Shown in pieces: positions 1 to 45,744 of a stretch of 45,744 bases of DNA. Under the pieces are notes generated by a model. It was not told the DNA's origin. It ran no database searches and saw only the letters and a list, made by a program, of their open reading frames with translations. A program made the translations under genes and the position numbers. The DNA lies in the NCBI RefSeq assembly GCF_014696385.1, contig NZ_JACJQB010000027.1, forward strand, positions 1 to 45,744. The letters run 5' to 3'. The stretch comes from Pseudanabaena mucicola FACHB-723 (GTDB lineage: Bacteria; Cyanobacteriota; Cyanobacteriia; Pseudanabaenales; Pseudanabaenaceae). The number at the start of each line of letters is the position of its first letter. Within the stretch, counting starts at the first letter, position 1.

Positions 1-2
1 TG

Positions 3-146
3 GACTGGAAAGCTACTTGTGATTTAACTCTTTCAGTTTTATTCCCTTCTGTCCTTTGGTTGAAACTTCTCAGGTATCTTCAAATTAGTGCCGATATTGC
101 TGCTCGTCATGGCTTTGAAATTATTCTCAAACCCATTCCCACTTAA
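3..146 (+). CDS. C-terminal fragment of an unknown protein
   Basis: An open frame runs in from the left edge (first full codon at base 3) and ends at TAA 144-146, giving 47 residues. The peptide has a hydrophobic stretch (LFPSVLWLKLLRYL) and ends in KPIPT. I do not recognise the family. It is called a gene end only because the frame is open from the edge and a strong terminator follows about 90 bp later. It could also be a relic next to the decayed transposase downstream. Confidence 0.35.
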   Translation, partial: DWKATCDLTLSVLFPSVLWLKLLRYLQISADIAARHGFEIILKPIPT

Positions 147-233
147 CTCTTTTAGGAATGGTGCAAGATCTCAGTTATCTCAAAGTGATCAATGTTTTTA
201 TAGAATCAATCCACTTATTGATTTACCTGCTAG

Positions 234-286
234 CATTGGTGGCTTGCATCTGGGATTTACCCAAGAGCAGGCTACCAATGTTTTTT
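234..286 (+). terminator. Rho-independent terminator
   Basis: Arms CATTGGTGGCTTGC (234-247) and GCAGGCTACCAATG (267-280) pair over 14 positions with two G-T pairs. A second short pairing, TGGG/CCCA, sits in the loop, and TTTTTT follows at 281-286. It may serve the gene ending at 146 or an unannotated small RNA made from 147-286. Confidence 0.75.
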
Positions 287-303
287 CCTGAGAAGCTGTT
301 CGC

Positions 304-736
304 TTAGGACTATTGCGATCGCAATTGGGGTTATGGTGACGATGATTGACTAGTGACTAATAAAACCACTGACCTCTAGCAAATAGGTTGATGCCATATA
401 GGGCTAGACCACCGCAAGCGAAAGCTAATACCCCATATGCGATCTGAAATGCACCCAAAATGGGCTATCAATTTTCTGGCTTACTTACGCAATCACCGTC
501 AGCGCATTTCTGAGTATGGCTATTTACAGAATCAGGGAGTTACCATCGGCTCAGGCTCAGTTGAATCGACAATTAAGCAGATTGGTCGTCGGGGCAAGAT
601 TTCTGGCGCTCAGTGGAATAAAGACAATGTTGCTCAAGTTTTGAAATATCGTTGCGCTTATCTCAATGGCTATTGCTATTCTCCTAAGTATTTACTCAGT
701 GCCTAATTGAGATGCTCCCTCTGTGATTTGTCCTAA
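304..736 (+). mobile_element. Remnant of an ISKra4-type insertion sequence
   Basis: The only recognisable coding part is the transposase C-terminus at 437-706. Possible ends are TTAGGAC at 304-310 and its complement GTCCTAA at 730-736, a 7-bp match, so the limits are tentative. The 130 bp between 306 and 436 show no intact transposase sequence. Most of the element has been lost. Confidence 0.45.
437..706 (+). pseudogene. ISKra4-family transposase, C-terminal fragment
   Basis: These 89 residues match the end of ISKra4-family transposases. The segment GSGSVESTIKQIGRRGKISG, followed by AQWNKDNVAQVL and RCAYLNG, is the typical C-terminal signature. Family members are several hundred residues long, so the N-terminal domain and most catalytic residues are missing. 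The frame stays open upstream only to base 392. The fragment cannot be an active transposase and is best read as a decayed insertion sequence. Confidence 0.8.
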
Positions 737-1004
737 CTATCCTTTTTTTCTATATCATGAAAGAATTATCAGGAGTGATCAAGAGATACATTCCCTACGT
801 GAGTATATTTTGACTAATCCTAAAAATTAGAAAATCACTCTTTAATTGACCATCGACCATTACGTTAAGAAGTAAAACGTTATTTAGCTATAGCCAAGTA
901 AGCTAAGACATAAAACCCAAAGAAGAGTTGCGGCGCGAAGCGCCGCAACTCTTCTTTGGGTTTTGGGGTTGTCCTAACATAACTAGCTACTGCTATATTT
1001 CAAG
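707..1004. other. Intergenic stretch without a gene
   Basis: About 300 bp between the transposase remnant and the chlP terminator hold no convincing coding frame. TTGTCCTAAC occurs at 728-737 and again at 968-977. The only strong structure is the perfect 53-bp palindrome at 912-964. Confidence 0.6.
912..964. repeat. Perfect 53-bp palindromic element (family A)
   Basis: Two perfectly complementary 25-nt arms (912-936 and 940-964) enclose the 3-nt loop GAA. The outer part reads AAAACCC/GGGTTTT and the core reads GGCGCGAAGCGCC. The same outer and core sequences recur at 39602-39656 with a different but still paired middle. Imperfect inverted copies of an AGTAGCTA-like sequence lie outside the palindrome (about 896 and 980-990), so it may be the centre of a MITE-like element. 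Confidence 0.85.
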
Positions 1005-1050
1005 ATAAAAAGACTGGTGTAGCAAGAAAAATCTCACTACACCAGTCTTT
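1005..1050 (-). terminator. Terminator of chlP
   Basis: Perfect 14-bp arms AAAGACTGGTGTAG (1009-1022) and its complement (1037-1050) enclose a 14-nt loop. On the minus strand the hairpin is followed by a T-rich run, 19 bp after the chlP stop. Confidence 0.75.
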
Positions 1051-1068
1051 AGTTTTCTATCTTTTTTA

Positions 1069-2289
1069 TTAAGGCGCTAGAGCATTGCCACGCAGCAAGC
1101 TACCGATTGTCTTGAAGGTAATCTTTAACTGAGTTAAAGGATTAGCAGGAACGACAGTCTTGTAGAGATAGCTGTCAAAGGTGAGCTTCTGCACATCCTT
1201 ATCCGCACACATTTCTACAAAAGCTTCACGGGTTGCATTGGTGGCGTAAAACACATTCTGAAGAATGTCTAAAACCTTGTAGGTCAAGCCATACTGCTTA
1301 TCCCAACGCTTGATGTAAACCTTGAGATCGGCTTCGGTGGGGATGCGCTTACCTGCGGCAGCAAACTCAACAATCGCTTCAGCACACATCCGACCAGACT
1401 TAGCCGCAAAGTAAATACCTTCACCACTAGATTTAGTCACATAGCCAGCCGCATCGCCAACAAGGGCAATCCGACCAACGACACGACGAGGACGGGGATG
1501 CTCAGGAATTGGGTGAGCTTCAACTTTGATTACTTCGCCGCCTTCGATGCGAGGTAAAGCGCGGGCGCGAATACCAGCTTGCAATTGCTTGATCATGCGT
1601 TGGTTTTTGTGCATTGTGCCAGTACCAACGGCAACGTGATCGTATTTAGGGAAGACCCATGCGTAAAAATCGGGTGAAACGTCATCACCCACATACATTT
1701 CGGCAAGATCTTTGTAATATTCCATCTTGTCTGCGGGGATGCGAATGCGTTCTTGGAATGCGATCGCATAATTATAATCACCAGCATCCATAGCTTTAGC
1801 AACTACGGAGTTAGCGCCATCAGCACCCACAATCAGATCAATTTCGAGGGTACGGATTACACCTTCGTTACCACCTTCGGCAAAGTCGGAGTAGGTGATG
1901 ACGTAGGGCTGATTCCCGTTGTTATTAATTTTGATATCAAGGACGCGACCATTGATCAGCTTTGCGCCGAGATCAGCAGCACGGTTACGCAAAAATGCAT
2001 CGAGAACTTCGCGGCGACACATGCCGATATATTCATCGGGATTGTCTAATTTAATGTCTACTTCCACATTGCTGGGAGAGATCATTTTCATATTGCGAAC
2101 GCGACGATCGATGATTTCGTCAGGCAACTCAAACTCAGAAACCATACATAGAGGAATTGCTCCACCGCAGGGTTTGGCGTTGTCCAGCTTACGCTCAAAT
2201 ATGTAGGTTTCAATTCCTGCTTTGGCAAGTGTTTCAGCCGCGCAAGAACCCGCAGGTCCGCCGCCTACAACAGCAACTCGTAATGTCAA
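1069..2289 (-). CDS. chlP: Geranylgeranyl reductase ChlP
   Basis: ChlP reduces geranylgeranyl groups, as diphosphate or already attached to chlorophyllide, to phytyl using NADPH. It supplies the tail of chlorophyll a and of tocopherol. The 406-residue protein starts with a classic FAD-binding Rossmann motif (VAVVGGGPAGS, residues 5-15), followed by the family signature CGGAIP near residue 41 and the second FAD motif LVGDAAGYV near residue 277. Length matches cyanobacterial ChlP. It is divergent from the hydrolase gene at 2540, with about 250 bp between them, and has its own terminator. Other pigment genes (acsF, ycf54, gun4) lie in the window but not in an operon with it. Confidence 0.95.
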   Translation of the reverse strand: MTLRVAVVGGGPAGSCAAETLAKAGIETYIFERKLDNAKPCGGAIPLCMVSEFELPDEIIDRRVRNMKMISPSNVEVDIKLDNPDEYIGMCRREVLDAFLRNRAADLGAKLINGRVLDIKINNNGNQPYVITYSDFAEGGNEGVIRTLEIDLIVGADGANSVVAKAMDAGDYNYAIAFQERIRIPADKMEYYKDLAEMYVGDDVSPDFYAWVFPKYDHVAVGTGTMHKNQRMIKQLQAGIRARALPRIEGGEVIKVEAHPIPEHPRPRRVVGRIALVGDAAGYVTKSSGEGIYFAAKSGRMCAEAIVEFAAAGKRIPTEADLKVYIKRWDKQYGLTYKVLDILQNVFYATNATREAFVEMCADKDVQKLTFDSYLYKTVVPANPLTQLKITFKTIGSLLRGNALAP

Positions 2290-2539
2290 AATGCGCTCCT
2301 AAAGCTTTATTTAATCAAGGTTTAACTACTCTGGATGTTAGCATTCACGCCCTAGAGATTGGGGCAAAATTGACGAATATTAACATTTGTATTGTTTTGT
2401 ATAGTGCGATCGCAAAACACAAGAAGAGAGTTGCGGAATTAATTTGCGAGGTTGTGAAGAGAACTAATGACTTATTCAGGAAAATAAAATTTTGTGTTAG
2501 GTTGAATCATCCATCTGTTATATATAAGGCGATCCAAAT

Positions 2540-4252
2540 ATGAAATATCTCAACTCGCCGATTGGAAAAGTAATTGAAACTATTACGAAGCGGTTGATAC
2601 CCCGTTCGGCTGCCTTGATGATTTTGTTAAGTGCGATCGCAAGTGTGGCGATGGTCAAGCCTAGTGAAGCTGCCGACACAGTTAACTTTCGTTATAGTCT
2701 TTTTGAAGTTTCCGTATCGGTTGATGACTTGGAAACTTTTGCGAAGTCAGGGGAATTGCGGGGAGCATTAGACATGGCATCTCGGTACATTCCTGCGGCG
2801 GATATGGCAAATTTTCGGCGGATTTTATCTGAACGTGCCGATGTGCCGATTGTTTTGCTATCACGATTTCTCTATACATCTCAAGGTGAGCGCTCCCTCG
2901 ATATTCTCGGTGAGTTTATTACCACGGGACCCAACTTATCGGGAAATCGAGCAATTCGGGCGGCAGCGGTTTTGGCAACTGCTGATCGGGAAAATGGACT
3001 GACGTTATTAAACTTTTTACGCAAATTTCCGACTTCAGATATTTATTTTGATATTCAATCGGGATTACAAACTGTAAGTGAATTGACTGACCTATTGCAA
3101 AATACCCAAAAAGTGGTGCAAATGGTTAATGATCAAGCGAATACACAGTCTCAGGCAAGTGCGACAACACAGCCATTGCAGTTAGCTGATTTGCGAAATA
3201 AGGGGCAATCGCAGTGGGATCGCTATAGTCTCAATGCGCCATCTTTAGACCAAAAATATGAAATTCCCTTCTATTTATTTGTCCCCAAAAATTCTAGTCT
3301 GTCGGGCATTTCTGCACTTATACCAAATAAGATTAATGCGATCGTGATCTATCCTGGATTAATCTCTACTCGTGAGCCGTTGCTTTATTTAGCAGAACAT
3401 TTAGCATCCTATGGCTTTGCGGTTGTCCTGACTATTTCACCCAATAGTAGCCAAGAACAGTTAGATAAATTGATTATTGGGGTCGCTAGTGAAATTGCGC
3501 CGCCAGAAAGTTTTATTGAGCGTCCTAATGACATTACAGCAGTGCTGAACTACATCGAAAAATCAGCACCAGTCGATAATCCGAATAGCCAGAAAATTGA
3601 TTGGCAAAATGTCGGCATGATTGGTCACTCTTTTGGTGGCTATGCAGCCCTTGCTTTAGTTAGTGATGCCAAGATTCAATTTGCTGATTTGGCGGAAGCA
3701 TGTCAAAAATCGAAATGGAATGCTTCTTTATTCCTGCAATGTGTGGCTTTGAAACTGCCAAATACTGCAAGCTATCAACTGGGTGATCCCCGCATTAAAG
3801 CTGTGATGGCGGTTAACCCTGTGACTAGCCATGTTTTAGGTAAACCAAATCTCAGCAAAATTACTGTACCGATCGCTCTAGTTGGTAGCTCTGATGATAC
3901 TTTTGCCCCGCTAGTTTCTGAGCAAGTCGTGCCATTTACATGGCTAACGGCAACCAATCGTTATTTGTTACTGCTCAATCGGGCTGGACATACGGCGGTG
4001 ACAGCAATTACATCAAGTGATCGCATTAGTCCTGAGATTAGTAATATCCTTGCGGGTCCCAATGCGATCGCAGCCCAAAATTACCTCAAGTTATTCAGCG
4101 TTGCTTTTTTTAAAAATCACCTTTCCCAAGAAAATAACTTTGCCGAATACCTAACCTCTGCATATTTTGCCAATATCTCAACACCTGCGGCACAGGTGAG
4201 CTTGTTGCGATCACTAAGTATAGAAACCGTGAGTAATGCGATCGCAAATTAA
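2540..4252 (+). CDS. Secreted DUF1400 alpha/beta hydrolase
   Basis: The 570-residue protein begins with a basic stretch and a hydrophobic signal segment (about residues 21-44, ending AEA-like). A cyanobacterial DUF1400 region follows (about 46-170), then an alpha/beta-hydrolase domain. The nucleophile elbow is GHSFGG with Ser364. The probable acid lies in GSSDDTFAP (Asp452 or Asp453) and the probable base is His484 in AGHTAV, so the triad looks complete. Related proteins are annotated as predicted dienelactone hydrolases or lipase-like enzymes; the substrate is unknown. A periplasmic or outer-envelope site is inferred from the signal peptide. It is a single gene, followed by a hairpin. Confidence 0.85.
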   Translation: MKYLNSPIGKVIETITKRLIPRSAALMILLSAIASVAMVKPSEAADTVNFRYSLFEVSVSVDDLETFAKSGELRGALDMASRYIPAADMANFRRILSERADVPIVLLSRFLYTSQGERSLDILGEFITTGPNLSGNRAIRAAAVLATADRENGLTLLNFLRKFPTSDIYFDIQSGLQTVSELTDLLQNTQKVVQMVNDQANTQSQASATTQPLQLADLRNKGQSQWDRYSLNAPSLDQKYEIPFYLFVPKNSSLSGISALIPNKINAIVIYPGLISTREPLLYLAEHLASYGFAVVLTISPNSSQEQLDKLIIGVASEIAPPESFIERPNDITAVLNYIEKSAPVDNPNSQKIDWQNVGMIGHSFGGYAALALVSDAKIQFADLAEACQKSKWNASLFLQCVALKLPNTASYQLGDPRIKAVMAVNPVTSHVLGKPNLSKITVPIALVGSSDDTFAPLVSEQVVPFTWLTATNRYLLLLNRAGHTAVTAITSSDRISPEISNILAGPNAIAAQNYLKLFSVAFFKNHLSQENNFAEYLTSAYFANISTPAAQVSLLRSLSIETVSNAIAN

Positions 4253-4274
4253 TTAATTTAAATAAACCCCAGAT

Positions 4275-4307
4275 ATCCAAGCCGCCCGCCTAACGGGTGG
4301 CTTGGAT
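4275..4307 (+). terminator. Hairpin after the hydrolase gene
   Basis: Arms ATCCAAGCCGCCCG (4275-4288) and CGGGTGGCTTGGAT (4294-4307) pair fully with one G-T pair around CCTAA. No clear T-run follows, so it may be a terminator, an mRNA-stabilising hairpin or another intergenic palindrome. Confidence 0.5.
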
Positions 4308-4458
4308 AATATACTTAATGCTTCTTAACAAGCAAACCTTATTTCTAGATATAACTACCCATAAACTAGAGACTAGTCGTAAAATAGGCAGTCATATAGG
4401 TATATACACTGCAATTTATTAGCAAAATCCTTTAGCGGCATTTAAAAAATACGAACAT

Positions 4459-5532
4459 ATGGTAGCTACCCCTTCTAAACCCGATGTCCAGTCAAACCAA
4501 AAGGTGAACGGGACTGGCCGACGCGAAACTATCCTGACCCCACGCTTCTACACCACCGACTTTGAAGCGATGGCAAATATGGACATCTTCGATCTCAAGC
4601 CAGATTACGAAGCTATCCTTGAAGAATTTAAGTTTGACTATAACCGTCGTCACTTTGTACGGACTGCTGATTTTAATCAAGATTGGAGTCAAATCGATCC
4701 AACAGTGAAGGAACATTTCCGCGTCTTCCTTGAGGGATCTTGTACATCAGAATTTTCGGGATTTTTACTTTACAAGGAAATTGCTGTCAAAATCAAAGAC
4801 AAGAACCCTTTGATGGCAGAAATTTTTAGCCTCATGAGCCGTGACGAAGCGCGTCATGCTGGCTTCTTGAATAAAGCTATGCCTGACTTTGATCTGCAAC
4901 TAGATCTTTCCACACTTTCCAAGACCAAGAAATACGTTTACTTCGCACCGAAGTTTATTTTCTACGCCACCTATCTTTCAGAAAAGATTGGCTACTGGCG
5001 TTATATCAAGATTCACCAACATTTCCTTGCTCATCCTGAATATCGCATTTACCCAATCTTCAATTTCTTTGAAAATTGGTGTCAAGACGAGAGCCGCCAT
5101 GGTGACTTCTGTAGCTTACTTCTCCGCAGTGAGCAGAATAATATCAAGGGCATCAGAGCTAATCTCTGGAGCAAGTTCTTCTTGCTCTCGGTATTTGCGA
5201 CTATGTATCTCAACGATATTTGTGTTCGCAATGAGTTCTATGAATCGATTGGCATGGATACTCGCAAATATGTTGAAGAAGTTCTCCGCGAAACCAACCG
5301 TGACGCAGCCAAGGCTTTCCCTGTAATTATGGACTTGGAAAATCCTAAGTTCTGGTCTTGCCTGAAGAAGTGTGAAGAAAACAACGCTAAGTTAGTAGCG
5401 ATCGACGAGTCTAATGCTCCTGAATGGCTCAAGAAGATTAAGAAACTGCCTTACCTTGCCAACAATGGGGTGCAGTTTTTGACTATGTATCTCCAGCCTT
5501 CAATTCCTGCTCCTAAGGGCGTAGTTCTCTAA
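4459..5532 (+). CDS. acsF: Mg-protoporphyrin IX monomethyl ester oxidative cyclase AcsF
   Basis: AcsF is the diiron, oxygen-dependent cyclase that forms ring E of chlorophyll, converting Mg-protoporphyrin IX monomethyl ester to protochlorophyllide. The 357-residue protein has the two diiron-binding helices EARH (residues 130-133) and ESRH (211-214), plus family sequences such as FYTTDFEAMANMD near residue 30 and the conserved SEFSGFLLYKE. Length is normal for the family. No clear Shine-Dalgarno sequence precedes the ATG. The gene stands alone and ends in a strong bidirectional terminator. Its assembly partner Ycf54 is encoded about 11 kb downstream at 16472. Confidence 0.96.
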   Translation: MVATPSKPDVQSNQKVNGTGRRETILTPRFYTTDFEAMANMDIFDLKPDYEAILEEFKFDYNRRHFVRTADFNQDWSQIDPTVKEHFRVFLEGSCTSEFSGFLLYKEIAVKIKDKNPLMAEIFSLMSRDEARHAGFLNKAMPDFDLQLDLSTLSKTKKYVYFAPKFIFYATYLSEKIGYWRYIKIHQHFLAHPEYRIYPIFNFFENWCQDESRHGDFCSLLLRSEQNNIKGIRANLWSKFFLLSVFATMYLNDICVRNEFYESIGMDTRKYVEEVLRETNRDAAKAFPVIMDLENPKFWSCLKKCEENNAKLVAIDESNAPEWLKKIKKLPYLANNGVQFLTMYLQPSIPAPKGVVL

Positions 5533-5545
5533 TCAGTCAATCAAC

Positions 5546-5576
5546 AAAAAAGGTGGTGCTTTGCACCACCTTTTTT
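5546..5576. terminator. Bidirectional terminator between acsF and the TIGR01777 gene
   Basis: Perfect 14-bp arms, AAAAAAGGTGGTGC at 5546-5559 and its complement at 5563-5576, enclose TTT. Both strands get a T-run, so it suits the converging transcripts of acsF and the gene at 5587. Confidence 0.9.
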
Positions 5577-5586
5577 TCTGCGGATT

Positions 5587-6507
5587 TTAGCTGAAAATTT
5601 CACCCAACGCCCGATCAATATTGGGATATTTGAACGAGAACTTATTGATTTCGGCTTTGTGCGGTAATACCTTCTGACCATCCAGCAATACCGATGCGCC
5701 TTCCCCAAACACTAAAATTAGGGCGGCGGCGGGGACTGGTAAGAAAGCAGGTCGTTTAATCGCTTTGGCAAAAGCAACGGTAAACTCCTCATTAGTAACA
5801 GGTTGAGGAGCAGTGCCATTGAGCGCACCTGTAACTTGATCATTGTTGAGTGCATAAATAATTAGCTCCACCCAATCATCACGGTGAATCCAAGAAAACC
5901 ACTGTTTCCCTGAGCCAATTTTGCCGCCACCACCAACTTGGAAAATCGGTAGCATTTTTGCGATCGCACCGCCCATTCCCAAGACAATACCTGTGCGGAG
6001 TTTAACTAGACGTACTCCCAAATTAGTGACAGGATCGGCTGCTGCTTCCCAATCACGACAGATATCGGCTAAAAAGTCATTACCGCGATCGCTATATTCA
6101 TCAAAGGATTTATCTAAACTTGTCCCGTAATAGCCAATCGCCGAGCCACTGATTAATACCTTGGGCTTTACCTCAGCATTACTGATCGCCTCCACTAAGA
6201 TCTTGGTAGTCAAAACGCGGCTATCACGAATTTCCTGCTTGCGTTTATCTGTCCAGCGCACACCTGCAATTGGTTCACCAGCAAGATTAATCACTGCATC
6301 ACTGCCAGAGATCTCCTGAGTCCAATCACCTAAGGCAAAGGGCTTGTAGCCAACAATTTTGACATTAGGAAATGCCTCTGATGGAAACTGACGACTAGCT
6401 TTTTCGACATTACGGCATAGCACAACAATATGATCTCCTAAAGCCTGTAAGCGCTCAACTAGCTTTACGCCAACAAATCCCGTAGCACCCGTAATGACAA
6501 TTTTCAT
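5587..6507 (-). CDS. TIGR01777-family NAD(P)-binding epimerase-like protein
   Basis: This 306-residue short-chain dehydrogenase/epimerase-like protein has the N-terminal nucleotide-binding motif GATGFVG (residues 7-13). The segments NLAGEPIAG and RWTDKRKQEI near residues 74-92 are typical of the TIGR01777 (SDR39U1-like) family, and a DUF1731-type C-terminal end follows. Related proteins occur across bacteria and plastids; the substrate is not established. The gene is divergent from lpxA. A MITE-like element and a 12-bp tandem duplication (AATCTAATTTGT at 6508-6531) lie in its upstream region. Confidence 0.88.
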   Translation of the reverse strand: MKIVITGATGFVGVKLVERLQALGDHIVVLCRNVEKASRQFPSEAFPNVKIVGYKPFALGDWTQEISGSDAVINLAGEPIAGVRWTDKRKQEIRDSRVLTTKILVEAISNAEVKPKVLISGSAIGYYGTSLDKSFDEYSDRGNDFLADICRDWEAAADPVTNLGVRLVKLRTGIVLGMGGAIAKMLPIFQVGGGGKIGSGKQWFSWIHRDDWVELIIYALNNDQVTGALNGTAPQPVTNEEFTVAFAKAIKRPAFLPVPAAALILVFGEGASVLLDGQKVLPHKAEINKFSFKYPNIDRALGEIFS

Positions 6508-6555
6508 AATCTAATTTGTAATCTAATTTGTAATCTGGTTGAGATGATTTGCTTA

Positions 6556-6653
6556 AGTAGCTAGCTAATTAAAACCCAGAGCTAGAACCTGTGGCGCATG
6601 CGCAGCGTGCGCCACAGGTTCTAAGGCTTTATATTTAATTATGCTTAGTTACT
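6556..6653. mobile_element. 98-bp MITE-like element flanked by TA
   Basis: The element starts AGTAGCTAGC at 6556 and ends GCTTAGTTACT at 6653, with a TA dinucleotide on both sides (6554-6555 and 6654-6655). It encloses a perfect 16-bp hairpin (6583-6598 and 6608-6623). Its right end, read inwards, matches 17 of the first 20 bases of the IS630-family end at 45294. TA target duplication is a hallmark of the IS630/Tc1-mariner group, so this is probably a non-autonomous relative of that IS. It lies between two divergent genes and so could affect both promoters. Confidence 0.65.
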
Positions 6654-6758
6654 TAATATCCATAGTCATCCTAAATCACTTGGTTGGGAATTTTTTGATG
6701 TAGACTGTTCCTTACTTTGCTATTGCTGTAGACCGTAGCCTCACATTTCCCCATTTTC

Positions 6759-7589
6759 ATGCCCAATACTAATATTACGATTCATCCTCGCGCTATCGTT
6801 CATCCCAACGCCAAAATTGGTGAAGGTACATCTATTGGTGCTGATGCCATTGTTGATGAATTTGTGGAAATTGGCGATCGCTGCGAAATTAGGGCAAGGG
6901 CGATCGTTACGGGGCATACCAAGCTTGGTAATGACAATCAAGTTGGCTATGGTGCAATTATTGGTTCTGAGCCGCAGGACACTTCCTATAAGGGGGCAGT
7001 GACCTTTGTAGAAATTGGCGATCGCAATATTTTTCGTGAATATGCCACCGTCAACCGTGGCACGAAGGAAGGCTCGGTTACCAAAATCGGTAATGACAAT
7101 TTGCTATTTACTGGCGCACATGTCGCCCATAACTGCAAAATTGGCAATCGGGTCATTTTAGTCAACAACGTTTTGCTAGCGGGCTATGTCGAGGTAAATG
7201 ATTACGCCTTTATGGGGGGCGACTCCGTGGTACATCAGTTTACGCGGATTGGCTCCTATGCAATGGTACGCGGACAAACTCGCCTTGGTATGGATGTCCC
7301 ACCCTACTGCATGGCAGTAGACACAAATATGGTGCTGGGCTTAAATCGCCTTGGGTTACGTCGTAATGGTTTTAGCCATGAGCGCCGTCGTCAAATTTTG
7401 GCAGCCTATGATGTTATTTATCGGTCAGGACGCAATCGTTCTCAAGCTTTGCAATTCTTGGAGTCCTCTGCCGAGTTTGCAGAAAATCCCGATATTCAAC
7501 TCTTTTGCAATTTTATTAAAGCTAGCTCACGCGGCATTTGTAAGCTCTATGAACGCGGCGCTAGTCGCATTGAAGAAGATCGTGAATAA
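6759..7589 (+). CDS. lpxA: Acyl-ACP--UDP-N-acetylglucosamine O-acyltransferase LpxA
   Basis: LpxA catalyses the first step of lipid A synthesis, moving a 3-hydroxyacyl chain from ACP to UDP-N-acetylglucosamine. The 276-residue protein shows the isoleucine-rich hexapeptide pattern of a left-handed beta-helix from residue 7 to about 190 and the active-site segment GAHVAHNCKIG, with His124 as the expected catalytic base. An alpha-helical C-terminus follows, as usual. In many cyanobacteria lpxA sits with lpxC and fabZ; here it is alone, while lpxD lies about 17 kb away. A bidirectional terminator follows directly. Confidence 0.95.
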   Translation: MPNTNITIHPRAIVHPNAKIGEGTSIGADAIVDEFVEIGDRCEIRARAIVTGHTKLGNDNQVGYGAIIGSEPQDTSYKGAVTFVEIGDRNIFREYATVNRGTKEGSVTKIGNDNLLFTGAHVAHNCKIGNRVILVNNVLLAGYVEVNDYAFMGGDSVVHQFTRIGSYAMVRGQTRLGMDVPPYCMAVDTNMVLGLNRLGLRRNGFSHERRRQILAAYDVIYRSGRNRSQALQFLESSAEFAENPDIQLFCNFIKASSRGICKLYERGASRIEEDRE

Positions 7590-7616
7590 AAAAAGAGCGC
7601 AGAGCGCTCTTTTTTT
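7590..7616. terminator. Bidirectional terminator between lpxA and the response regulator
   Basis: GAGCGC (7595-7600) and GCGCTC (7604-7609) enclose AGA. An A-run before and a T-run after make it usable on both strands. It sits right after the lpxA stop codon and 10 bp from the end of the opposing gene. Confidence 0.85.
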
Positions 7617-7626
7617 ATTTATTTAG

Positions 7627-8316
7627 CTATTTGACTAAACCTGCTCGCAGAGCGCGGACAGCCGCCTGTGTTCGATCATCCGCACATAGTTTATTCAAAA
7701 TGTTACGCACATGAGTCTTGACCGTGCCGACGGTGATATAAAGTCTTTCGGCAATTTCAGCATTGCTATTGCCATTGACGATCTCCGACAAAACTTCTAG
7801 CTCACGCTCGGTTAGAGGTGTCGCTTGTAACACCTGTTTGTAGTCTGCTTCGGCAGCATCAATCTCGACAGTTGCCTCACGGCGACGTACCTGTTGCAAA
7901 ACAATATTTGCGATCGCAGGATCAATCCATGAGTTGCCCTCAGCAGTGAGTTTTAATGCTTGGACAAGATTATCGGAACTAATATCTTTGATGCAATAGG
8001 AATCTGCACCTGCGGCAAAGGCAGCCAAAACCGTCTCTTGATTATCGGTCAGGGTCAGAATTAAAACCTTAGTGGCTCTCCCTGCTTCCGTGGCAGCAGC
8101 CTTAATTTGGCGAGTTACCTCCACCCCATCGATATCAGGCAAACCTAAATCAACAATGGCTACATCAGGTTGTTGGCTATTTACTAAGGAAACGCCTTCA
8201 TTCCCCGTTGCCGCCTCACCTACAAACACCAGATCGACCTGCTGTTGCAAAGCGATCTTCATGCCCATGCGGGTCAGGTCATGGTCTTCAATTAGGACAA
8301 CACGAATCGAACTCAT
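7627..8316 (-). CDS. NarL/FixJ-type response regulator
   Basis: This DNA-binding two-component regulator has about 229 residues. The receiver domain (about residues 4-125) has the acidic pocket EDHD and the phospho-acceptor Asp in IVDLGLPD (residue 56 from this start), followed by LTLTD and the CIKD lysine. A LuxR-type helix-turn-helix fills the C-terminus (about 163-229; LTERELEVL, then VGTVKTHVRNILNKL). An ATG two codons upstream (8322) is an alternative start; MSSIRVVLIEDHD fits the family better. No histidine kinase is nearby, so the signal is unknown. The target genes cannot be told from sequence. Confidence 0.9.
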   Translation of the reverse strand: MSSIRVVLIEDHDLTRMGMKIALQQQVDLVFVGEAATGNEGVSLVNSQQPDVAIVDLGLPDIDGVEVTRQIKAAATEAGRATKVLILTLTDNQETVLAAFAAGADSYCIKDISSDNLVQALKLTAEGNSWIDPAIANIVLQQVRRREATVEIDAAEADYKQVLQATPLTERELEVLSEIVNGNSNAEIAERLYITVGTVKTHVRNILNKLCADDRTQAAVRALRAGLVK

Positions 8317-8404
8317 AAGCACTTGTGCAGATTATGCATAGTCAGTATTGATACCAGAATCTCATAGAAAGGTACAAAAACTAATATTAAGTAGTTAGGC
8401 TAGA

Positions 8405-8439
8405 AACCTTTGCCGCACACACAGCTTGCGGCAAAGGTT
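8405..8439. repeat. Palindromic element (family B)
   Basis: Perfect 13-bp arms AACCTTTGCCGCA (8405-8417) and its complement (8427-8439) enclose CACACAGCT. The flanking sequence AAGTAGTTAGGCTAGAAACC (about 8389-8408) resembles the end of the element at 6556. The loop resembles the TGCGCAGCG loop of that element. It lies 20 bp after the collagen-like gene and may also end its transcript. Confidence 0.6.
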
Positions 8440-8459
8440 CAGGAAATATGCTGAGATCC

Positions 8460-10052
8460 TTAATTTTTTCCTACCACAAAGGCTTTGTCGATACTTTGGC
8501 TATATTTTGCGCCACTCTTGGTAATTTGATTGATCACAATGCCATAGGCGGCGTTGTTATTCTCCCTGAGCCAAGGTGAGCAATAGCGACCAATCGGCAA
8601 AGTATAGGTATTCCCACTAACGACAGCACCGTTATTTGGCTCAGCTTTGGGTGGAATTTTAAACGCAATCTTACGTCTGGATTGATAATCACTAGCCACT
8701 GCACCCGTTGCCGATTGCTTGCTAAAACATTCCACTTCGATCTCCGCCTCTTTGAGCAGTTCTCTGACATTGCCGCGATCGCTGAGGACGAGTTGGTTAT
8801 CAGTGCTGACTCCTGAAATGCTTTGAAGTTGGAAGGCTTTGACGCGATCGGGGGCGAATCCTCCTGTAATTTTGATCACTTGCAAGCTGTCAGGGGACTG
8901 ACTAGAAATAACTTGGTATTCCAACGTGCCTGGTAAGTCGTACTCAAGTTGAGCGATTTCATTGTTGACATTCACGGTTGCTCCAATTTCTACCCGCTCA
9001 ATCCCTAACGATGCAGGTGTCATCGGTGCGGCCCATTCAAATTGATAGGCGAGTCGCGCCGTATCCTTTAAATAGGTGTAGCGATCAGGGACATCAGAAC
9101 TAGGGCGCAACAGGCGCAATAGTCCACTGCGCTCAACCCAAATATTTTTGACGAGGGTCACTTTTTTGCCCAATGCAACTGCTAAGGGTTTGCGATCGCT
9201 AATAACTTCTGTAGGAATGTCTAAACGCGGGATGAGGGTGATTTTGCCGTAGCTGCCCGTAGTGCCAAGCCGCCCATTGTTGCCCGTTGCCCCATTCTCA
9301 CCATCACTACATTGGTAATAACTAGTGCGAGCAACACCTTTGTTGAAACGACGATAGCGCCAGTTTCCTTCGACATATTCCGAGTTGCGCGTAAATCGTT
9401 CTGAATTGCGATCGTTGCGCCATTCATCGGAAGAGCGTCCACAGATTCTAGTTTCGCTAGAGTAAGCTTGCCAAACGACGTTTTTTTTGTCCGCCGATGC
9501 GGAATCTGCATCGAAGACGGGGCGACGCTCGGTTTCGATAGTGCAATACTGAACTCTCCATTTGTCCTCATTGCATTCACAGCCAGAGCCACCCAAGGCT
9601 CCGCGTCCATTGCGACCACCACGCCCACCTGAGTTGCGGATTTCCACTTGCTGTAAATTAGCAATATTGGTATAAAAAATCGTGGCATTGCCGCCATTAC
9701 CGCCATTACCGCCGTTGCCGCCATTGCCGCCCCGTCCACCCGATGCACCTATAAGAGAAAATTCGGGTCTATAGGGTTGTTCACAACTACTTGCCGAGCG
9801 TCCTGATCTGCCATCCTCGCCATCTTCGCCGATTGTGCCAGTGAGATCATAGGTCGCAGGTCTACCATCAGCACTAATTCTCAAGTCTTGTCCATCTCGA
9901 CCACTACGACCATCTCGACCAACTTCGCCATCTTGCCCAGTCCTTCCAAAACTAGTTTGGGCAATTGCCGATAGGCTAAATAAAGGCAGGGTCAAGCTTG
10001 CAAATACTAAAGCCTGAATAAGCGATCGATTATTACCCATTTTCCACATCAT
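8460..10052 (-). CDS. Secreted collagen-like glycine-rich protein
   Basis: The 530-residue protein starts with a signal peptide (hydrophobic core about residues 11-30, cleavage likely after AIAQ at 32). Collagen-like Gly-X-Y triplets rich in Asp and Arg follow (about 36-56 and 72-86: GRTGQDGEVGRDGRSGRDGQ). A second glycine run of GGN repeats covers about 105-122. The rest, about 155-530, is a non-repetitive beta-rich region with a cysteine-containing segment (CECNEDKW...). The function is not known; an extracellular or surface role is inferred from signal peptide and collagen-like repeats. In-frame ATG at 10040 (MGNNRS) is an equally good start. No partner gene is evident. Confidence 0.8.
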   Translation of the reverse strand: MMWKMGNNRSLIQALVFASLTLPLFSLSAIAQTSFGRTGQDGEVGRDGRSGRDGQDLRISADGRPATYDLTGTIGEDGEDGRSGRSASSCEQPYRPEFSLIGASGGRGGNGGNGGNGGNGGNATIFYTNIANLQQVEIRNSGGRGGRNGRGALGGSGCECNEDKWRVQYCTIETERRPVFDADSASADKKNVVWQAYSSETRICGRSSDEWRNDRNSERFTRNSEYVEGNWRYRRFNKGVARTSYYQCSDGENGATGNNGRLGTTGSYGKITLIPRLDIPTEVISDRKPLAVALGKKVTLVKNIWVERSGLLRLLRPSSDVPDRYTYLKDTARLAYQFEWAAPMTPASLGIERVEIGATVNVNNEIAQLEYDLPGTLEYQVISSQSPDSLQVIKITGGFAPDRVKAFQLQSISGVSTDNQLVLSDRGNVRELLKEAEIEVECFSKQSATGAVASDYQSRRKIAFKIPPKAEPNNGAVVSGNTYTLPIGRYCSPWLRENNNAAYGIVINQITKSGAKYSQSIDKAFVVGKN

Positions 10053-10198
10053 CGTTAAATGCCTTTGCCACTCTAGTTAGAACTGTATAGGTCGCTAGTC
10101 TTGTCAAGAACGAGTTCACTCGCTTAGATAGCTATATAAGCTATATATTGTATGGATTTACACTGCCTAGTCTAAAATTAAAATAAAGAATCTTTACT

Positions 10199-10489
10199 AT
10201 GTCCGTAAATCAAGGTCAGCAATTAGAAAACTACACTAATAAACACCCTCAGGAAGTTCTACTGGTCAAGCTACAGGTCGACGACGAACTAGATGAGGTG
10301 ATGATCTTCAGAGGTTTTTCTAGTTCGTTGATGCGCCCGACTGCCTTTGATCCTGATGTACCCATAATTTGCGATCGCGCCAAAATTTTGACCATCGATC
10401 GCCTCGCAGCTCCTTACAACCCCAGCCAGCCCAACTACCTTCAACAGGGGATAACATGGGAACAGTTTCAGGAAATTGAGAAGCTTTAA
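10199..10489 (+). CDS. Small conserved cyanobacterial protein of unknown function
   Basis: The 96-residue acidic soluble protein has no signal peptide or membrane segment. The segment VDDELDEVMIFRGFSSSLMRPTAFDPDVP, followed by a short tail ending WEQFQEIEKL, looks like a small beta-rich domain conserved in cyanobacteria and plastids, possibly DUF7734, though that assignment is from memory and tentative. It overlaps or abuts the DUF815 ATPase gene that follows, so the two are probably co-transcribed. No activity can be proposed. Confidence 0.75.
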   Translation: MSVNQGQQLENYTNKHPQEVLLVKLQVDDELDEVMIFRGFSSSLMRPTAFDPDVPIICDRAKILTIDRLAAPYNPSQPNYLQQGITWEQFQEIEKL

Positions 10490-10502
10490 ATTTGGACTAA
10501 AT

Positions 10503-11837
10503 ATGCTTGATCAGATGCGGCAATCCCTTTATGTAAAACAGGTCAAGATTGCGGCTTTGTTGCTTTATCAAAATGTTTTAGAGCAAGAAATTGGCGAAAT
10601 CTACAAAAGACTCCTGCAATGTTTATCTAACTACGCTCCCAGTGACCATCAACAGGAATCTGCAAGTCGGCTAGATTATTTAACTGTCTATGGCAAATGG
10701 TTTAGGGAAATTGCTGCGACGGGATATAACTGGCGCGACTATATAATTTCTCAAATTCTTGCCTCAGAGAATCCTTTTAGCTTGCGATCGCAAAATCTTT
10801 CCCTTGAACAAATGCCGTCATCTTTAGTTGCCGCGTCAAATCATGACTTGCGAGTCTTAGAAGAAATTAGTCTCTGGGGTGGTGATAAATTAATTGGCTT
10901 GCTTGAGGACGATAGTTGTGCTGTGCCTTGGCAGTTGGAATTCAGTGATTTGTCCCATCTTTCCGAAACCAAGAGATCGCTAATCCGTAAATTTCAAGTA
11001 ACCGACGACTGGACGCAGTTGTTGCCTGAATTAGCCAACTATTATCAACAGGCAGGCACAGGCATCTTTACCAATTACGATGCTTTCCGATGGAGTAAAG
11101 ATCGTCTAGAGGGAATTACATATCCTGACTTGGTAAGAATATCTGACTTGGTAGGTTATGAACATCAACGGCAAACCCTTTACCGAAATACTGAAGCCTT
11201 TCTATCGGGATATCACGGGCTGCACACATTACTCTATGGCAGTCGTGGCACTGGCAAATCATCGCTAGTAAAATCATTAATGTATGCCTATCGCGATCGC
11301 GGTTTACGCCTGATCGAGGTTGCCAAGCATGATCTTAAGGACTTGCCAGTAATTGCTGATCTGCTGCGCCAAGTTCCACAGAAATTTATTATTTTTGTGG
11401 ATGATTTATCCTTTGAAAAAGAAAGTGAAGACTACAAGGCTCTGAAAATAGTATTAGAGGGTAACCTCTCATCGCAGCCAGATAATTTATTGGTTTACGC
11501 CACTTCCAACCGCCGCCACTTACTGCGTGAATATTTTAGCGATCGGCCTAGTCTCAAAGATCTTAGTGATCAAAAAGAGATTAATCCTTGGGATACGATG
11601 CAGGAAAAATTATCTCTCAGCGATCGCTTTGGCTTAACACTGACATTTTTGCAAGCCGATCAAGAGATTTACCTTAAAATCGTCCATCATCTCGCTAAAC
11701 GTGCAGGTATTGACCTATCACCATCCGATCTTGATTTTCGAGCCTTACAATGGGCAACTCGTCATAATGGTCAGTCAGGGCGTACTGCTCAGCAATTTAT
11801 CAACTACTTACAAGCAGATCTCCAAGCTCAGAAATAG
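10503..11837 (+). CDS. DUF815-family AAA+ ATPase
   Basis: This P-loop ATPase has the Walker A motif GSRGTGKSS (residues 246-254 from this start), the Walker B motif IIFVDD about 50 residues on, and the segment VYATSNRRHL, all characteristic of DUF815 proteins. The N-terminal 200 residues are helical and poorly conserved. DUF815 proteins are widespread but have no settled role. An upstream in-frame ATG at 10476 would overlap the previous gene by 14 bp; the ATG at 10503 avoids that. It is followed by a hairpin terminator and then tRNA-Pro. Confidence 0.85.
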   Translation: MLDQMRQSLYVKQVKIAALLLYQNVLEQEIGEIYKRLLQCLSNYAPSDHQQESASRLDYLTVYGKWFREIAATGYNWRDYIISQILASENPFSLRSQNLSLEQMPSSLVAASNHDLRVLEEISLWGGDKLIGLLEDDSCAVPWQLEFSDLSHLSETKRSLIRKFQVTDDWTQLLPELANYYQQAGTGIFTNYDAFRWSKDRLEGITYPDLVRISDLVGYEHQRQTLYRNTEAFLSGYHGLHTLLYGSRGTGKSSLVKSLMYAYRDRGLRLIEVAKHDLKDLPVIADLLRQVPQKFIIFVDDLSFEKESEDYKALKIVLEGNLSSQPDNLLVYATSNRRHLLREYFSDRPSLKDLSDQKEINPWDTMQEKLSLSDRFGLTLTFLQADQEIYLKIVHHLAKRAGIDLSPSDLDFRALQWATRHNGQSGRTAQQFINYLQADLQAQK

Positions 11838-11840
11838 CCT

Positions 11841-11882
11841 AATCGAGGGGCAGCGCTTCGCGCCGACCCTCGATTCTTTTTT
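11841..11882 (+). terminator. Terminator with a family-A-like core
   Basis: Arms AATCGAGGG (11841-11849) and CCCTCGATT (11867-11875) pair perfectly. The inside carries GCGCTTCGCGC, the inverted form of the GGCGCGAAGCGC core seen at 912 and 39602. A T-run follows, only three bases after the ATPase stop codon. Confidence 0.8.
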
Positions 11883-11940
11883 ATTTTTGAAAATAAATTA
11901 TTGTATTTAGCAATTTATGTAGTAACATAGATATTCGCAA

Positions 11941-12014
11941 CGGGATGTAGCGCAGCTTGGTAGCGCGCCTGCTTTGGGAGCAGGATGCCGTAGGTTCGAA
12001 TCCTATCATCCCGA
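11941..12014 (+). tRNA. tRNA-Pro (TGG anticodon)
   Basis: A 74-nt cloverleaf. The acceptor stem CGGGATG pairs with CATCCCG, with discriminator A at 12014. The anticodon stem CCTGC/GCAGG encloses loop TTTGGGA with anticodon TGG, and the T arm carries GGTTCGAATCC. The CCA end is not encoded. Confidence 0.97.
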
Positions 12015-12044
12015 TTCAAAAATCTAAGCAACTCAAATATAATT

Positions 12045-12088
12045 AAAGCAAAGCGCACAATTCCAGATAGTCTTGTGCGCTTTGCTTT
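12045..12088 (+). terminator. Terminator downstream of tRNA-Pro
   Basis: Perfect 16-bp arms AAAGCAAAGCGCACAA (12045-12060) and its complement (12073-12088) enclose a 12-nt loop, with TT following. It lies 30 bp after the tRNA. Confidence 0.8.
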
Positions 12089-12371
12089 TTAGGTTTATTG
12101 CCTAATTTGCGATCGCTAGCCTACGATAGATATCTGAAGATATCTGACCTAAAATCTTTAGAGTCTAGATCTAAATCAACTAGCTGTAAAAATTCATTTT
12201 TTTAACAAATTAGTTGATAAATTTATTGTTTTGTCAAGCAGACAAAATCTATTTAACACTTTTTTAAGATTGTTTACCCCTCTATATGTGATCAGTAAAT
12301 ATACCTAAAACATCTGTGCTGAGAGCTTTTGACGATTTTAATTATTTGATCAGAAGTCAAACGTAAAGATG

Positions 12372-12399
12372 TGTTAAGCTATTTTCAAATCCATATAAA
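12372..12399 (+). promoter_or_regulatory. Possible psbD promoter
   Basis: TGTTAA (12372-12377) and TATAAA (12394-12399) are 16 bp apart, compatible with a weak sigma-70 type promoter. The start codon is 30 bp further on, with GCAGGA (12414-12419) as a possible ribosome binding site. The region is A/T-rich, so chance matches are likely. Confidence 0.3.
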
Positions 12400-12428
12400 T
12401 ACTAGTAGTTAAAGCAGGATTTAAAATT

Positions 12429-13496
12429 ATGACCATTGCAATGGGCAGGTCGCAGGAAGTCGAAAGAGGATGGTTTGACATCATCGACGACTGGCTAAAG
12501 CGCGACAGATTTGTATTTATTGGCTGGAGTGGCTTGTTGCTATTCCCCACCGCATTTTTATCTATTGGTGGTTGGTTTACTGGGATCACCTTCGTATCTT
12601 CTTGGTACACCCACGGTCTAGCTTCTAGCTTCCTCGAAGGATGCAACATCTTGACCGTAGCTGTATCTTCTCCCGCATTGAGTGTTGGTCACTCCTTGCT
12701 CTTGCTCTGGGGCCCTGAAGCCCAAGGCGACTTTACCCGTTGGTGCCAAATCGGTGGTCTTTGGACATTTTTGGCTTTGCACGGTGCGTTCGCTCTGATT
12801 GGCTTCATGCTACGTCAGTTTGAAATTGCGCGTCTAGTCGGTATCCGTCCTTACAATGCGATCGCCTTCTCTGGCCCCATCGCCGTATTCGTATCCGTCT
12901 TCTTGATGTACCCCTTGGGTCAGTCTGGTTGGTTCTTCGGTCCAACCTTCGGCGTAGCTGGTATCTTCCGTTTCATCTTGTTCCTACAAGGTTTCCACAA
13001 CTGGACTTTGAACCCCTTCCACATGATGGGTGTTGCAGGTATCCTTGGTGGCGCATTGCTCTGTGCTATTCACGGCGCAACCGTTGAAAACACCTTATTT
13101 GAAGATGGCGAAGGCAGCAGCTCTAACACCTTCAAAGCTTTCAACCCCACCCAAGCTGAAGAAACTTACTCCATGGTTACAGCTAACCGCTTCTGGAGCC
13201 AAATCTTCGGTATTGCATTCTCCAACAAGCGTTGGTTGCACTTCTTCATGCTATTCGTACCTGTAACTGGCCTATGGTTCAGCAGTGTCGGTATTGTTGG
13301 TTTAGCATTAAACTTGCGCGCCTATGACTTCGTATCTCAAGAAGTCCGCGCTGCGGAAGATCCTGAATTTGAAACCTTCTACACCAAGAACTTGCTCTTG
13401 AATGAAGGTATTCGCGCTTGGATGGCTCCTCAAGACCAACCAGCCGAAAGATTCATCTTCCCTGAAGAAGTATTGCCTCGTGGTAACGCACTGTAA
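12429..13496 (+). CDS. psbD: Photosystem II D2 protein
   Basis: D2 pairs with D1 to form the photosystem II reaction-centre core in the thylakoid membrane and binds P680 chlorophylls, pheophytin, QA and non-haem iron. The 355-residue protein is nearly identical to other D2 proteins throughout ([20 protein letters not shown] at the start, [12 protein letters not shown] at the end), with five membrane helices. Length is close to the usual 352. Unlike the common cyanobacterial arrangement, psbC does not begin inside this gene but 206 bp after its stop. A hairpin lies in that gap. Confidence 0.98.
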
Positions 13497-13508
13497 TTTT
13501 CTTGAAAC

Positions 13509-13539
13509 ATTTTGTACAGCGCTTGTTGCTGTACAAAAT
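13509..13539 (+). terminator. Hairpin in the psbD-psbC gap
   Basis: Perfect 12-bp arms ATTTTGTACAGC (13509-13520) and its complement (13528-13539) enclose GCTTGTT, 13 bp after psbD. The following CTCTTATTAG is only mildly T-rich. It may be a partial terminator that sets the psbD:psbC ratio or an mRNA 3' stabiliser. Confidence 0.55.
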
Positions 13540-13702
13540 CTCTTATTAGCTATTAGATGTCAGCGCAGTTCGACTAGTTTTTAGATTATGATGGATTTCA
13601 TCAAACTTCTAAATGTTAGCAGCTACCTAAACTGGTATCTGATAGCTAAAAAATTATTTGCACTCTAAAAACCTATAAAAAGCTCTCTGGAGATACCCTC
13701 TC

Positions 13703-15094
13703 GTGACGACGACCATTAACTTAAACTCGCTAGGAGTGGGCGGGCGTACACAAGATACATCAGGTTTTGCTTGGTGGTCTGGCAACGCACGACTCATTAA
13801 CCTTTCTGGCAAACTGCTGGGCGCTCACGTTGCTCACGCTGGTTTGATTGTATTCTGGGCTGGCGCAATGACTTTGTTTGAAGTCGCGCACTTTGTTCCC
13901 GAAAAGCCAATGTATGAGCAAGGCTTTATCCTTTTGCCTCACCTTGCAACCCAAGGTTGGGGTGTGGGTGCTGGCGGCGAAGTTGTTGACGTATTCCCAT
14001 ACTTCGTAGTTGGTGTTTTACACCTTATTTCTTCTGCAGTACTTGGCTTTGGTGGAATTTACCACGCATTGCGCGGTCCTGAAGTTCTTGAAAACTATTC
14101 CTCATTCTTCGGTTACGACTGGAAAGACAAGAATCAAATGACCAATATCATTGGTTATCACTTGATCTTGTTAGGATGTGGCGCACTTCTGCTCGTATTC
14201 AAGGCGATGTTCTTTGGTGGTCTCTACGATACATGGGCTCCTGGTGGTGGCGATGTACGTGTTATCACCAATCCAACCATTAACCCTGTTGTTATCTTTG
14301 GCTACTTGCTAAATTCTCCCTTTGGTGGCGAAGGCAACATTGTTGGTGTTGACAACCTTGAGGATGTAGTTGGCGGACATATTTGGATCGGCTTTATCTG
14401 CATCGGTGGTGGTATCTGGCACATCCTTACTAAGCCTTTCGGTTGGGCACGTCGTGCCTTGGTTTGGTCTGGTGAAGCATATCTTGCCTATAGCCTTGGT
14501 GCATTGAGCCTGATGGCATTTATCGCTACTTGCTTCGTTTGGTTCAACAACACTGTTTATCCTAGCGAATTCTTTGGTCCTACTGGCGCTGAAGCTTCTC
14601 AATCTCAAGCTTTCACCTACCTTGTGCGTGACCAAAAGTTAGGTGCAAACATTGCAACTTCACAAGGGCCTACAGGTCTTGGTAAGTATCTAATGCGCGC
14701 TCCTTCTGGCGAAATCATCTTTGGTGGTGAAACCATGCGTTTCTGGGACTTCCGTGGTCCTTGGTTGGAGCCTCTCCGTGGTCCTAACGGTTTGGATATC
14801 GACAAACTCAAGAATGACGTTCAACCTTGGCAAGTACGTCGTGCTGCTGAGTACATGACTCATGCTCCTTTGGGTTCTTTGAACTCAGTTGGTGGCGTTA
14901 TCACTGAAATCAACGCAGTTAACTTCGTATCTCCTCGCTCTTGGTTGTCTACTTCTCACTTCGTATTGTCCTTTATGTTCTTGGTAGGTCACCTATGGCA
15001 TGCTGGTCGCGCTCGTGCGGCTGTTGCTGGCTTTGAAAAGGGTATTGACCGCAAGACTGAGGCTGTACTTTCTATGCCTGACCTTGACGGCTGA
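13703..15094 (+). CDS. psbC: Photosystem II CP43 antenna protein
   Basis: CP43 is the six-helix inner antenna of photosystem II; its large lumenal loop helps ligate the manganese cluster. The 463-residue protein matches CP43 throughout, including [20 protein letters not shown] near the start and [20 protein letters not shown] in the lumenal loop with the manganese-ligating Glu. It starts with GTG at 13703, with GGAG at 13689-13692 as ribosome binding site. GTG is also the start used where psbC overlaps psbD, but here the gene has its own leader. The first dozen residues differ from those of overlapping psbC genes. A strong terminator follows. Confidence 0.97.
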
Positions 15095-15104
15095 TCATTA
15101 AACA

Positions 15105-15135
15105 AAAAATGTCAGCGTTGCACGCTGACATTTTT
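15105..15135 (+). terminator. Terminator of psbC
   Basis: Perfect 14-bp arms AAAAATGTCAGCGT (15105-15118) and its complement (15122-15135), with a 3-nt loop and a T-run, 10 bp after the psbC stop. Confidence 0.9.
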
Positions 15136-15143
15136 GGAAAAAG

Positions 15144-15178
15144 AAAAAGAGGAGAAAGCCAAGCTTTCTCCTCTTTTT
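15144..15178 (-). terminator. Terminator of ycf65
   Basis: Perfect 16-bp arms around CAA (left 15144-15159, right 15163-15178; AAAAAGAGGAGAAAGC). On the minus strand the hairpin is followed by a T-rich tract. It lies 13 bp beyond the ycf65 stop. Confidence 0.85.
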
Positions 15179-15191
15179 TGTTTTCTGATGC

Positions 15192-15491
15192 TTAGTTACT
15201 ACCAGTAAATATGACATCAGGGAATTTACCTTGAGCTTCAGTCATTGGGCGATTTTTGCCTTCTTGTTGCCAGTAATTAATTACTTCGGTTGCCTTATTT
15301 AAAATCTCGATCCGATCTTGATCGGCAATCCAAGGCTTGCTTTCCATTTCTGATTTGAGTTGATCCCAAGCATCATCACGGGGCCAGAAGAAATACTTGG
15401 TGAGAGGGCTGAAACCTTTACCGACGACTTGGTCAACGGCAAGAGCTACGTTATTCTCTAACCATAAGATTTTTAGAATAAACTGGGACAA
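15192..15491 (-). CDS. ycf65: Ribosomal protein PSRP-3 (Ycf65)
   Basis: This 99-residue protein matches the cyanobacterial and plastid 30S protein PSRP-3/Ycf65, with the conserved segments [20 protein letters not shown] and [15 protein letters not shown] and the C-terminal FPDVIFTG. It is a small-subunit ribosomal protein restricted to the cyanobacterial and chloroplast lineage. Length is normal. It is a single-gene unit convergent with psbC, separated by back-to-back terminators. Confidence 0.93.
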
Positions 15492-15640
15492 TGCTACCTA
15501 CCTCCAACAAAATTTAAATTACATATTAAAGTAGCGATCTTCCATAGTAGCATAGTCAGCCATATCAACGCTACTACAGTTCAAGGTCGTAGCTTCGGTT
15601 AGATGCTTTAAAACTAAAGCGGGAGAAGTGAAATTAGGCT

Positions 15641-16402
15641 ATGACTATTTTTGTATTTGATATTGATGGGGTGATTCGTGATGTGTCAGGTTCCTATCGG
15701 CGGGCTTTGGCGGATACGGTAGAATATTTTGTAATGCAGTTGCAGGGAGAGCTTTATCGTCCTAGCCCCGAAGAGATTGATGATTTGAAATCAGAAGGTA
15801 TTTGGAATAATGATTGGGAAGCTTCGCAGGAGTTAATCAAGCGTTATCTCCAAGAGAAACCTCTCACAGTCAGTTATGAAGATATCGTGGCATTTTTCCA
15901 GAGTCGCTATCGTGGTACTCAGTCAGACTGGTCGGATGGGTATATTGCCTCTGAGCCTTTGATTGCTAATCAAGAATATTTCGCTGGTTTGACCGAAGCG
16001 AATATCGGTTGGGGATTTTTTAGTGGTGCAACTAGGGCTTCGGCAAGCTATGTTTTGCATCGGCTAGAGATTAGCAGTCCTGTACTGGTTGCGATGGAAG
16101 ATGCCGCAGGTAAGCCTGATCCCACAGGATTTTTGCTGGCAACTAAGCAGATTGAGTCAACGCAAAATGCGATCGCAGATCTGGTGGTATATGTGGGTGA
16201 TACGGTTGCCGACATGCTGACCGTACTAAAGGCAAGGGAGTATGACCCTAGTTATAAATATCTGGCTGTGGGAGTGATTCCGCCTCATATTGGAGAAGAA
16301 TCTCGTGAGCGCTATGCAGCTTTACTTAAGGAAAATGGTGCAGATATTGTTTTGCAAAGCGTATTAGAGCTGACACCGCAGCTTAATTTATCGAAAAGTT
16401 AG
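15641..16402 (+). CDS. HAD-superfamily hydrolase (TIGR01548-like)
   Basis: This 253-residue HAD phosphatase has motif I FVFDIDGVIRD with nucleophile Asp7 and acid/base Asp9. Motif II lies near GFFSGATRAS, and motif IV near residue 185 is YVGDTVADM. The overall sequence resembles the subfamily-IA hypothetical phosphatases found in cyanobacteria (TIGR01548). The substrate is unknown. It precedes ycf54 by 69 bp in the same direction and may share its transcript. Confidence 0.82.
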   Translation: MTIFVFDIDGVIRDVSGSYRRALADTVEYFVMQLQGELYRPSPEEIDDLKSEGIWNNDWEASQELIKRYLQEKPLTVSYEDIVAFFQSRYRGTQSDWSDGYIASEPLIANQEYFAGLTEANIGWGFFSGATRASASYVLHRLEISSPVLVAMEDAAGKPDPTGFLLATKQIESTQNAIADLVVYVGDTVADMLTVLKAREYDPSYKYLAVGVIPPHIGEESRERYAALLKENGADIVLQSVLELTPQLNLSKS

Positions 16403-16471
16403 GCAAGTTGAATTAGCGTTAACATAGATTTGGCTTTACAAGCCATTACCTTGTTAAGTTAAAAAAAATTT

Positions 16472-16813
16472 ATGTCAGAGTCCCAGCAGTATTATTTTGT
16501 GGCTGCTAGCCGTAAGTATTTGTGTGAAGACGAAGGGAAACCTTTGGGTGAGACGCTATCGGAGCGTCGCCGCAACTTTGAGGCTCGCAACAAAGAAATT
16601 AATTTTTGGTTAATTGAGCAGCCTGCTTTCTTGGAAGCTCCTGAAATGGCAAGCATCAAAAAGCAAATTCCTCAACCTGCAGCGGCGATCATCACCACTG
16701 ATCCGAATACGATGCGCTGGTTGAAATTGCGATTGGAGTTTGTGATTACGGGCGAGTTTACTGCACCTAGTGCCACAATTCCTAACCCCCTAGCATCTTT
16801 AGCGATCGCCTAA
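16472..16813 (+). CDS. ycf54: Ycf54, subunit of the Mg-protoporphyrin cyclase complex
   Basis: Ycf54 (DUF2488) is needed for assembly or activity of the AcsF cyclase in cyanobacteria and plastids. The 113-residue protein carries the family pattern: YYFVAASRKYL at the start, ERRRNFEARNKEINFWLIEQPAFLEAPE in the middle (residues about 31-58), and LRLEFVITGEFTAPSATIPNPLASL at the end. Its partner gene acsF is in the same window, about 11 kb upstream. A hairpin terminator follows the stop. Confidence 0.93.
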   Translation: MSESQQYYFVAASRKYLCEDEGKPLGETLSERRRNFEARNKEINFWLIEQPAFLEAPEMASIKKQIPQPAAAIITTDPNTMRWLKLRLEFVITGEFTAPSATIPNPLASLAIA

Positions 16814-16823
16814 ATCTGCCAAG

Positions 16824-16855
16824 AAATAAAAGCCTGCATCTGCGGGCTTTTATTT
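16824..16855 (+). terminator. Terminator of ycf54
   Basis: Arms AAATAAAAGCCTGCA (16824-16838) and TGCGGGCTTTTATTT (16841-16855) pair with one T-G pair and end in a T-rich tail. Confidence 0.8.
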
Positions 16856-16921
16856 TGCGTACTTCTGCTGTTAAGGTAACTTGAAATTTTCCGCTCCCCT
16901 TGCCGATCGCCTATAGATACT

Positions 16922-17818
16922 GTGTTTAAATCTTCTTGCAATATTGCTGTTTCGAGATTGCCTTCTCCATATGGCTATGCCAACTTTGGGTTTAAGTCAT
17001 TTGTCTCTAACTATTCGCAAAAATATTGCGATCGCAGTTTATATGCTCAAATTCATAAGCCCACAGCCAGAGGCTTGGCAAGGTTTCAGTTAGTCCAAAG
17101 TTTTTCAGTACAAAAAGCAGGTAATGCGATCGCAGAATGTGAAGACATGTGGGACTATGTTCAGCACCATATGGGCATATCACTAGCCCTATCGGATGGG
17201 GCAACCGAATCATCGTTTGCCCGCGAATGGTCAAAGGAATTGGTCACAAATTTTGTCCATCGTCATGAAATAGGAGATGGTGATTGGCAAAACTGGCTAT
17301 TGCGATCGCAAAAATCTTGGCAAAGCGGGTTAGCAGAGCAGAACTTGTCTTGGTTTGCCAAGCGCAAGGCAGCCGTGGGCGCTTTCGCTACTTTTGTGAG
17401 CTTAGAGATTTGCTCTGATTTTAGGTGGAAAGCAATGGCAATAGGGGATTCCTGTATATTTATGGTTCGCGATCATCAGTTACTTCGTAGCTTCCCAATC
17501 CAAAATAGTGACCAGTTTAACTATCATCCGCGCCTGTTGGCGACGTATCCGCAATTAGTAAACGATATGCGCCAAATTAGCGGTAAGGCCAAACTAGGTG
17601 ATCGCTTTTATCTGGCAACCGATGCGATCGCCTGTTGGATTTTTAAGCAAATAGAAGCAAATCAAGATCCTTGGCTAAAATTAGAACAGATTTCATCTCA
17701 AGACTTATTTGTGAATTGGGTGAATGAATTACGCGATTGTCAACAAATAGTTAATGACGACACTACCTTGCTTTGCCTAGAAATTCAGACTATGTCTCAA
17801 ACTGGTTGTGAGTCATGA
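16922..17818 (+). CDS. PP2C-type protein phosphatase paired with a kinase
   Basis: The 298-residue protein resembles metal-dependent PP2C phosphatases of the bacterial kinase-phosphatase modules. It has the metal-binding segment ALSDGATESSF (about residues 91-101), AIGDSCIFMV near 180, and the final metal-binding motif NDDTTLL near 282. Length is usual for the type. The GTG at 16922 gives about 50 extra N-terminal residues without family similarity; a TTG at 17075 (residue 52) would start directly before the domain. Its stop overlaps the next ATG by four bases (ATGA), so the two products are translationally coupled and the phosphatase probably reverses the kinase. Confidence 0.8.
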   Translation: MFKSSCNIAVSRLPSPYGYANFGFKSFVSNYSQKYCDRSLYAQIHKPTARGLARFQLVQSFSVQKAGNAIAECEDMWDYVQHHMGISLALSDGATESSFAREWSKELVTNFVHRHEIGDGDWQNWLLRSQKSWQSGLAEQNLSWFAKRKAAVGAFATFVSLEICSDFRWKAMAIGDSCIFMVRDHQLLRSFPIQNSDQFNYHPRLLATYPQLVNDMRQISGKAKLGDRFYLATDAIACWIFKQIEANQDPWLKLEQISSQDLFVNWVNELRDCQQIVNDDTTLLCLEIQTMSQTGCES

Positions 17819-19755
17819 CATATATCCAGACATGGCCATTAAATATTGACTTCACGTTGGCGGTACAAAACCCGCAACTTTGTTTTGCAGATGCTGACCT
17901 CAAACAATCAAGTACAGCCAAAAACTCGCGGGGACGGGTTTTGCTATGGTCAGGGAATTTTGCCACGGTTTATAAACTAACCAAAGGTGAAAAGTCTTGG
18001 GCTGTGCGATGTTTTACCCGCATTCCCCAAGCTGATGTGCAACAACGCTATCAAGCAATTAGTGCATATCTTAGCCAACATCAAATTCCTTATTTAGTAG
18101 ATTTTGAGTTTGTTGCTAAGGGAATTTTAGTCAAGGGGGAATGGTATCCGATCTTAAAGATGGATTGGGTCGATGGAGTCGAAATTGATCGCTATATTGG
18201 TGAAAATATTGATGAGCCGAGTGTTTTACATCGCCTTGATTTGCAACTCCAAAAACTGCAAAAGGATCTTCGGCAAGCAAGCATTGCCCATGGAGATTTA
18301 CAGCATGGCAATATTATGGTCGATGATCTTGGGGAACTACGATTAGTTGACTATGACGGCATGTATGTCCCTGCATTGCTAGGGATGCCACCTCTGGAGA
18401 TGGGACATCCCAATTATCAGCCACCTCTGCGATCGCTCAAGGACTTTGGTGAGCAGTTAGATGATTTTTCCTTTGATGTCATCTCGCTCTCTCTGAGAGC
18501 TTTAGCGCTGCAACCAAGTCTGTGGGAGACTTTCCATGAAGACAATAAAAATCTTATCTTTCGGCAAAATGACTTTCAAGATCCTGATTCATCGCCTGTT
18601 TTTCAAGCGATCGCAAATTTAGATAGTGATGATACGCGCCAAATTTGTGATCGCTTAATTCTGCGGTGTTATGGCAAAGATCCAAGCCAAGCTATGGAAA
18701 CCAAATTCCCCCAGCTACAGTTTCTCAATGATCAATCTAAAACTATTTTCCAATTAGGTTTAGTCGTGATTGCCCTAGTTGGCGGTATCTTTTGGGCTTG
18801 GAAAATTAATCAATATACCCCCACTATTTCCCCACCTCTGATTCCAGAAACTCCCAAAAACACCCCAGTGAGTTTGCCCACACCTAATATTTCCCCATCG
18901 CCTGTTATTCCCCCTAGCCCCAAATTGACTCCTATTAACGCCGAGACTCTCATGGCTAAATATGCGGAAGGGCAGCGCAATTTTCAGTTTGTGCAGTTGA
19001 CAGGAAATCAAAGCGATCGTCTACAGGGACAAGACTTTAGCAATATTAATCTCAGTGGTTCTGTGCTTGAGCGTATTGATTTGCGGCAAGTGATTTTTAA
19101 AAATGCCAACTTAAATGGTGTGAGAATTATCAGAGTTGATCTGCGTGGTGCGGATCTTAGCAATGCTAGCTTGATTGAGGCAAATCTCACTGCCTCTAAC
19201 CTGACTGATGCCAAACTGGAACAGTCTAACCTTCTAAGGATCAATCTGTCTCAAGCTAAACTCGGCTCGGCAAACCTTCAAAAAACGGAGTTAATGAGCG
19301 CAAATCTTAGTGAAGCTGATCTTAACTCCGCAAATTTGCAAGGAGCTAATCTGCTGTTAGCCAATCTCCGTAGAGCAAATTTAGTGAAAGCAAATCTGCA
19401 AAATAGTAATCTAGCCGCCGCCAACTTGAGTAATGCGATTTTAGATGGCGCAGATTTATCCTTTGCCGATATGAGATCAACGGAACTATACCTAACTAGT
19501 TTTACCAATGCGGATCTTAGCTCTACGAATCTCACGGCTGCGAATCTTAATTTAGTAGAGTTGGCAGGAGTAAAACTAAATGGGGCAAATTTACAGAATG
19601 TGATCGTTGAAAATATGGGCAGTATTGAATCCGCAGATTTTACGGATGTAACTAGTCTTGCCAATAATGTCCGTCAATATTTTTGTTCTTTAGCCTCTGG
19701 AAATATTGCTGAGACAGGTATACCCACAAAAGTGACCCTCAACTGTTTGCCATAA
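17815..19755 (+). CDS. Membrane-anchored protein kinase with pentapeptide repeats
   Basis: The 646-residue protein has an N-terminal kinase-like domain (about residues 40-300) with catalytic loop HGDLQHGN (Asp161, Asn166) and the magnesium motif DYDG (179-182). The position of the usual ATP-binding Lys holds Arg65 (AVRCF), which also occurs in this family as far as I recall. A hydrophobic segment (about 312-331) is followed by a proline-rich linker (about 340-375) and A(D/N)L-type pentapeptide repeats (about 395-615), expected to form a right-handed beta-helix outside the cytoplasm. It is translationally coupled to the PP2C gene. The kinase and PP2C resemble two parts of the TerY-P triad, but no vWA gene is adjacent. 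Confidence 0.83.
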   Translation: MTYIQTWPLNIDFTLAVQNPQLCFADADLKQSSTAKNSRGRVLLWSGNFATVYKLTKGEKSWAVRCFTRIPQADVQQRYQAISAYLSQHQIPYLVDFEFVAKGILVKGEWYPILKMDWVDGVEIDRYIGENIDEPSVLHRLDLQLQKLQKDLRQASIAHGDLQHGNIMVDDLGELRLVDYDGMYVPALLGMPPLEMGHPNYQPPLRSLKDFGEQLDDFSFDVISLSLRALALQPSLWETFHEDNKNLIFRQNDFQDPDSSPVFQAIANLDSDDTRQICDRLILRCYGKDPSQAMETKFPQLQFLNDQSKTIFQLGLVVIALVGGIFWAWKINQYTPTISPPLIPETPKNTPVSLPTPNISPSPVIPPSPKLTPINAETLMAKYAEGQRNFQFVQLTGNQSDRLQGQDFSNINLSGSVLERIDLRQVIFKNANLNGVRIIRVDLRGADLSNASLIEANLTASNLTDAKLEQSNLLRINLSQAKLGSANLQKTELMSANLSEADLNSANLQGANLLLANLRRANLVKANLQNSNLAAANLSNAILDGADLSFADMRSTELYLTSFTNADLSSTNLTAANLNLVELAGVKLNGANLQNVIVENMGSIESADFTDVTSLANNVRQYFCSLASGNIAETGIPTKVTLNCLP

Positions 19756-19785
19756 ATTGCGATCGCATAGTGCTCATGGGTACTC

Positions 19786-19888
19786 ATACCAATTCACGAA
19801 GATGTGATAACACTTTTGTGAATTAAAAACTAAACCCAGCAAGGGTTTTAAAAACACAAAATGGCTATGCCATTTTGTGTTTTGGTAT
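19786..19888. repeat. Double-hairpin intergenic element with ATACC/GGTAT ends
   Basis: Outer ends ATACCAA (19786-19792) and TTGGTAT (19882-19888) are inverted copies. Inside lie an imperfect hairpin (AATTCAC...GTGAATT, 19791-19824) and a perfect 15-bp hairpin (AAAACACAAAATGGC, loop TAT, 19851-19883). No coding frame is present. It looks like a small MITE-like element, and the second hairpin could end the kinase transcript. Confidence 0.6.
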
Positions 19889-20022
19889 AAGTTGACTCAG
19901 ATCAAGAGTAGAATTGATGTGATTGGCAAAAATCGTCAAAAGCAATTGCCAAATTTCACTTCTCAGCAATTAGCTGCCAAATAATGTACTAGAGTGAAAA
20001 GCCCGAAAAGAGTATTACAGCA

Positions 20023-20769
20023 ATGATTGAAGAAGAAAAAACACTAAATTCTGACGACCTGATCGATGAAGACGATGAGGTACTTGAGTCACGGTTGCAA
20101 CAACTGGCGATCGATGAACTAAATCACATTTCTAACCAAGAAGCTGCAAACTCGGCTCCTAGTCAGTCAGATGCCACAGGCGAATCGAAAGCTGAACCTA
20201 GTAAGAGTGAAGCGGCGGCGGCGGCAACGCTAGAAAAAATTAGTGGTTTGATTGCCGAGTCAACCGCCCTTAGAGAGCAGCTAGATGAGCGTAAGCAACA
20301 GTATTTACGTTTATATGCTGACTTTGAAAACTTTCGTAAACGCACAGAGCGAGATAAAGAGGAGCAGGAAGGGGCTACTACTAGTAGAATCCTCAAAAAA
20401 ATCTTGCCTGTAGTTGATGACTTTGAACGTGCACAATTGCAGATTACACCGAAAACGGATGGAGAAGCTTCAATTCATAGAAGCTATCAATCAGTTTATA
20501 AGCAATTGCTTAAATGCTTAAAAGAAACAGGCGTGGCAAGAATGGAATGCATTGGTCAGGAATTTGACCCTAACTTCCATGAAGCAATTATGCAGGAGCC
20601 TTCACCTGAACATGAAGAGGGACTTATTACCGAAGAATTGCGTCCTGGCTATTTAGTCAGTGATGATCGAGTGCTACGCCATGCCCTTGTTAAAGTATCT
20701 TCTGGCAAAATTGATGGTGATGAGAGTACATCTGCTAATGCTGACAATGACAATGGTGAATCAGCCTAA
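20023..20769 (+). CDS. grpE: Nucleotide exchange factor GrpE
   Basis: GrpE releases ADP from DnaK in the Hsp70 chaperone cycle. The 248-residue protein has an acidic low-complexity N-terminus (about residues 1-75), a long coiled coil (about 80-115) with the signature YLRLYADFENFRKR, and a beta-domain ending RVLRHALVKVS. The C-terminal tail is acidic. dnaK follows in the same direction after a terminator-like palindrome, so the two are adjacent but probably have separate promoters. Confidence 0.95.
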   Translation: MIEEEKTLNSDDLIDEDDEVLESRLQQLAIDELNHISNQEAANSAPSQSDATGESKAEPSKSEAAAAATLEKISGLIAESTALREQLDERKQQYLRLYADFENFRKRTERDKEEQEGATTSRILKKILPVVDDFERAQLQITPKTDGEASIHRSYQSVYKQLLKCLKETGVARMECIGQEFDPNFHEAIMQEPSPEHEEGLITEELRPGYLVSDDRVLRHALVKVSSGKIDGDESTSANADNDNGESA

Positions 20770-20788
20770 ATACTAGATCACAAAGGAT

Positions 20789-20824
20789 AAATAAAAGAGT
20801 CTGCGATCGCAGACTCTTTTATTT
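20789..20824 (+). terminator. 36-bp perfect palindrome acting as terminator of grpE
   Basis: A perfect 36-bp palindrome centred on the HIP1 octamer GCGATCGC (20803-20810). Half-site AAATAAAAGAGTCTGCGA; the right half ends in TTTTATTT. It lies 19 bp after the grpE stop. Confidence 0.8.
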
Positions 20825-20892
20825 AGGTTTCAATATTTATCTTTAAAAAAGCTTAGACCTAATTCCTCAAATAAAGATAAACTTTTACAACG

Positions 20893-20918
20893 AAGAATGC
20901 ATCTCAAAATGCATTCTT
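20893..20918 (+). promoter_or_regulatory. Hairpin upstream of dnaK
   Basis: Perfect 10-bp arms AAGAATGCAT (20893-20902) and ATGCATTCTT (20909-20918), 66 bp before the dnaK ATG. It is not a CIRCE element (no TTAGCACTC half-site). It may be an operator or a leader hairpin. Confidence 0.4.
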
Positions 20919-20983
20919 AGGGTACATTATTCAGAAATTCACTAAGCTAAACTTAAAAAAAGCTTTTAACGGAACTGGCGGTT

Positions 20984-22843
20984 ATGTCGAAAGTAATTGG
21001 TATCGACCTTGGTACGACAAATAGTTGTGTTTCGGTTTTAGAAGGTGGCAAGCCTGTTGTCATCTCTAGCGCAGAAGGCGGTCGCACTACACCAAGTATT
21101 GTTGCTTTTGTAAAGGATAGCAACGAAAGAATTGTGGGACAGGTGGCTAAGCGTCAATCTGTAACTAATCCTATTAACACTATTTATAGTATCAAGCGCT
21201 TTATTGGGCGCAGTTGGAGTGAAACCGAAGAAGAACGTCGGCGAGTTGCTTATAAGGCGATCAAGGGTAAAGATGACACCGTTGATGTGCAGATTGCTGA
21301 CAAAAGCTATACGCCCCAAGAAATTTCGGCAATGATTTTGCAGAAATTGAAGCAGGATGCTGAAAATTATCTTGGTGAGGAAGTTACTCAAGCTGTTATT
21401 ACGGTTCCTGCCTACTTTACCGACACACAGCGGCAAGCAACAAAGGATGCTGGGGCAATTGCAGGTTTAGAGGTCATGCGGATCGTTAATGAACCTACTG
21501 CCGCCGCACTCGCCTATGGTTTAGATAAGCAGGATCAAGATCAAGTTGTTTTGGTGTTTGACCTTGGGGGCGGTACGTTCGATGTGTCAGTACTGCAACT
21601 AGGTGACGGTATTTTTGAAGTTAAAGCCACTTCTGGTAATAACCATCTTGGGGGCGATGATTTTGATGCAAAGATCGTTGACTGGTTAGTTGCTGACTTT
21701 AAGGAAAAAGAAGGTATTGATCTCTCGGAAGACAAGACTGCCTTGCAACGACTGAGAGAGGCTGCGGAAAAAGCCAAAATTGAGCTATCTAGTGCGCCTT
21801 CTACCTTGATCAGTTTGCCCTTTATTGCTTCCGATGATAATGGACCCAAAACCATTGAGATTGATTTTACCCGTGCCAAGTTTGAGCAGATTACGGCTGC
21901 CTTGGTCAAATCAACCCTCGACCCTACGGCTCAAGCCCTCAAAGATGCGGGACTCATGCCAAAGGAAATCAACCGCATTATTTTAGTTGGTGGCTCAACC
22001 CGTATTCCTGCGGTTCAAGAAGCGATATCGCGATTTTTTGAGGGCAAAAAACCTGATCAGTCAGTTAATCCTGATGAGGCGGTGGCGATCGGTGCGGCTG
22101 TACAAGCGGGTATTTTGGGCGGAGAAGTCAAGGATCTATTGCTGCTAGATGTAATTCCGCTTTCGATTGGATTGGAAACTCAAGGTGGTGTATTTACGAA
22201 AAACCTAGAACGCAATACTACTATTCCTACTAGCAAGTCACAAATTTTCTCTACGGCTGTTGATAACCAATCAGTTGTGGAAATCCATGTGTTACAGGGC
22301 GAGCGCTCGATGGCAAAGGACAATAAGAGCCTTGGCAAGTTTGAATTAGAGGGTATTCGACCGGCTCCGCGTGGGATTCCTCAAATTGAAGTTTCCTTTG
22401 ATATTGATGCCAATGGCATTCTCAATGTATCAGCAAGAGATGTTGATACGGGGGTTGAGCAAAGTATTAGTATCACGAATACTGGTGGCTTGAGTCCTAC
22501 CGAAATTGAAAGAATGCGGATGGAAGCTGAAGTATATGCTGAAGAGGATGAAGCGCGTCGTGAGTTGGCTAATATGCGAAACCAAGCTTCTAATCTCATT
22601 CGTACTGTTGAGGACATTCTGCGAGATAATGGCCCATCGGTGATTACGCAAAGTTTGCGTGAGCCAACCATGCAAAATGTAGAAGCTCTCAAAAATATTT
22701 ACGAATCGGAAGAAATCACCTACGAAGAAATTCAAGCTGCTCTGAAGCCTTTGCAGCAATCTTTGTTTGATGTGACACAGGCGATTGAAAAATATTCACA
22801 AGTTGAGCGAGTAAAGCAAAAGCCGTCAGATACTCTGTCATAG
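20984..22843 (+). CDS. dnaK: Chaperone DnaK (Hsp70)
   Basis: DnaK binds exposed hydrophobic peptides in an ATP-driven cycle with DnaJ and GrpE. The 619-residue protein has the nucleotide-binding domain ([14 protein letters not shown] at residue 5; [11 protein letters not shown] near 195; [12 protein letters not shown] near 336), the substrate-binding beta-domain (about 385-500) and a helical lid (about 500-610). The C-terminal tail is short compared with many DnaK proteins (about 635). Cyanobacteria have several dnaK copies; linkage to grpE suggests the stress-induced main copy (DnaK2-like), which is inference. Confidence 0.95.
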
Positions 22844-22870
22844 AGAGAGTGCAGCAGTTGAAGTTTTGCA

Positions 22871-22901
22871 AAAAAAGGAGTTGCGCCGCACCTCCTTTTT
22901 T
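22871..22901. terminator. Bidirectional terminator between dnaK and gun4
   Basis: AAAAAAGGAG (22871-22880) pairs with CTCCTTTTTT (22892-22901) around a G/C-rich loop. It lies between the converging ends of dnaK (22843) and gun4 (22924). Confidence 0.8.
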
Positions 22902-22923
22902 GATTTGTCTCTTTTTGCTATAT

Positions 22924-23613
22924 TTACCAAGCTGGATGAGAGAAAATTGCCTGCATGGTTTTATTGCCCCGTAACTGATTCGACAGGGGCAAATGACCTC
23001 TCGGTGCGTCAAGGCTCCAAATAAATTCGTTGGGATAGCGGGTAAACGAGCCATCCTTTTTCCAGCCAATCTTGAGCCAAAATTTTTCCCAACCTTTGCC
23101 TAGGCTTAGCCAAATTTTACGCTGTACCGAGAAACCAAACTTGCCTTCAGAATAAACGAGCCATAGTTGATTAATTGTTTGTAAATCACTAATCGGAATT
23201 GATTTGGCTTCGGTGAAATATAGCCAACCTCTCGCCAAGGCATCTGAACTTGCTGCTTCACACAGTTTTTTGCTGGTAATGCGATCAGCCTCTTCAAAGT
23301 CCTGTTTTGCTAGCAGTATTTGAATTTCTTGATAATCAATTGACTTTTCTGACTTGAGAGTCACCACTCCATGGGGGTAATGCAGTTGGGCTAATTCTGC
23401 CGCTCTTGGCAAATTACTTTTGAGCAATGTTTGATGTATTTTGCCGTCAACCCATGTCACTTCTGTATTCGTAGCCTTACGTGCTTGGATAAATTCATCC
23501 AAGATTTGTAAACCATCTTCTCCAAAGTCTACTATTTCCGCGATCGCAGGTAATTGGTTTGCCTCTTTACCTGAAAACAACTTATCTCGCAGCGCAGTTA
23601 GTTTTGTATCCAT
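22924..23613 (-). CDS. gun4: GUN4, porphyrin-binding activator of Mg-chelatase
   Basis: GUN4 binds protoporphyrin IX and its Mg form and stimulates magnesium chelatase, the first committed step of chlorophyll synthesis. The 229-residue protein has an N-terminal helical region (about 1-80) and the GUN4 core (about 85-229), with family segments SSDALARGWLYFTEAKSIP, FGFSVQRKIW and NEFIWSLDAPRGHLPLSNQLRG. Length matches the two-domain cyanobacterial type. It converges on dnaK. Its upstream region carries three A-rich 12-bp repeats. Confidence 0.93.
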   Translation of the reverse strand: MDTKLTALRDKLFSGKEANQLPAIAEIVDFGEDGLQILDEFIQARKATNTEVTWVDGKIHQTLLKSNLPRAAELAQLHYPHGVVTLKSEKSIDYQEIQILLAKQDFEEADRITSKKLCEAASSDALARGWLYFTEAKSIPISDLQTINQLWLVYSEGKFGFSVQRKIWLSLGKGWEKFWLKIGWKKDGSFTRYPNEFIWSLDAPRGHLPLSNQLRGNKTMQAIFSHPAW

Positions 23614-23619
23614 CAGACC

Positions 23620-23661
23620 CTATAAAAATCGCAAAAAAAATCGCAAAAAAAATCGCAAAAA
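23620..23661. repeat. 12-bp A-rich tandem repeat upstream of gun4
   Basis: ATCGCAAAAAAA is repeated about three times starting 10 bp before the gun4 start codon, as read on the minus strand. The A/T runs are uninterrupted, so copy number could change by slippage. Confidence 0.7.
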
Positions 23662-23703
23662 TTACACCACTTTGAATTTACACCTTTACTTAGCCCAAAG
23701 AAC

Positions 23704-23738
23704 TTAAAAAGCAGCACCCATTGGGTGCTGCTTTTTAA
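23704..23738 (-). terminator. Terminator of the GERP-repeat gene
   Basis: Perfect 16-bp arms TTAAAAAGCAGCACCC (23704-23719) and its complement (23723-23738) with loop ATT. It lies 12 bp beyond the minus-strand stop. Confidence 0.9.
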
Positions 23739-23750
23739 ATCTTCAACAAA

Positions 23751-24305
23751 TTAATCGATGTAACCCATCAGTCCAGCGTTGTCGATTTCATTGGAGGCAA
23801 CAGGTCTTGTACCACCCATTTGTGAATAGGTATCATCAATTACTAGTCCTGAAGAACCAACGGGGCGCTCTCCTGCAATGTAGAACTTATCGACGATGAC
23901 AAATCCATCTTCAAATACAGGACGTTCGCCAGAGGAGAAGAATGTGCCAGTTACATGAGCACCAGTGCTAACAATAGGACGTTCACCGCCCATGGTGGTA
24001 TAGGTGCTGCTAATTGCTAATTTGCTGGCTTCGATAGGACGTTCACCTGAGCTATTGAAATACTCAACTGCGCGAAAGCCACCATCAATGATTGGGCGAT
24101 CGCCAAAATGTTTAAGTGTTTCAGTCACAGTCAGTGATCCTTTTTGGGTGATAGTTGCGGGCTTGACTTCTTCCTTTACAGCCAAAGCTGCAATATCGAC
24201 GGAGCTAGTTTTGGTTTCGGCTTCAGACTTCGCTTTGGTAGGACGACTTTTTTCCGTAGTCTCAGGTTTGGCGCTATCTGGTTTTGCTTCGTTGCCTGTA
24301 CTCAT
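23751..24305 (-). CDS. Repeat protein with six GERP motifs, function unknown
   Basis: I do not recognise an established function. The 184-residue protein has a charged, Lys/Glu-rich, probably disordered N-terminus (residues 1-55). Six repeats of 19-20 residues follow (59-77, 78-96, 97-116, 117-135, 136-154, 155-173), each with the pattern hydrophobic-x-x-x-aromatic-x-x-x-G-(E/D/T)-R-P-(I/V), for example FFSSGERPV. It has no signal peptide or membrane segment. The regular period suggests a beta-solenoid or strand-turn array. It has its own strong terminator and about 400 bp of upstream intergenic DNA. Confidence 0.75.
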   Translation of the reverse strand: MSTGNEAKPDSAKPETTEKSRPTKAKSEAETKTSSVDIAALAVKEEVKPATITQKGSLTVTETLKHFGDRPIIDGGFRAVEYFNSSGERPIEASKLAISSTYTTMGGERPIVSTGAHVTGTFFSSGERPVFEDGFVIVDKFYIAGERPVGSSGLVIDDTYSQMGGTRPVASNEIDNAGLMGYID

Positions 24306-24715
24306 GTTTTATCCTCAAATTTAATAAAAACTCTTAATTGCTTTTGATTGCTTTCAATTGCTCTTATTTGGTAAGTAATTGTGTTTGCGATCGCTTAAAA
24401 ACTTTTAAAGTTATAACCTGTGAAGTTAATTCTACAGAAAAAGTCAATGTTATTAACCTTTTGACAGATTGGTTATAGCTTTGATATATCAAAATGTACT
24501 CAAGCAAAGCTATCTCAATGCTATATCAAATCAGCCATCGACTGATTTAGCGACTATTTTTGTTGTCTTCATAGGACATCTTGATATAACTCATAAGGTA
24601 TTTTGATTTTCCACCACCACAGAGTTGGCTAGTACAAACCAAACCCCAAGAAGCGAGTGGCGGCGATTCGCGCCGCTACTCGCTTCAGTCGTAAGCAACC
24701 ACTCCAGTTAGGGTT
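24306..24715. other. 410-bp intergenic region
   Basis: No convincing gene. It holds the perfect palindrome TTTGATATATCAAA (24480-24493), a hairpin AAATCAG/CTGATTT (24528-24548) and the family-A-like palindrome at 24651-24685. It probably contains the promoter of the repeat protein. Confidence 0.5.
24651..24685. repeat. Palindrome with a family-A-like core
   Basis: Arms AAGCGAGTGGCGGCG (24651-24665) and CGCCGCTACTCGCTT (24671-24685) pair with one G-T pair. The minus-strand core CGGCGCGAATCGCC resembles the core at 912 and 39602. It lies 30 bp downstream of lpxD and may end its transcript. Confidence 0.65.
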
Positions 24716-25768
24716 TTATTTGGATTCTAATTCGGCAATACGTTGCTCTAATTTGCGAACCGTGCGTAATAACTCAGGTAGTTGTCGCTCCGCGATGACG
24801 ATCCGCTTCCAATCTTTTTCAGGAACTACAGGATAGCCCATCATAGTGACACCTGCGGGGACATCGCTGGGAATGCCAGACTTTGCCCCGATAACTGCAC
24901 CATCACCGATGTGAATATGATTAGCTGCGCCGACTTGACCTGCCATCACCACATGATGACCAAGAGTTACACCTCCTGCGAGTCCCACCTGTGAGGCAAG
25001 TACCGAATGTGCTCCGACTTCGACACCATGACCGATTTGCACAAAGTTATCTAGCTTTGCACCTTTGTGAATGATGGTGACACCAACGGCAGGACGGTCA
25101 ACGGCACAGGAACAACCTAATTCCACATTGTCCTCAATTACGACATGACCAATTTGTGGGACTTTGTACCAAGTGCCATTGGGAGAAATTTCAAAACCGA
25201 AGCCATCACCACCCAATACGGTGCTGGGATGGAATAGACAATTTGCACCGATTTGAGTGCGATCGCAAATTACACAATTAGCATGAATGGTGGTATTTGC
25301 CCCAATCTCGACATCGTTGTAAATGGTGACATGGGGATAAATGGTGACATTATCTCCAATCTTGACGCGATCGCTAATGACAACATAGGGGGCGATTGCC
25401 ACATTTGCGCCTAGCTGCACATCTGCACCTAAAATTGCGGTGGGGTGAATGCCCTTGGGGGGAGTCGGTGGTTGATAAAACTTTTCGAGAACCTTGGCAA
25501 AGAGAATCCGAGGATGGGCGGTACGAATGCAGGGCAGAGGCGAAGGGGTTTTGAGATCGAGAATGACGGCACTAGCTTGGGTGTCCTTGAGATGTGCCAC
25601 AAATTTGGATGAAGACACAAACGTAATCTCGCCAGCCTGTGCCTTGTCGATCGCTGCGACACCTGTGATGACTGGATCAGCACCATCGGACTCAAATTTA
25701 CAATCGGGTAGAGCGGCAGCAAATTCGGCAGCAAGGGCGGATAGCTTAAAACTAATCGTTGATGTCAT
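24716..25768 (-). CDS. lpxD: UDP-3-O-acylglucosamine N-acyltransferase LpxD
   Basis: LpxD adds the second, N-linked hydroxyacyl chain in lipid A synthesis. The protein (350 residues from MTSTISFKL) has a UDP-binding N-terminal domain (to about residue 100), a long hexapeptide-repeat beta-helix (about 105-310; FVQIGHGVEVG holds the expected catalytic His) and a C-terminal helix. An ATG six codons upstream (25786) is less likely. The TPR-EVE gene ends upstream at 25810, so the two same-strand genes may be co-transcribed. Confidence 0.93.
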   Translation of the reverse strand: MTSTISFKLSALAAEFAAALPDCKFESDGADPVITGVAAIDKAQAGEITFVSSSKFVAHLKDTQASAVILDLKTPSPLPCIRTAHPRILFAKVLEKFYQPPTPPKGIHPTAILGADVQLGANVAIAPYVVISDRVKIGDNVTIYPHVTIYNDVEIGANTTIHANCVICDRTQIGANCLFHPSTVLGGDGFGFEISPNGTWYKVPQIGHVVIEDNVELGCSCAVDRPAVGVTIIHKGAKLDNFVQIGHGVEVGAHSVLASQVGLAGGVTLGHHVVMAGQVGAANHIHIGDGAVIGAKSGIPSDVPAGVTMMGYPVVPEKDWKRIVIAERQLPELLRTVRKLEQRIAELESK

Positions 25769-25809
25769 GATCGGATTTTTATGCAATTTGTATTCAAAAT
25801 TTATGTGAA

Positions 25810-27882
25810 TTACGCTTCAAATTGCGGCATCTCTAGGGAGATGGGCGCAAATTCTAGTTGCACTGCGGCTTGACGCACTTTCGCAGCGAACGCGAGGGGA
25901 TCGAGGTCAAACTGCTCGAATAGTTCCCTTCCACGGATGCAGCGCAACTCAGGATTTTCGGCCGCACCACTGACGACCCAGAGGACAAAGTTTTTATTGC
26001 TGCGGGCATTCTCAATCTCGATCGCAGAAATGGCAAAGGATTCGCGATCGCTAGTAAAGCTTTTAATGACAACGGCTTCGCATACGTCATCTCTGGTACA
26101 TTCGAGATCGTAGCCAACTTGCGATTTATCCACCGAGCGCACCATCCAGCCATCACGCATATATTGCGCCATCACGGAAATCATCGCTAGTTTTTCCGCT
26201 GTGCTGGGATCTTCAATCGAGAAAGGTACTGGCTTTTCGACAACACGGTCAACGACTTTCTCAACGACGCGATCGACGATTTTCTCGACTTCAACCAGTT
26301 TCTCGATCTCAACTAATTTTTCGACCTCGACAATTTTTTCGACTTCAACAATCTTCTCCACCTCAACTATTTTTTCAACTTCGACGATCTTCTCGACAAT
26401 TTTTTCAACTTCGACGATCTTCTCGATCGCATCTGTCAAATCTGAAATTGCTTCCTCAGCATTAGAGATAGCAATGGCTGCCTCTGAAATCGCTTCCTCG
26501 TTGGAAACAGGAGGGGTTTCAATAATCAGTTTGCTGGTTTCTTCGTCTTGGTCATCATCGGAATAATCGGAGCTAGCTGCCATGGCTAATGGAGTATCGC
26601 TTGATTCATTTGCTGTATTGAGATCGTTAGTGGGAGAGTCGCTGGGGGACGCTGCGATTGCATGATGACTTTTAGGCGTTGCCTTGGGCAAAGAATCGAT
26701 CGCAAAAGTTGCTAGTAATTCCTTGGCTTTTTTCGCTTTGTCGGGTTTGCCCTGCGTTTGATAGAGAATAATCGCCTTACGCAAGTCGTCTCCCGCAAGG
26801 GTTTCATCGGCAAGGGCTGGCTGAGAATAGGTCAAGCCACGATAGTAATAGGCATCAACATTACTAGGCTGTAAATCGATGGCATGGCTAAAATCCCTCA
26901 AGGCTTCGGCATATTCTTTGAGAATGTAATGACATCTGCCACGGCGATACACTGCCAAATCGCGATCGGGACTAAGTTCTAGGACACGGGTATAGCAGGC
27001 GATCGCCTGTTCATAGCTCTTGAGCTTGAAGTAAGTATTGCCCAAGGCAAAGTGAGCATCGACGTAGTTAGGGTCAATGCCAATTGCAGACTGAAAATCT
27101 GTCATTGCTTGTTGATACTGCCCCAGCAAGAGATTGATTTCACCACGTTTATGGTAAGCAAGTCTTGCCTTGTCAGGACGCATGGAGATGGCTTTGCCAT
27201 AGTCGCCCACGGCTTTGCCATATTCGCGCAAGCTCACATGGGCATCCCCTAAACCCAGATATGCCTTAATAAAATCAGGATTGAGTTTCAGCGCTTGTCG
27301 AAACGACTCTAGGGCATCCTCTGGAAAACCTTGCTGAATATCCTCTAAACCCCATCGGTAGTAGACATCGACAAGGTTAATTCCCTTACCTGCCCGAAAT
27401 GCTTTTTGGGTTTGACGCTCCCATTCGCGATCGAGCATTCGCACATATTCTTCGCGAAATACTCCCGCATCGGACTGCGGCTCTAGGGGCATTCCTTGAA
27501 AGTGAGGTAGTTGGCGCAAATAGTCGGTGCGGAGTGGCTCATCGAAACTAACGCAAGCATCCCAAGCAACCCAAACTCGAAAGTTATTTGCCTGTGAGTC
27601 GATGTCATAGGCTTCGCTAAGTTCACGATATCTCGCTGATCGCAATTTGAGTTGATATTCACGATCGGCAGGAACTACAGTCCCTGACGCAAAATAGCCC
27701 TGATTGGTGCTGCCAATTCGCTTGAAATAAGCGCGATCTCCCACCTTAAGAGTTTGAATGTTGCCGCAGTTCCACGTAACGATATACTGCTCCCCTTCAG
27801 AGATGTCGGCGATCGCTTCACGAATAAAATCGCGAATCTCTGGCTCTGTCTGCTCGTTACACAGGAAAATTCTGGTGACCAT
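25810..27882 (-). CDS. EVE-like, TPR and DUF3883-like fusion with an EVEKIV repeat
   Basis: This 690-residue multidomain protein has an N-terminal EVE/PUA-like region (about 1-130; WNCGNIQTLKVGDRAYFKRIG then GYFASGTVV). Six or more tetratricopeptide repeats follow (about 165-390). A disordered acidic linker (about 395-480) leads to a tract of E(V/I)EK(I/L)V hexads (about 485-550) likely to form a long coiled coil. The C-terminus (about 560-690; GYDLECTRDD then AVVIKSF) resembles DUF3883, a domain related to restriction-type nucleases. The acidic residue before the VIK position is Val, so nuclease activity is doubtful. EVE domains read modified bases and DUF3883 occurs in defence proteins; a defence or regulatory role is inference. 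Confidence 0.72.
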   Translation of the reverse strand: MVTRIFLCNEQTEPEIRDFIREAIADISEGEQYIVTWNCGNIQTLKVGDRAYFKRIGSTNQGYFASGTVVPADREYQLKLRSARYRELSEAYDIDSQANNFRVWVAWDACVSFDEPLRTDYLRQLPHFQGMPLEPQSDAGVFREEYVRMLDREWERQTQKAFRAGKGINLVDVYYRWGLEDIQQGFPEDALESFRQALKLNPDFIKAYLGLGDAHVSLREYGKAVGDYGKAISMRPDKARLAYHKRGEINLLLGQYQQAMTDFQSAIGIDPNYVDAHFALGNTYFKLKSYEQAIACYTRVLELSPDRDLAVYRRGRCHYILKEYAEALRDFSHAIDLQPSNVDAYYYRGLTYSQPALADETLAGDDLRKAIILYQTQGKPDKAKKAKELLATFAIDSLPKATPKSHHAIAASPSDSPTNDLNTANESSDTPLAMAASSDYSDDDQDEETSKLIIETPPVSNEEAISEAAIAISNAEEAISDLTDAIEKIVEVEKIVEKIVEVEKIVEVEKIVEVEKIVEVEKLVEIEKLVEVEKIVDRVVEKVVDRVVEKPVPFSIEDPSTAEKLAMISVMAQYMRDGWMVRSVDKSQVGYDLECTRDDVCEAVVIKSFTSDRESFAISAIEIENARSNKNFVLWVVSGAAENPELRCIRGRELFEQFDLDPLAFAAKVRQAAVQLEFAPISLEMPQFEA

Positions 27883-27973
27883 AGGGCTTATCTTACGTTT
27901 GAACTGATTTTATCGCAATAAACCTATAAATACAGTCAAGACAGGCTAAGCAGTTTGCCAAGCTTCTATTTTC

Positions 27974-28354
27974 TTAAATTTGAGCGCAAACCAAGTCAGG
28001 GCGTAAACCTCGCGCTCCGTTTAAGTAAACATGCTTGATTTGATGCTGCTCAAGCGGTGTATTGACATGGATTAAGACCCGAATACAGCGCTCTAGGCTG
28101 CCCTTGACATGCATTTGCTGCACGTCCAATAGTGGCACATGCTCCCATTGCGATCGCGATCGCGCAATTTTGGCAGGAAAGACCACATCAATATCGGCAG
28201 TTGCCGAAAAAGTCGCACTGACTATTTCACGCGGATCGATGTCATTTTGGGCTTCGATTTCCTCCATAAGCTCTAGGACAGCCCTCTCTAGGGCTTCGTA
28301 TGTATTTGCTTCAACTGTTGTTGCTCCACGAACGCCACGTACACGCCAACCCAC
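27974..28354 (-). CDS. aroH: Chorismate mutase, AroH type
   Basis: It converts chorismate to prephenate in phenylalanine and tyrosine synthesis. The 126-residue protein fits the monofunctional AroH class: VRGVRGATTVEANT near the start supplies the active-site Arg, and CIRVLIHVNTPL (about residues 89-100) carries the second conserved Arg, with the C-terminal HVYLNGARGLRPDL. It lies upstream of the TPR gene on the same strand and divergent from the membrane protein at 28513. Confidence 0.92.
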   Translation of the reverse strand: MGWRVRGVRGATTVEANTYEALERAVLELMEEIEAQNDIDPREIVSATFSATADIDVVFPAKIARSRSQWEHVPLLDVQQMHVKGSLERCIRVLIHVNTPLEQHQIKHVYLNGARGLRPDLVCAQI

Positions 28355-28512
28355 GTTTTACACCATCCGTACTGTATGTATGTATTTTTGATGATTAATT
28401 TGATTGTTAATCATATCGATCATTGATCAGATTACCCCTAAAAAACAATGTTAAGTTAATTGATGAAGTTAATTGCGATCGCATCGAAAATAAACCAAAT
28501 TGATTGCTCCCT

Positions 28513-29109
28513 ATGACTGAAGCCGCAGATTCAATAATTGACGACTCTAACCGCACTAATAACTCTAATCATATTTTTTATGTTTCACCATTGATTAGAG
28601 TGACTTTGCTACTGCTCTATATCTCGCTGACTGTACCTTTGCCGTTTTTAAGTAACTTTACGCATTCAGTAATTCCTGCGACATGGCTCAGTATCGGTTT
28701 AGTAATTGGCTTTGTATTTTTGTATGGTGCACTTGGCGATCGCGTCATTCTTGATGCTCAGGGAATTAGTGTGGCATATCCTAAATGGTTTCCCAGTTTC
28801 TTGCGTAAGGGTTGGTCATTGGCTTGGCAAGATATCACGGCTCTCAAGCCAAGAATTACAGGACAGGGGGGGATTGTTTATTATTTTGTGAGTAAAAACT
28901 CTGATCAAGCTTACTTGTTACCGATGCGGGTGGTCGGTTTTGCAAGGTTAGTGCAACTAGTCGAAGCAAAGACAGGGATTGATACTCGTGATGTGCGTCC
29001 TTTAGCCCAGCCTTGGATGTATTTAATTTTGTTAGTCTTTACGCTGATGCTGATGCTGATGGATGTCTGGACAATTTACACTTCTCTGACTTTGCCACAA
29101 CCTTTGTAA
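28513..29109 (+). CDS. Small membrane protein of unknown function
   Basis: The protein (198 residues from MTEAADS) has three likely membrane segments (about 29-47, 55-75 and 168-190). Between the second and third is a soluble region containing GWSLAWQDITALKPR, which resembles the PH-like or bPH-type domains seen in small bacterial membrane proteins. A TTG at 28504 is a less likely start. I cannot assign a function. It precedes accD by about 160 bp on the same strand. Confidence 0.7.
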   Translation: MTEAADSIIDDSNRTNNSNHIFYVSPLIRVTLLLLYISLTVPLPFLSNFTHSVIPATWLSIGLVIGFVFLYGALGDRVILDAQGISVAYPKWFPSFLRKGWSLAWQDITALKPRITGQGGIVYYFVSKNSDQAYLLPMRVVGFARLVQLVEAKTGIDTRDVRPLAQPWMYLILLVFTLMLMLMDVWTIYTSLTLPQPL

Positions 29110-29267
29110 AGCTAGCTCTAAGACATGGGACACCTAAAGCATGATCACTGACTTTCTCCGAAGTCCAAAGCGCTGTATGATGAAACTGCTATGTTTGTAT
29201 CATTAGCTGCAATTGACAATCGCTTTGATTGACAACCATACACCTGTACTGTGAACCGTAAGCCACT

Positions 29268-30242
29268 ATGTCACTTTTTGATTGGTTTGCCGAAACACGC
29301 TCGCGCGCCAGTGAAGCATACTATCGCAAAACACCTAATCTAAATCAAGACTCTCAAGAACGCGAAATTCCTGATGGTTTATGGCACAAATGTTCTAGTT
29401 GTGGTGCTTTGACCTATGTAAAGGATCTCAAAACCAATTTGATGGTCTGTCCTGAATGTGGTCATCACAATCAAGTCAATGCCCATGAGCGGATTGCCCA
29501 GCTAATTGATGCTGGCACATGGCAAGAAATGGATGCAGATTTGACTTCCTGTGATCCATTAGGTTTTAAGGATCGTAAGCCTTATATCGATCGCATTAAA
29601 GAATATAAGCAAAAAACTGGTTTGAGTGATGGCGTAATCACTGGCACGGGCAAGATCGATGGCTGTGATGCGGCTCTTGCAGTGATGGACTTCCGCTTTA
29701 TGGGTGGCAGTATGGGTTCGGTGGTTGGTGAAAAAATTACCCGTATGCTGGAAACTGCGACAGCAAAACGTTATCCTGCCTTAATTTTCTGTGCATCGGG
29801 TGGGGCGCGGATGCAGGAAGGAATTTTGAGCTTGATGCAGATGGCAAAGACATCGGCGGCTTTGGAGAGGCATCGTCAAGCAAATTTGCTGTATATCCCA
29901 GTTTTGACTAACCCGACTACGGGTGGGGTCACAGCTAGTTTTGCGATGTTGGGCGATTTGATTTTGGCTGAGCCAAAGGCTTTGATTGGGTTTACAGGGC
30001 GACGAGTGATTGAGCAGACTTTGAAGCAAAAAATTCCTGAAGGTTTCCAGTCCTCTGAGTATTTACTTGATCATGGTTTTGTAGATGCGGTTGTGCCTAG
30101 AACTAAGCTCAAAGCAACTTTGGCAATGGTTTTAAAAATGCATCAACCACAGGTTGGTGGTTCTCGCGATCGCAATTTTAACGGTGATGCCAAACCAGTT
30201 GCCCCGAATCTGTCTGATGCCAAGCTAGCCGTTGATTTGTAG
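29268..30242 (+). CDS. accD: Acetyl-CoA carboxylase carboxyltransferase subunit beta
   Basis: AccD with AccA transfers the carboxyl group from carboxybiotin to acetyl-CoA, making malonyl-CoA for fatty acid synthesis. The 324-residue protein has the N-terminal zinc ribbon (Cys42, Cys45, Cys61, Cys64; CSSC and CPEC) and the crotonase-like core with [17 protein letters not shown] and SGGARMQEG. Length is normal. Its 3' end overlaps the convergent nagA reading frame by 65 bp, with no visible terminator between them. Confidence 0.96.
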
Positions 30243-31185
30243 ACTCAGTTGGTAGATTGAGAGCGCGGCGCGGCGCAAAGATGGCTAAGTCAATTGCTTG
30301 CTGTGGCTTGCAGATCTGCCATTGCACTAGATTATTGACGCTATCTAATAAAGGCAAGGTTGTGCCTGACAATGTGCCATCGGGCAGTCGGGCTGTGCCA
30401 TTTTTAATTGTAATTTGGCGATCGTCCCAAGGATAAGTGCCATCGGGTAAACCGAGGGGCGCAAGGGCATCACTAACAAGAAATATTTGATTAGTCATCC
30501 GATAAAGCAGTTTGACCATTTGCGGTGAAACATGGACACCATCGGCAATGAGTCCACACCAAACCCGATCGCTTAAAATTGCTTCTCCCAATAGTCCAAC
30601 GTCGCGATGGTGTAGACTGGGCATGGCATTAAAGGCATGGGTAACCATGGTTGCTCCTTGTGCGATCGCAATTTTAGTTTGGGCTGCGTTGGCGGTGGAG
30701 TGACCAAGGCTGACGATGATATTGCGATCGCCAAGATATTTGATCGTTTTCCCTGATGGATCGAGTTCTGGCGCGAGGGTAATGACTTTAATAATTTCGG
30801 TGTAATCACCTAGTAATTTTTGTAAATTATCGAGATTAAGCGGTAATAAATGTTGCTGTGGATGTGCGCCGCGCTTGTCAGGATGTAAAAAAGATCCTTC
30901 GAGATGTACGCCTAAAATCTTGGCTGCGTGAGGATCGGGATTTTGCTTTTGATTTGCGATCGCTTCGGCGAGGAAAAATAGCGATCGATGGAATTGTTCA
31001 ATAGAAGCGGTTACGAGGGTCGGTAAAAATCCATCTAGCCCCTGTTGATATAGAAATCGACAAATCTCTGGCAACTTGCTGGCGCGATCGCGAGTTAAAT
31101 CATTAAAAGGAACTCCTAAAGCTCCATTAATTTGTAGGTCAATTGCTCCTTGAGAAAAACAGATAAATTTATGTGCGTCTGTCAT
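30178..31185 (-). CDS. nagA: N-acetylglucosamine-6-phosphate deacetylase
   Basis: NagA deacetylates GlcNAc-6-phosphate in amino-sugar recycling. The protein (335 residues from MTDAHKF) has the amidohydrolase metal segments [10 protein letters not shown] near the start, GVHLEGSFL (metal-binding Glu), VSLGHSTA (His), [13 protein letters not shown] (His) and FLVSDALAP (catalytic Asp). An upstream start at 31203 would add six residues. The 3' end overlaps the convergent accD frame by 65 bp. It is divergent from the Uma2 gene. Confidence 0.92.
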
Positions 31186-31320
31186 GATTTTTTGCGATCG
31201 CAAATTATTTTCATCGAACCGATACTAGAGTAATCACCTTCAGGGTTTACTCTCTAGGATTGCTATAGGTTGAGCTATGATGATCGTTAACATCATTCCA
31301 AGTAATTTAATTCTAATCTT

Positions 31321-31905
31321 ATGAAAGTTCAATTGCTTACGCAAAAACAGAATAAGTTGGCGAATAAGTTTCTGTTGACGACCCAGCAATATCATCTCAT
31401 GCACGAAGCTGGTGTTTTTCAAGAGGGCGATCGCCTTGAACTAATTAATGGAGAAATTCAAACTATGTCCCCAATCGGCAGAAAACACGCTACATGTGTT
31501 GCTCGATTGAATGCAATTTTTACTAATCGTCTTTTTGGTAAAGCTATAATCTGGCCGCAAAACTCAATCCGCTTGAGCGATCATTCAGAGCCACAGCCCG
31601 ATCTTGCCATTTTGAAATTTCGCGCTGATTTTTATGAGGAGGGATTGCCAACACCTGATGATATTTTGTTAATTATCGAGGTTGCCGATAGTTCCATTGA
31701 TTACGATCGCGAAGTAAAAGCATCTCTGTATGCGTTGGCGGGAATTCCTGAAATGTGGTTGTTTGATGCTAATAAAAAAGCGATCGAAGGATATTCGCAA
31801 CCATCGGCAAATGGATATAAATTAATCAGGCGTTACGATGAGAATGATGTTTTATCAATGCTTGCTTTTCCTGAAGTGATTTTCAATTGGAATGAACTAT
31901 TTTAA
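31321..31905 (+). CDS. Uma2-family (DUF820) nuclease-like protein
   Basis: The 194-residue protein belongs to the large cyanobacterial Uma2/DUF820 family with a restriction-endonuclease-like fold. It has the N-terminal signature RLELINGEIQTMSPIG and the core QPDLAIL...LLIIEVADSS, with Asp and Glu at the expected PD-(D/E)xK positions, then REVKASLYA. Cyanobacteria carry dozens of copies; the role is unclear and a link to mobile elements is often suggested. It sits at the left edge of the toxin-antitoxin array. Confidence 0.88.
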   Translation: MKVQLLTQKQNKLANKFLLTTQQYHLMHEAGVFQEGDRLELINGEIQTMSPIGRKHATCVARLNAIFTNRLFGKAIIWPQNSIRLSDHSEPQPDLAILKFRADFYEEGLPTPDDILLIIEVADSSIDYDREVKASLYALAGIPEMWLFDANKKAIEGYSQPSANGYKLIRRYDENDVLSMLAFPEVIFNWNELF

Positions 31906-31907
31906 AT

Positions 31908-32060
31908 TTAGTTGCAATCTCTGGGACTGTAAATGTTGATGCCAAAGCGATCAATATGTTCTTTGAGTTTTGGCTCAGTGATCGCTTCATAATGCACTAC
32001 ATCAAAAAAATAAGGGAGTGGTTTCTCTTCGTTTAGACAATCTGCAAATCGCCCCTTCAT
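31908..32060 (-). pseudogene. Relic of an MNT-type nucleotidyltransferase
   Basis: A minus-strand frame of 50 codons encodes RFADCLNEEKPLPYFFDVVH, then YEAITEPKLKEHIDRFGINIYS. This matches the C-terminal third of small nucleotidyltransferases of the MNT/HEPN toxin-antitoxin group. The catalytic GSRARG-type N-terminus is missing; the frame instead runs back into the HIP1 repeat block at about 32050. It ends two bases after the Uma2 stop. The truncated form is unlikely to be functional. Confidence 0.65.
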
Positions 32061-32140
32061 CACCCATCAAACCCGATCGCATATTTCCCCATCAAACAGC
32101 GATTGCCCTTTTCTCCACCTCAAACAGCGATTATATTGAC
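32061..32140. repeat. HIP1 repeat block 1
   Basis: Degenerate copies of the array repeat: ACCCATCAAACCCGATCGC, then CCATCAAACAGCGATTGCC, then CCTCAAACAGCGATTA. It lies between the nucleotidyltransferase relic and the RelE-type module. Confidence 0.7.
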
Positions 32141-32186
32141 GACCAAGTTAAAATTGTTTAAAACCAAGTAGTAGATCCTTAGTGTT

Positions 32187-32396
32187 ATGCAAATAAAAGA
32201 ACCCACTACTGAACAGTTTCGTTTACTAGTTCGTGAAGTTGTAATTGAAGTATTAGAAGAATATATCGATCTAGATGAAGGCAAGAAGTTAAAAACAGCA
32301 GTTGTGGAACGTTTATTACGACAGCAACAGCAACCAACTGTTATCCCTGCGGCTCAAGCTATGCAATCATTGGGGCTTAATTGGGACGAGTTATAG
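32187..32396 (+). CDS. Antitoxin-like partner of a RelE-type toxin
   Basis: The 69-residue acidic, helical protein (REVVIEVLEEYIDLDEGKK, ending QSLGLNWDEL) resembles the short antitoxins that precede RelE/ParE genes in cyanobacteria. It would bind and neutralise the toxin encoded by the overlapping frame. The last codons (GAC GAG TTA TAG) overlap the point where the toxin frame is expected to start. The family assignment rests on context and general features. Confidence 0.7.
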   Translation: MQIKEPTTEQFRLLVREVVIEVLEEYIDLDEGKKLKTAVVERLLRQQQQPTVIPAAQAMQSLGLNWDEL

Positions 32397-32646
32397 TATT
32401 GATTTTACTTCTGAGGCGATCGCTGATCTTGCGAAAATTGATCGCACTAATCAAATACGGATAGCTCGTAAAATCAAGTGGTTAGGAGAGAATTCTGAAC
32501 AAATTACACCTCTATCTCTTTCTGGTAATTTATCAAGTTTTTTTAAGCTGCGTGTTGGAGATTATCGAGTTATCTATGCGATCGCCCAATTACAAAAAGG
32601 TCTCATTATTCGTCAAATTGGATATCGCAGGGAAATTTACGATTAG
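32386..32646 (+). CDS. RelE/ParE-family toxin without an ATG start
   Basis: The frame encodes SYSIDFTSEAIADLAKID and ends KLRVGDYRVIYAIAQ...IIRQIGYRREIYD, the typical RelE/ParE mRNA-interferase fold (about 86 residues). The codon where ATG is expected, overlapping the antitoxin end, is ACG (32386-32388). No ATG exists upstream; a TTG at 32302 would add 28 residues that do not fit the family. Translation may start at ACG at low level or not at all. Catalytic residues of the C-terminal strand look preserved. Confidence 0.65.
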   Translation, partial: TSYSIDFTSEAIADLAKIDRTNQIRIARKIKWLGENSEQITPLSLSGNLSSFFKLRVGDYRVIYAIAQLQKGLIIRQIGYRREIYD

Positions 32647-32649
32647 ATA

Positions 32650-32750
32650 AATGATCGCCTCCCACATCAAACAACGATCGCCCAACGATCGCCTCTCACC
32701 ACCTAAAACCCGATTGCCTTTTCCCTACACCAAACAGCGATCACCTCACA
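32650..32750. repeat. HIP1 repeat block 2
   Basis: Degenerate array repeats: CCACATCAAACAACGATCGC, CTCTCACCACCTAAAACCCG, and ACACCAAACAGCGATCACC. It separates the RelE-type module from the DUF6883/DUF4926 module. Confidence 0.75.
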
Positions 32751-32827
32751 GTTGGGTATACTTAAGATTAATTTAGTATTGACTTCTGCCTAGGAAATTA
32801 CCAAATGGCGATCGCCCTGAAATTTCT

Positions 32828-33130
32828 ATGCAAAAGATTTTAGGATATTGCTTAAACATCAACCATGATAAGGGTAAAGACAAGGCAAGAGTGTTTGAAT
32901 CCAGACTGGGTATTACAGTTCAAAATGCTGATCGCTTGGTTGAATTAATTCAAGTTGCGGCAGTTGAAGGTGAAGTTGTGCAGGAGAGTAATACAAGATT
33001 TGGTAAGGAATATAAGGTGGACTGGGAAATTCCTAATACAGGAGGTTCTGAACTGAGGACTATTTGGGAAGTTAGTATAGAGTCTGGTTATCCTCGTTTG
33101 ATTAGTGCTTTTTTAAAGAGAGAGAAATAA
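32828..33130 (+). CDS. DUF6883 protein, probably with a lost upstream start
   Basis: The 100-residue frame matches DUF6883 proteins (GKDKARVFESRLGI, then FGKEYKVDWEI and RTIWEV). The frame is open 5' of the ATG back to 32783 and there encodes KLPNGDRPEIS, which looks like the family N-terminus. At the expected start codon the sequence is AGG (32792-32794). Either the shorter ATG form is made or a CTG at 32786 is used. The next gene overlaps the stop by one base, so the pair is coupled. DUF6883/DUF4926 pairs have been considered possible toxin-antitoxin modules; function is unknown. Confidence 0.7.
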   Translation: MQKILGYCLNINHDKGKDKARVFESRLGITVQNADRLVELIQVAAVEGEVVQESNTRFGKEYKVDWEIPNTGGSELRTIWEVSIESGYPRLISAFLKREK

Positions 33131-33390
33131 TGAAAACTCCGCAGTTGCTTGATACGATCGCTATTTTAAAACCAATTTCTATAGATAGACTTTCTCTGAT
33201 GGAAGCAGAATATGATTTTAATTCAGCTTTGCCAGTGGGTTTAGTTGGTACGATTGTGGATATTCATCAGGATAATCAGGGAGTTGATTATCTGGTGGAG
33301 TTTGCGGATTCTGATGGGTGTGAGTTTGCGATCGCCTATTTAAAGGCTAATGAATTTCTTACTTTACAATATGAGCTTGCTGCGGCTTAG
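33130..33390 (+). CDS. DUF4926 protein
   Basis: The 86-residue protein ends with a small beta-barrel-like domain (LPVGLVGTIVDIHQ, then DYLVEFADSDG) typical of DUF4926. Its N-terminus (LLDTIAILKPI) also fits. It overlaps the DUF6883 stop by one base (TAATG-type junction), so both are made from one message. Such small domains commonly neighbour DUF6883 genes. An antitoxin or partner role is inference. Confidence 0.7.
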   Translation: MKTPQLLDTIAILKPISIDRLSLMEAEYDFNSALPVGLVGTIVDIHQDNQGVDYLVEFADSDGCEFAIAYLKANEFLTLQYELAAA

Positions 33391-33399
33391 GATTTTAGA

Positions 33400-33465
33400 G
33401 CGATCGCACTCTCACAACCACAAACCCGATCGCCTTTTCCCCACACCAAACAGCGATCGACTAAA
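33400..33465. repeat. HIP1 repeat block 3
   Basis: One unit: GCGATCGCACTCTCACAACC, then ACAAACCCGATCGCC and CCACACCAAACAGCGATCG. It separates the DUF6883/DUF4926 module from HicBA. Confidence 0.75.
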
Positions 33466-33534
33466 TCAACAAAAATCAATTATGATCGAGTAGATGAAAT
33501 ATAGAGATTGATATCTTAAAAAATTCAAGAATAT

Positions 33535-33771
33535 ATGAAAACCAGCAAAAAAGCCTACAACTATACGGTGCTTCTAGAAAAGGAAGAAGATGGAGGCTAT
33601 CACGCTTTTTGTCCTATTCTCAGAGGCTGTCATTCTCAGGGGGATACTTTTGAAGAGGCGATCGCTAATATTACGGAAGCTATTGAGCTATATATTGAAA
33701 GTTTAATAGCTGATAGTCAGCCTGTCCCTAGAGAAAATTTAATTGTCAAACCTTTGAGTGTTCTAGTATGA
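33535..33771 (+). CDS. hicB: HicB-family antitoxin
   Basis: The 78-residue protein has the HicB partial-RNase-H-fold pattern: YTVLLEKEEDGGYHAFCPIL, then GCHSQGDTFEEAIANITEAI. It neutralises HicA by direct binding. It lacks a C-terminal DNA-binding domain, as in the short cyanobacterial HicB type. Its stop overlaps the hicA ATG by four bases. The order hicB-hicA is the reverse of the classical order but common in cyanobacteria. Confidence 0.88.
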   Translation: MKTSKKAYNYTVLLEKEEDGGYHAFCPILRGCHSQGDTFEEAIANITEAIELYIESLIADSQPVPRENLIVKPLSVLV

Positions 33772-33998
33772 GCAACTTTCCAAGCGTTAAGGCTAAGGAG
33801 TTTATAAGGGTTATCGAAAAGTTGGGGTTTTATTTCGATCGCCAAAAAGGAAGTCATGCTATTTACAAAAATATTCAGGGAAAAAGAGTTGTTGTTCCAA
33901 TTCATTCTGGAAAAGATATTAAACAAGGTACTTTGATGGGAATGATTCAAGATATTGATGTTGACAAAGAGACTTTTTTTAAATTATTGCAAGAATAA
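33768..33998 (+). CDS. hicA: HicA-family mRNA interferase toxin
   Basis: The 76-residue protein has the double-stranded RNA-binding-like HicA fold, with KEFIRVIEKLGFYFDRQKGSH: the catalytic His is in GSH near residue 37. The end is VPIHSGKDIKQGTL...MIQDIDV, also typical. It cleaves mRNA when free of HicB. The ATG overlaps the hicB stop. The six-unit HIP1 repeat begins two bases after its stop codon. Confidence 0.9.
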   Translation: MSNFPSVKAKEFIRVIEKLGFYFDRQKGSHAIYKNIQGKRVVVPIHSGKDIKQGTLMGMIQDIDVDKETFFKLLQE

Positions 33999-33999
33999 A

Positions 34000-34333
34000 G
34001 CGATCGCCCCTCATCACCCACAAAGCCCGATCGCACATTCCTCCAAATCAAACATTGATCGCGCCCTTCATCACCCACAAAACCCGATCGCCTAAATCTC
34101 AACATCAAACAACGATCGCCCCTCATCACAAACAAAACCCGATCGCCTAAATCTCCACATCAAACAGCGATCGCCTCTCACCACCCATAACCCGATCGCC
34201 TATTCCCTCAAATCAAACAGCGATCGCAACCCTCAACACCTACAAACCCGATCGCAAATCCCCTCAAATCAAACTGCGATCGCAACCCTCAACACCTACA
34301 AACTCGATCGCAAATTCCCTCAAATCAAACTGC
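34000..34333. repeat. Six-unit tandem HIP1 repeat, about 55 bp per unit
   Basis: Unit starts (GCGATCGC or a one- or two-base variant) fall at 34000, about 34056, 34112, 34167, 34220, 34276 and a partial at 34332, a period of 53-56 bp. Each unit is HIP1, then CCTCATCACCCACAAAACC-like, then CGATCGC, then TAAATCTCCACATCAAACA-like. The array fills nearly the whole space between the hicA stop and the convergent VapC stop. Minus-strand frames through it are repeat artefacts, not genes. Confidence 0.9.
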
Positions 34334-34338
34334 GAAAA

Positions 34339-34749
34339 TCATTTTAATAATGCTCGAAATCCTGCTTGATTAAAATGGTCGTCAGCAGTTAAGGCTTCAG
34401 TAATTGAAAGACTTTGCATAACTACGAATGAAATACAATCCACTAGTCCCCATTCTTTGTCTTGGCGGCTTCTAAATAATTGAAATGCTGCATCATATAG
34501 TTCATTTGTTAGAGGAACTATTTTAACGTTTGGATCTGATTCTAGTGATTCAAGAAGTTCGATTGCGGCGGCTCTATATTTTTGTTTGGAAAGTGCATTT
34601 CCAATTTCCAGTAAAATTGCTTGAGTGGTTACTAGGCTTATATTTTGAGATTCAATCTTTTCAGCTAGTTCTACTGCTTTTGCATGGTTTTGATCGGTAA
34701 TTGCAGATAGTGCGATCGCAAAGGATGTATCTAAAAAAATTTCACGCAT
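34339..34749 (-). CDS. PIN-domain toxin (VapC-like)
   Basis: A 136-residue PIN-domain ribonuclease (start MREIFLDTSF). The first acidic residue is Asp in FLDTSFAIAL; the second is Glu in AILLEIGNALS; the third and fourth lie in WGLVDCISF and ALTADDHF. All four metal-binding positions appear present. It overlaps the upstream antitoxin gene by 8 bp. It is the only array module on the minus strand. Confidence 0.88.
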   Translation of the reverse strand: MREIFLDTSFAIALSAITDQNHAKAVELAEKIESQNISLVTTQAILLEIGNALSKQKYRAAAIELLESLESDPNVKIVPLTNELYDAAFQLFRSRQDKEWGLVDCISFVVMQSLSITEALTADDHFNQAGFRALLK

Positions 34750-34978
34750 TATCTGAGATATTTTCACCATAAAGGTATTGATCGATGTTTTCTGACCAGT
34801 CGGGTTGACCTTGCAGGTTTAAAGATTTAGCAGTTTGTAAGAATGATTTTTTGGGTGGTTTTGCATCAGGCAAAAGACTTTCAACAACAATCCGTACTCT
34901 TGTGCCTGATTTGATGTTTAGAGGCACTTCAGGGACAAGGGTTACACCATCATAAAGAGCGTCTAAGGTTTGAATCAT
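34742..34978 (-). CDS. Antitoxin of the PIN-domain toxin
   Basis: From MIQTLDALYDG the protein has 78 residues. The N-terminus (ALYDGVTLVPEVPLNIKSGTRVRIVVE) matches the AF2212/DUF104-type antitoxin beta-domain, with a variable tail that would bind the toxin. Upstream in-frame starts run into repeat DNA and are rejected. The stop overlaps the toxin start. Confidence 0.82.
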   Translation of the reverse strand: MIQTLDALYDGVTLVPEVPLNIKSGTRVRIVVESLLPDAKPPKKSFLQTAKSLNLQGQPDWSENIDQYLYGENISDNA

Positions 34979-35024
34979 AATTTTTTGCTTATGCTGCTTT
35001 GCTGACATTATATCTTTATTTACA

Positions 35025-35140
35025 GAGCGATCGCCCCTCATCACCCGCAAACCCGATCGCCTAAATCTCAACATCAAAACAGCGATCGCACCTCATAACA
35101 CCCAAAACTTGATCGCCTAAACTCCACATCAAACAGCTAT
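35025..35140. repeat. HIP1 repeat block 5
   Basis: Two units: GCGATCGCCCCTCATCACCC, AACCCGATCGCCTAAATCTC, AACATCAAAACAGCGATCGC, CCTCATAACACCCAAAACTT, GATCGCCTAAACTCC and ACATCAAACAGC. It lies between the minus-strand antitoxin start and BrnT, in the same orientation as the other blocks. Confidence 0.8.
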
Positions 35141-35246
35141 GTCACATCAAAAAACTAAAAGTGGTTGTAAAAGTTTAAATGTCTTAAAATAGCTATGAAT
35201 TGTTGATTAAAATGCTTATGGTTTATAGTGTTTATGGTGTGTTGAG

Positions 35247-35525
35247 ATGAGTACCACTTTCGAGTGGGATGAGCAAAAAGAGGCTGATAACAAGGCAAAG
35301 CATGGCTTAGATTTTGAAACTGCTCAATATGCTTTTTTCGATCCCAAGCGTTTGATTGTCCATGACTCAGAACATAGTGAAGTTGAGGAACGTTGGTTTT
35401 GTATTGGCAAAGTAGATGATCTTGTATTGACAGTGCGTTTTACTTATCGAGATGGAGTGATTCGGATATTTGGGGCTGCTCAATGGCGTAAATGGAGAAA
35501 ATTTTATGAACAACACAATTCCTGA
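35247..35525 (+). CDS. brnT: BrnT-family toxin
   Basis: The 92-residue protein has the BrnT start FEWDEQKEADNKAKHGLDFE, then DPKRLIVHDSEHSEVEERWFCIG. BrnT is a RelE-like ribonuclease. The C-terminal part (RIFGAAQWRKWRKFYEQ) differs from the classical ISARRA-type end and fits a variant found in cyanobacteria as far as I recall. It overlaps brnA by 20 bp. Confidence 0.87.
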   Translation: MSTTFEWDEQKEADNKAKHGLDFETAQYAFFDPKRLIVHDSEHSEVEERWFCIGKVDDLVLTVRFTYRDGVIRIFGAAQWRKWRKFYEQHNS

Positions 35526-35739
35526 TCCTGCTGAACCAATTGGAAATGTCACTATTGTTAAAGATTTTTTGCCCCCAGTGAATCAGTTAGTTCCGAGGCA
35601 AAAGACGGTAATGATTACGATGGAATTTACTCAAGAAAGTATTGAGTTTTTTAAGCGTGAGGCTAAACGCCATAATTCTTCATATCAAGAGATGATTTGC
35701 CAACTTGTGGATGCTTATGCAAAACAGGGTAAGGTGTGA
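35506..35739 (+). CDS. brnA: BrnA-family antitoxin
   Basis: The protein (77 residues from MNNTIPD) carries a ribbon-helix-helix-like C-terminus (KTVMITMEFTQESIEFFKRE, then YQEMICQLVDAYA). That fits BrnA antitoxins, which bind BrnT and the operator. The ATG at 35506 lies inside the end of brnT, so translation is coupled. An upstream in-frame start at 35470 would only add an unlikely N-terminus. Confidence 0.82.
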   Translation: MNNTIPDPAEPIGNVTIVKDFLPPVNQLVPRQKTVMITMEFTQESIEFFKREAKRHNSSYQEMICQLVDAYAKQGKV

Positions 35740-35749
35740 ATAATTTATC

Positions 35750-35850
35750 GCCCTTCACCACTCAGAAACCCGATCGCAAATTCCCCACATCAAACAGCGA
35801 TCGCACCCTCATCACCCAAAACCCGATCGCAAAAATCCTCAAATCAATCA
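35750..35850. repeat. HIP1 repeat block 6
   Basis: Units CGCCCTTCACCACTCAGAAA, CCCGATCGCAAATTCCCC, ACATCAAACAGCGATCGC, ACCCTCATCACCCAAAACCC and GATCGCAAAAATCC. This is the last block; none is seen after rnc begins at 35880. Confidence 0.8.
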
Positions 35851-35879
35851 AAACACCTATTTTCTTTGGATTGAGGATG

Positions 35880-36560
35880 TTAGAGCAATCCCCTTTTTTT
35901 TAGTTTAGCCAGCGCATCGGCAGCAGCTTCTTTCTCTGCATCTTTCTTGTTACTACCTTTGCCTTCACCATAGATTTTACCCATCACATAAACTTTTGAG
36001 AGAAATTCTGGAGCGTGAGACTTTCCACCAACCTGTTCAGTTTCATAGTTTGGCTTTGTCTCTCCATTCGCCTGCACAAATTCTTGAAGCTTATTCTTTG
36101 AATCTTTGCTGGCGCGAATAACCATGACATCTTTTGGTACAGAGTCAAATAATTGTTCTACAAGAGGACGAAGCACATCAATATTACGCTTATTATCTAG
36201 GTAGTAAGCGCCAACAACCGCTTCAAATGTACTACTCAGAATATTAGGATTGGTATAACCACCTTCTCTTTTTGCACCTTCTCCCAAACGGATTCTAAAA
36301 TCCAGTCCAACTTCAGTCGCAAATCGAGCAAGTTGTTTTTCATCCACAAGAGCAGACCGTCTGCGAGTCATTTCATCTTCTGCCATTTCAGGATTTTGTT
36401 CATATAGGTATTCCCCACTAATAAAATTGAGAATGGCATCGCCAAGAAATTCTAGTCTTTCATTATGTCCAGATTCATCAAAGTTTTCATTAACAAAAGA
36501 GCGATGAGTAAGCGCACGACGAAGTAATTTTTCGTCATTAAAAATCAAAAGTTTATGCAT
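35880..36560 (-). CDS. rnc: Ribonuclease III
   Basis: RNase III cleaves double-stranded RNA in rRNA processing and in antisense regulation. The 226-residue protein has the signature NERLEFLGDA (residues 33-42), which supplies the catalytic acids, and the C-terminal double-stranded RNA-binding domain (about 155-224; GEGKGSNKKDAEKEAAADAL). Cyanobacteria often have more than one RNase III-type gene. Its place at the edge of an accessory zone suggests this may be an extra copy, which is inference. Confidence 0.93.
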   Translation of the reverse strand: MHKLLIFNDEKLLRRALTHRSFVNENFDESGHNERLEFLGDAILNFISGEYLYEQNPEMAEDEMTRRRSALVDEKQLARFATEVGLDFRIRLGEGAKREGGYTNPNILSSTFEAVVGAYYLDNKRNIDVLRPLVEQLFDSVPKDVMVIRASKDSKNKLQEFVQANGETKPNYETEQVGGKSHAPEFLSKVYVMGKIYGEGKGSNKKDAEKEAAADALAKLKKRGLL

Positions 36561-36646
36561 TTTTATTGAGTATATTTGTTAGAAATATAGTTGTCTAAAT
36601 CAACTAAAACATAAGTATAAAACCTAGGTTTTAGTTGAGCCAAAAG

Positions 36647-36919
36647 TTATTTGCCAGAGTTGTTCAAAGACGAACTTTTGTGCCTTTGCTCAGGTGGAAA
36701 TAGGCTGTTACCACGTGAGCCATTACATTTACGACAAGTAAGGCGTAAATTCTCTGGATTGTTAGATCCACCTTTACTTGAAGGGCGCAAGTGATCAAGG
36801 GTAAGTTGCTCAAATAGGAAATCTTGCCGACACCAAAAACAAACCAAACCAAATTCCCAATCATATGCAAGAAGATGTTTTACAGCATCTTTTTGCTTCT
36901 TAGTCATTTGCTTAGCCAT
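36647..36919 (-). CDS. HNH endonuclease
   Basis: The protein (90 residues from MAKQMTKKQ) has an HNH fold with zinc-type cysteines CFWC (near residue 29) and CRKC (near 71). The catalytic LTLDHLRPSSKGG and NLRLTC segments supply the His and Asn. Stand-alone HNH nucleases are common in mobile and defence contexts. Longer upstream starts to 37090 give a non-homologous N-terminus and are rejected. Confidence 0.82.
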   Translation of the reverse strand: MAKQMTKKQKDAVKHLLAYDWEFGLVCFWCRQDFLFEQLTLDHLRPSSKGGSNNPENLRLTCRKCNGSRGNSLFPPEQRHKSSSLNNSGK

Positions 36920-37360
36920 TTCAAAGCACTCCGTTAAATAGTTGTTTAACAGACTTGAAATATCAAATTGCCAAATATGAGAGAAGCATATGCTTGAGTA
37001 GCGTATTTCCCTAGTATATTTGAACATAAACGTCTTAAGCATAATACCTGTGTCGCTCAATTCAGTGCATACTTCAGTATGCTGAACCAATACTCTTGTT
37101 AGAAGTACTATGTGTATTCTGCAATCAGTGCTGAGTCAAGATAGTGAAACTGCACAAAACTGAGCAACTCAGGTGTTATGTATAAGACGAAAATCAAATA
37201 ATTGATATTTATTTGTCTTAGCTTATTTAACTACAGACAAACTTATTTTGTCAATAGTTTACAAAATAAGTTTGTCTGAGTTGGCATTTTAATTTCAACA
37301 AACAATTTTACAGATTCTTAGTGTGTTGGGCGATCGGAATTAAAAACAGCGTTATCGTGT
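36920..37360. other. 440-bp region without a gene
   Basis: No convincing coding frame on either strand. The main structure is the perfect 18-bp inverted repeat at 37234-37278. The base composition is A/T-rich compared with the housekeeping regions. Confidence 0.5.
37234..37278. repeat. Perfect 18-bp inverted repeat
   Basis: CAGACAAACTTATTTTGT (37234-37251) and its exact complement (37261-37278) enclose CAATAGTTT. It lies about 80 bp beyond the stop of the DUF5615 gene. There is no T-run, so it may be an operator, a recombination site or a MITE centre. Confidence 0.8.
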
Positions 37361-37693
37361 CTAATAAAGCTCAAGGCAATCTATATTTGAACTATTTCCC
37401 AATTCCTGAATTACTTCTACTCCAGAACGTAGTATTTTCTCAATCTGGCTTGTGGGAACATTTCCACAGCGCAACCAAATCACCTTGGGAGGAGAACGAT
37501 ACAAACGACTTCTCTCTGCAAAATCTGCATCTTGAGTCACAATGCAGAAACCGTTATTCTTTGCAAACTCCCATGTCTCCGTATCAGTTTTATCTGCCAA
37601 ATCATGAAACTGAACATGGCTACAGTTTGGGAAAAGATCAACCAACTTCCCCACAAGCTTACGACTCAAATTTTGATCGAATAGTAATCTCAC
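37361..37693 (-). CDS. DUF5615 PIN-like toxin
   Basis: The 110-residue protein fits DUF5615: LLFDQNLSRKLV with the conserved Asp at the start, FAKNNGFCIVTQDADFAERS in the middle, and VIWLRCGN near the end. The fold is PIN-like, and family members pair with DUF433 antitoxins. It overlaps its DUF433 partner by four bases (ATGA). Activity as a ribonuclease is inferred from the fold. Confidence 0.85.
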   Translation of the reverse strand: MRLLFDQNLSRKLVGKLVDLFPNCSHVQFHDLADKTDTETWEFAKNNGFCIVTQDADFAERSRLYRSPPKVIWLRCGNVPTSQIEKILRSGVEVIQELGNSSNIDCLELY

Positions 37694-37920
37694 GTAGCAC
37701 CCACAACAGCCATCAATCTATGTTCTCGATCAGCAGCAAATTCCAAACAAGCTCTGATATCTTGCTCTGTCAATTCTGGGAAATCATCTAAAATTTCTGC
37801 GTGAGACATTCCAGATGCCAACCAACCCAAAACATCATATACAGTAATACGCATTCGACGAATACAAGGCTTGCCACCTCGTTTATCCGCCTCAATTGTA
37901 ATAATGTTTCGGTAGTTCAT
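37690..37920 (-). CDS. DUF433 antitoxin
   Basis: The 76-residue protein has the DUF433 helix-turn-helix pattern: KRGGKPCIRRMRITVYDVLGWLASGMSHAEILDDFPELTEQDIRACLEFAADRE (shown only as a family match by its short segments GGKPCIRRMRI and DFPELTEQDI). It is the DNA-binding partner of the overlapping PIN-like toxin. No HIP1 repeat block flanks this pair, unlike the array modules. Confidence 0.88.
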   Translation of the reverse strand: MNYRNIITIEADKRGGKPCIRRMRITVYDVLGWLASGMSHAEILDDFPELTEQDIRACLEFAADREHRLMAVVGAT

Positions 37921-38049
37921 ATTTGCCTCTTTTTAAGCAACAAGCTAGCCAAAGTCTAACACAGGGTAAATAGATGATGTTTATCTATTACCAGTTTAAG
38001 ATAATTCAGCAATGACCCAAATTGATTGAGTCATTAGTCAGGATTTGCA

Positions 38050-39393
38050 TTACATATCAACCTTTACAGGAATTGTCTCTGGTTCGGTAATATTGCGAAC
38101 TGCTTGAGGCAAGGACTGCACAGAATTACGAGTACGTTTTGCGATCGCAGTTAAATCCTCCAAAGATTTCAGCAATTCGCCATTGTGCATAATGCATTCT
38201 AGTAAAGGTTGTTCATTCGCTTGTGGAAGTTCAGAAATATGGGTGAGGCGATCGCCTTTCATGATTCCATTCTCAAAACTGCGCCAGATTTGTTTGCGAC
38301 CTGCGATCGTTTGTTTGCCACTTGATTTTTTGGAAACGGGAATATTATCAATTTCCACTAATTTATAAACTCCATTTACGGGCGCACCTGTAACCAATTT
38401 TGTACCGATGCCATAGCCGTCAATGGGTGCTCCTAATGCTTTTAAACGAAGAATCTCAGCTTCGTCAATATCGCCACTAGCAAAGATAGAAGTATCAGGA
38501 AGTAAGTCTTTTACCTCTTTAGAAATTGCAGCAATATCGCCTGAATCAATGCGAATTCCTTTTACTTGCATTTCGCCAGATCTGACCTTCTCCGCAAGAT
38601 TACGAGCAGCGGCGATCGTGTCGAAAGTGTCGATTAATAATGCACTATTCGGAAACACTTGATGGAACGCGCTAAAGGCTTGAGCTTCACTACCTTCGGT
38701 GGCAGCTAGTGCCATGACCAACGCATGAGCCATAGTGCCGCTCGGTTGTCTGCCCAGTTTAAGAGCCGCTAAGACATTAGAAGTTGCATCCATTCCTGCG
38801 GCGAGTGCCGCTCTAGCTGCCCAAAGAGAAGCTTGGGGACTAAAGGCGCGTCTTGTGCCAAATTCTAAGAGGGTAATGTCATCGCCTGCGACATCACGCA
38901 TTCTGGCGGCTCTAGTAGCGATTAAGGTTTGATAGTTAATTGTATTCAGCAAATAGGTTTCCACTAGTTGCGCTTGCCAGAGGGGAGCTTCAATTCTCAA
39001 AAAAGGCTCATTGGCAAACAGGGCTGTTCCTTCGGTTACCGCCCAGAGATCACCTTCAAAGCGAAAGTTCTTCAATAATTCCCAAAAGCGACGATCGGCG
39101 TTGGCGAAGATACCTGTGGCTTGCAATGCTTCAATTTGCTCGGAGGTAAAACGCAGATTTTGCAAATATTCCACGGCTTGGGTGATGCCCATAGCAATCA
39201 AATAGCCAAATCCTTCGGGGAGGCGACGCACGAATAATTCAAAACTTGCACGTTTGCGATCGCAATTTTCATGCACATAGCAAGCACCCATCGTCAGTTG
39301 ATAAAGGTCGGTGAGCAGTCCATATTCATCCGTAGCAATATTTAAGGTGTCGGATTTCAGACTAATGGCAGGACGGTCAGTTATAGCGCTCAT
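38050..39393 (-). CDS. pncB: Nicotinate phosphoribosyltransferase
   Basis: It makes nicotinate mononucleotide from nicotinate and PRPP in NAD salvage. The 447-residue protein has the family start LLTDLYQLTMG, the catalytic-loop region LEFGTRRAFSPQ (with the conserved Arg residues), RIDSGDI in the barrel, and YGIGTKLVTGAP near residue 330. Length is normal. A palindromic element lies about 210 bp upstream. Confidence 0.94.
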   Translation of the reverse strand: MSAITDRPAISLKSDTLNIATDEYGLLTDLYQLTMGACYVHENCDRKRASFELFVRRLPEGFGYLIAMGITQAVEYLQNLRFTSEQIEALQATGIFANADRRFWELLKNFRFEGDLWAVTEGTALFANEPFLRIEAPLWQAQLVETYLLNTINYQTLIATRAARMRDVAGDDITLLEFGTRRAFSPQASLWAARAALAAGMDATSNVLAALKLGRQPSGTMAHALVMALAATEGSEAQAFSAFHQVFPNSALLIDTFDTIAAARNLAEKVRSGEMQVKGIRIDSGDIAAISKEVKDLLPDTSIFASGDIDEAEILRLKALGAPIDGYGIGTKLVTGAPVNGVYKLVEIDNIPVSKKSSGKQTIAGRKQIWRSFENGIMKGDRLTHISELPQANEQPLLECIMHNGELLKSLEDLTAIAKRTRNSVQSLPQAVRNITEPETIPVKVDM

Positions 39394-39700
39394 GACTTTG
39401 TTGGGGTAGAGGCTTGTATATTTCTATTATAGTTATTTTTACCAAAATTACAAATATATTTTTAGTAATATATTGAGTATATTGCTAAAGTCAGCAACGC
39501 TTTTTAGTGATTTAGTGATAGCAATCTATACTTTGTAGCAATAAATATCAACATGTAAAATTATCATTTATAGTGAATTGCATAATATAGTGATAAACCA
39601 TAAAACCCAAGAATTTAGTTGCGGCACGAAGCGCCGCAACTAAATTCTTGGGTTTTGCTTATCTCTCAAGCCTAAAAATGACGTAGCTACTTTTAAGAGA
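39394..39700. other. 307-bp intergenic region
   Basis: No gene. It contains the family-A palindrome at 39602-39656 and, near 39687, TAGCTACTTTTA, which is the complement of an AAGTAGCTA-type end. The pncB promoter should lie here. Confidence 0.5.
39602..39656. repeat. 55-bp palindromic element (family A)
   Basis: Arms of 24 nt (39602-39625 and 39633-39656) pair perfectly around a C-GAA-G type core, with one A-C mismatch inside. Outer AAAACCC/GGGTTTT and core GTTGCGGC...GCCGCAAC are the same as at 912-964, but the middle (AGAATTTA) differs and is compensated on the other arm. It lies about 45 bp beyond the kinase stop. Confidence 0.85.
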
Positions 39701-41155
39701 TTAGAGGAATGAATAAAGGATTTGAAAAATGAGGCGAAACGCTGACATAACGGCAATCGCCGCAAAACCTGCAATGCCGCAATACTGAGCAAGGTCTAAC
39801 CATGCGGGCAGACTCTCAAACTGCGCTTTAGCAAACAATGTCCCGCCCCAGATTGCCGCAAGGCTCAACAGGTTTACAAATACAAACAGGTCTTTATTGT
39901 CGAAAATTGTACTGACTCGCAATACCAAAATGACAATCATGGCGATCGCAAAGGTAATTAAGTTAGCAGGCATATTGAGCAATGCTAACCCTACAGTCAT
40001 CGTCACCTGCCATAGCAGCATCGCTTCGACCCCCAATAAAAAAGCAGCAATTAACTGCGTGGGGATCGATGCTGACAGCAACCAAGGTGTTTTTTGCGAT
40101 CGCGGAGTTACCGATTTGGGGACAGACGGCGAAAAATTAGGCAGAGGGGCAGGGACAGGAACTTGAATACTCGTCTGGTGTTTTGCCTGTGGCGTTGCTG
40201 GTACTGGCGTTTGTGGCGCTTGCACAACCATCTGGGAACTCAGGGCTGTGAGGATATCAGCCGCCGAGGTAAAGCGATCGCTGGGGGCAGTCTCCAACAT
40301 TTTTTGTAACACTTTATTAAGGTTAGGACTAAGCTTGACAAAGCGATCCCATTGCCACTTGTTGTAATTGACATCAAATAATTCATCTGGCTCTTTGCCC
40401 GTCAACAGATACAGACAAGTCACCGCAAAGGCATAGAGATCGGTCGATGGAAACACCGTATCACCGCGCATCTGCTCTGGCGCACCATAGCCGGGGGTAA
40501 AAATGCCCGTGGACTTCTGACCTTGGACTGCACCTGCCACTTGCTTAACTGCCCCAAAGTCCAGTAAATAATAAATCTGATCGAGCTTACGCACCATGAT
40601 ATTCGCTGGTTTGATATCCCGATGAATTGAGCCTTTTTCATGGATAAAATTCAATACAGGCAACAGACTTTGCATGATTTCCAACACATCCGATTCTGCG
40701 ATCGCACCATGCTGCTCAACAATTTGCTCAAGAGTAAAGCCATCAACAAACTCTTGCACTAAATAAAAAAACTCATCCTGTCCCGACTGCACCTCAAAAT
40801 AAGCCAGCAAATCAGGAATTTGGGGATGTGATCCCAAATCCTCTAGAACCGTGGCTTCGCGTTCAAACATTTGCTTGGCTGTCACCATCTGCGAACTCGT
40901 CAGCCCCACGGGTTGCAATAGCTTCACCACACAACGCTTCATCGCAGGGGTGTAGCGATCCCGCGCCAAAAATGTTGCCCCAAATCCTCCCCTTGCAAGC
41001 GGTTTTTCGACAATATAGCGCCCGCCTAGCAACAAAGGCATCCCACAACTCGTACAAAACTTTTGGGTAATCGTTTTGAGCGTATTGCCGCTATCGAGAT
41101 CGGCAAAGGAGTTTAACGGCTTGAGACAATTGGGGCGTGTGCAGTAAATATCCAC
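39701..41155 (-). CDS. Serine/threonine protein kinase with zinc ribbon and membrane tail
   Basis: The 484-residue Hanks-type kinase begins with a zinc ribbon (Cys5, Cys10, Cys34, Cys37). The kinase domain (about 47-310) has the glycine loop ARGGFGATF, Lys78, catalytic loop HRDIKPAN (Asp180) and DFG at 199-201, so it should be active. A proline-rich linker (about 315-355) leads to four predicted membrane segments (about 360-480). This zinc-ribbon type is common in cyanobacteria; targets are unknown. It is divergent from the helicase gene. Confidence 0.92.
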   Translation of the reverse strand: MDIYCTRPNCLKPLNSFADLDSGNTLKTITQKFCTSCGMPLLLGGRYIVEKPLARGGFGATFLARDRYTPAMKRCVVKLLQPVGLTSSQMVTAKQMFEREATVLEDLGSHPQIPDLLAYFEVQSGQDEFFYLVQEFVDGFTLEQIVEQHGAIAESDVLEIMQSLLPVLNFIHEKGSIHRDIKPANIMVRKLDQIYYLLDFGAVKQVAGAVQGQKSTGIFTPGYGAPEQMRGDTVFPSTDLYAFAVTCLYLLTGKEPDELFDVNYNKWQWDRFVKLSPNLNKVLQKMLETAPSDRFTSAADILTALSSQMVVQAPQTPVPATPQAKHQTSIQVPVPAPLPNFSPSVPKSVTPRSQKTPWLLSASIPTQLIAAFLLGVEAMLLWQVTMTVGLALLNMPANLITFAIAMIVILVLRVSTIFDNKDLFVFVNLLSLAAIWGGTLFAKAQFESLPAWLDLAQYCGIAGFAAIAVMSAFRLIFQILYSFL

Positions 41156-41285
41156 TGGTTAATCATTAAATTAGAGCTTAAAGAATCGACAGTCGGCACA
41201 AGGCTGCGACTATCGCAAACGATCATAAGTAAACATTTTTGGCATACTGTATTAGAGTCTACCTAAGTTTCTCCCTGCTGCGCCC

Positions 41286-43661
41286 ATGAGTTCCAATTTT
41301 TTGCATCATCTCAACCCCGCTCAACAAAAAGCAGCAAGCCATCTGCATGGCCCGATGCTGGTTGTAGCTGGTGCAGGTTCAGGGAAAACAAGGACATTGA
41401 CCTACCGCATTGCCAACTTAATGCTCAATCATGATGTCGCACCTGAGCAGATCCTAGCGGTGACTTTCACCAACAAAGCTGGCAAAGAAATGAATGAAAG
41501 AATTCAATTATTGCTATTGCAAGAAATCGCGCAAAGGGAATTAGGTAAGGCTTTAAGCGAAATTGAAGATTGGGAACAGGATAAATTACGGAAAAAAGTT
41601 TATAAGCGATATATCAATAGTTTTGCCGAAGATGGTCTCTGGATGGGGACTTTTCACAGTATGTGCTGTCGAATTTTACGCCTTGATATTGATAAGTACA
41701 AAGATAGTAACGGTAGAAGCTGGGCAAAGAATTTCTCGATTTTTGATGATTCTGACGCGCAATCACTGGTCAAAGATATTGTGATCAACCAGTTAAATCT
41801 TGACGAGAAAAAGTTTGAGCCAAAGTCAGTCCGTTTTGCGATCGGTAATGCCAAAAATAAAGGCTGGACTCCTGAAGAATACGAAAAGCAAAGTGATGAT
41901 TCGCCTTTTCGCAAACGCGCCATCGCCCAAGTTTATAACCTCTATCAAAATCAGCTAGCCACCAATAACGCCCTCGATTTTGACGACCTCATCTTTCTAC
42001 CTGTGCGCCTCTTTCAGCAAAATCCTGAAGTTCTCAACTATTGGCATAGTCGCTTCAAGCATATTCTTGTTGATGAATATCAAGATACCAATCGCACCCA
42101 ATATGACTTAATTCGTCTGCTTGCTACCAATGACACCAAGCCCACTTGGGAAGATCGTTCCATTTTTGTCGTCGGTGATGCTGACCAATCGATTTATAGT
42201 TTCCGCTCCGCCGACTTCACGATCTTGATGGAATTTCAGGAAGCCTTTGGCGATCGTCTGCCCGATGCTCACACTGGCACAATGATCAAGCTAGAAGAGA
42301 ACTATCGCTCCGTCGCCAATATTCTCGAAATCGCCAATCAATTAATTGACCACAATTCCCAACGTATTGATAAAGTTCTCAAAGCCACTAGACCCGATGG
42401 TGAATTGATTGAGCTATTTCGTGCCGATGATGAAGTCGATGAAGCCCAGTTTGTGATCGAGCAGATTCGTCGGGTTAAATCTAAAACTCCCAGCGCTAAT
42501 CTTGGACATTTTGCAATTCTCTATCGCACTAACGCGCAGTCCCGTCCCTTTGAAGAAATGCTAGTACGTTGGAATATTCCTTACAAAGTCGTCGGCGGTT
42601 TACGCTTTTACGATCGCAAAGAAATTAAAGATATTCTCTCCTATTTGCGACTACTCTCTAATCCCGCCGATACACTGGGTTTGATGCGAATTATCAATGT
42701 TCCTAAACGCAGTATCGGCAAAGCTACCCTCGATAAACTCCAACAAGCTGCCCAAGAACTGAGTGTCCCGATCTGGGAAATCATTAGTGACGAAACCACG
42801 GTCAAGACCTTAGCAGGTCGCTCGGCACGAGGCGTTCTTTCCTTTGTGGAGTTGATGCAAAAATGGCAAGCAAAAGTAGCCACCACACCCGCAGCCGATA
42901 TCATTCAGGGTATTCTCGCGGAATCGGGCTATGTCGATGAATTGAAGTCACAGAGCAATGATGAAGCCAACGATCGCATCGCCAACTTGCAGGAACTCTA
43001 TAATGCCGCTGTCCAGTTTGCCGAAGAAAACGAAGATGCTTCCCTTGATGCCTTCTTAGCCAATGCGGCTCTTGCCTCTAGCCTTGATGACAGTAGCGAG
43101 AATGCGGAGAAAGTCACATTGATGACTCTCCATGCTGCTAAAGGTTTAGAATTTCCTGTTGTATTTCTCGTGGGTCTAGAACAAGGACTATTTCCTAGCT
43201 TCCGTTCTATTAATGACCCCATGGCTCTTGAAGAAGAACGCCGCCTGATGTATGTGGGGATTACTCGCGCCCAAGAGAAACTATTTCTCAGTCATGCCCA
43301 AGCCCGCCGCCTCTATGGCAATCGTGAATACGCGATTCCCTCACAATTCCTTGCGGAATTACCGAAGGAATATCTCACAGGACATGGCATCGATAAATTT
43401 ATCAGTAAAGCGAGTCAACGCGCCGAAGCCACCAGTGTCAGAGGTTCACTCCGCACCGTTGCACCACCGAAGGTCAATGCGGTAAAACCAAAACCTCGCA
43501 TCGATTGGCAAGTCGGCGATCGCGTCATGCACGAAAAATTTGGCGAAGGTCAAGTCTCGAATTTGTTAGGTACTGGCGACAAGATGTATTTAGCCGTGGC
43601 CTTTGCAGGACAAGGCAAAAAAATCATCGATCCTAAAATTGCCCCAATTCAGAAGATCTAA
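41286..43661 (+). CDS. pcrA: UvrD/PcrA-type DNA helicase
   Basis: This superfamily I 3'-5' helicase acts in repair, replication restart or removal of recombinases. The 791-residue protein has Walker A GAGSGKT (residues 29-35), motif II VDEYQDTN, motif III GDADQSIYSFR, motif IV LEENYRS, motif V TLMTLHAAKGLEF and motif VI YVGITRAQEKL. The C-terminal basic region ending with WQVGDRVMHEKFGEGQV is the PcrA-type tail that contacts RNA polymerase in relatives. Whether it is the functional UvrD or PcrA cannot be told from sequence. Confidence 0.95.
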   Translation: MSSNFLHHLNPAQQKAASHLHGPMLVVAGAGSGKTRTLTYRIANLMLNHDVAPEQILAVTFTNKAGKEMNERIQLLLLQEIAQRELGKALSEIEDWEQDKLRKKVYKRYINSFAEDGLWMGTFHSMCCRILRLDIDKYKDSNGRSWAKNFSIFDDSDAQSLVKDIVINQLNLDEKKFEPKSVRFAIGNAKNKGWTPEEYEKQSDDSPFRKRAIAQVYNLYQNQLATNNALDFDDLIFLPVRLFQQNPEVLNYWHSRFKHILVDEYQDTNRTQYDLIRLLATNDTKPTWEDRSIFVVGDADQSIYSFRSADFTILMEFQEAFGDRLPDAHTGTMIKLEENYRSVANILEIANQLIDHNSQRIDKVLKATRPDGELIELFRADDEVDEAQFVIEQIRRVKSKTPSANLGHFAILYRTNAQSRPFEEMLVRWNIPYKVVGGLRFYDRKEIKDILSYLRLLSNPADTLGLMRIINVPKRSIGKATLDKLQQAAQELSVPIWEIISDETTVKTLAGRSARGVLSFVELMQKWQAKVATTPAADIIQGILAESGYVDELKSQSNDEANDRIANLQELYNAAVQFAEENEDASLDAFLANAALASSLDDSSENAEKVTLMTLHAAKGLEFPVVFLVGLEQGLFPSFRSINDPMALEEERRLMYVGITRAQEKLFLSHAQARRLYGNREYAIPSQFLAELPKEYLTGHGIDKFISKASQRAEATSVRGSLRTVAPPKVNAVKPKPRIDWQVGDRVMHEKFGEGQVSNLLGTGDKMYLAVAFAGQGKKIIDPKIAPIQKI

Positions 43662-43957
43662 GCTGGTAGGTTTTATAGATTTTTGCGATCGCAAAAATGA
43701 GATAGACAAGATTTTTTTGCGTTTTAATCAATCAAATGTATATCCCAAGAGAAGCGTAGGGGTAGAGCATTTGCACCGCTATTTTGTAACTTCCCAGCAA
43801 AATCTCGATCCGCAAATGCTTTACCATCTTTGCTATTAGGATACAAATTAAGATAATAATCAGTTTAATTTTTTATTTTTCGTGACACCGTAGCTTTCTT
43901 TTAAAGTTGGTTGTATTGTTTACCAAGGGAAAGTTATACAAAAAGTGTAGGTAACTT
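43662..43957. other. Intergenic region with a degenerate MITE-like repeat
   Basis: No gene. ATTTTTGCGATCGCAAAAAT (43679-43698) is a perfect HIP1-centred palindrome just after the helicase and may act as its terminator. GGTAGAGCATTTG (43761-43773) and CAAATGCTTTACC (43813-43825) are inverted copies (one mismatch) and resemble the GTAGGGGCGAAGCATT-type palindromic repeats known from many cyanobacteria. Confidence 0.5.
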
Positions 43958-44095
43958 ATGGTCAACGATGATGCTGTCAAGCAATCTAGTAAGAAAGCTA
44001 CAGGTGTTGTGAGTGAATACGTTATCAAAAAGATGACACAAGAAGATGAGCAGAAAAAAGCAAAGCCTAAAGCTGATGAATCCAAATCCGTCTAG
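43958..44095 (+). CDS. Small lysine-rich protein of unknown function
   Basis: A 45-codon frame starts ATG at 43958 and ends TAG at 44095. The product is MVNDDAVKQSSKKATGVVSE, then YVIKKMTQEDEQKKAKPK and an Asp/Lys-rich tail. It is highly charged, without a signal peptide or membrane segment. Its 3' end overlaps the LRAT-like gene by 20-50 bp, depending on that gene's start, which suggests co-translation. I do not recognise it. Being short, it could be chance, but the overlap and shared orientation favour a real gene. Confidence 0.5.
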   Translation: MVNDDAVKQSSKKATGVVSEYVIKKMTQEDEQKKAKPKADESKSV

Positions 44096-44879
44096 GGTAT
44101 TACGCTTATTTGCTGAGACTCAAGATCGCTTATACGATGGTGACACTATCAAGAAGGCTTTAAGTCAGATTGCTAGACATACTAAAGACAAGAAGGTAAT
44201 CGAAAACTGTGAGGCGATTGCAGAGTTATTACAAATAGAGTTTGACCAAGCTTTTGTAAGAAATGATGTCAATCAACATTTTGATGCTGTTAAAAAGCTT
44301 CAAAATCACGGTGTTTGGGTTAAGGACAAGTATAAGGAGGTTAAGCCCTTCTTAGAAAATTGCGATCCTATTTGGTATAGAAGATTGCAAGAAGCTACAG
44401 ATGCTCAGTTAGATAGGCTTGGACAGTTGGTTTCTCTTCTAAGTGCTGTTCCTGACATTTGCGATCTTAACGGTAATGTAATCAGACCTAATGATCTGGT
44501 TATTTATCCGTCTCAAGATGAGGAGGAAAGACCTTATGAACACTATGGAATTGTGAGGGCAACTCATCAGGGCTATAGTATCGCGCACTTCTTTACGTTT
44601 GAGACTATTAGACCTCAAGGTCGGGTTGCAGAAGTTGGGTTAGGTTATGTCTATTTCTCTCCTTATAAGTCTGAGTGGCTATTTAAAGAGCGACCTGAAT
44701 CTGTTTCTGACAGCCAAATAGAGTCGCGTATAGATGAGTCAAGAAAGAAGTTCATCGCAGCTAAAGATAAGCTCTGGAATAAGTTGCTTTATAACTGTGA
44801 GCATTGGGCTAGAGAGATGTTTTACGGTGAGGCTAGGTCAACTCAAGTAGAGAACTTGCGAACTAAGAAAAGTACATAG
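44046..44879 (+). CDS. LRAT-like (NlpC/P60-fold) protein
   Basis: The C-terminal half of this 277-residue protein has the LRAT-type catalytic layout: His167 in YEHYGIVRA, His181 in SIAHFFTFE and Cys251 in YNCEHWARE. The LRAT group of circularly permuted NlpC/P60 enzymes transfers or removes acyl groups via the Cys; bacterial members have varied roles, including in effector and defence contexts. The N-terminal half (about 1-135) is helical with no assignment. ATG at 44076 (MNPNPSR) is an alternative start. It overlaps the small lysine-rich gene and precedes the 44956 gene. Confidence 0.7.
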   Translation: MSRKKQSLKLMNPNPSRVLRLFAETQDRLYDGDTIKKALSQIARHTKDKKVIENCEAIAELLQIEFDQAFVRNDVNQHFDAVKKLQNHGVWVKDKYKEVKPFLENCDPIWYRRLQEATDAQLDRLGQLVSLLSAVPDICDLNGNVIRPNDLVIYPSQDEEERPYEHYGIVRATHQGYSIAHFFTFETIRPQGRVAEVGLGYVYFSPYKSEWLFKERPESVSDSQIESRIDESRKKFIAAKDKLWNKLLYNCEHWAREMFYGEARSTQVENLRTKKST

Positions 44880-44955
44880 AAAAAAGACTGTGTTTAGTAG
44901 ACTTTAGCTTTTTCTATGTAAATTTAATTATATGCATCAACTTAGTGAGTAAATA

Positions 44956-45294
44956 ATGCAGCTTTCATTTAATCACAAGCAAAAGCTCACACGACCTGTT
45001 TCGTTTTTACTGAACTACCACAACTCCAATAACGCTAAAGTTAGTAGTGGTTTTGTACCTTTTCAGATTGAAAACACCATAGAAGATAATGGTGATGGTG
45101 AGTTTGTACACACTTTGACTTTTTCAGTTCTAGTAGACATAATCAGTATTGTGAAAGAACCAAAAAAGATTCAAATCAGGAGTCTTGATGGTAAGAGGAC
45201 AATTGAAGCTACAGCACCTAAAAAAGTGTCTGATGTAGGTTGCAAATTGATCGGACAATATAAGATTGTTGTAGACAAGACTGATAACACATAA
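44956..45294 (+). CDS. Unknown protein, probably cut short by an IS
   Basis: The 112-residue protein is probably beta-rich and soluble (for example FVHTLTFSVLVDIISIV). I do not recognise it. It follows the LRAT-like gene by 76 bp. Its stop codon TAA (45292-45294) is formed by TA plus the first A of the IS630-family end, so the original reading frame may have continued past this point before the insertion. Confidence 0.55.
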   Translation: MQLSFNHKQKLTRPVSFLLNYHNSNNAKVSSGFVPFQIENTIEDNGDGEFVHTLTFSVLVDIISIVKEPKKIQIRSLDGKRTIEATAPKKVSDVGCKLIGQYKIVVDKTDNT

Positions 45295-45744
45295 GTAGCT
45301 AAGCAAAATTAATTACATAAGTTGAACCAAAGTCTCGAAGAACTTTTTCAACATAAGAGACTAAACTTTCCCAAGATTCATATGCATTGAGTTCAATCCA
45401 CTCATACTTCATGAAACGCCACAAAATTTCAATCAAGTTCAACTGGGGACTATAAGGGGGTAACTGGAAAATCTCAACTTGCTGGTTCTTCCACTGCTCT
45501 AATTTCTCTTGAATCAGTTGACTGGTATGAATAGAGGCTTTATCCATAACAATCACTGTTGGCTTGGTAGATTGACGAGCAAAGTCATCGATACAAGCGA
45601 GAATGACTGCACTGGTGATACTGCGTTCAAAAACATAAGCAGATAAGTCATTGTTTCGATTCATCAAACCCACGACATTTAACCTCTTACTGCGTTGACT
45701 GGGTAAGCTTAAACCCGTCCCTTTCTCTTGCCAAGCATAGGGAA
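45294..45744 (-). mobile_element. IS630-family insertion sequence (left end in window)
   Basis: The outer end reads AGTAGCTAAGCAAAATTAAT from 45294, preceded by TA (45292-45293). IS630 elements insert at TA and duplicate it. The element runs beyond the right edge of the window, so only the end next to the transposase stop is seen. Confidence 0.75.
45299..45744 (-). CDS. IS630-family transposase (N-terminus beyond the window)
   Basis: The visible part is the DDE-type catalytic half: PYAWQEKGTGL near the edge, VIVMDKASIHTS (second catalytic Asp) and LPPYSPQLNLIEILWRFMKYEW (final Glu). These are hallmark IS630/Tc1-mariner motifs. The catalytic segment looks intact, so the element may be active. 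The stop codon TAG lies inside the terminal repeat, as is usual for compact IS. Confidence 0.9.
   Translation of the reverse strand, partial: PYAWQEKGTGLSLPSQRSKRLNVVGLMNRNNDLSAYVFERSITSAVILACIDDFARQSTKPTVIVMDKASIHTSQLIQEKLEQWKNQQVEIFQLPPYSPQLNLIEILWRFMKYEWIELNAYESWESLVSYVEKVLRDFGSTYVINFA

Follow-up and report, generated by a model that had tools for sequence, protein, structure and literature searches.

A genus-wide MITE family in Pseudanabaena, its relation to IS630-family elements and the evolution of its hairpin

The MITE copy beside the lpxA-like gene

The window analysed here is a stretch of 45,744 nucleotides of the Pseudanabaena mucicola FACHB-723 genome, where it forms contig C20 of an assembly (G000) of 3.96 Mb in 94 contigs. 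It carries a MITE between an epimerase/DUF1731 protein gene and an LpxA-like hexapeptide protein gene, and the right part of an IS630-family IS lies at its end. The features considered are as follows.

5587-6507, minus strand: epimerase/DUF1731 protein gene, left neighbour of the MITE
6554-6555, no strand: left TA target dinucleotide, from the sequence (TA duplication is taken from a sister MITE family, locus L008)
6556-6653, plus strand: MITE of 98 bp, A end left and B end right (family consensus 104 bp including both TA)
6556-6573, plus strand: A-end terminal inverted repeat (TIR); two consensus bases are absent in this copy and the end of the repeat is approximate
6583-6601, plus strand: left arm of the inner hairpin, 19 bp, with one mismatch against the right arm
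6602-6604, plus strand: hairpin loop GCA (TGC in other copies)
6605-6623, plus strand: right arm of the inner hairpin
6626-6653, minus strand: B end, 28 bp, identical in 25/28 positions to the IS-B end of genome G002 (L095) and in 21/28 to the window IS
6654-6655, no strand: right TA target dinucleotide, from the sequence
6759-7589, plus strand: LpxA-like hexapeptide protein gene, right neighbour of the MITE
45294-45744, minus strand: right part of an IS630-family IS (the window IS), cut by the contig end, with TA at 45292-45293
45299-45742, minus strand: C-terminal part of an IS630 transposase (PF13358 DDE_3, E 9.7e-25 on 45299-45673)

Reading of the window sequence confirmed the anatomy given by the first-pass annotation, namely a 98-bp element at 6556-6653 with inverted ends (AGTAGCTA on the left and AGTAACTA on the right, read inward) and TA on both sides, whose right end is identical to the IS end at 45294 in 17 of 20 bases. 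Relative to the family, the left end of this copy shows a small deletion, with GCTAGCTAATT in place of GCTAGGCATAATT. At 6556-6653 there is no overlap with any ORF of at least 80 aa. A degenerate 21-base end pattern, with up to three mismatches allowed, matched only the MITE right end and the IS end at 45294 in the window, against 0.00 matches expected from 100 shuffles; the pattern was derived from these same two ends and fits both by construction, and this result speaks for its rarity and not for the independence of the two matches. Folded as single-stranded DNA, the element reached -32.8 kcal/mol, compared with a shuffle mean of -12.9 (z -8.8), and none of 200 shuffles folded as well. The annotation had also placed the element between divergent promoters. 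The two neighbouring genes are divergent, but a sigma-70 consensus scan found no promoter at 6400-6860, and the promoter and terminator consensus scan around the window copy gave no site.

At the lpxA locus, 12 relatives were fetched (25 exist), and in 10 of them the epimerase gene and lpxA are separated by an ORF of 701-1070 aa; this ORF is absent here, in G023 and in G025. Judged by eye, it looks like a response regulator. Its best match in the own genome is 37% identical over part of the length, so an orthologue elsewhere in that genome is unlikely. Neither the spacer sequence nor the gene order at this locus is conserved in the relatives fetched. MITE pieces occur in the spacers flanking the response-regulator-like ORF in G018, G013 and G010, and another lies upstream of lpxA in G003 (L219). 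It is possible that the response-regulator-like gene was lost by recombination between flanking MITEs.

Copies, distribution and target site of the MITE family

A search of the own genome with a 102-bp query returned at least 74 rows, in which both strands are counted because the element is palindromic, and these were collapsed by eye to at least 40 distinct places (40 of 86 candidates scored). All 26 genus genomes gave matches, G001 just one, which was weak; of 32 other genomes, two matched. The exact hairpin core was present in 64 stretches of named records, among which the own genome is possibly absent: 57 are titled Pseudanabaena and seven bear other cyanobacterial titles. Viral contigs held no exact-core stretch. 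Identity among the own copies reaches 97.1% in the best pair, with a median of 82.9% (300 pairs, 25 copies).

The 69 loci yielded 46 elements, and 39 of them make up the alignment used below, which gives a family consensus of 104 bp with TA at both ends; L008, L013, L064, L068, L072, L154 and L159 were left out (second family, insertion, mis-called orientation or other hairpin). The elements measure 98-104 bp and have no ORF of 80 aa or more, and their TIRs form a helix of 22 pairs. Its numerous copies, TIRs and TA flanks, together with the lack of coding capacity, support the proposed identification of the element as a MITE. REP/REPIN palindromes carry a GTAG-type tag and are linked to a RAYT transposase; the TIR and TA anatomy of the element described here points elsewhere.

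The TA duplication is directly evident for a second, sister MITE family. At L008 a second-family MITE lies inside a first-family MITE, and its excision together with one TA leaves a sequence identical to the first-family consensus at 99 of 101 positions. For the first family the evidence is weaker. L069 compared with L302 gives an imprecise empty site (71% over 302 bases, with 41 gapped positions), and L067 compared with L256 gives a non-orthologous repeat copy with a single TA. The latter pair was rejected as an orthologous empty site, since the neighbouring genes differ and the two therefore share a repeat copy. The local empty-site search matched across the junction for 2 of 81 unique elements detected. 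The second family (L160-L179 and L008) resembles the first at its A end, TAAGTAGCTAAACATAATTAAAACC, and differs from it in the hairpin, and the single elements L171, L173 and L159 carry yet other hairpins within similar ends.

The gene context was determined for the 46 elements of the own genome, three of which have other hairpins (L286-L288). Two lie at contig ends and the 44 classed copies comprise 26 in tandem, 17 in divergent and one in convergent spacers, compared with 60.7%, 28.8% and 10.6%, respectively, for intergenic TA sites. A comparison of these counts alone weakly suggests a skew. None of the 44 classed copies is inside an ORF, some overlapping ORF ends by up to 51 bases, while 21,025 of 25,870 background TA sites (446 kb sampled) fall inside ORFs. 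Among 19 copies of relatives, eight are tandem, seven divergent and one convergent, one is inside an ORF (L068) and two are at ends.

Cyanobacterial MITEs, Nezha and others, are already known (cited in PMC10969869), and none of the titles listed from the open-access literature searched concerned a Pseudanabaena MITE. Nezha is likewise short and multicopy with inverted ends, a likeness at the level of general description. The MITEs of Anabaena sp. 90 are comparable in the same three respects; that report places 132 of 147 in intergenic regions and predicts secondary structures for them (PMC3542288). It assigns them no parent, since none of the IS of that genome shared their ends, whereas for the Pseudanabaena MITE a parent lineage is proposed here from other genomes.

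Relationship of the MITE to IS630-family elements

The IS at 45294 does belong to the IS630 family. A full copy in G011 (L083), 97% identical over the 147 aa of the C-terminal part compared, encodes 358 aa and matches the NCBIfam IS630 transposase model NF033545 with 227.8 bits (E 1.9e-67, cut-off 100). The other end of the IS was recovered and the terminal repeat is present at both ends, which makes the TIR real: the 24 left ends in the own genome all read TA followed by AGTAGCCATGCAGAATTATT, and the right ends read TA followed by AGTAGCTAAGCAAAATTAAT. The own genome contains at least 32 right-end rows, 29 of them full length (40 of 50 candidates scored), and all 32 were scored at 100% identity to the window copy. 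Nearly all of these rows are located at contig ends throughout the assembly, so that assembly was probably interrupted by this repeat; this would account for the end of the window at that point. In 5 of 26 genus genomes, close relatives of the element (at least 59% aa identity) were seen. Nested within the left end of the copy in G011 (L083, about 794-888) is a repeat of about 95 bp that contains two GC-rich hairpins; it occurs without the IS in G000 at C25:29056-29151, C27:12941-13035, C23:46852-46945 and C41:23588-23681.

The assignment of the MITE to the IS630 type held, and its ends match an IS630 element through the right ends of a different lineage, here called IS-B, met while the IS630 pieces of relatives were being checked. 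The IS-B end of G002 (L095), TAAGTAGCTAGGCATAATTAAATATAAAACG, matches the MITE B end past the TIR, and the B end of the MITE at L012 is identical to the IS-B end at L188 in 28 of 28 positions. The final codons of the transposase (..RFIFN[Y/C/S]A stop) lie within the right end of IS-B, and the MITE B end still resembles them. At the A end, the match to IS-B is confined to the TIR of about 21 bp.

For each MITE end, the G002 IS-B end, singled out because of its match, was scored against the better of the two window-IS ends. Over 28 bp, IS-B was better in 25/25 B ends and 23/25 A ends of the own copies (one tie, one worse), and in 14/14 A ends and 14/14 B ends of the relatives. Over 20 bp, it was better in 24/25 A ends (one tie) and 18/25 B ends (seven ties) of the own copies, and in 14/14 A ends and 12/14 B ends (one tie, one worse) of the relatives. 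Judged from these ends, IS-B appears to be the nearest autonomous relative of the MITE found, and fits it better than the window IS.

These scores bear directly on the link to the nearby autonomous IS drawn by the first-pass annotation, which proved to be valid at the family level only: both MITE ends agree with IS-B over more bases, and this agreement continues past the TIR of about 20 bp. Origin of the MITE by deletion from the IS at 45294, or its present mobilisation by that IS, would agree with the 17 of 20 end bases shared by the window copy, with the many nearly identical copies of this IS and with the TA flanks of both elements. However, in the window copy the match fades past the TIR (21/28, against 25/28 for IS-B), the IS at 45294 falls below IS-B in 25/25 own B ends, and it is not the element that ends and subterminal bases match best. 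The MITE copies are also far more diverged than the IS copies, so the recent burst of the IS has not visibly mobilised the MITE, and the MITE is present in 26/26 genus genomes, compared with 5/26 for the close IS relatives counted above. We consider such an origin or mobilisation very improbable. Since IS630 ends are alike across lineages, an end of about 20 bases in common with the nearest IS is insufficient to name the parent of a MITE; the subterminal bases decide.

The own genome also holds IS-C, an intact-looking two-ORF IS630 element on contig C75 (5989-7112; L210 990-2113) with the ends AGTAGCTAGGCATAAGAAA and AGTAGGTAGACCAAAGAAA. One of its ends begins AGTAGCTAGGCATAA, the same letters as the outermost 15 bp of the A-end consensus of the MITE, and so IS-C might move the MITE; over 20 bp it beats the window IS on 22/25 own A ends (one tie, two worse). 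Over 28 bp, however, it is worse than the window IS on 21/25 own B ends, and a subterminal match to the MITE was not seen, which leaves IS-C an improbable mover.

The IS-B lineage itself extends well beyond the genus and is common across the cyanobacteria. With the C-terminal 69 aa of the G002 IS-B as query, relatives were found in 65 of 291 genomes of the class (E at most 1e-8), many with a similar right end. The IS-B at L184 has 1,125 bp between its ends and two overlapping ORFs, the second ending in ERFIFNSA; they score 89 and 65.4 bits against NF033545, below the cut-off of 100, and the second is above the PF13358 cut-off. Within the genus, close IS-B relatives (at least 76%) among 25 genomes were, among the matches listed and leaving out the rows of G005 and G009, those of G002 (the query's own), G020 and G018 (37 aa only). 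The G002 IS-B consists of the C-terminal part only and the G020 copy has its first ORF broken across two frames; no intact IS-B was seen among the close genus relatives examined, in which copies are broken or partial. The proposed parentage consequently rests on the G002 and G020 remnants and on elements in other families, and the parent would have been lost from the genus.

We therefore favour, as likely, a genus-wide MITE family that is moved in trans by an IS630/Tc1-mariner transposase, with IS-B as its nearest relative, and whose hairpin is re-perfected by template switching. Such a transposase would recognise ends like AGTAGCTAGGCRYAATTAAATATAAAAC, mobilise the MITE in trans and insert it into TA with duplication of the TA. 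The IS-B lineage would be the nearest autonomous relative, its close genus relatives examined being broken or partial, and the IS at 45294 would be a second, recently amplified IS630 element with only the family-level TIR in common with the MITE. Template switching at replication, from one arm of the inner palindrome to the other, would be the main process that keeps it perfect or makes it so again.

IS630/Tc1-mariner insertion sequences such as ISY100 of Synechocystis are among the closest known systems. In ISY100, the TA target is duplicated, the TIRs are imperfect and 24 bp long, and mini-elements with only 30 bp of each end transpose (PMC2170065). ISY100 resembles the presumed mover in its DDE transposase relatives and TA duplication, and its 30-bp ends suffice, as those of the MITE would need to. 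The likeness is again at the level of general description, and the MITE differs in having no transposase.

Evolution of the hairpin

Alignment of the 39 copies showed that 94.6% of cells pair in the inner helix, where 11 of 20 pairs have two-sided changes (18 cells), and 85.1% in the TIR helix, where 4 of 22 pairs do (7 cells). The 25 two-sided cells of both helices were not equalled in any of 500 shuffles, and the pairs with two-sided changes likewise exceeded all 500; the shuffles ignore the kinship of copies, and related copies can exceed them without structure. Further pair types were not unusual in the same test (63 of 500 shuffles as high).

The loop was inverted in part of the copies. 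The core was found in 37 of 43 copies, of which 19 have GCA, ten its reverse complement TGC and eight another loop, the orientation of core-only copies being uncertain; L011, L018, L019, L023, L025 and L028 were left out, as a neighbouring hairpin was returned instead of the MITE core. In six of the same 37 copies (L016, L020, L274, L278, L280 and L282) the stem extends 3-7 bp past the consensus 20 bp, and in L016 and L280 the outer sequence of one arm, inspected by eye, complements the other arm where the family consensus differs.

Two reports describe such outcomes for template switching: multiple compensatory changes, stem extension and inverted loops (PMC8794818), and arm homogenisation and spacer inversion (PMC8604942). 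The MITE hairpin is similar in its compensatory changes, stem extension and loop inversion; the published cases concern rRNA genes and yeast coding DNA, whereas here many copies of one MITE are involved. We infer template switching between the hairpin arms from these patterns; two-sided changes would likewise result if the hairpin were under selection as RNA or DNA.

Such selection would be expected if the hairpin were conserved because the MITE acts in transcripts near genes, whether as terminator, as mRNA stabiliser or as regulator, a reading with which the two-sided changes in the stem and the persistence of core copies without recognisable full TIRs (L278, L280 and L281) agree. The evidence from the copies argues otherwise: the consensus scan gave no terminator-like or promoter-like site at the window copy, and the Rfam search of five loci (E at most 0.1) gave five matches, all far below the gathering scores, with no family near its cut-off. 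The copies in own tandem spacers are unbiased in orientation (14 same, 12 opposite), convergent spacers are rare (1/44, against 10.6% of intergenic TA), and neither loop inversion nor stem extension is predicted by a transcript role. We regard conservation as a transcript element as unlikely.

Returning to template switching, it is quite possible, and we propose it tentatively, that the MITE families of Pseudanabaena preserve, in many natural copies, a record of this process, in which one arm was copied from the other and hairpins were thereby repeatedly re-perfected, extended into their flanks and loop-inverted; the families with different hairpins within similar ends may be products of it. 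If true, bacterial palindromic repeats can acquire perfect hairpins and apparent covariation with no selection on structure. Two-sided changes in the hairpin of a MITE are thus not necessarily the mark of a functional RNA. The genus-wide set of copies is usable for measuring template switching in bacteria.

Other repeats in the window

The window contains repeats of other kinds. Long hairpins of the AAAACCC...GGGTTTT type, with GCGGCGC-like cores, are located at 912-964, at 39602-39656 and in the region of 24648. CGATCGC-rich (HIP1-like) repeats occupy 32050-35850, and some of them form an array whose units are 53-57 bp long (34007-34356).
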